Assembly: GCA_016179875.1 (NCBI GenBank)
Contig: JACPCH010000209.1
Span: 1-32,414, forward strand
Length of the DNA stretch: 32,414 nucleotides
Direction: 5' to 3'
Origin: Candidatus Rokuibacteriota bacterium
GTDB lineage: Bacteria > Methylomirabilota > Methylomirabilia > Rokubacteriales > CSP1-6
Shown: in pieces, positions 1-32,414 of the stretch
How the letters are laid out: each line of letters opens with the position of its first letter
Numbering within the stretch: position 1 is the stretch's first letter
Translations under genes and position numbers: made by a program
The notes under the pieces: generated by a model
Databases searched by the model: none
The model's input: only the letters and a program-made list of their open reading frames with translations
What the model was told of the DNA's origin: nothing

Positions 1-72
1 GGCGGCGCCGGTGATGAGCCGCGGGTCTTCCGTGCGCCGGACCGCGGCGCCCATGAGTCTCGGAGTCGTCAT
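1..72 (-). CDS. Molybdopterin-binding subunit of a xanthine dehydrogenase/CO dehydrogenase-type hydroxylase (N-terminus only)
   Basis: On the minus strand an ATG at 70-72 opens 24 codons that run off the left edge. The residues include GAAVRRTEDPRLITG. An R-x-x-D-P-R-L-(L/I)-T-G segment near the N-terminus is typical of the large molybdenum-cofactor subunit of xanthine dehydrogenase, aldehyde oxidase and CoxL-type hydroxylases, where it is usually followed by G-x-(A/G)-R-(Y/F)-V-D-D. A purine-rich GGAGAGG lies just upstream of the ATG as a ribosome binding site. Only about 3% of the expected protein is visible, so the substrate cannot be guessed. The gene is divergent from the sirtuin gene and shares the 84-bp gap 73-156 with it. 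Confidence 0.6.
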   Translation of the reverse strand, partial: MTTPRLMGAAVRRTEDPRLITGAA

Positions 73-118
73 GTGGGGTCCTCTCCGGGGCGCAGGATAC
101 CCTACTTCTGCGGCGAGC

Positions 119-147
119 TTACCGCAACGGCCGGTCTCGGGTAGACT
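119..147 (+). promoter_or_regulatory. Candidate near-leaderless promoter of the sirtuin gene
   Basis: A -10-like TAGACT (142-147) lies 17 bp after a weak -35-like TTACCG (119-124). The ATG at 157 is only 9 nt after the -10, so a transcript starting about 7 nt downstream would have almost no leader. No good Shine-Dalgarno precedes the ATG. This is motif matching by eye. Confidence 0.3.
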
Positions 148-156
148 CTCTCCGGC

Positions 157-903
157 ATGACCGACCTCGCGACCGCCCGGCAGTGGATCGGCGCCGCCGA
201 GCGCATCGTGGCGCTCACGGGCGCCGGCATCTCGACCGAGTCCGGCATCCCCGACTTCCGCGGGCCCCAGGGGCTCTGGACCCGGAACCCCGAGGCCGAG
301 AAGATGGCGACGCTCCAGCACTACGTGGCCGACCCCGAGGTGCGCAAGCGCGCCTGGAAGAACCGGGTGCAGATGCTCGGGCGCGACCCGAAGCCGAACG
401 CCGGCCACCGCGCGCTGGTCGCGCTCGAGCGCCGGGGCGCGCTCCACACGCTCATCACCCAAAACGTGGACGGGCTCCACCAGCTCGCGGGCTCCTCGCC
501 CGGGATCGTCGTCGAGATCCACGGCACGATGCGCGAGGTGGTGTGCCTCGACTGCGGCGAGCGCGCCCCGACGGAGCGCGTGCTGGCGCGCCTGACCGCC
601 GGCGAGGAGGACCCGCCGTGCCAGAGCTGCGGCGGCATCCTCAAGTCCGCGACGATCTCGTTCGGCCAGGGCCTCGTGGCCGAGGACCTCCGGCGCGCCG
701 AGCGCGCCGCGCGCCAGTGCGACCTGATGCTGGCCGTCGGCACCAAGCTCTCGGTGTGGCCGATCGCGGGCGTGGTGCCGCTGGCGAAGGAGGCCGGCGC
801 GCGCGTCGTGATCGTCAACGCCGAGCCGACCGAGATGGACGAGCTGGCCGACGCGGTGCTGCGCGGCCCGATCGGCGAGCTGCTGCCGCGCCTCGCCGGC
901 TAG
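157..903 (+). CDS. cobB: Sir2-family NAD-dependent protein deacylase
   Basis: The 248-residue protein is a complete class III (sirtuin) deacylase. It removes acetyl or other acyl groups from protein lysines, consuming NAD+ and releasing nicotinamide and O-acyl-ADP-ribose. Visible motifs are the NAD-binding GAGISTESGIPDFRG (about 22-36), TQNVDGLH (101-108), the catalytic histidine in EIHGT (H122), and a structural zinc site made by two CxxC pairs (C130/C133 and C155/C158). The tail carries the usual NAxP-type segment (VNAEPTEMD). E. coli CobB has Tyr-x-x-Arg (Y92/R95) for succinyl-lysine. Here the aligned stretch reads W-K-N-R, so the Tyr is replaced by Trp and desuccinylase activity is doubtful. 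The next gene begins 1 nt after the stop, suggesting co-transcription. Family assignment is secure; targets are unknown. Confidence 0.93.
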   Translation: MTDLATARQWIGAAERIVALTGAGISTESGIPDFRGPQGLWTRNPEAEKMATLQHYVADPEVRKRAWKNRVQMLGRDPKPNAGHRALVALERRGALHTLITQNVDGLHQLAGSSPGIVVEIHGTMREVVCLDCGERAPTERVLARLTAGEEDPPCQSCGGILKSATISFGQGLVAEDLRRAERAARQCDLMLAVGTKLSVWPIAGVVPLAKEAGARVVIVNAEPTEMDELADAVLRGPIGELLPRLAG

Positions 904-904
904 C

Positions 905-1658
905 ATGAACGCGATCGCCGCCGTCGCCGCGCTCGACTCGCGCGCGACGCGCCTGGTGACCCCGGGCGGCTCCGGGACGATGGTCTGGCGCGCGTGGGGC
1001 GAGGGCCGGCCGCTCGTGCTCCTGCACGGCGCCGCGGGCTCGTGGACCCACTGGCTCCCCCGAGCCTCACACCGCCGCCCAGCTCGCCGACCTCGTCGGC
1101 GCGGGCCTCGACCGTCTGGTCCCGCCGCCCGCGCCGCTCGACCTCGCCGGGTTCTCGATGGGCGGCATCATCGCGGGGCTCGTCGCCGCCCGGCTGGGCG
1201 CGCGCGTCCGGACGCTCGTGCTGATCGGTCCGAATGGCATGGCCCTGCGCCACGCGACGCCCGCGCTCCGGCGCGGGCGCCCCGGCCTGACGCCCGACGA
1301 GATCCGCGAGACGCACTGCGAGAATCTGAGAATCCTGATGCTCGCCGATCCGGCGGCGGCGGACGACCTCGCGGTGCACCTCCAGATGGAGAACGTGCGC
1401 CGCGCGCGCTTCAAGTCGGGCGGCATCCCCGAGTCGGATGCGCTCCTGCGCGCGCTGCCCGCCGTGAGCGCGCGGATCGCCGGGGTGTGGGGCGAGCGCG
1501 ACGCCTTCGCCGCGCCGTACCTCGACGACCGTCGGCACACCCTCGCCCGGTTCCGGCCGGACCTCGAGTTCTGTATCATCGAGGGCGCCGGCCACTGGGT
1601 CGTCTACGAGGCGGCCGAGCGCGTCAACGCCGTCCTGCTGGCCCTGCTGGACCGCTGA
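905..1658 (+). pseudogene. Alpha/beta-fold hydrolase, frameshifted by an internal deletion
   Basis: The first frame (ATG 905) encodes an N-terminus ending with the oxyanion-loop signature VLLHGAAGSWTHWL (around 1016-1058). The match then jumps to another frame, which continues QLADLVGAG...LDLAGFSMGG (nucleophile elbow, serine codon about 1152), the acid GVWGERD (about 1490) and the histidine GAGHWV (about 1590), ending at the TGA at 1656-1658. A normal family member has roughly 20 residues between HGxxGSWxHW and this region, including the strand with the PDLPGxGxS motif. Those residues are absent, and the frame shift implies a loss of 3n+2 nt (for example about 62). All three catalytic residues survive, but the protein cannot be made as one chain. 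This is either a real lesion or an assembly deletion. It directly follows the sirtuin gene. Confidence 0.8.
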
Positions 1659-1691
1659 GCGGCGCGCACCCGCGGGGAGGGCACACGCACC

Positions 1692-3632
1692 ATGCCGGTC
1701 GTCGCGTTCGACGTGAGGCTCCGCCGCCCGCTCGCCGGTGCCACGCCCTTCGGCGCCGCGGGCCCGTACGAGGAGCTGAAGGGCGCGCTGCGCTTCACGC
1801 TGGACCCCAAGCACGCCGCCAACGCGCGCCTCACGGACGTCGAGCGGGCGCCGCGCGACGCCGGGGGCCGCGTCTCCTTCGAGTCCGACGTCTCGCTCCT
1901 CCTGCCCGTGGATCGCGCGCGCTGCAGCGGGCGCCTGCTGCTCGACGTCGTCAACCGCGGCAACACCGTCGCCGTCCCGAATTTCAACCGCGCGACGCGC
2001 CCGGTGTTCCGGCCCGGCGGCGATCCCGACCCGCCGATCGACGCCGGCGACGGGTTCCTGATGCGCCGCGGCTTCGTCGTGCTCTCGTGCGGCTGGCAGG
2101 GCGATCTCCCGGCGCTGCCGGGGCTCCTCGGATTCCGCGGCCCCGAGGCGCTTGCGCCCGACGGCGGCCGGCTCATCGGCCGCGTGTACACGGAGCTCCA
2201 GGCCTGCGACGACGCGCCGTGTCTCCTGCTCTCCGACCGCGGCCACGAGCCCTACCCCGCGGCCGACCTCGACGAGCGTGACGCGCTCCTGACCGTGCAG
2301 GATCAGCCCGACGCCGAGCCACGGCTGATCCCGCGCACGCGCTGGGGCTTCGCGCGCGTCGCGGACGGGTGCGTCGTGCCGGATCCGCGTCACGTGTGGC
2401 TCGAGGATGGTTTCGAGCGCGGCCGGCTCTACCACGTCACCTACACGGCGGCCGGCGCGGCGGTGCGCGGGCTCGGCCTGGCGGCGCTGCGCGACGCCGT
2501 CGCGTGGCTCAAGCACGGCACCGAGCGCGAGGGCAATCCGGCGGCGGGCGCGCTCGGCTGGGCCTACGCCTACGGCCGCTCGCAGACCGGGCGCCTGCTG
2601 CGGACGTACGTCTTCGACGACCTGAACCTCGACGAGCAGGGGCGCGAGGCGCTCGACGGGATCCTCGCCAACGTCGCGGGCGGCATGCGCGGCGAGTTCA
2701 ACCAGCGCTTCGGCCAGAACTCGAAGGACCGGCCCCACATGATGCGTCACGTCGAGCCCTCGACCGACGACGAGCTGCACCGGCGCCTGAACGCGCGCCG
2801 GAGCCCGCTCAAGGTCTTCTACACGAACACCGCGGCCGAGTACCACCGCGGCGACGCCTCGCTCGTCCACACCGACCCCGACGCCGCGCGCGACGCCGCC
2901 CACGGCCCCTGCGTGCGCGTCTACCACTTCGCGGGCACCGAGCACGGGCTCGGCGTCTGGCCCCCGTCGGATTCCCAGCCGGCGCCGGCCGACCCGTCGG
3001 GCGCGGTCGAGCGGGCGCAGCACCTGCGCGGCACGCTCGACTACGCGCGCCTGCTCCGCGCGTGCCTCGTGAACCTCGACCGCTGGGTCGTGGACGGCGT
3101 CGCGCCGCCGCCGAGCCGCCACCCGCGCCTCGCCGACGGCACCGCCGTGCCGCCCGCCACCCTCCGTCCCGTGTTCGACGCGATCCCCGCCGCGCGCTAC
3201 CCGCGCCATCACGCGCTCCCGCGCCGGCTCGACTGGGGCACGCTGCCGCCGGGCCCGGGTCCGGCGTACGGCTCGCGCGTGTCGGCCGTGGACGCCGACG
3301 GCAACGAGGTGGCCGGCATTCGCCTGCCCGAGCTGGCCGTGCCGCTCGCGACCCACACCGGCTGGAACCTGCGCCATCCCGACATCGGCGGCGCCGAGCA
3401 GCTCCTGGTCTTCGCGGGGGCGACCCTGCCGTTTCCGCGGACGCGCGCCGAGCGCGAGGCCGCCGGCGATCCGCGGCCGTCCCTCGAGGAGCGCTACGCC
3501 TCCCGCGACGAGTATCTGCGTCGCGTGCGCGAGGCGGCGCGCGCGCTCGGGGCGGAGCGCTACCTGCTGGAGGAGGACGTGGCGCTGTCGGTCGCGATCG
3601 CGGCGAAGCTCTGGGACTACTGGAGGGCGTGA
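1692..3632 (+). CDS. Large alpha/beta hydrolase domain protein (PF20091-like)
   Basis: A complete 646-residue protein resembling the family annotated simply as 'alpha/beta hydrolase domain-containing protein' (PF20091 type). It starts with the typical N-terminus (PVVAFDVRLRRPLAGATPFG, GPYEELKG), contains LLDVVNRGN (about 77-85) and FVVLSCGWQGD, and has a nucleophile-type motif YGRSQTGRLLR (about 295-305; Ser likely catalytic). These proteins are probably esterases or lactonases acting on unidentified substrates, and are common in soil bacteria. I see no signal peptide, so it is probably cytoplasmic. The ATG at 1692 follows a short GGGGAGGG purine tract at 1674-1681. It sits 33 bp after the broken hydrolase and may share its transcript. 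The fold assignment is good; the reaction is unknown. Confidence 0.75.
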   Translation: MPVVAFDVRLRRPLAGATPFGAAGPYEELKGALRFTLDPKHAANARLTDVERAPRDAGGRVSFESDVSLLLPVDRARCSGRLLLDVVNRGNTVAVPNFNRATRPVFRPGGDPDPPIDAGDGFLMRRGFVVLSCGWQGDLPALPGLLGFRGPEALAPDGGRLIGRVYTELQACDDAPCLLLSDRGHEPYPAADLDERDALLTVQDQPDAEPRLIPRTRWGFARVADGCVVPDPRHVWLEDGFERGRLYHVTYTAAGAAVRGLGLAALRDAVAWLKHGTEREGNPAAGALGWAYAYGRSQTGRLLRTYVFDDLNLDEQGREALDGILANVAGGMRGEFNQRFGQNSKDRPHMMRHVEPSTDDELHRRLNARRSPLKVFYTNTAAEYHRGDASLVHTDPDAARDAAHGPCVRVYHFAGTEHGLGVWPPSDSQPAPADPSGAVERAQHLRGTLDYARLLRACLVNLDRWVVDGVAPPPSRHPRLADGTAVPPATLRPVFDAIPAARYPRHHALPRRLDWGTLPPGPGPAYGSRVSAVDADGNEVAGIRLPELAVPLATHTGWNLRHPDIGGAEQLLVFAGATLPFPRTRAEREAAGDPRPSLEERYASRDEYLRRVREAARALGAERYLLEEDVALSVAIAAKLWDYWRA

Positions 3633-3701
3633 TGGGACTCCTTGTGGATGGACGACCACCCGCCTGATCGCCCTCGGGCCACTCTCGCAACTCCACCGGC
3701 C

Positions 3702-3782
3702 TTGACATGCGCGGCGGCGCGGTGCCATGTTCGTCCGCGTGCCGCTGGACGGGGGGAAGGGTGTCTCCGCCCCCGAACATGG
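3702..3782 (+). promoter_or_regulatory. Candidate promoter and inverted repeat ahead of the 3792 gene
   Basis: The gap 3633-3791 holds a perfect -35-type TTGACA (3702-3707), with only a weak -10 (CATGTT, 3726-3731) after it. It also holds a perfect 9-bp inverted repeat, CCATGTTCG (3725-3733) against CGAACATGG (3774-3782), with a G-run/C-run nested inside (about 3751-3755 with 3770-3774). The stem ends 9 nt before the ATG, so it could be an operator or a leader stem-loop controlling translation. No regulator is identifiable. Confidence 0.3.
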
Positions 3783-3791
3783 GGCCGGTGT

Positions 3792-5000
3792 ATGCCACTG
3801 ATCCTGGGAATCCAAACGTGGACGCTGCTGATCCTGGCGATCCTTCTGCCGATCCGTGTCGCCTGGGCGCTCGGGCCGAACACCGCGCGGGCGCTGACGC
3901 AGCCGCAAGACGGTTACCGCTGGGAGCAGCTGATCTACGAGGACAAGATTCGATTCCTCTACAATCCGGATGATTTCCAGGCCGGCGGCGACGTGGCGCG
4001 CGTTCTCGTGGTCGACCGTACTCAGGGACGGGTCAAGATCCTTTGGGATCGCAGCGAGTTCGTTCAGCCGCCGCTCAACCGGAAGAGCATCAACGTTGGG
4101 AAGAACGAGTTCATCGTCACCATCCCGGCGGACGCGCGGTCAGGAGAGTATCCGTTCATCGTCACGCTCGACTGCGCGACGGCGACATGCCCGCCGGGGA
4201 CGTTTTACGTTCCCGTGAAGAACGACGACGACCAGATCCTCTCGGTCGCGCACGAAACCCACGTCGCGACGATCTTCGGTGGCAAGGCAGTCAACCTTGC
4301 CCAATTCAAGGCACTCACGAGCTCGTACAAGATCTTCGGGACCCGCATCTCCATCGATCCCGCGCAAGCCGACCGCGGCTTCACTCTCGCTCTGGTGCAG
4401 AGCGGGGGCACGCCGGTCAACGAGATCCAGGCGATCCGTCCGGGCCGCCCGCATCCGCAATATATCGAGCTGCGGCGGAGTAATTGGGTGCGCGGCGTCC
4501 TTGACTATGTCGACAACGACTGGACCGGCAAGACAAAGCCGCTATTGGTGGTGTACGAATACATCGATCAGTATGGTCGCGACTGGACGCTGCGACAACC
4601 GGTTGCGATCGAGCTCTACATGCCAGTGCTGTCTCGGATCGTGTGGACTGTCGTCTTGCTGATCGTCGGAGCAATCATCGGCGTCATCGCTCGGTTCGTG
4701 TTGGGTACTGTGGTGACGAAGTTCAGCCTGGAGACAAGCGTCGCCGAGATCGGGTCGTCAGCCTTGCTGGCCCTGGTGTTCTGCGTGCTCGGGGTGCTGC
4801 TCGGCGTTCGCCTGCAACCGGTCGGTGCCTTCGAGCTCAGCTTCACCAACCTCAAGGGCGTGCTGCTGATCGGCGTCCTGGCGGGGTTCATGCCGGACGT
4901 GTTGCGACGGATGATTGACGGCTGGTTTCCGAAAAAGGGCGACGACAAGAAGGTGCCACCCGCCACGAGTTCCCCCGGAACCACCGCGGCAACCAGCTAG
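3792..5000 (+). CDS. Membrane-anchored protein of unknown function with a large exported domain
   Basis: A 402-residue protein I do not recognise. I start it at the ATG at 3792 because it opens a hydrophobic signal or anchor (LTLLILAILLP-type core, A-x-A-like RVAWA at about 22-26). An upstream in-frame ATG would add 50 unlikely residues. Residues about 30-270 form a soluble, probably exported domain with no motif I can name. It contains two cysteines close together (DCATATC). The C-terminal part has about three hydrophobic helices (about 280-305, 315-338, 352-370) and a basic, Ser/Thr-rich tail. Base composition is lower than around it: 34 of 60 bases are G/C at 4561-4620, against well over 70% in most neighbouring genes. 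This suggests acquisition by transfer. It converges on the SCO1664-type gene. Confidence 0.7.
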   Translation: MPLILGIQTWTLLILAILLPIRVAWALGPNTARALTQPQDGYRWEQLIYEDKIRFLYNPDDFQAGGDVARVLVVDRTQGRVKILWDRSEFVQPPLNRKSINVGKNEFIVTIPADARSGEYPFIVTLDCATATCPPGTFYVPVKNDDDQILSVAHETHVATIFGGKAVNLAQFKALTSSYKIFGTRISIDPAQADRGFTLALVQSGGTPVNEIQAIRPGRPHPQYIELRRSNWVRGVLDYVDNDWTGKTKPLLVVYEYIDQYGRDWTLRQPVAIELYMPVLSRIVWTVVLLIVGAIIGVIARFVLGTVVTKFSLETSVAEIGSSALLALVFCVLGVLLGVRLQPVGAFELSFTNLKGVLLIGVLAGFMPDVLRRMIDGWFPKKGDDKKVPPATSSPGTTAATS

Positions 5001-5060
5001 ACGCCTACCGGACGCGCGGTATCACTTCCGCCTCGAGCGCTCGGCGCCGACTGGCGCGCG

Positions 5061-5714
5061 TCAGACCAGCGGCCAGGGGTAGCGGTGGCCGCCCGCCTCC
5101 GCCGGGAACTCGCCGGCCTTGACCACGGCGCGCGCCCGCGCCAGCAGCGCCTTCGGCTCCCCGGGCGCCAGCAGCGCCGCGAGCGGCTCGGGCGGGCCCG
5201 CCTTCACGAGCCGCCGGAGATCGTCGAGCAGCGCCGGCGGGATCGCCGCGCCGCCGAACTCCCAGATCACGGTCCGGAGCTTGGGCTCCACGTGGAAGCA
5301 GAGGCCGTTGTCGATCGCCCAGATCGCGCCGGCGGCGTCGAGCAGGCAGTGGCCGGCCTTGCGGTCGGCGTTGTTGGCGACGAGGTCGAAGACGCAGATC
5401 CGCTGGAGCTGCGCGTGGTGCGCGGGTTCCTCGAGGAGCGAGAAGTAGTGCCGCTCGAAGTCGGCCTCGACGAAGAGCTGGAGCGCGCCCGCGCCGTAGG
5501 GGCCCTCGCGCGCGACGGTCGGCGGCACGCAGCCCCAGCCGAGCGCCTCCGACAGGAGGTACGCGGCCAGCTCGCGCTTCCAGAGCCCCGGCGGGAAGTC
5601 CCAGAGCGGGCGCTCGCCGCGGGCCGGCTTGTAGATCGCGAGCGCCGTCGTGGCGCCGTGCTCGAGCTCCACCAGCAGCGTCACGTTGCTGCTCCCCGGC
5701 ATCCGGCCCCTCAC
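5061..5714 (-). CDS. SCO1664-family protein (PI3/4-kinase/HipA-like fold), trio gene 3
   Basis: Matches the TIGR03843/SCO1664 family, which is distantly related to phosphatidylinositol 3/4-kinases and HipA. Its phosphoryl acceptor is unknown. Numbered from the GTG at 5714: ATP-lysine candidate in AIYKP (K29), WKRELAAY (about 45-52), the catalytic-loop-like NNADRKAGH (114-122, D117) and a metal-binding IDNGLCF (134-140, D135). GTG 5714 is the only usual start codon, but family-like sequence (EALELLARGAIRV) continues upstream. It reaches an ACG at 5760-5762 with an SD-like GGGGGAG 7 nt before it, inside the end of the DUF3090 gene, so the true protein is probably 233 rather than 217 residues. 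This is the last gene of the trio operon. Family confident, reaction unknown. Confidence 0.85.
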   Translation of the reverse strand: MRGRMPGSSNVTLLVELEHGATTALAIYKPARGERPLWDFPPGLWKRELAAYLLSEALGWGCVPPTVAREGPYGAGALQLFVEADFERHYFSLLEEPAHHAQLQRICVFDLVANNADRKAGHCLLDAAGAIWAIDNGLCFHVEPKLRTVIWEFGGAAIPPALLDDLRRLVKAGPPEPLAALLAPGEPKALLARARAVVKAGEFPAEAGGHRYPWPLV

Positions 5715-5748
5715 GCGGATCGCGCCGCGCGCGAGGAGCTCGAGCGCC

Positions 5749-6270
5749 TCAGCGGACGACGTGGCCGTTCTCCCCCGGGCACACGTGGCCGCCGGGGTCC
5801 TTGGCGCGCCCGCACGTCCGGCACACCGGCCGCCCGGCCTTCATCAGGCTCTCCGCGCGCTCGACGAACGCCACCGCCTGCGCGCGCGTGATCCGGACGC
5901 GCGCCGTCGCCGGCTCCGGCTCCGCCGGCGCCGCCGCGCCCTCCTCGGCCTCCTCGCGGAACTCGCGCAGCTCGACGACGATGCGGTCGCGCGCCTCGTC
6001 CCAGCCGACGCCGATCGCGCCGACGGCCCACGCGGCGTCGAGGGGCTCGAGCAGCGCCGTCTCCGCCGGCGGCGCCTCGGTGGTCTTCGGCAGCCGCGCC
6101 AGCAACGCCTGGAGGTAGGTGGCGAGGCCGCGCACCATTTCCTTCTCGCACTTCAGCGTGACGAGCCGGGGCTGCTCGCGCGCCTGGAAGTAAAACACGC
6201 GCTCGCCCGGCGGGCCGACGGCGCCCGCGGTGAAGTGGTCCGGCGCCTCCAGCTCGAACGACGGGCTCAT
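5749..6270 (-). CDS. DUF3090 family protein, trio gene 2
   Basis: A 173-residue protein of the DUF3090/TIGR03847 family. Hallmarks are the N-terminal PDHFTAGAVGPPGERVFY-type sheet segment (about 10-27), FQAREQPR, and KCEKEMVRGLATYLQ (about 40-54). The middle is acidic (EEAEEGAAAPAEPEP). The C-terminus has a compact Cys/His cluster, CRTCG...HVCPGENGH (last 25 residues), which looks like a zinc ribbon. In Actinobacteria this family almost always sits between a histidine phosphatase and a SCO1664-type kinase-like protein, exactly as here. The ATG overlaps the phosphatase stop by ATGA (6267-6270), and the end overlaps the probable start of the kinase-like gene. The function is not known. An adaptor or substrate-carrier role between kinase and phosphatase is inference. 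Confidence 0.88.
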   Translation of the reverse strand: MSPSFELEAPDHFTAGAVGPPGERVFYFQAREQPRLVTLKCEKEMVRGLATYLQALLARLPKTTEAPPAETALLEPLDAAWAVGAIGVGWDEARDRIVVELREFREEAEEGAAAPAEPEPATARVRITRAQAVAFVERAESLMKAGRPVCRTCGRAKDPGGHVCPGENGHVVR

Positions 6271-6896
6271 CGGCGGATCAGCGCGGTGAGGTCGCCGTCC
6301 ACGGAGTTGACGGTGAGCACGATCGGCCCCTCGGCGCGGTAGACGATGGCGCTGGCCGAGGCGGGCGCGATCAGGATGCGCTGGAAGAGGTCGAGCGCCG
6401 TGCCGAGGGCGTGGGCGACGGCCGCCTTGATCGGGTCGGCGTGCGAGACGGCGACCAGCGTCGCGCCCGGGTGGCGCGCGACGAGCCGCGCGAGCGCGCC
6501 GGTGACGCGCGTCTGCATGGCCGGAAACGACTCGCCGCCGGGGAATCCGAAGCCGCTCGGATGGCGCTGGATCGCGGCCCACTCGGGCTTCCGCCGCGCC
6601 CGCCAGAGCGGCAGGCCCGTCCACGCGCCGATGTCCACTTCGGCGAGGTCACGCTCGATCCGGAGGCCCACGCCGAGCGCGCGGGCGATGGGCGCCGCCG
6701 TCTCGCGCGCGCGCTCGAGCGGCGAGGCGTACACGGCGGCCACGCGCGGCAGCGCCGCGATCCGCCGCGCCATGGCCTCGGCCTGCCGCCGCCCGTCGTC
6801 CGAGAGGTGCAGGCCCGGCGCGCGGCCGGGCAGCACCTTGCCCGTCGTCGGGGTGAGCCCGTGGCGCACGAGAAGGACGAGGGTGGATTTCGGCAT
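6267..6896 (-). CDS. Histidine phosphatase (MSMEG_4193-type, phosphoglycerate-mutase superfamily), trio gene 1
   Basis: A 209-residue protein with the phosphohistidine motif LVRHG (R11-H12-G13), HLSDDGRRQA, the catalytic acid region SPLERARETA, and a second active-site histidine in AVSHADPIKAAVAHALG, followed by LDLFQRI. That last combination is typical of the TIGR03848 (MSMEG_4193) subfamily rather than cobalamin or glycolytic phosphatases. It should hydrolyse a phosphomonoester. The substrate is unknown but is plausibly made by the kinase-like third gene. The reading frame stays open to 7511, but the ATG at 6894-6896 fits the family N-terminus. It starts the trio operon, divergent from the DinB gene with a 48-bp shared promoter region containing ATACACT/AGTGTAT. 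Confidence 0.88.
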   Translation of the reverse strand: MPKSTLVLLVRHGLTPTTGKVLPGRAPGLHLSDDGRRQAEAMARRIAALPRVAAVYASPLERARETAAPIARALGVGLRIERDLAEVDIGAWTGLPLWRARRKPEWAAIQRHPSGFGFPGGESFPAMQTRVTGALARLVARHPGATLVAVSHADPIKAAVAHALGTALDLFQRILIAPASASAIVYRAEGPIVLTVNSVDGDLTALIRR

Positions 6897-6944
6897 CGGC
6901 TCGTCGCAGGATACACTACCGGACGCGACCAAGGAGGAGACGCC

Positions 6945-7481
6945 ATGCTGACCGCCGTCGAGTTCGTCCACGGAGGACTGAAGCACCTGCACGCGGCACT
7001 CGACAAGACGCTCGCCGAGCTGACGCCGGAGCAGCTCCACACGGTGCCCGCCGGGCATCCGAAGGCCAACACGATCGCGTGGAACCTCTGGCACGTGGCA
7101 CGCACCGAGGACAACGTCGTGCGCTTCGTGCTCCAGAACCGCCGGCCGACGGTGTGGCAGGAGGGCGGCTACGCCGAGACGCTCGGGCTGCCGCCGGTGG
7201 CCCAGGGCACGGGCATGCCGACGGCCGAGGCGCAGGCCCTGCGCCTCAAGGACGTCCCGCTCTTCCGCGAGTACGCGCAGAAGGTGTGGGCCAGCACCGA
7301 CGACTTCCTGGCGACGACCGACCCATCCGCCCTCGAGACGAAGGTGACCGTCAAGTTCGTCGGCGAGCTGCCCGCGGTCCAGGCCCTCGGCCAGATCTGC
7401 CTGACCCACGCGATGGCCCACGCGGGCGAGATCGACCTGGCGCGCACGCTCCTCGGCCTGCCCACGGTGCGCGGCGTTTGA
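6945..7481 (+). CDS. DinB family protein (metal-dependent, YfiT/DinB four-helix bundle)
   Basis: A 178-residue DinB-superfamily protein. These are four-helix bundles that bind a divalent metal through three histidines and often act as thiol-dependent transferases (mycothiol, bacillithiol, glutathione). Visible histidines are in WNLWHVARTEDNVVR (His about 46-50) and the C-terminal HAMAHAGEIDLAR pair (HxxxHxGEI, about 156-164). N-terminal FVHGGLKHLHAALD supplies the first helix. A strong Shine-Dalgarno AAGGAGGA (6931-6938) precedes the ATG by 6 nt. It is divergent from the trio operon. In Actinobacteria that trio lies near mycothiol genes, so a thiol-transferase neighbour is suggestive but unproven. 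Confidence 0.85.
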   Translation: MLTAVEFVHGGLKHLHAALDKTLAELTPEQLHTVPAGHPKANTIAWNLWHVARTEDNVVRFVLQNRRPTVWQEGGYAETLGLPPVAQGTGMPTAEAQALRLKDVPLFREYAQKVWASTDDFLATTDPSALETKVTVKFVGELPAVQALGQICLTHAMAHAGEIDLARTLLGLPTVRGV

Positions 7482-7486
7482 GAACA

Positions 7487-7510
7487 TGGGGGGCCTCGAC
7501 GGGCCCCCCA
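7487..7510. terminator. Perfect GC stem-loop between convergent genes
   Basis: TGGGGGGCC (7487-7495) pairs perfectly with GGCCCCCCA (7502-7510) around a 6-nt loop. It lies 5 nt after the DinB stop and 28 nt beyond the fadJ-type stop on the other strand. There is no T-tract on either side, so termination may be weak or the hairpin may mainly protect 3' ends. Confidence 0.55.
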
Positions 7511-7538
7511 ATCCCCCCAGCGCTCGCGCGCGGCCCGG

Positions 7539-9626
7539 TCACGCCTCGACGAAGCCCCGGCCCGCCGTCGCCAGGCGGTCGAGCAGCGGGGCCGGCGTCC
7601 ACAGGTCGTCGCCGCTCGCGCGCCGGAGCTCCAGCATCCGGTCGCGGATCGTCCTGAGGCCGACCCGGTCGGCCCAGAACATCGGGCCGCCGCGGTAGAC
7701 CGGCCAGCCGTAGCCGTAGACCCAGATCACGTCGATGTCGCTGGCGCGGATCGCGATCTTCTCCTCGAGGATCTTCGCGCCCTCGTTGACCATCGGGTAC
7801 AGCAGGCGCTGGAGGATCTCCTCGTCCGGGACGTGCCGGCGCGTGATGCCCTGCGCCGTGGCCGCGTCGACGATGATCTTCTCGACCTCCGGGTCGGGGA
7901 TCGGCGTGCGGTCGCCCTTCTCGTAACGGTAGTAGCCGCCCCCGGTCTTCTGGCCGAAGCGCCCGAGCTCGCAGATGCGGTCGGCCACCGCGGACTTCAG
8001 GCCCTTGCCCTTCCGGATGCGCCAGCCCACGTCGAGGCCGGCCAGGTCGCCCATCGCGAACGGCCCCATCGGAAAGCCGAAGTCCACGAGCACCTTGTCC
8101 ACCTGGTGAGGCGCCGCGCCTTCCAGGATCAGCTTCTCCGCCTCGCGCCCGCGCAGGTGGAGCATGCGGTTGCCGACGAAGCCGTCGCAGACGCCGACGC
8201 ACACCGGCACCTTGGCGATCCGGCGGCCGACCGCCATCGCCGTCGCCACCGTCGTCTTCGACGACTTCGCCCCGCGCACGACCTCGAGGAGGCGCATGAC
8301 GTTGGCGGGGCTGAAGAAGTGCATGCCGACGACGCTCTCCGGCCGCTTCGTCGCCGAGGCGATCTCGTTGACGTCCAGCGTGGACGTGTTCGTGGCCAGC
8401 ACCGCGTCGGCCTTGCAGATCGCGTCGATCTTCGCGAAGACGTCCTTCTTGATCGGCATCTCCTCGAAGACGGCCTCGACCACGATGTCGGCGTCGGCGA
8501 CGGCGTTGAAGTCGGTCGTGCCGGTGATGAGCCCCATGCGCGTCTCGACGTCCCGCGGCGTGAGCCGCCCCTTGGCGGCCGTCGCCTCGTAGTTCTTCCG
8601 CACCACGCCGAGGCCGCGATCGAGCGCCTCGCGGGCGACCTCCACCACGGTGACCGGGATGCCGGCGTTGGCGAAGTTCATGGCGATGCCGCCGCCCATC
8701 GTCCCGGCGCCGAGCACCGCCGCCTTCCTGATCTCCTTCGCCGGCGTGTCGGCCGGCACGTCGGGGATCTTGGCCGCCTCGCGCTCGGCGAAGAAGAAAT
8801 AGCGCTGGGCCTTGGACTCGGGCGAGGCCATCAGCTCCATGAAGAGCTCGCGCTCGCGCTTGAGGCCCTCGGCGAACGGCAGGCTCACCGCCGCCTCCAC
8901 CGCCTTGACGCAGCTCTCCGGCGCCCGGAAGCCGCGCGTCTGCCGCGCCACCGACCGGCGGAACTCGACGAAGACCTCGGGCTTGCCGCGGACGGCGGCC
9001 AGCTTGTCGTGCAGGTCTCGGATCTTCCTGAGCGGCCGGCGCTCGGCGAGCGCGCGCTCGGCGAACGCCACGCCGGCCGCCGTGAGGTCGCCCTCCACGA
9101 TCTCGTCGATCAATCCGTGCTGGAGGGCGTCGGCGGCCCCGATCGGATCGCCGCTCACGATCATCTGGAGCGCCTTCTCGACGCCCACGACCCGGGGCAG
9201 CCGCTGGGTGCCGCCGGCGCCGGGCAGGAGCCCCAGCTTGACCTCCGGGAGCCCGAAGCGCGCCGCCTTCGCCCCGATCCGGTAATGGCAGGCGAGCGTC
9301 ACCTCGAGGCCCCCGCCGAGCGCCGTGCCGTGGACGGCGGCGACGACCGGCTTCGGGCAGCCCTCGATCTGCTCGAGGACCTCGTGGAGCCCCGGCGCCT
9401 TCGGCGGCTTGCCGAACTCGGTGATGTCGGCCCCCGCGATGAACGTGCGCCCGGCACAGACGATGACGACGGCGCCCACGCCGGCGTCGGTGACGGCCTG
9501 CGCGAGCCCGTCGCGCAGGCCCTGGCGCACGTGCTGGCTCAGCGCGTTGACGGGCGGGTTGGTGACGGTCAGGACGGCGACGCGGCCGCGGCGGTCGAGC
9601 TGGACGGACTGGGTGATGGTTGTCAT
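7539..9626 (-). CDS. fadJ: Bifunctional enoyl-CoA hydratase / 3-hydroxyacyl-CoA dehydrogenase (FadJ/FadB alpha type)
   Basis: A complete 695-residue multifunctional beta-oxidation enzyme. It hydrates 2-enoyl-CoA and oxidises the L-3-hydroxyacyl-CoA with NAD+. The N-terminal crotonase domain (1-190) shows the oxyanion-loop GRTFIAGADITEF (about 58-70), ALGGGLEV, and the catalytic glutamate stretch LPEVKLGLLPGAGGTQRLPR (about 124-143). The dehydrogenase half starts at about 297 with the Rossmann motif VLGAGTMGGGIA, has the catalytic-histidine segment VVGMHFFSP and VCDGFVGNRM, and ends with two C-terminal domains (GDLAGLDVG; YGYGWPVYRGGPM). The start ATG at 9626 is followed by the expected MTTITQSVQL. 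A -10-like TAGGAT lies 9 nt before it. It stands alone, with the thiolase partner not in this window. Confidence 0.93.
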   Translation of the reverse strand: MTTITQSVQLDRRGRVAVLTVTNPPVNALSQHVRQGLRDGLAQAVTDAGVGAVVIVCAGRTFIAGADITEFGKPPKAPGLHEVLEQIEGCPKPVVAAVHGTALGGGLEVTLACHYRIGAKAARFGLPEVKLGLLPGAGGTQRLPRVVGVEKALQMIVSGDPIGAADALQHGLIDEIVEGDLTAAGVAFAERALAERRPLRKIRDLHDKLAAVRGKPEVFVEFRRSVARQTRGFRAPESCVKAVEAAVSLPFAEGLKRERELFMELMASPESKAQRYFFFAEREAAKIPDVPADTPAKEIRKAAVLGAGTMGGGIAMNFANAGIPVTVVEVAREALDRGLGVVRKNYEATAAKGRLTPRDVETRMGLITGTTDFNAVADADIVVEAVFEEMPIKKDVFAKIDAICKADAVLATNTSTLDVNEIASATKRPESVVGMHFFSPANVMRLLEVVRGAKSSKTTVATAMAVGRRIAKVPVCVGVCDGFVGNRMLHLRGREAEKLILEGAAPHQVDKVLVDFGFPMGPFAMGDLAGLDVGWRIRKGKGLKSAVADRICELGRFGQKTGGGYYRYEKGDRTPIPDPEVEKIIVDAATAQGITRRHVPDEEILQRLLYPMVNEGAKILEEKIAIRASDIDVIWVYGYGWPVYRGGPMFWADRVGLRTIRDRMLELRRASGDDLWTPAPLLDRLATAGRGFVEA

Positions 9627-9645
9627 GGTGCCCGTATCCTACCTC

Positions 9646-9916
9646 TTGACGCCCGCTCCGCGGGGGCGTACTTGGTGGGATGACGGGAGGGGAAGGCGCC
9701 GCCTCCTGGTCGTGCCGTACACCGACGTGGGGGTTGCCTATGGAGACTCCACCCGGCTGGAAGGGCGCGCCGCGGGCCTGAGAACGCTCGTGGCGCGCTT
9801 GACGCGAATCGCGCTTCACTGAAGTCCCGGCACACGCCGGGACGCGCAGCGGGGACGCTGCGCACACGACACGAGCTCGGGGGTGGCGCACCGGTCCCGC
9901 CCCCGAGCTTCTTTTT
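9646..9916 (+). ncRNA. Candidate structured RNA in the 9627-9928 gap
   Basis: This 302-bp gap lies between two minus-strand genes. On the plus strand it holds a TTGACG -35-like box (9646-9651), a GC hairpin near 9650-9670, and a GGAGG/CCTCC pairing near 9685-9705. Two adjacent perfect hairpins follow, GTCCCGGC-ACAC-GCCGGGAC (9824-9843) and GCGCAGCG-GGGA-CGCTGCGC (9844-9863), and then a strong terminator. The order resembles the 3' end of a small RNA. I cannot assign it to 6S, SRP, RNase P or tmRNA. An open frame continues to 9822, but it is mostly antisense to the fadJ-type gene and I do not believe it codes. Confidence 0.3.
9874..9916 (+). terminator. Rho-independent terminator facing plus, with no plus-strand gene
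   Basis: AGCTCGGGGG (9874-9883) pairs perfectly with CCCCCGAGCT (9900-9909) around a 16-nt loop and is followed by TTCTTTTT (9909-9916). The T-tract is on the plus-strand side only; the minus-strand exit reads CGTGTCGTGTG. It therefore best ends a plus-strand transcript, although the SRPBCC gene ending at 9929 could also use the stem. Confidence 0.65.
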
Positions 9917-9928
9917 GCCCGCAGGCGG

Positions 9929-10369
9929 TCAGCCGCGCAACAGGGCCTGGATCAGGAGGATCTCCACCTCGTGGCAGGCCACGAGCCGGTGCCAGCGCGT
10001 GTCGTCCATCTCCCGGCCACGCCACGCGAGCAGGCTGACGAGGCACGTATCGGCGCGGCGGCCCGCCACGGGGCCCGGCACCACCCGCGCCATGATCCGC
10101 GGGAGCAGGGCGTCCGGCGACGCGCCGACGTGATAGTCCACGGTCAGCAGGCGCTCGTCGCCGACGGGCCGCACCCACACCTCCCCGCCGTCGAACAGCG
10201 AGCGGCCGACGAAGAGGCCCTCGCCGCGCGCTTCCGTCTGCCAGCAGCCGAGCGCCCAGCGCCCGAGCATCGCGCCGTCGACGAGGAACCCGAACGCCCG
10301 CGCGGCGGGCACGGCGCACTCCGCCGTCACGCGATGTGAGATCCCACCGCGCGCCGTGTCGTCGGCCAC
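9929..10369 (-). CDS. SRPBCC (START/Bet v 1-like) domain protein
   Basis: A 146-residue protein, GTG start at 10367-10369, one base after the dctM stop, so translation is probably coupled. The sequence fits the SRPBCC ligand-binding fold: an opening strand ISHRVTAECAVPAARAFGFLVDGAMLGRWALG (quoted here only for its W and G pattern, about residues 10-40), central beta strands EVWVRPVGDERLLTVDYHV, and a long C-terminal helix WHRLVACHEVEILLIQALL. Family members bind hydrophobic ligands or act as cyclases and dehydratases. Its position behind a TRAP transporter suggests a role with the imported compound, but nothing identifies the ligand. It ends about 13 nt before a strong stem-loop. Confidence 0.65.
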   Translation of the reverse strand: MADDTARGGISHRVTAECAVPAARAFGFLVDGAMLGRWALGCWQTEARGEGLFVGRSLFDGGEVWVRPVGDERLLTVDYHVGASPDALLPRIMARVVPGPVAGRRADTCLVSLLAWRGREMDDTRWHRLVACHEVEILLIQALLRG

Positions 10370-10370
10370 G

Positions 10371-11663
10371 TCAGAACCCGGCCAGCCGCGGGAGCGCCAG
10401 GCTGAGCGTGGGGACCATCGAGATCACCACGAGCGCCGCGGCGTTCACGACGATGAAGGGCAGCACGGCGCGGATCAGCGGCGTGAGCCCGCAGCCCGCG
10501 ATCCGCTCGGCGGCGAACAGCGAGACGCCCAGCGGCGGCGTCAACAGCCCGATGTTGAGGTTCACGATCGCGACCACGCCGAAGTGGAGCGGGTGGATGC
10601 CGACCGCCTCGGCCGCCGGCGCCAGGATCGGCGCGAACAGGATGATGGACGCCGACGGATCGATGAACATGCCGAGGAGCAGGAAGAGCAGGTTCGCCAG
10701 GATCAGGGTGCCGGTGGGCCCGAAGCCCCAGTCCGCGACGGTCGCGGCGAAGCGGCCGGTGACGTTCTCGAAGCCCATCACCCAGGCGAAGGCGGCCCCG
10801 CACCCCACGATGATGATGAGCTGGCCGGAAAAAAGCGCGGTCCGCGCCAGGAGCGGCCAGAGCTGCGTCACGCGCAGCGAGCGGTAGATCCCGTACCCCA
10901 CGACGAGCGCATACACGACCGACGCCCCCGCCGCCTCCGTCGGCGTCATCACGCCGCCCACGATCGTGCCGAGGATCAGCACGGGCATGCCGATCGGCAG
11001 GACGGCGCGCAGCCCGGCGCGCGCGATCGCGCGCGGGCTCCGGTCGGTCGCGACCGGTGGGACCCGGATCCGGCGCGCCAGGATCGCGACCAGCGTCATC
11101 TGCGCGACGCCCAGGAGCACGCCCGGCGCCACCGCCGCCAGCATCAGGCCGCCGACCGACGTGTTGGTGACCGAGCCGTAGATGATGATCGGCAGCGACG
11201 GCGGGATCGTCGGCCCGATGATGGAGGCCGAGGCGATCACGGCCGCCGCCAGCGCGGGCGGGTAGCCGTCGCGCACCATCGCCGGGATGAAGATCCGCCC
11301 GAGCGCGGCGATCTCGCCGAGGGCGACGCCGGTGATGCCCGCGAAGAAGACGGACGCGCCGATGGCCACCTGGGCGAGCCCCCCCCGCATCCAGCCGACC
11401 AGCACGTTGGCGAAGTCCACGAGCCGCCCGGCGATTCCGCCCTCGCTGATGATCTCGCCGGCCAGCAGGAACAGCGGGATCGCCACCAGGATGAACACGT
11501 CCATCCCCTGAAAGATCTTCTCGGGCAGGATCGGCAAGAGCGTCCACTGGCCGGACAGCGCCACGTAGACGACGGTCGCCGTCGCCATGGACCACGCGAC
11601 GGGCATGCCGAAGAGCAGCAGGGCGACGAAGACGCCGAGAAACCCGCCGAGCGCCGTGCTCAC
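10371..11663 (-). CDS. dctM: TRAP transporter large permease subunit DctM
   Basis: A 430-residue polytopic membrane protein of the DctM/SiaM large subunit (about 12 helices), which drives Na+-coupled uptake of an organic acid handed over by DctP. It has typical segments: an N-terminal helix with LLFGMPVAWSMA, IPLFLLAGEIISEGGIAGRLVDFAN, MRGGLAQVAIGASVFFAGITG, and ASIIGPTIPPSLPIIIYG, the conserved Pro-rich transport loop. The frame is open much further upstream. I start it at the GTG at 11661-11663 because this gives a standard-length protein and a GTGA overlap with the dctQ stop. It is the third gene of dctPQM. Confidence 0.92.
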   Translation of the reverse strand: MSTALGGFLGVFVALLLFGMPVAWSMATATVVYVALSGQWTLLPILPEKIFQGMDVFILVAIPLFLLAGEIISEGGIAGRLVDFANVLVGWMRGGLAQVAIGASVFFAGITGVALGEIAALGRIFIPAMVRDGYPPALAAAVIASASIIGPTIPPSLPIIIYGSVTNTSVGGLMLAAVAPGVLLGVAQMTLVAILARRIRVPPVATDRSPRAIARAGLRAVLPIGMPVLILGTIVGGVMTPTEAAGASVVYALVVGYGIYRSLRVTQLWPLLARTALFSGQLIIIVGCGAAFAWVMGFENVTGRFAATVADWGFGPTGTLILANLLFLLLGMFIDPSASIILFAPILAPAAEAVGIHPLHFGVVAIVNLNIGLLTPPLGVSLFAAERIAGCGLTPLIRAVLPFIVVNAAALVVISMVPTLSLALPRLAGF

Positions 11664-12115
11664 CGCCGCCCCCGGCGCTGCCAGAGCCCCGCGGCGCCGA
11701 AGACCGCGGCGGCGCCGAAGAACAGCGGGATGCCCGCCATCACGTACGAGAGCGGCGCCTGGAGCCCCGTGCTGCGCATGCCGTAGTTGAATGTCACGGC
11801 CTCGACGCCGAGCCCGGTGATCAGGGCGAACAGCGCGAGCGCGATGAGGTCGAGGAGCAGGTACCAGCCGCGGCGCACCGCCGGGGGCAGCAGGTCGGCG
11901 AGGAACTCGACGCGGATGTGACGGTGGCCGCGGACCGAGGCGGCCGCGCCCGCCAGCACCGCCCACACGAGCAGGTAGCGGGAGAGCTCCTCGCTCCAGA
12001 TCGGGGTGATGCCGAAAAGGTAGCGCAGCGCCACCTGCGCGGCGACCGCGAACGTCAAGAGCGCGAGCGCCGCGACGCCGAGCGCGAGCACGGCGCGCTC
12101 GAGGCGATCGAGCAC
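11660..12115 (-). CDS. dctQ: TRAP transporter small permease subunit DctQ
   Basis: A 151-residue four-helix membrane protein of the TRAP small-subunit family. Visible are helix 1 LGVAALALLTFAVAAQV, the conserved RYLFG...WSEELSRYLLVWAVLAG segment (about 31-55), and VRGHRHIRVEF (about 61-71), a DctQ signature, followed by two further helices. It joins DctM to form the Na+-driven permease. The start is a GTG at 12113-12115, 13 bp after the dctP stop, and its stop overlaps the dctM start. Confidence 0.92.
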   Translation of the reverse strand: MLDRLERAVLALGVAALALLTFAVAAQVALRYLFGITPIWSEELSRYLLVWAVLAGAAASVRGHRHIRVEFLADLLPPAVRRGWYLLLDLIALALFALITGLGVEAVTFNYGMRSTGLQAPLSYVMAGIPLFFGAAAVFGAAGLWQRRGRR

Positions 12116-12128
12116 CGCCGTCGCCGCG

Positions 12129-13145
12129 CTACTTCGCCTTCTCGACGGCGGCCAGGGCGTCGTCGATCACCCTGGGCGACGACACCTGGCCGCGGAGCCA
12201 CTCGCGCACCGGCCCCTGCGTGGCGCGCGCGAACTCTCCCCGTGCCTCGGGCGTGAGCGTGATGACGGTCACGCCCTGCGACTTCACGAACTCGAGCGCG
12301 ACGCCTTCGCCCTTGCGCGACGTCTCGCGATTGTACGCGACGGCCTTCGCGGCGGCGGCGCTCACCGCTTTTTGCTCGTCCGGCGTGAGCCCGCGGTAGA
12401 ACGCGTCGTTCATGCCAAGCGGACCGAACGAATAGATGTGGCCGGTGAGGATCAGGTACTTCTGGACCTCGTACAGCTTGACCAGGCGGAAGACGTTGGT
12501 CGCGTTGTCCTGGCCGTCCACGACACCCGTCTTGAGCGACGTGTAGAGCTCGTTGAAGGCGATCGGGGAGGCCGAGCCGCCCATCGCCTCGACGGGCTTG
12601 GCGAACACCGGCCCGAGCGCGCGCATCTTGAGGCCCACGAAGTCCTTGGGCGAGCGGACCGGCTTGTTCGCGCTGAAGTGGCGGAAGCCCCCGGCTTCCC
12701 ACCAGCCGAGCACGCGGACGCCGGTCTTCGCGCGGATGTCCTCGGCCATCGCGGCGCCGAACGGGCCGTCGAACGCCTTCCACGCGACCTGCTCGCTCGG
12801 GAACAGGTACGGCATGGACAGCACCTGGATGTCCGGATAGATCGTGGCGTAGTTGCCCTCGGAGGCGTCCGACATCTGGATGATCCCGCGCCGCATCTGG
12901 TTCAGGCGGTCGTTCGGGTTGCCGAGCGCGCCGCCGTACACGAGCTCGACCTTGAGCGCGCCCTTCGTCGCGGCCTCGACCTCCTCCTTGAACGTCTCGT
13001 ACATCCCGTTCACGTGGTCGAAGCCGGCGGTCTTCTGGGGGAGCGTGAGGCCCGCCTTGATGACCTTCTGCGCCGAGGCCGGGGAGGGCGAGCCGAAGAG
13101 GAGGGGCGCCATCGCCGCGAGCGCGAGCAGGGTCTTGCCGATCAT
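12129..13145 (-). CDS. dctP: TRAP transporter periplasmic solute-binding protein DctP
   Basis: A 338-residue exported binding protein. The ATG at 13143-13145 has a good GGAGG ribosome site 7-8 nt upstream and opens a signal peptide ending SPASA before QKVIKAG (cleavage about residue 25/26). An upstream open frame to 13298 lacks this logic. The mature part follows the DctP fold: HVNGMYETFKEEVEAAT, ELVYGGALGNPNDRLNQMRRG, the hinge and ligand-arginine region SANKPVRSPKDFVGLKMRA (about residues 165-185), and FNELYTSLKTGVVDGQDN. The arginine of KMRA is where family members bind the substrate carboxylate. It is the first gene of the operon, divergent from the HisC-like gene. The substrate is probably an organic acid, otherwise unknown. 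Confidence 0.93.
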   Translation of the reverse strand: MIGKTLLALAAMAPLLFGSPSPASAQKVIKAGLTLPQKTAGFDHVNGMYETFKEEVEAATKGALKVELVYGGALGNPNDRLNQMRRGIIQMSDASEGNYATIYPDIQVLSMPYLFPSEQVAWKAFDGPFGAAMAEDIRAKTGVRVLGWWEAGGFRHFSANKPVRSPKDFVGLKMRALGPVFAKPVEAMGGSASPIAFNELYTSLKTGVVDGQDNATNVFRLVKLYEVQKYLILTGHIYSFGPLGMNDAFYRGLTPDEQKAVSAAAAKAVAYNRETSRKGEGVALEFVKSQGVTVITLTPEARGEFARATQGPVREWLRGQVSSPRVIDDALAAVEKAK

Positions 13146-13200
13146 GAATGCCTCCGGAGAGCGACCGCGGGGTTCACTGCGTCGCGACCGTCGATTGGCA

Positions 13201-13233
13201 GGTCTATACCATATCGCGCGTTCTATATACAAT
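13201..13233. promoter_or_regulatory. Candidate divergent promoter/operator between dctP and hisC-like genes
   Basis: The 139-bp gap holds the only AT-rich patch nearby. On the plus strand TACAAT (13228-13233) is a good -10 for the aminotransferase gene. On the minus strand TATAGA can be read within GGTATAGACC as a -10 for dctP. GGTCTATACC (13201-13210) is an inverted GGT-N4-ACC repeat, similar to the operator halves of FadR-type GntR regulators that often control TRAP operons. No regulator gene is visible here. Confidence 0.35.
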
Positions 13234-13284
13234 GGCCGCGCCCCATGATGACACGCATCGGCCGCGAGCCCACGAGGTGAGATC

Positions 13285-14382
13285 GTGAGCGCATCCACGC
13301 CCGAGCCCTACATCCCGGACACCGGCCTGACCGTGGTGAAGAAGGTCGCGGTGCCGCCCGGCGTGCCGCCGGTCCAGCTCTCGCTCAACGAGTCGCACGT
13401 CGGCGCGAGCCCGCGCGCCGTCGCGGCGGCCAAGGCGCGCGCCGACATGCTCCGGCGCTATCCGGACCCGGCCAGCACCGCGCTGCGCGAGGCGATCGGC
13501 CGCCGCTTCGGCCTGGATCCGGACCACCTCGTCTGCGGCAACGGCTCCGAGGAGCTGCTCGACGTCATCGGCCGCGCCTACGCGCGCCCCGGCGACGAGA
13601 TCCTCTTCACCGAGCACGGCTTCATCCAGTTCCCCATCGTGGCCATGCGCGTCGGCGCCACGCCGGCGCGCGCGCCCGAGCGCGACCGCGTCGCCGACGT
13701 GGACGCGCTCCTCGCGCACGTCACGCCGCGCACGAGGGTCGTGTTCCTCGCGAACCCGAACAACCCGACCGGCACCACGCTCGGCGTGGAGGCGCTCCGA
13801 CATCTACGCGACCGGCTCCCGGGCCACGTCGTGCTCGTGCTGGACTCGGCCTACGCCGAGTACGCGACCCAGCCCGACTACACCGCCGGTCACGAGCTGG
13901 TGGCCGGCGCCGACAACGTGGTGGTGACGCGGACGTTCTCGAAGGCCTATGGCCTGGCCGCGCTGCGGGTGGGCTGGGCCCACTGCCCGCCCTCGATGGC
14001 CCGCGTGCTGAACCGCCTGCGCGGCATCGGCAACGTCAACGCGCTCGCGCAGGAGGCGGCGCTCGCGGCGCTCGACGAGCCGGGATGGGTCGAGCGCGTG
14101 CGCGACGAGGTCGCGCGGATGCGCGACCACCTCACGCGTGAGTACCGGGCGCTCGGGCTCGAGCCGCTGCCGAGCCAGACGAACTTCATCACGGTCCGGT
14201 TCCCGGCCGCGGCCGGGCGCACGGCCGCCGACGCGCACGTGTTTCTCGCCACTCGGGGCGTCATCGTGCGCCGGGTGGACGACCACGGGCTCGGCGACTT
14301 CCTGCGCGTCACGATCGGCAGCGACGAGGACAACCAGCGGCTGCTCGATGGGCTCCGCGCGTTCCTCGACCACGCACGGTAG
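13285..14382 (+). CDS. hisC: HisC-like PLP aminotransferase
   Basis: A 365-residue fold-type I aminotransferase of the histidinol-phosphate aminotransferase group. GTG start with GAGGTGA just upstream. Motifs are LSLNESHVGASP (about 33-44), YPDPASTALREAIG, the PLP-phosphate site NGSEELLDV (about 91-99), NPNNPTG (about 157-163), DSAYAEY, the Schiff-base lysine in TFSKAYGLAALRVGW (K220), and the C-terminal arginine region LRVTIGSDEDN. HisC converts imidazole-acetol phosphate, but close relatives transaminate aromatic amino acids. No other his gene is nearby, and the next gene resembles indolepyruvate:ferredoxin oxidoreductase. A role in aromatic amino-acid catabolism is therefore a reasonable alternative. 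The next gene starts 16 bp after the stop. Confidence 0.85.
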   Translation: MSASTPEPYIPDTGLTVVKKVAVPPGVPPVQLSLNESHVGASPRAVAAAKARADMLRRYPDPASTALREAIGRRFGLDPDHLVCGNGSEELLDVIGRAYARPGDEILFTEHGFIQFPIVAMRVGATPARAPERDRVADVDALLAHVTPRTRVVFLANPNNPTGTTLGVEALRHLRDRLPGHVVLVLDSAYAEYATQPDYTAGHELVAGADNVVVTRTFSKAYGLAALRVGWAHCPPSMARVLNRLRGIGNVNALAQEAALAALDEPGWVERVRDEVARMRDHLTREYRALGLEPLPSQTNFITVRFPAAAGRTAADAHVFLATRGVIVRRVDDHGLGDFLRVTIGSDEDNQRLLDGLRAFLDHAR

Positions 14383-14398
14383 CCCCGGAGGCCCCGCG

Positions 14399-17300
14399 AT
14401 GGCGACCGACGTGTTCTCGCTCGACGCGAAGTGGCGGCTGGAGACGGGGACGATCTTCCTCTCGGGCATCCAGGCCCTGGTGCGCGTCGTCCTCGACCAG
14501 CACCGCGCCGACCGGCGCCGCGGTCTCAACACGGCGACGCTCGTCTCCGGCTACCGCGGCTCGCCGCTCGGCGGGCTCGACCTGACGCTCGAGCGCAACC
14601 CCGAGCTGCTCCGCGAGCACCAGGTGCATTTCATCTCGGGTGTCAACGAGGAGCTCGGCGCCACGGCCGTGTTCGGCAGCCAGCTCGCGGACCTCTTCCC
14701 GCAGCCCCGGTACGACGGCGTGCTCGGCCTGTGGTACGGCAAGGGCCCGGGCGTGGACCGCTCGGGCGACATCCTCCGCCACGCGAACTACGCCGGCGTC
14801 GGCCGTCACGGAGGCGTGCTCGCCGTCGCCGGCGACGATCCAGCCGCGAAATCCTCGACCCTCCCGACCCACAGCGAGCCGACGTTCTGGGACCTCCTCT
14901 GCCCCGTCGTCTATCCCGGCAGCGTCCAGGACATCCTCGACCTCGGCCGGCTCGGCTTCGAGCTGTCACGCTACTCGGGGCTCTGGGTCGGCTTCAAGAT
15001 CGTGACCGACGTCGCCGACGCCGTCGGCACCGCGGAGGTCGCGCCCGACCGCATCGTCATCCGCGATCCGGACTTCACGTACGAGGGCCGCCCCTGGCAG
15101 GCGCGGCAGCCGTCGGCGCTCCTGCCCGCGCAGACGGTGCCGATGGAGCGCGAGATCCACCGGGGCCGGCTCGCCGCCGCGCGCGCGTTCGCCGCCGCCA
15201 ACGGGCTCAACCGCCTCGCCGGCGCGGGCGCGGGGGCGTGGCTCGGCATCGTTGCCGCCGGCAAGACCTTCTACGACGTGCGCCAGGCGCTCCACGACCT
15301 CGGCCTCGACGACGCCGCCCTCGCGCGCCACGGCGTCCGTCTGCTCAAGCTCGGCCTGGTCTTCCCGCTCGAGCCGGGCATCGTCGGCCAGTTCGCCCAC
15401 GGGCTCGAGGAGATCGTCGTCGTCGAGGAAAAGCGCGCGTTCGTCGAGCTGCTGCTGCGCGAGATCCTCTGGGACCGCGCCGAGCGTCCGCGCCTGGTCG
15501 GCAAGCGCGACGAGCACGGCCGGGAGCTGGTGCCGGCCGACGGCGAGCTGGACGGCGATGCCCTCGCGCGGCTCCTCGCCGCGCGCCTGGCGCGTCGCCT
15601 CGAGCTGCCCTCGGCCCGCGCGCGACTGGCCGAACTGGAGGCGGTGCGCGAGCGCCCCGCGCCCGCGACGCTCGCGCGCCTGCCGTTCTTCTGCTCGGGC
15701 TGCCCCCACAACCGCTCGACGCTCGTGCCCGAGGGCTCGCGCGCCGCCGCCGGCATCGGCTGCCACAGCATGGTCCTGTTCACGGACCGGCCGGTGCAGT
15801 GGATCACGCCGATGGGCGGCGAGGGCGTGCAGTGGGTGGGCCTCGCGCCGTTCACCGAGGTCCCGCACCTCTTCCAGCAGCTCGGCGACGGCACGCTGTT
15901 CCACTCGGGCTCGCTCGCGATCCGCCAGGCCGTGGCCGCCGGCACGAACATCACCTACAAGATCCTCTACAACTCGACTGTCGCGATGACCGGCGGCCAG
16001 GACGCCGCGGGCGCGATCGGCGTGCCGACGCTCACGCGCCAGCTCGAGGCCGAGGGCGTCCGGCGGGTCCTCGTCCTCACCGACGAGCCGAAGAAGTACG
16101 GGAGGGACGCCGGATGGGCGCGCGGCGTGGAGGTGTGGCACCGCGACCGGCTCGACGAGGCCCAGCGCCTGCTGCGCGAGATCCCGGGCGTGACGGCGCT
16201 CGTCTACGACCAGCGCTGCGCCGCCGAGAAGCGGCGCCTGCGCAAGCGCGGCCGGCTCCCCGACCCCGCGCTGCGGGTCGTCGTCAACGAGGCGGTGTGC
16301 GAGGGCTGCGGCGACTGCGGCGTGAAGAGCAACTGCCTCTCGGTCCATCCGGTGGAGACCGAGTTCGGACGAAAGACGCAGATCCATCAATCGTCCTGCA
16401 ACAAGGACTACTCGTGCCTGCTCGGCGACTGCCCGTCGTTCGTGACGGTCACGCCGCGCGGGCCACGGGCGCCGGCGGCGACGCCGCGCTTCGCCCTCGA
16501 GCGCGAGCTGCCGGAGCCGGTGCCGCGCGTGCGGCGCGACGCGAGCCTCTTCCTCATGGGCATCGGCGGCACCGGCATCGTGACGGTGAACCAGGTCCTC
16601 GGCACCGCGGCGCTCCTCGACGGCCGGTGGGTCCTCGGCCTCGACCAGACGGGCCTCTCCCAGAAGGGCGGCCCCGTCCTCTCCCACCTCAAGCTCGCGG
16701 ACGCACCGCGCGAGGGCGCGAACAAGGTCGGCGCGAACGACGCCGACTGCTACCTGGGCTTCGACCTCCTCGCCGCCGGCGCGCCGCCGAACCTCGCGCG
16801 GGCACGGCCCGACCGGACGATCGCGGTCGTCTCCACGACGCAGGTCCCGACCGGCGCGATGGTCGCCTCGCCCGACGTCCACTACCCGGAGGCCGAGGGG
16901 CTGCTGGCCGAGATCAATCGCGTCACCCGAAAGGACGAGAACGTCTTCCTCGACGCGCTCGCGCTGGCCGAGGCGCTCTTCGGCGACCACATGGCCGCGA
17001 ACATGATCGTGCTCGGCGCCGCGTACCAGGCGGGCGCGCTCCCCATCGGCTCCGCCGCCATCGAGCGCGCCATCCAGCTGAACGGCACCGCCGTCGAGAT
17101 GAACACGCAGGCCTTCCGCGCGGGCCGACTCGCGGTGGCCGACCCCGCGTGGCTGAGCACGATCAAACGCCCGCGCGCGGGCGCCGTCGAGACGGCGGCC
17201 ATGCTCACCGCCGAGGCCCGCGCCCTGGTGGACGCGGCCGGCGCCACCGGAGAGCTCCGCCGCCTCCTCGAGATCCGCGCGCCCGAGCTGATCGCCTACC

Positions 17301-17866
17301 AGGACTTGGCGTACGCGCGCCAGTACGTCGATTTCGTGGCGCGCGTGGCGGGAACCGAGCGCGCCGCCCGGCCGGGGCAGACGCGCCTCGCCGAGGCGGT
17401 CGCGCGCCATCTCTTCAAGCTCATGGCGTACAAGGACGAGTACGAGGTTGCGCGCCTGCACCTCGCCGCCGACGTGGGCCGCGCGTTCGCCGCGGACTAC
17501 CCGGACGGCGTCACGGTGCGCTACCAGCTCCACCCGCCGATCCTCCGCGCGCTCGGCCTGAAGCGGAAGCTCGCGGTCGGCCGCTGGTTCGACCCCGTCT
17601 TCCGTCTCCTGGTCGGGCTCCGCCGGCTCCGCGGGACGGCACTCGACCCGTTCGGCTGGGCGAGCGTGCGGCGCGTCGAGCGGGCGCTCGTCGGCGAGTA
17701 CCGCGCGCTGATCGAGGCGGCGCTGGCCGGCCTGAGCCCCGATACCTACGAACGAGCGGTGCGGCTGGCGGAGCTGCCGGACCTGATCCGGGGCTACGAG
17801 GGCGTGAAGCTCGCGAGCGTCGAGCGGTTCCGCCGTGAAGTCGAGAAGGAGACCCGACCCTCATGA
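14399..17866 (+). CDS. Fused indolepyruvate ferredoxin oxidoreductase family protein
   Basis: A 1155-residue single-chain enzyme combining the alpha and gamma parts of a 2-oxoacid:ferredoxin oxidoreductase. The start ATG at 14399 follows GGAG, and the frame is open upstream into the hisC-like gene. Order: pyrimidine-side domain with SGYRGSPLGGLDLTL (about 49-63) and GLWYGKGPGVDRSGD; a cysteine motif FCSGCPHNRST; the thiamine-diphosphate domain with GDGTLFHSG (from residue 496) and ITYKILYNSTVAMTGGQD; a ferredoxin-like cluster C634-x2-C637-x2-C640-x5-C646 plus CNKDYSCLLGDC; and a gamma domain with GIGGTGIVTVNQ and DQTGLSQKGGPV. It should decarboxylate aryl or branched 2-oxoacids to acyl-CoA and reduce ferredoxin. 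Its stop overlaps the next gene by ATGA. Confidence 0.9.
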   Translation: MATDVFSLDAKWRLETGTIFLSGIQALVRVVLDQHRADRRRGLNTATLVSGYRGSPLGGLDLTLERNPELLREHQVHFISGVNEELGATAVFGSQLADLFPQPRYDGVLGLWYGKGPGVDRSGDILRHANYAGVGRHGGVLAVAGDDPAAKSSTLPTHSEPTFWDLLCPVVYPGSVQDILDLGRLGFELSRYSGLWVGFKIVTDVADAVGTAEVAPDRIVIRDPDFTYEGRPWQARQPSALLPAQTVPMEREIHRGRLAAARAFAAANGLNRLAGAGAGAWLGIVAAGKTFYDVRQALHDLGLDDAALARHGVRLLKLGLVFPLEPGIVGQFAHGLEEIVVVEEKRAFVELLLREILWDRAERPRLVGKRDEHGRELVPADGELDGDALARLLAARLARRLELPSARARLAELEAVRERPAPATLARLPFFCSGCPHNRSTLVPEGSRAAAGIGCHSMVLFTDRPVQWITPMGGEGVQWVGLAPFTEVPHLFQQLGDGTLFHSGSLAIRQAVAAGTNITYKILYNSTVAMTGGQDAAGAIGVPTLTRQLEAEGVRRVLVLTDEPKKYGRDAGWARGVEVWHRDRLDEAQRLLREIPGVTALVYDQRCAAEKRRLRKRGRLPDPALRVVVNEAVCEGCGDCGVKSNCLSVHPVETEFGRKTQIHQSSCNKDYSCLLGDCPSFVTVTPRGPRAPAATPRFALERELPEPVPRVRRDASLFLMGIGGTGIVTVNQVLGTAALLDGRWVLGLDQTGLSQKGGPVLSHLKLADAPREGANKVGANDADCYLGFDLLAAGAPPNLARARPDRTIAVVSTTQVPTGAMVASPDVHYPEAEGLLAEINRVTRKDENVFLDALALAEALFGDHMAANMIVLGAAYQAGALPIGSAAIERAIQLNGTAVEMNTQAFRAGRLAVADPAWLSTIKRPRAGAVETAAMLTAEARALVDAAGATGELRRLLEIRAPELIAYQDLAYARQYVDFVARVAGTERAARPGQTRLAEAVARHLFKLMAYKDEYEVARLHLAADVGRAFAADYPDGVTVRYQLHPPILRALGLKRKLAVGRWFDPVFRLLVGLRRLRGTALDPFGWASVRRVERALVGEYRALIEAALAGLSPDTYERAVRLAELPDLIRGYEGVKLASVERFRREVEKETRPS

Positions 17867-18231
17867 AGATCGCGACGCTGGAGTCACTCCACGCCGACGC
17901 CGGCCAGCGCAATTTCGACTTCCTCAAGATCACCACCGACGACGGCCGCGTGGGCTGGAGCGAGTACAACGAGTCGTTCGGCGGCCCCGGCGTCTCGGCC
18001 GTCATCGACGGCCTGGCGCCCCACCTGATCGGCAAGGATCCGCGCGCGTACGAGGCGCACGTGGCGCTCCTCTACGCCGTGCGGCGCCAGGCGGCCGGCG
18101 GCATCGCCCAGCAGGCGATCGGCGCCGTCGAGAACGCCCTGCTCGACCTGAAGGCCCGGGCGCTCGGCATTCCGGTGGGCACCGAGGTGAACGAAGCGGC
18201 CGTGCGCGCCCACCCGCCAAAGAAGCGCTGA
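17863..18231 (+). pseudogene. Mandelate racemase/muconate lactonizing enzyme relative with its barrel deleted
   Basis: An intact 122-residue frame made of two ends of an enolase-superfamily protein. Residues 1-105 are the N-terminal capping domain (KITTDDGRVGWSEYNES, GIAQQAIGAVENALLDLKAR, LGIPV). Residues 106-122 (GTEVNEAAVRAHPPKKR) look like the extreme C-terminus of the same family, which often ends in GxEVNE...HPP. The family is normally about 370-400 residues, so about 270 residues carrying the whole TIM barrel, with all metal ligands and the Lys/His catalytic residues, are missing. The fusion at about 18177/18178 is in frame. This product cannot be an active enzyme. It may be decay or an assembly collapse. 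ATGA overlap with the gene before; the next start is 2 bp after the stop. Confidence 0.82.
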
Positions 18232-18233
18232 GC

Positions 18234-18894
18234 GTGGCCGAGCTGCTGGAGGCGATCGAGCTGGAGACCGGGCCCGCGCCCGCCGCCAGCGTCGTCTGGA
18301 TGCACGGCCTCGGCGCCGACGGCCGCGACTTCGTGCCGGTCGTGCCCGCGCTGGGGCTGCCCGCGAGCCTCCCCCTGCGCTTCGTCTTCCCTCACGCGCC
18401 GATGCAGCCCGTGACGATCAACGGCGGCATGGTGATGCGGGCCTGGTACGACGTCCTCGGCATCGACGGCGAGCGGCGCGAGGACGCGGCGGGCGTGCGC
18501 GCCTCGGCGCGGCGCATCGTGGCGCTGATCGAGCGCGAGCGGACGCGCGGCGTCGCGCCGGCAGGGCGGGGCGATGGCGCTCCACACGGGGCTCCGCTAT
18601 CCCGAGCGCCTCGCGGGGATCATGGCGCTCTCGTGCTTCCTGCCGCTCGCCGGCGCGCTGGCGGCCGAGGCGAGCCCGGCCAATCGGGAGGTGCCCGTCT
18701 TCATGGCCCACGGCCAGCGGGACGAGCTGATCCCGCTCGCGCGGGCGAAGGGAGCGCGCGACGTTCTCCTCGGCCTGGGGTATCGTGTGGAGTGGCGTGA
18801 GTACCCCATGCCGCACGCGGTGTGCGGCGAGGAGGTCGGCGACATCGCCGCGTGGCTCCGCGGCATCCTGGACCGGAAAGGCGGATCGCGATGA
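18234..18894 (+). pseudogene. Phospholipase/carboxylesterase-family hydrolase, catalytic serine deleted and frameshifted
   Basis: GTG at 18234 opens VAELLEAIELETGPAPAASV, then VWMHGLGADGRDF and FPHAPMQPVTINGGMVMRAWYD. These are clear signatures of the small carboxylesterase/YpfH-type alpha/beta hydrolases. At about 18560 the frame breaks. The match resumes in the next frame as QGGAMALHTGLRYPERLAG, then the catalytic acid HGQRDELIP and histidine YPMPHAV, to the TGA at 18892-18894. In relatives the joint reads ...RIxLAGFSQGGAMAL. Here the segment containing G-F-S is missing, consistent with loss of about 26 nt (3n+2). The nucleophile serine is therefore gone and the product is split. The stop overlaps the AAA+ gene start (ATGA). 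Confidence 0.82.
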
Positions 18895-20265
18895 CGGCGC
18901 AGACGGTCGGCGAGCTGCGGGCGAGCGGCTATCGGACGCGGTCGGTCAAGCAGGAGCTGCGCGACAACCTGATCGCGCGCCTCACGACGGGCGAGCCGCT
19001 CTTCGCCGGCATCGTCGGCTACGAGGAGACGGTGATCCCCCAGATCGAGAACGCGATCCTCTCGGGCCAGGACATCGTGTTCCTGGGCGAGCGCGGCCAG
19101 GCCAAGACCCGCATGGCGCGCCTGCTGGTGGAGCTGCTGGACGAGGCGGTGCCGGCGCTCGCCGGCTGCGAGATCAACGACGACCCCTACGCGCCGATCT
19201 GCGCCGCCTGCCGCCAGCGCGTGGCCGAGAAGGGCGACGCCGTCGCGGTCGTGTGGCTCCCGCGCGACCGCCGCTACGGCGAGAAGCTCGCCACACCCGA
19301 CATCACGATCGCCGACCTCATCGGCGAGGTGGACCCGATCAAGGTGGCCGAGGGCCGCTACCTGGCCGACGAGCTGACGATCCACTACGGGCTCCTCCCG
19401 CGCACGCACCGCGGCATCTTCGCGCTCAACGAGCTGCCGGACCTGGCCGAGCGGATCCAGGTGGGCCTCCTCAACATCATGGAGGAGCGCGACGTCCAGA
19501 TCCGCGGCTACAAGGTGCGCCTGCCCCTCGACCTCTACGTGGTCGCCAGCGCCAACCCCGAGGACTACACGAACCGCGGGCGCATCATCACGCCGCTCAA
19601 GGACCGGTTCGGCTCGCAGATCCGCACCCACTACCCGCGGCGCCTCGAGGACGAGATCGCGATCATGGACGCCGAGCGCACCCGCTTCTCCGCCGACGGC
19701 GTGCAGACCGTCGCGCCCGGCTACATGAAGCAGGTGGTGGCCGAGCTGACCCACCTGGCCCGCCGCTCGCCCGAGATCAGCCAGCGCTCGGGCGTCTCGG
19801 TCCGACTGGGAGAACCTCCTGTCGAGCGCGCTCAAGCGGGCGATCCGGCTCGGCGAGAACGTGGCGGCGCCGCGCGTGAGCGACCTCGGCGCGCTCGTCG
19901 CCTCCACCGCCGGCAAGATCGAGCTGGAGACCGTCGGCGACACCAGCGAGGACAGGGTGCTCGGCAAGCTGGTGCAGCGCGCCGTGCTCGGCGTCTTCGC
20001 GAAGAGCTTCGGCGGCGGCGAGCTGGACGAGGTCGTCGCCGCGTTCCAGAACGGCCTCGCGGTGACGGTGTCGGACAGCATGGCGTCGGCCGACTACGCG
20101 AAGCAGGTCGGCCAGCTCCGCCCGCTCCAGGCGGCGGCGCGGAAGCTCGGCGCGACCGACCCGGCCACGACGGCGGCCGCGGTCGAGTTCATCCTGGAGG
20201 GCCTCCACCTCGGCAAGAAGCTCAACAAGGACGTCCAGGCCGGCCACGCCCGGTACCGGAGCTGA
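18891..20265 (+). pseudogene. MoxR/Mg-chelatase-like AAA+ ATPase, frameshifted near 19803
   Basis: Starts at ATG 18891 and encodes a typical AAA+ module: Walker A GERGQAKT (66-73), a cysteine insert (GCEIND...PICAACRQ), a Walker B-like segment GIFALNELPDL in which the usual D-E is N-E, sensor 1 in VASANPEDYTN, and arginine-finger region KDRFGSQ. After SQRSGVSVR (about 19800) the frame breaks. The continuation is clear in the next frame, DWENLLSSALKRAIRLGEN...GHARYRS, ending at 20265. Relatives have about five extra residues (V-S-I-A-N type) at the joint, matching a 14-nt deletion. It is the ATPase partner of the vWA gene 1 nt downstream, and such pairs act as chaperone or metal-insertion machines. 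Without the lesion it would be about 462 residues. Confidence 0.85.
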
Positions 20266-20266
20266 C

Positions 20267-22207
20267 GTGCGCTTCCGCTACTCGCGCTGGGACGGCTCGC
20301 AGAACGTCCCCGACCTGGACGCCGACGACCTGCTCTCCGCGATGTCGGACGATCTGCTGGCGGACAACGATCCCTGGCGCGCGCTCCGGCGTCTCTTCCA
20401 GCAGGGCGCGACGACGCGCGAGGGCCAGCGGGCGCCCGGGCTCCAGGACTTGCTGAAGCAGCTCCGCCAGCGCCGCCAGCGAGAGCTCGAGCGCCACGAC
20501 CTCGGCTCGGCGCTGGAGGACGTCAAGCGGAAGCTCGACGAGGTCCTCCAGAAGGAGCGCGAGGGCATCGAGCGGCAGCTCGCCGGCACGGCGGCCGAAG
20601 CCAAGCGCGGCGAGCTCGACCGCCTGCCCGAGGATCCGGCCGGCCGCATCCGCGAGCTGCAGAAGTACGACTTCGTGAGCCCCGACGCCAGGCGGCTCTT
20701 CGACGAGCTGCTGGAGGCGCTCCGCCAACAGATGCTGAAGCCCTTCATGCAGGGCATGCAGAAGACGCTCCAGGGCCTCACGCCCCAGGACCTCGCGCGC
20801 ATGCGCGAGATGCTCCAGGACCTGAACCGCATGCTCCACGAGCGGGCCGAGGGGCGCGAGCCCGATTTCGACGCGTTCAAGGACAAGTGGGGCGACATGT
20901 TTCCCGGCGTCGAGAGCCTCGACGAGCTGCTCGAGCACCTGGCCCGCCAGGCGGCCCAGATGCAGTCGCTGCTGGCCAGCCTGTCGCCCGAGCAGCGCGG
21001 CCAGCTCCAGGAGATGATGCAGGCGCTCTTCATGCAGGACGAGCGGCTCGAGGCCGCCATGCGCCAGCTCGCGATGCACCTCGAGGACCTGCTGCCCGAC
21101 CCGCGGCGCTACGACTTCCGCGGCGACGAGGAGATGACGCTCCAGGAAGCCATGCGCCTCATGGAGGAGCTGCAGCAGATGGACCGGCTCGAGCGCCAGC
21201 TCCGCGGCGCGCAGGCGCCCGACGACCTCGAGCGCATCGACCCGGACCAGGTCGAGCGGCTCCTCGGCGAGGAGGCCCGGCGCGACCTCGAGCAGCTCCG
21301 CGAGCTGACGAAGAAGCTCGAGGAGGCCGGCTACCTCGAGCGCCGGGGCGACAAGCTCGAGCTGACGGCGCGCGCCATCCGCAAGATCGCCGACAAGGCG
21401 CTCCGCGACGTCTTCGCGCACCTGAAGCGCGACCGCTTCGGCCGCCACGTCGTCGAGCGGCGGGGCGCGGGCGGCGACCGCACCGACGAGACCAAGCGCT
21501 ACGAGTTCGGCGACCCCTTCCTGCTGGACCTGAAGGAGACCCTGATGAACGCGCTCGAGCGCCAGGGGCCGGGGACCCCGGTGCGCCTGGCGCCCGACGA
21601 CTTCGAGGTCTCGCGCACCGAGCTCTCGACCCAGGCCGCGACCGTCGTGATGCTCGACATGAGCCGCTCGATGCTGAACAGCGGGCTGTTCCTGCCCGCC
21701 AAGAAGGTGGCGCTGGCGCTCAGCGCGCTCATCCGCGGCCAGTTCCCGCGCGACAGCCTCCACGTCGTCGGCTTCTCGCTCTACGCGCGCCGGTTCACGG
21801 TCGAGCAGCTCCTGGAGCTGACGTGGAGCGACTGGAACGTCGGGACCAACATGCACGCGGGCTTCATGCTCTCGCGCCAGCTCCTGGGGCGGCAGAAGGG
21901 CGGCAACAAGCAGATCATCATGGTCACCGACGGCGAGCCCACGGCGCACCTGGAGGACGGCGAGGCGGAGTTCGGCTACCCGCCGACGCGCCGCACGATC
22001 GAGGAGACGCTGAAGGAAGTCCAGCGCTGCACGCGCGACGGCATCACCATCAATACCTTCATGCTCGAGCAGAGCCCCTGGCTCAACGCCTTCGTCGAGC
22101 GGATGGCGAAGATCAACCGGGGGCGCGCGTTCTTCGCGACGCCGGAGCGCCTCGGGGAGTACGTCGTCGTGGACTACGTCCGCAACAAGCGGCGAGCCGC
22201 GTCCTAG
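20267..22207 (+). CDS. von Willebrand factor A domain protein, partner of the AAA+ ATPase
   Basis: A complete 646-residue protein. The N-terminal two thirds is strongly charged and helical, rich in Glu, Arg, Gln and Leu with several coiled-coil-like stretches (about 55-110, 195-260, 290-365). The C-terminal third is a vWA domain with the metal-ion site MLDMSRSM (D464-x-S-x-S), later metal residues around GTNMHAG, and MVTDGEPT (D555). Start GTG 20267, one base after the AAA+ stop, so the two are translated together. Paired MoxR-type ATPase and vWA proteins remodel or activate client proteins, for example by metal insertion in chelatases and CbbQO. The client here is unknown. No signal peptide, so cytoplasmic. 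Confidence 0.88.
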   Translation: MRFRYSRWDGSQNVPDLDADDLLSAMSDDLLADNDPWRALRRLFQQGATTREGQRAPGLQDLLKQLRQRRQRELERHDLGSALEDVKRKLDEVLQKEREGIERQLAGTAAEAKRGELDRLPEDPAGRIRELQKYDFVSPDARRLFDELLEALRQQMLKPFMQGMQKTLQGLTPQDLARMREMLQDLNRMLHERAEGREPDFDAFKDKWGDMFPGVESLDELLEHLARQAAQMQSLLASLSPEQRGQLQEMMQALFMQDERLEAAMRQLAMHLEDLLPDPRRYDFRGDEEMTLQEAMRLMEELQQMDRLERQLRGAQAPDDLERIDPDQVERLLGEEARRDLEQLRELTKKLEEAGYLERRGDKLELTARAIRKIADKALRDVFAHLKRDRFGRHVVERRGAGGDRTDETKRYEFGDPFLLDLKETLMNALERQGPGTPVRLAPDDFEVSRTELSTQAATVVMLDMSRSMLNSGLFLPAKKVALALSALIRGQFPRDSLHVVGFSLYARRFTVEQLLELTWSDWNVGTNMHAGFMLSRQLLGRQKGGNKQIIMVTDGEPTAHLEDGEAEFGYPPTRRTIEETLKEVQRCTRDGITINTFMLEQSPWLNAFVERMAKINRGRAFFATPERLGEYVVVDYVRNKRRAAS

Positions 22208-22213
22208 CCCACC

Positions 22214-22355
22214 CACTCGCGCCGGGGGCGGCGGGGGTCCGCCGACCACGCGCCCGCCGCCGATGGATCGTCGGCGCTCTCTCACACACCGCGAAGCGCC
22301 GTAAGATCGTCGGCGCGAACGGGTCGGCGGACCCCCGCCACCCCCGGCGCGAGTG
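22214..22355. repeat. 142-bp palindromic element with 34-bp inverted arms
   Basis: The left arm 22214-22247 and right arm 22322-22355 are reverse complements at 33 of 34 positions; the single mismatch is C against T at arm position 16. Both arms include CGGGGGT-type runs. The 74-nt interior contains a 12-bp direct repeat GATCGTCGGCGC (22266-22277 and 22305-22316) and further GC pairing. The element fills the gap between the convergent vWA (ends 22207) and histidine-kinase (ends 22364) genes. It could be a two-way terminator or a REP/MITE-like mobile palindrome. I see no T-tract, and no second copy in the window. Confidence 0.85.
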
Positions 22356-22363
22356 CGCGCGGG

Positions 22364-24010
22364 TCAGGAGGCGAGCAGCGCGCGCACCCGGCGGAGGAGC
22401 TCGTCCGGCTCGAAGGGCTTCGTCAGGAAGGCCGCGCCGGGCTCGAGGGTCTGGTCGGTGTAGCCCGACACGAACAGCACCCGCGCGGCCGGGCGCAGCG
22501 CCGCGACGCGCTCGGCGAGCTGCGGCCCGTTGAGGCCGGGCAGGACGACATCGGTCAGGAGCAGGTGGATCGCCTCCCCGCCGCCCGCGGCGACTCGCAG
22601 CGCCGCCTCCGCGTCCGGCGCCTCGAGCACCCGGTAACCGCCGCGGGTCAGTGTCTCGCGCGTGAGCGCGCGCACGTCGTCGTCGTCCTCGACGAGCAGG
22701 ATGGTCGCGGCGCCGGGCACGACCGTCCCGGCCCCAGGGACGTCGGGCGCGCGCCCGGCCCCGGCCTCGGCCAGCGGCAGGTAGATCGAGAACGTGGTCC
22801 CCCGCCCCGGCGCGCTATCCACTCCGATCCCGCCCCCGCTCTGCCTGACGATCCCGTAGACCATCGCCAGCCCGAGGCCCGTGCCGCGCCCGTGGTCCTT
22901 CGTCGTGAAGAACGGCTCGAAGATCCGCGCCTGCGTCCGGGCGTCCATCCCGCTTCCGGTGTCGCGAACCGTCAGGACGGCGTAGCTCCCCGGCTGGAGC
23001 CCGGCGTGCCGGCGCGCCAGCGCCTCGTCGGCCTCGACGCCGGCGGCTTGGAGCGTGAGCCTCCCGCCGCCGGGCATCGCGTCCCGCGCGTTCGTCACGA
23101 GGCTGACGACGACCTGCTCGAGCTGGCCCGGGTCCGCCCTCACGGGCGCCGGCGCCGCGGTCGCGACCACGAGCTCGATGCCCTGGCCGAGCAGCCGGCG
23201 GAGCGTGGGCTCGAGCCCGGCGACGAACACGCCGAGGTCGAACGCCTTCGGCATCAGGACCTGCCTGCGGCCGAACGCCAGGAGCTGGTGGGTGAGCCGG
23301 GCGGCCCGGCGGCTCGCCGCCTGGATCAGCTCCGCGTCCCGGCGCCCCGGGCTGTCCGGCGCGAGGCGCTGCAGCAGGAGGTCGCTCCGGCCCCCGATGA
23401 CCGTCAGCAGGTTGTTGAAGTCGTGCGCGATCCCGCCGGCGAGCCGGCCCACCGCTTCCAGGTTCTCCGCCTGCGCCAGCTCGTCGTCGCTGCGTCGTGC
23501 CGCCATCACCGTGGCGCCGATCACGTTGGCGACGCCCTGGACGAAGCGCCCGTCGCTCTCCGCGAACGGGCGGCGGCGGGCCGTGTGGGCGCCGAGCACG
23601 CCCCAGGCCCGGCCCCGCCCCGGGATCACCGCGCTGATCCCGCTGACCACGTGGTGCTCGAGCAGCAGCGGCGGGAGCTCGAACCGCGTCTCGCGCTCCG
23701 CGGCCTCGACGATGACGGGCTCCTTCGCGATCAGCGTGTAGCCCGCCTGGGAGTCGGTGCCCGCGCCGACGGTCGCGCGCCCGACGGAGCCCTCCCGCCA
23801 GCCCACGCCCGCGCGCAGCCTGAGCTCGTCACCGTCGGGGAGGAGCTCGAGCACCTTGCAGTACTCGACGTCGAGGGTCTCGGCGACGAGGGCGACCGCC
23901 TTCTGCATCAGCGTGTCGGGGTCCACCCCGAGGAGGGCCTGCTGGCCGAGCTCGGCCAGCACGGCGAGCTGTCGAGCGAGGAGCGCCGGATCGCCCGCGG
24001 ACGCGATCAT
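22364..24010 (-). CDS. Hybrid sensor histidine kinase with GAF and receiver domains
   Basis: A 548-residue signalling protein without membrane helices. It has an N-terminal GAF domain (about 15-170), then the HisKA dimerisation helix with the phospho-acceptor in [11 protein letters not shown] (H196). The ATP-binding domain follows with N-box NARDAM, G1 DTGSGMD, F-box FEPFFTT and G2 [13 protein letters not shown]-terminal receiver domain starts near 435 with acidic LLVEDDDD, phospho-acceptor D487 in [10 protein letters not shown], and lysine in LTKPF (K531). HDFNN kinases with a fused receiver often sense small ligands or redox through GAF and pass phosphate to a separate regulator, but none is adjacent. 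I chose the ATG at 24008-24010 because upstream residues overlap antisense of other genes and do not extend GAF. The 24011-24134 gap holds nothing I can name. Confidence 0.88.
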
Positions 24011-24134
24011 CGGGAGCCGAAAGGCAGGAGCGAACGCTGGGGTCTCGCCATGTCGTCTCTCCGCGCGATCTCGGTCGGCACGGAGTCTAGCATGCGGCCC
24101 GGCGCGGCGTCCGGCTTCCGGCGCGCGCGGCGGG

Positions 24135-24419
24135 TCAGGAGGCCAGGCGGAGGCCGGAGCGCAGCTCGAACAGTTGCTGGTCGGCGAGCGAGCCGTTGGG
24201 GATCCGCGCGAGAGAACCGCAGCAGCGGCAGTGCAGGAACGCCGGCTCGCGGAACACGTAGGTGCTCCCGCACTTCGCGCACTCGTCCTGCGACGAGAGC
24301 AGGCGCTTGCGCGCGCTCCGCCCGAGCGCGCGCTGCGCCGGGAGCCGCACCACGGTCGCGACGCGCTGCGTCGCAACGCGCGCGCTGGCTTTCGGCTTCC
24401 GGCGGCTCACCGCGTTCAT
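24135..24419 (-). CDS. Small zinc-ribbon protein of unknown function
   Basis: A 94-residue basic protein. The N-terminal half is Arg/Lys/Ala-rich (SRRKPKASARVATQ). The C-terminal half has a compact zinc-ribbon pattern, CAKCGSTYVF followed by HCRCCGSLAR (four or five Cys at about 49-72), and a short helical tail. Its ATG (24417-24419) overlaps the stop of the methyltransferase remnant by ATGA, implying the two were once translated together. I do not recognise a named family. Nucleic-acid or protein binding is the most that can be suggested. Confidence 0.6.
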   Translation of the reverse strand: MNAVSRRKPKASARVATQRVATVVRLPAQRALGRSARKRLLSSQDECAKCGSTYVFREPAFLHCRCCGSLARIPNGSLADQQLFELRSGLRLAS

Positions 24420-24661
24420 GAGGCGGGGGCCATTGTACACGAACCCGTCACGTCCACGAGCCCCGCCGAGCCCAGCAGCTCGGCCAGCGCCGCGTCGCTC
24501 GCGTAGCGGAACGGCGGCGGGCCGGCCGGGAACGGCAGCGCCGCAGCGTCGGCCTCGCGGAACTCGAGCGCCGGGTGCAGCGTCCGCGCGAGCGCGACCA
24601 TCGCGGGCGAGAGGTCCACGCCGACGATCATCCGGCTCGTCACCGGCTCGAAGAAGTCGTG
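24416..24661 (-). pseudogene. SAM-dependent methyltransferase remnant with internal deletions
   Basis: The frame encodes HDFFEPVTSR, then directly MIVGVDLSPAMVALARTL (motif II region), FREADAAALPFPAG (motif III), and then PPPFRYASDAALAELLGSAG, a C-terminal stretch. Relatives have the glycine-rich motif I (VLDxGxGTG) between the first two parts and roughly 100 residues between the last two. Both are missing, and no usual start codon precedes HDFFEP after the in-frame TAG at about 24680. A GTG at 24643 would give only 75 residues. It is clearly non-functional as a methyltransferase. It overlaps the zinc-ribbon gene (ATGA) and diverges from the serine-hydrolase gene. Confidence 0.72.
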
Positions 24662-24675
24662 GCATCGGCGTACGG

Positions 24676-24681
24676 TACTCT
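24676..24681 (+). promoter_or_regulatory. Candidate -10 of a leaderless promoter for the serine hydrolase
   Basis: TACTCT ends 8 nt before the ATG at 24690, so transcription would start at or next to the initiation codon. No convincing -35 is seen. A weak AGGA (24682-24685) precedes the ATG. Confidence 0.28.
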
Positions 24682-24689
24682 AGGACGCC

Positions 24690-25763
24690 ATGGACTACTA
24701 CCCCCCGCGCGACGCCTGGCAGGCGAAGCGGCCCGACGAGCTCGGCCTCGCGCCCGGGGGCGCGTGGCGCCGCGACTTCCTCACGGACGCCGGCCGCTAC
24801 ATCGGCGTGGCCGACGAGCCGCCGGGGCCCGACGACGTGCCCGGTCCGGTGCGCCCGCGCGGCGGGCCGAACGGCCTGATCCTGCGCGGCGGGTTCATCG
24901 CGGCGGAGTGGGGCGACACGCGCCGCCCCGACATGACGTTCAGCGTGGCCAAGAGCTACCTCGCCGCGCTGGCGGGCCGCGCCGTGGCGCGCGGGCTGAT
25001 CCGGAGCCTCGACGACCCCGTGCGCGACGCCGTGCGCGACGGCGGCTTCGACGCGCCGCAGAACCGCGCGATCACCTGGCGCCACCTGCTCCAGCAGACG
25101 AGCGAGTGGCAGGGCACGCTCTGGGGCAAGCCCGACTCGATCGACCACAACCGCGACGTCGGCAAGAGCGAGCTGGGCGCCGCCGACAAGGGCCGGCCGC
25201 GCCCGCTGCGCCCGCCGGGCACGCTCTGGGAGTACAACGACGTGCGCGTGAACCGCCTGAGCCTCGCGCTCCTCCACGTGTTCCGCGCGCCCCTGCCCGA
25301 CGTCCTCCACCGCGAGGTGATGGACCCGATCGGCGCGTCGCCCGACTGGGAGTGGCAGCCCTACCGGAACGCGTGGGTCGTCCTCGACGGCCGGCTGATG
25401 CCGTCGGTGCCGGGCGGCTCGCACTGGGGCGGCGGGCTCTGGATGAGCAGCCGCGACCACGCGCGCTTCGGCCTGCTGGTCCACCGCGGCGGCGCGTGGG
25501 ACGGGCGCGCGCTCCTGCCGGCGTCGTGGGTCGCCGAGATGCGCCGGCCCTGCGGGCTGAATCCGGAATACGGGCTGCTCTGGTGGCTCAACACCGGGCG
25601 CGCCCAGCTCCCGGGCGCGCCCGCGTCCTGCTACGCCGCGCGCGGCGCCGGCAGCAACGTGATCGTCATCGACCCCGAGCACGACCTGGTCGTCGTCGCG
25701 CGCTGGATCGACAAGGCGCACGTGGACGGCTTCGTCGGGCGCGTCGTCGAGAGCGTCGTCTAG
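24690..25763 (+). CDS. Serine hydrolase, beta-lactamase/class C penicillin-binding fold
   Basis: A 357-residue protein of the beta-lactamase-related family (PF00144 type). The nucleophile motif SxxK is in TFSVAKSYLA (S85, K88). The second motif with its tyrosine is in LWEYNDVRVNRL (Y182), and the third-box region is SHWGGGLWMSSRDHARFG. Supporting segments are SLDDPVRDAV and WRHLLQQTSEWQG. Members include esterases, peptidases and lactamases; I see no signal peptide, so a cytoplasmic esterase-like role is likeliest. Residues 20-25 (LAPGGAW) look shorter than usual before WRRDFLT, so a small in-frame loss there is possible but unproven. Its TAG ends at 25763, two bases from the convergent dehydratase stop. 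Confidence 0.82.
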   Translation: MDYYPPRDAWQAKRPDELGLAPGGAWRRDFLTDAGRYIGVADEPPGPDDVPGPVRPRGGPNGLILRGGFIAAEWGDTRRPDMTFSVAKSYLAALAGRAVARGLIRSLDDPVRDAVRDGGFDAPQNRAITWRHLLQQTSEWQGTLWGKPDSIDHNRDVGKSELGAADKGRPRPLRPPGTLWEYNDVRVNRLSLALLHVFRAPLPDVLHREVMDPIGASPDWEWQPYRNAWVVLDGRLMPSVPGGSHWGGGLWMSSRDHARFGLLVHRGGAWDGRALLPASWVAEMRRPCGLNPEYGLLWWLNTGRAQLPGAPASCYAARGAGSNVIVIDPEHDLVVVARWIDKAHVDGFVGRVVESVV

Positions 25764-25764
25764 C

Positions 25765-27741
25765 TCAGCCGCGCGCCGCGGCCCCCAGCGCGGCGACGAT
25801 GGCGTCCACGTCGTAGACGCAGCCGCCCCAGGTCCCGCCGCCGACCTGCTGGAGCGCGGCCCACAGGCGCGTGTCGTCCGGCAGCTCGGGGTCGGGCGCG
25901 AGGTCCGGCCGCGGCGGGCGCGCCGCGAGCACGCGCGCGCCTTCCTCCGGGCCGTAGTCCCGCCCGCCGTGCCCCACGAGGTCCACGCTCCCCTCGAGGC
26001 GGTTCCGGTCCACCACGATGCGGATCAGGTCGCCGTCCCGCACGCGCCCGATCGGCCCGCCCGCGAGCGCCTCGGGGCCGACGTGGCCGACGCAGGCGCC
26101 GGTCGAGACGCCGGAGAAGCGCGCGTCGGTCAGGACCGCGACGTGCTTGCCCCACGACAGGTGCTTGAGCGCCGAGGTGATCTGGAAGATCTCCTCCATC
26201 CCCGCGCCCAGCGGCCCGCGGCAGATGAGCACCAGGACGTCGCCGGGCTTGAGCCCGTCCGCGCCGCGGCGCTTGATCGCGGCGATCGCGTCGCGCTCGC
26301 GCGTGAACACGCGCGCGGGGCCGGTCTTGCGGTAGACGCCGTCCGCGTCCACCACCGACGGGTCGATCGCCGTGCTCTTGATCACCGAGCCCTGGGGCGC
26401 CAGGTTGCCGCGCGGGAACGTGACGGTGCTGGTGAGCCCGCGGGCCCGCGCGCGCTCGGGCGCCATGATGACGTCGTCGGGCGCCACGCCGTCGGCGCCC
26501 TGGAGCCGCTCCCGCAGCGTGGCGCGGCGCTCGGAGGCCTCCCACCAGTCGAGCACGCCTCCCAGGCGCTCGCCGCTCACCGTCAGGACGTCGAGGTCGA
26601 GCAGGCCGAGGCGCCGCAGGTGCAGCATGACCTCGGGCACCCCGCCGGCCAGGAACGCGCGCACCGTCGGGTGGGGGCCGTTCGGCAGCGTATCGACCAG
26701 GCGCGGCACGCGGCGGTTGACGGCGATCCAGTCGTCCACCGTCGGGCGCCGGAGCCCCGCGGCGTGGGCGATGGCGGGCAGGTGCAGCAGGAGGTTCGTC
26801 GAGCCGCCGAACGCGGCGTGGACGACCATCGCGTTCTTCACGGCCGCGTCGGTCAGGATGTCGCGCGTCCGGAGGCCGCGCGCCTCCAGGCTCACCAGCG
26901 CGCGCGCCGAGCGCCGCGCCATGTCGGTCCAGATCGGCTGGCCCGAGGGCGCCAGCGCCGCGTGCGGCAGCGCGAGGCCGAGCGCCTCGCCGATCACCTG
27001 CGAGGTCGCCGCGGTGCCGAGGAACTGGCAGCCGCCGCCCGGCGAGCCGCAGGCGCGGCAGCCCAGCTCGGCGGCCTGGTCGAGCGTCAGCTCGCCGTGG
27101 GCGAAGCGCGCGCCGATGGACTGGACCTTGCCCGCGTCCTCGCCGTCCGCCGGCGGGAGCGTCACGCCCCCGGGCACGAGCACGCCGGGCAGGTCGGGCG
27201 CGCCCGCGAGCGCCAGCATCATCGCCGGCAGGCCCTTGTCGCACGTCGCCACGCCGAGCACGCCCCGGCGCGTCGGCAGCGAGCGGATCAGCCGGCGCAG
27301 CACGAGCGCCGCGTCGTTCCGGTACGCGAGGCTGTCGAGCATCCCCGCGGTGCCCTGCGTCCGGCCGTCGCACGGATCCGAGCAGAACGCGGCGAACGGC
27401 AGGCCGCCGAGCCCGGCCAGCTCTTCCGCCGCCGCCTGCATGAGCAGGCCGATCTCCCAGTGCCCCGTGTGATAGCCGAGCGCGATCGGCCGGCCGTCGG
27501 CCGCGCGGATCCCGCCCTGGGTGCCGAGCATGAGGAACTGCGGGCGCCCGAGCTCACGCGGATCCCAGCCCATGCCGGCGTTCTGCGTCCAGCCGAAGAT
27601 GTCGCCGCTCGGCCGCTCGAGCAGCATCTCGGCCGTGAGGGGCAGCCGCCCCGGCGGCCCGGCGGCCGCCGTCTGCACCTGCCACACGCCGCGCTCCGAT
27701 CCCACGATCTCGTCGAACCCGATCCGCGCTCGCGCCGTCAT
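25765..27741 (-). CDS. yjhG: YjhG/YagF-type D-xylonate (sugar-acid) dehydratase
   Basis: A complete 658-residue member of the IlvD/Edd superfamily, closest to YjhG/YagF. It should dehydrate an aldonic acid such as D-xylonate to 2-keto-3-deoxy acid, using an Fe-S cluster. Family-typical stretches run the whole length: [26 protein letters not shown], cluster cysteines in [23 protein letters not shown] and [70 protein letters not shown], and the C-terminal [12 protein letters not shown]. The ATG at 27741 has GAGGAGG upstream; the frame is open to 27924 but lacks family sequence there. No aldolase, xylose dehydrogenase or sugar transporter is adjacent, so the substrate remains inferred. Confidence 0.9.
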
Positions 27742-27823
27742 GCCGGCCTCCTCGTCGACGTGCCTGGCAGCGTACACGAAATTGGACATTCCCACCGCGC
27801 TCCAACCGTGGCTAGCTGATCGC

Positions 27824-28117
27824 GTGTCGTCGGAGAATGTCCGGCTCGTGTTTCGTGTCCACGCCGTCCTGCGCATGTTCGAACGAGGCATCACCATGGA
27901 CGACGTTCGCGCCGTTCTCCGCACCGGCGAGACGATCGAGAACTACCCGGATGACAGTCCGTACCCGAGCCGGTTAGTCTTGGGGTGGGTGGGGCACCGG
28001 CCGCTTCACGTGGTGGCGGCCGACGACGCTGAGGCGAACGAGACGGTCGTGATCACGGTGTACGAGCCGAATCCCGCACGTTGGGAGTCGGGGTTCCGGC
28101 GGAGACGGCCGCAATGA
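27824..28117 (+). CDS. DUF4258 protein, probable toxin of a DUF4258/YgiT pair
   Basis: A 97-residue DUF4258 protein, GTG start at 27824. Family pattern: a histidine near the N-terminus in [43 protein letters not shown], and [13 protein letters not shown] near the end. DUF4258 proteins pair with YgiT-type zinc-finger proteins as likely type II toxins, probably RNases by their distant likeness to RelE/MqsR folds. The stop overlaps the downstream antitoxin ATG (ATGA, 28114-28117), so the order is toxin first. Composition is a little lower in GC than neighbours (37 of 60 at 27841-27900), as expected of a mobile module. The frame is open far upstream, antisense to the dehydratase; only this part matches. 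Confidence 0.85.
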
Positions 28118-28341
28118 AATGCGTGATCTGCAAGAGTGGCGATACGTCCGCCGGGACGACGACGGTCTCACTGACGCGGGAACACACCACGCTGGTCGTC
28201 AAGCACGTGCCGGCCGAGGTGTGCCAGACGTGCGGCGAGGCCTACGTAGACGAAGCGACGACGGCCCATCTTCTCGAGACGGCCGACGAGGCCGCCCGAA
28301 CCGGCGTGGAGCTGGACGTCCGTGAATACGCGGGCGCCTGA
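28114..28341 (+). CDS. YgiT-type zinc-finger (MqsA-like) antitoxin
   Basis: A 75-residue protein with two CxxC zinc knuckles, [10 protein letters not shown] (C3, C6) and EVCQTCGEAYVDE (about 37-49), separated by a beta region (TTTVSLTREHTTLVVKHVPA). The short helical tail carries TAHLLETADEAAR. This is the N-terminal zinc domain of MqsA without its usual HTH DNA-binding domain, the form commonly paired with DUF4258. It should bind and neutralise the upstream toxin. Whether it also represses the promoter is doubtful without an HTH. It stops 3 bp from the convergent MFS gene. Confidence 0.87.
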   Translation: MKCVICKSGDTSAGTTTVSLTREHTTLVVKHVPAEVCQTCGEAYVDEATTAHLLETADEAARTGVELDVREYAGA

Positions 28342-28344
28342 GCC

Positions 28345-29535
28345 CTACTCCCCGTCGCCCGCTGTCGCGTGCGCCGGCGTGGCGAGCACCACCAGCCCGA
28401 CCAGCACGAGCGCCGCCGCGAACGTCCAGAACACCGCCTCGTAGCCGCCGAGCGCCAGCACCAGGAGCGACGCGCCCACGGGCCCGGCCGCGCGCGCGCC
28501 GTTGGAGCCGAGCGCCACGGCGCCGGAGATGCTCCCGTAGTGGCGCGGGCCGAAGATCTCGGCGAGGGTGCTGGCGCGGGCCAGCGTGTTCATGCCGTTG
28601 GCGGCGCCGAGCAGCACGATCATCGGCAGGAGCGACGGCATGTGGGCGATCAGCGCGAGCTGGGCCAGCGCGAGCGCCTGCACGACGAAGACCGTCGCCG
28701 TCACCCACCGGTGGCCCAGCCAGGCCGCGACCGGCGCGAAGACGAGGCGGCCGAGGAGTTGCATGGCGCCGATCCAGCCCACGGCCGCCGCCGCCGTCGT
28801 CGCGGCCCAGCCGTGGTCGGTCAGGTACGGGATCAGGTGCACGGTGACCGTCACGACCGCGAAGTTGCTGACGACGAACGCGACGCCGAGCACCCAGAAC
28901 ACGGCCGTCCGCGCCGCGCCGGCGAGCGACAGGCTCGGCCGCTCGGCGGGCGCGCCGCCGGCGGCGCCCGGCGGACGCGGCGCCTCGGCGGGCGGGCTCT
29001 GCCGCAGCGCCAGCGCGTGGAGCGGGATCGTCAGCACCGCCAGCATCCCGGCGAGCGTCACCAGCGCCAGGCGCCAGCCCTGGCGCTCGAGCAGCCACGC
29101 CGCGATCGGCATGAAGATCGTGCTGGCAAGCCCGCCCGCGAGCGTGACGATCAGGAGCGCGCGGTCGCGGTGGCGGGTGCGGAACCAGCTCACCACCGCC
29201 GCGAACGCCGGCTCGTAGAGGATCGCCGACATCGCGAAGCCGAGGCCGAGCCACACCAGATAGAGCCCGGCCAGGCTCTCGATGCGCGACCACGCCAGCA
29301 GGAGCGCCACGGCCAGGATCGAGCCGGCGGTCATGAGCGCGCGCGGGCCGTGGCGGTCGAGCCAGCGCCCGACCGGCAGCGACATGAGCGCGGCGGCCGC
29401 CATGCCCACCGAGAAGGCGCCGGTGACCGCTACCCGCGAGGCGCCGAGGTCCCGCTCCATCGGGCGGAGCATGACCGGGAAGCCGTAGTAGACGATGCCC
29501 CACGACACGGTCTCCGTGACGCAGAGCACGCCCAC
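28345..29535 (-). CDS. MFS transporter
   Basis: A 396-residue inner-membrane protein with about 12 hydrophobic helices, the loop 2-3 signature GRWLDRHGPRALM (about 56-68), and a central cytoplasmic linker rich in Pro/Ala (about 180-200). It resembles monocarboxylate/oxalate-type MFS proteins in its N-terminal VTETVSWGIVYYGFPV. Substrate unknown. The only usual start is GTG at 29533-29535, but helix 1 clearly begins earlier (RFSYGWVVV). In frame, a CTG at 29569-29571 opens LSPARFSYGWVVV and would give 408 residues, starting 7 nt after the aminotransferase stop. It is probably co-transcribed with that gene. Confidence 0.83.
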   Translation of the reverse strand: MGVLCVTETVSWGIVYYGFPVMLRPMERDLGASRVAVTGAFSVGMAAAALMSLPVGRWLDRHGPRALMTAGSILAVALLLAWSRIESLAGLYLVWLGLGFAMSAILYEPAFAAVVSWFRTRHRDRALLIVTLAGGLASTIFMPIAAWLLERQGWRLALVTLAGMLAVLTIPLHALALRQSPPAEAPRPPGAAGGAPAERPSLSLAGAARTAVFWVLGVAFVVSNFAVVTVTVHLIPYLTDHGWAATTAAAAVGWIGAMQLLGRLVFAPVAAWLGHRWVTATVFVVQALALAQLALIAHMPSLLPMIVLLGAANGMNTLARASTLAEIFGPRHYGSISGAVALGSNGARAAGPVGASLLVLALGGYEAVFWTFAAALVLVGLVVLATPAHATAGDGE

Positions 29536-29578
29536 GACGACCCAGCCGTAGGAGAAGCGCGCGGGGCTCAGTCGGCGA

Positions 29579-30505
29579 CTAGACCGTGACGGCCTTGTAG
29601 GTCGGCGTGCGCCACTCCGGATGCTGGGTGTCCACGCCGCGCACCAGACCCATGTAGACCTTCGAGATCGCGCGCGTGACCGGGCCGATCTCGCCCGAGC
29701 CGAGCGGGAAGCGGTCGATGGACGTGATCGGCGTGATCTCGTAGCCGCTCCCGCAGAAGAACGCCTCCTCGGCCACGTACAGCTCGGTGCGGTCGATGTC
29801 GCGCTCGGCCACGTCGAGGCCGAGCATCCCGGGGCAGACGTCCTCGATGAGCGTCGCGCGGGTGATGGACTCGAGGATGTCGCTCGCCGTCCCCGGCGTG
29901 ACGACGCGGCCCTTGCGCACCATGAAGAGCGTGGCGCCGGTGCCCTCGGCCACCTTGCCGTCGCGGTTCAGGAAGATCGGCGCGTCGTAGCCGTCGGCCT
30001 TCGCCTGCAGCAGCGCCAGCCGCCCGTTCTGGTAGTTGGCGCCGCACTTCAGGCGGATCGGGATCGCGTTGTCGGAGGTGCGCTGCCACGAGCTGACGCA
30101 GCAGGCGAGCCCCCGGCCCTCCGGCGCCAGGCGCCCCCGCTGCCGCGGGTTGATGTAGAGCCCGGTCGGCGACGTCGCGTCCATGCCGGCGCCGAGGACG
30201 TAGGCCACCATGTGCATGTGGACGTCCTCCTGGACCCCGTTCCCCGCCAGCACCGCGCGCACGGCCTCGAACAGGTCGTCGTCGCCGTACGGGACGCTGA
30301 AGCGCATCATCTTCATGGACTCGCGCAGCCGCGCGAAGTGGTCGGCGAGGCGGAAGGCGTACAGCTCGCCGTCCGTGGCGTTCCAGTAGGCGCGCAGGCC
30401 CTCGAAGACGTTGGTAGCATAGAAGACCGCGGCGCTGTTCACCGGGAGCACCGCCTGGTCCTGGGGGAGCAGCCGGCCGTTCATCCAGATCTTGAAGTCC
30501 GCCAT
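29579..30505 (-). CDS. ilvE: Branched-chain amino acid aminotransferase
   Basis: A complete 308-residue fold-type IV PLP aminotransferase that interconverts Leu, Ile and Val with their 2-oxoacids. Motifs: [14 protein letters not shown] (about 27-40), [13 protein letters not shown], the Schiff-base lysine in [11 protein letters not shown] (K153), [38 protein letters not shown] (PLP-phosphate site) and [14 protein letters not shown]. The start ATG at 30503-30505 follows GGAAAGGA. A TATGAT -10-like box lies upstream on the same strand (30553-30558). It is followed by the MFS gene and is divergent from msrA. Confidence 0.93.
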
Positions 30506-30552
30506 CGGGGGAGGGTCCTTTCCGCGCCGGGCCTGGCGCCCGCGTCCAGAGG

Positions 30553-30558
30553 ATCATA
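30553..30558 (-). promoter_or_regulatory. Candidate -10 box of the ilvE-type gene
   Basis: On the minus strand TATGAT (5 of 6 to TATAAT) lies about 48 nt before the ilvE start. No clear -35 is present. The divergent msrA gene has its own GAGAGGAG ribosome site at 30570-30577. Confidence 0.3.
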
Positions 30559-30585
30559 CCTCCAGACGGAGAGAGGAGCATCTGC

Positions 30586-31172
<587 letters not shown>

Positions 31173-31176
<4 letters not shown>

Positions 31177-31805
31177 GATTCGGGCGCTACGGCAACCCCA
31201 CCGACCTCGCGCGCATGGTGCGGCGCCAGGAGACACCCGCGCGCGCGGCGTGGCAGCGGCCGGACCGCGTCGTGCGCGCGCTCGGGCTCCGGCGCGGCGC
31301 GATCGTCGCCGACCTCGGCGCCGGGCCCGGCTACTTCACCCGCCGGCTCGCGCGCGCCGTCGGGCCCGCCGGCCACGTGTACGCGGTGGAGGCGGAGCCC
31401 GAGGTCATCGCCGTGCTGCGCGAGCGCCTCGCGGCCGCCGGCGTGCGCAACGTCACCCCGGTGCTCGGCAGCGGCGACGATCCGGCGCTGCCGCCCGGAC
31501 GCTCGGACCTCGCGCTGATGGTGAACGTCTACCACCATCTCGACGATCGCGTGGCGTTCCTGCGGCGGGTCGCGCGTGCGCTCGCGCCGCGCGGGCGCCT
31601 GGCCGTCGTCGAATGGGACGCGCGCGAGACGCCGATGGGCCCGCCGCCTCGCCGGCGCGTGCCGCGCGAGGCCATGCTGCGCGACGCGCGGCGCGCCGGT
31701 CTCGTCCCGGCCGCCGAGCATCGCTTCCTCCCCCACCAGTACTTCGTCGTGCTCCGCCGCGCCGCCGGCGCGCGCCGCCGCCCGCGCCGCTCGCGCGCCG
31801 TGTAA
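31173..31805 (+). CDS. Class I SAM-dependent methyltransferase
   Basis: A 210-residue Rossmann-fold methyltransferase. It starts with family-like [18 protein letters not shown] and WQRPDRVV, then motif [16 protein letters not shown] (about 45-59), the acidic residue at the end of beta 2 in VYAVEAEPE, motif II/III in [13 protein letters not shown] (about 110-122), and post-[10 protein letters not shown]. The tail is strongly basic ([16 protein letters not shown]). Substrate unknown. It is translationally coupled to msrA. Confidence 0.85.
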
Positions 31806-31808
31806 GAT
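31803..31808 (+). promoter_or_regulatory. Candidate -10 of a leaderless promoter for the pilin-like gene
   Basis: TAAGAT ends 6 nt before the ATG at 31815 and overlaps the methyltransferase stop codon. No -35 is visible in the GC-rich sequence upstream and no Shine-Dalgarno precedes the ATG. Confidence 0.28.
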
Positions 31809-31814
31809 AACGGC

Positions 31815-32183
31815 ATGAGCGCGCGGCATGACCAGCGGGGCTTCGGCCTGATCGAGATCGTGCTGGTGCTGGTCGTGGTGGCGGTCGCCGGGTTCTTCTT
31901 CATGAAGTACCTCGGCGGCACCGCGACGACGATCGAAAAATTCCAGGAGGAGCGCCCGATCGCGCACGCCCGCCTCATGGCCGACCAGGCCACGCTCGGC
32001 TCGATCCGGGACCAGCTCCGCACCTGGCAGGCCGAGCACGAGGGCAAGTGGCCCGCCGACAAGGCGGCCGTCCTCGCGCTGCTGCCGTCCGCCCCGAAGT
32101 TCCAGTGCGCCGGCAACGACTTCGACTACGATCCGGCCACGGGCAGTCTCAGTCTCCAGATCACCGACGCCGCGCGCTGCTGA
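31815..32183 (+). CDS. Type IV pilin/pseudopilin-like protein with prepilin motif
   Basis: A 122-residue protein with a class III signal: short charged leader MSARHDQRG, cleavage after G9, and mature N-terminus FGLIEIVLVLVVVAVAGFFF with glutamate at mature position 5 (E14). That is the type IV prepilin/pseudopilin signature recognised by a PilD-type peptidase. The C-terminal domain has a helix (RPIAHARLMADQATLGSIRDQLR) and a small sheet with two cysteines (C about 95 and the final C122), which may form a disulphide. No pilus assembly genes are in the window, so it is an orphan minor pilin or secretion pseudopilin. Confidence 0.8.
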   Translation: MSARHDQRGFGLIEIVLVLVVVAVAGFFFMKYLGGTATTIEKFQEERPIAHARLMADQATLGSIRDQLRTWQAEHEGKWPADKAAVLALLPSAPKFQCAGNDFDYDPATGSLSLQITDAARC

Positions 32184-32196
32184 CGGGCCTCGCCGG

Positions 32197-32414
32197 ATGC
32201 GAGGGCTCGCGGCGCTGGCCGTCGTGGTGGCCGGCGTCCTCGGGACGGCGCCCGCGGGCGCCGAGGATCGCGACCTGACGCTCACGGTCGGCGGGCAGCC
32301 GCGGACGTATCGCCTCCATCTCCCGCCGCGCGCCCGTGAGCGCGGGCCGCTGCCGGTGGTCGTCGCCTTCCACGGCGGCGGCGGCAACGCCGCCGGCTTC
32401 AAGGCCTACGCCGG
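32197..32414 (+). CDS. Secreted PHB-depolymerase/feruloyl-esterase-type hydrolase (5' end, cut by window)
   Basis: ATG at 32197 opens a signal peptide (MRGLAALAVVVAGVLGTAPAGA, cleavage about 22) followed by DLTLTVGGQPRTYRLHLP and VVVAFHGGGGNAAGF. The HGGGGNA oxyanion loop and the R-x-Y-x-L-H-x-P opening are typical of the LpqC/PHB depolymerase family of exported esterases. Only about 72 residues are visible and the gene continues off the right edge. It starts 13 bp after the pilin-like stop. Confidence 0.75.
   Translation, partial: MRGLAALAVVVAGVLGTAPAGAEDRDLTLTVGGQPRTYRLHLPPRARERGPLPVVVAFHGGGGNAAGFKAYA

Follow-up and report, generated by a model that had tools for sequence, protein, structure and literature searches.

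An uncharacterised phosphatase–DUF3090–kinase gene trio, established in Rokubacteria, occurring without MshC, and with a separable core

A histidine phosphatase, a DUF3090 protein, and a kinase-like protein form an already-known, uncharacterised gene unit that is best known from Actinobacteria, and its presence on a Rokubacterial contig raises the questions of whether it belongs there and of what the three proteins might do together. The window analyzed here—the whole of contig JACPCH010000209.1, 32,414 nucleotides long, from a 3.33-Mb, 77% complete genome of Candidatus Rokuibacteriota (GCA_016179875.1)—carries the trio on the minus strand at positions 5061–6896, in the order phosphatase, DUF3090, kinase, with all three open reading frames present. 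The features are listed below.

6945–7481, plus strand: DinB_2 protein, encoded divergently to the phosphatase gene (profile match)
6267–6896, minus strand: histidine phosphatase, branch 1, MSMEG_4193-like (TIGR03848, PF00300)
6858–6866, minus strand: RHG motif of the phosphatase, R11-H12-G13 (translation)
5749–6270, minus strand: DUF3090 protein, 173 aa (PF11290, TIGR03847, AlphaFold2 model)
5779–5823, minus strand: putative zinc site of DUF3090, C150-x2-C153 ... H162-x-C164 (conservation)
5061–5768, minus strand: SCO1664-family kinase-like protein, with the ACG at 5766–5768 taken as its first codon (TIGR03843, fold model, start-codon comparison)
5310–5630, minus strand: kinase core, with Lys42 at 5628–5630, Asp130 at 5364–5366, and Asp148 at 5310–5312 (P0003 numbering)

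An earlier note on this DNA had described a complete, overlapping trio with intact phosphatase residues R11-H12-G13, and the family matches, the gene overlaps, and the translation bear this out. The kinase matches TIGR03843 (SCO1664 family) with 255.7 bits against a cut-off of 172.4, over profile positions 1–253 of 253, and the DUF3090 protein scores 164.3 bits with TIGR03847 (cut-off 117.25) and 143.3 bits with PF11290 (cut-off 27). TIGR03848 is the top-scoring model for the phosphatase, covering 2–203 of 204 positions with 202.8 bits, one bit under the cut-off of 203.85; with 162.1 bits for His_Phos_1 (PF00300) and the RHG motif, the protein belongs to branch 1 of the superfamily. All three families are matched over their full length, and 4 bases at the phosphatase stop also belong to the DUF3090 gene. 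The arrangement is not due to chance, since it recurs: the three genes occur together in all 30 Rokubacterial loci first fetched, and the phosphatase–DUF3090–kinase order on one strand is found in 73 of 82 further loci among the matches listed, which span three phyla.

Within the phylum, profile searches of 95 genomes found DUF3090 in 44, namely 43 of the 57 genomes of the family to which the window belongs, plus one from a neighboring family of the same order, with none in the remaining families. The kinase count is the same; an apparent kinase without DUF3090 in one genome (G057) lies at a contig edge and was left out of the counts. Thus, the claim that the trio stands outside its usual lineage holds as far as it lies outside Actinobacteria, the genome being that of Candidatus Rokuibacteriota, but not in the sense of being unusual there; nor does the objection apply that the contig itself might be Actinobacterial. 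After Rokubacteria, the closest relatives among the best 80 matches listed come from Acidimicrobiia and other Actinomycetota, at no more than about 60–62% identity, followed by Chloroflexota. In a concatenated tree, the Rokubacteria form a single clade (support 100) and the Chloroflexota another (98). A quick tree had nested Rokubacteria within Actinomycetota, as would be expected of a transfer from within Actinobacteria, but a constrained tree keeping Actinomycetota together was better (p-AU 0.90), and that origin was rejected. Nothing in these data points to a recent transfer, although an old one is possible. The trio is long established in Rokubacteria, with relatives in Actinomycetota and Chloroflexota. 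Three loci from records titled Bifidobacterium breve (L055, L066, and L069) carry a trio of the Acidimicrobiia type, and as two of them, L055 and L066, cluster with Actinomycetota/Ilumatobacteraceae rows in the tree, the titles look wrong.

The kinase residues that the earlier note had numbered K29, D117, and D135, counting from the GTG at 5714, are indeed intact, and correspond to K42, D130, and D148 in P0003, which begins 13 residues before that GTG; together with E61, they are invariant in 20 Rokubacterial and two Actinobacterial sequences. An AlphaFold2 model (pLDDT 82), of low confidence in residues 129–133 (the catalytic loop region), residues 153–161, and the conserved tail, gave PI4K-II beta as the top match in a fold search (E 8e-6, probability 1.00), followed by FAM20C and CtkA, with HipA lower. 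The match to Pfam PI3_PI4_kinase (24.2 bits) lies under the cut-off of 27.1, and a sequence search of the PDB found no significant relative. Thus, the model supports an atypical kinase fold while indicating no particular substrate. What is shared with type II PI4K, FAM20, and HipA-type kinases is the kinase fold with its Lys, Glu, and two catalytic Asp residues, but the window kinase is smaller and only about 15–20% identical to them. We know of no kinase of the SCO1664 family with an established activity. The Actinobacterial SCO1664/DUF3090/MSMEG_4193 trio shares the three families, the gene order, and the strand; the window differs in its shorter kinase, which falls about 25 residues short of the Actinobacterial ones compared, and in the lack of a canonical MshC in the genome and of an mshC neighbor.

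The start of the kinase requires separate comment. In many Rokubacteria, the start codon of the gene lies within DUF3090, in a different frame, and is formed from Asn168 and Gly169 of DUF3090, so that the Asn168 codon sets the start—AAT followed by G giving ATG, and AAC followed by G giving ACG. This frame is used in 32 of 44 distinct loci, 13 with ATG and 19 with ACG. Asn168 is encoded by AAT in 13 of the 32, compared with 6% of Asn codons elsewhere in both genes (p 2e-8), and this excess supports ATG as the true kinase start in those 13 loci. In the window, the ACG at 5766–5768 (minus strand) is homologous to the ATG kinase start of the sister species. Twelve loci have this ACG and lack any ATG, GTG, or TTG ahead of the conserved kinase N-terminus (the window, L007, L012, L023, L025, L027, L126, L128, L130, L132, L135, and L137); for two of the twelve, the ATG at codon -23 is the sole candidate start. 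Variation in the N-terminal stretch is greatest at the third codon position, as expected of translated sequence, although the stretch is short. The first canonical start in the window is the GTG at 5714, and initiation there is doubtful because the protein would then lack a conserved helix along with part of its first strand. It is possible that ACG initiates the kinase in the 12 loci, or that an inner GTG or ATG does so with loss of the first helix; among the papers listed for ACG initiation, none was directly relevant.

For DUF3090, the proposed zinc ribbon proved to have a real basis in a CxxC...HxC (CCHC) site that shows 89–98% conservation across 105 sequences of three phyla and is a putative zinc site. 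The AlphaFold2 model (pLDDT 88) places this site after four strands and a helix followed by three strands and a helix, and a weak alignment of the two halves against each other (hhalign E 9e-4, probability 23%) gives a hint of a strand–helix duplication. The top PDB fold matches of the model are PUR-alpha repeats (E 3e-3 to 1.5e-2, TM 0.27–0.44, rmsd 13–16), nucleic-acid-binding proteins with which DUF3090 would share the duplicated strands-then-helix layout but from which it differs by the added putative zinc site. Sequence profiles give no support to homology with PUR: a comparison with one bacterial PUR sequence, checked against PDB entry 3nm7, yielded an hhalign E of 0.35 at low power; and no PUR family was found among the Pfam matches. 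A PDB sequence search with DUF3090 returned no significant relative, and a viral structure library held no match at E 0.001 or better. The PUR likeness is a weak, model-based lead and not a classification. It is improbable, in our estimate, that DUF3090 is a PUR- or whirly-like binder of single-stranded nucleic acid with a zinc site, tying a PI4K-II-like kinase and a phosphatase to RNA or DNA; were it so, a nucleic-acid-linked kinase–phosphatase switch would be common to Rokubacteria, Actinobacteria, and Chloroflexota.

The composition of the locus in other genomes bears on what DUF3090 does. Phosphatase and kinase genes are adjacent in Citricoccus, Brachybacterium, Kocuria, and Nigerium (L082, L088, L089, and L093), four Actinobacterial genomes with no DUF3090 match, and Corynebacterium glutamicum, included as a control genome, likewise has the kinase family and no DUF3090 match. 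Since genomes bearing the pair exist without DUF3090, the latter is not an obligatory substrate, contrary to one of the two roles first suggested for it; the other, that of an adaptor, is possible, as is that of a regulator. The kinase–phosphatase pair thus looks like the core of the unit, with DUF3090 as an accessory. The pair is itself not always together, since in two loci (L073 and L102) no phosphatase gene adjoins those for the kinase and DUF3090.

No neighbors conserved across phyla were found. By eye, etfBA- and diacylglycerol-kinase-like genes were named near the trio in many Acidimicrobiia, and the large protein encoded upstream of the trio in the window (7539–9626, minus strand) was likewise recognized as resembling a fusion of enoyl-CoA hydratase and 3-hydroxyacyl-CoA dehydrogenase. 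Two candidate links were rejected on distribution: Pup, the prokaryotic ubiquitin-like protein of the Pup-proteasome system, has matches in 83 of the 95 phylum genomes, with or without the trio, and inositol-1-phosphate synthase is found in 78 of the 95, including trio-less members of the window's family.

A role in a low-molecular-weight thiol system of the mycothiol type was suggested by the proximity of the trio to mshC in some Actinobacteria (PMC4255298), as also seen in the linkage of mshC to the trio in Nonomuraea (L031) and Tsukamurella (L032), and by the DinB-type protein adjoining the trio in the window. However, MshC scores over the cut-off in none of the 95 phylum genomes—the window's own being 77% complete and all its relatives agreeing—and in only four of 27 genomes of other phyla carrying the trio or its kinase; in the 80 collection loci (flanks of up to 6 kb), no mshC match was found except for a gene of cysS length in L102. 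The DinB_2 protein reaches 66.5 of 170 bits with the mycothiol transferase model, far under the cut-off, and a DinB neighbor is present in just one of 29 other loci (flanks of about 1.5 kb); in L035, a DinB-like gene is found some 3.6 kb away from the phosphatase. Neither the mycothiol context raised in the earlier note nor a conserved DinB neighbor is supported. The thiol-system role is thus largely refuted for Rokubacteria, and we regard it as very improbable. Separately, an MshC-like gene of about 385–430 aa occurs away from the trio in Acidimicrobiia and some Chloroflexota (G095, G097, G102, G103, G109, and G112–G117), with an open frame that is longer, about 590–600, in two genomes; these genes score 364–420 bits, under the MshC cut-off and over the genomes' own ordinary cysS matches.

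The preferred reading, to which a rough probability of 0.6 is given, is that of a native and conserved operon in which a kinase and a phosphatase act in opposition on a common target and DUF3090 serves as a regulator or an adaptor. The kinase, of an atypical PI4K-II/FAM20/HipA type, would be active and phosphorylate the target with ATP; the CobC-like histidine phosphatase would take the phosphate off that target; and DUF3090, an accessory protein with a putative zinc site, probably guides or regulates the pair as an adaptor, scaffold, or sensor. That the two enzymes share a target we infer from gene neighborhood alone. The substrate of the kinase may instead be a lipid or a small molecule (a compound with inositol or a sugar in it, for instance), with the phosphatase being a metabolite phosphatase and the whole a metabolic side branch as opposed to a signaling switch. 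This has in its favor that lipid kinases (PI4K-II) stand alongside protein kinases among the top fold matches found, and that the next-best families of the phosphatase, such as CobC and PspA, are metabolite phosphatases; however, the substrates of FAM20C and HipA, which share the fold to the same degree, are proteins, and in the window's family the presence of inositol-1-phosphate synthase does not follow that of the trio. In Mycobacterium tuberculosis, the trio presumably corresponds to Rv2133c–Rv2135c, with Rv2135c taken to be the orthologous phosphatase. Rv2135c has acid phosphatase but no mutase activity and performs poorly on the small phosphates tested, with a Km near 10 mM (PMC3866925), and because of this Km those compounds are probably not its natural substrates. 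Overall, the small-molecule role is the less likely of the two but a serious alternative, and an opposing kinase–phosphatase pair with DUF3090 as its probable regulator or adaptor is preferred.

What is new here is that the trio is established in Rokubacteria, occurs without MshC, and has a separable core. The trio is an uncharacterised operon of wide distribution, with the M. tuberculosis locus among its relatives; its Rokubacterial residence, the absence of mycothiol genes, and the separable core narrow the search for its function, and tractable hosts that have the kinase family and lack DUF3090, such as C. glutamicum, are indicated.
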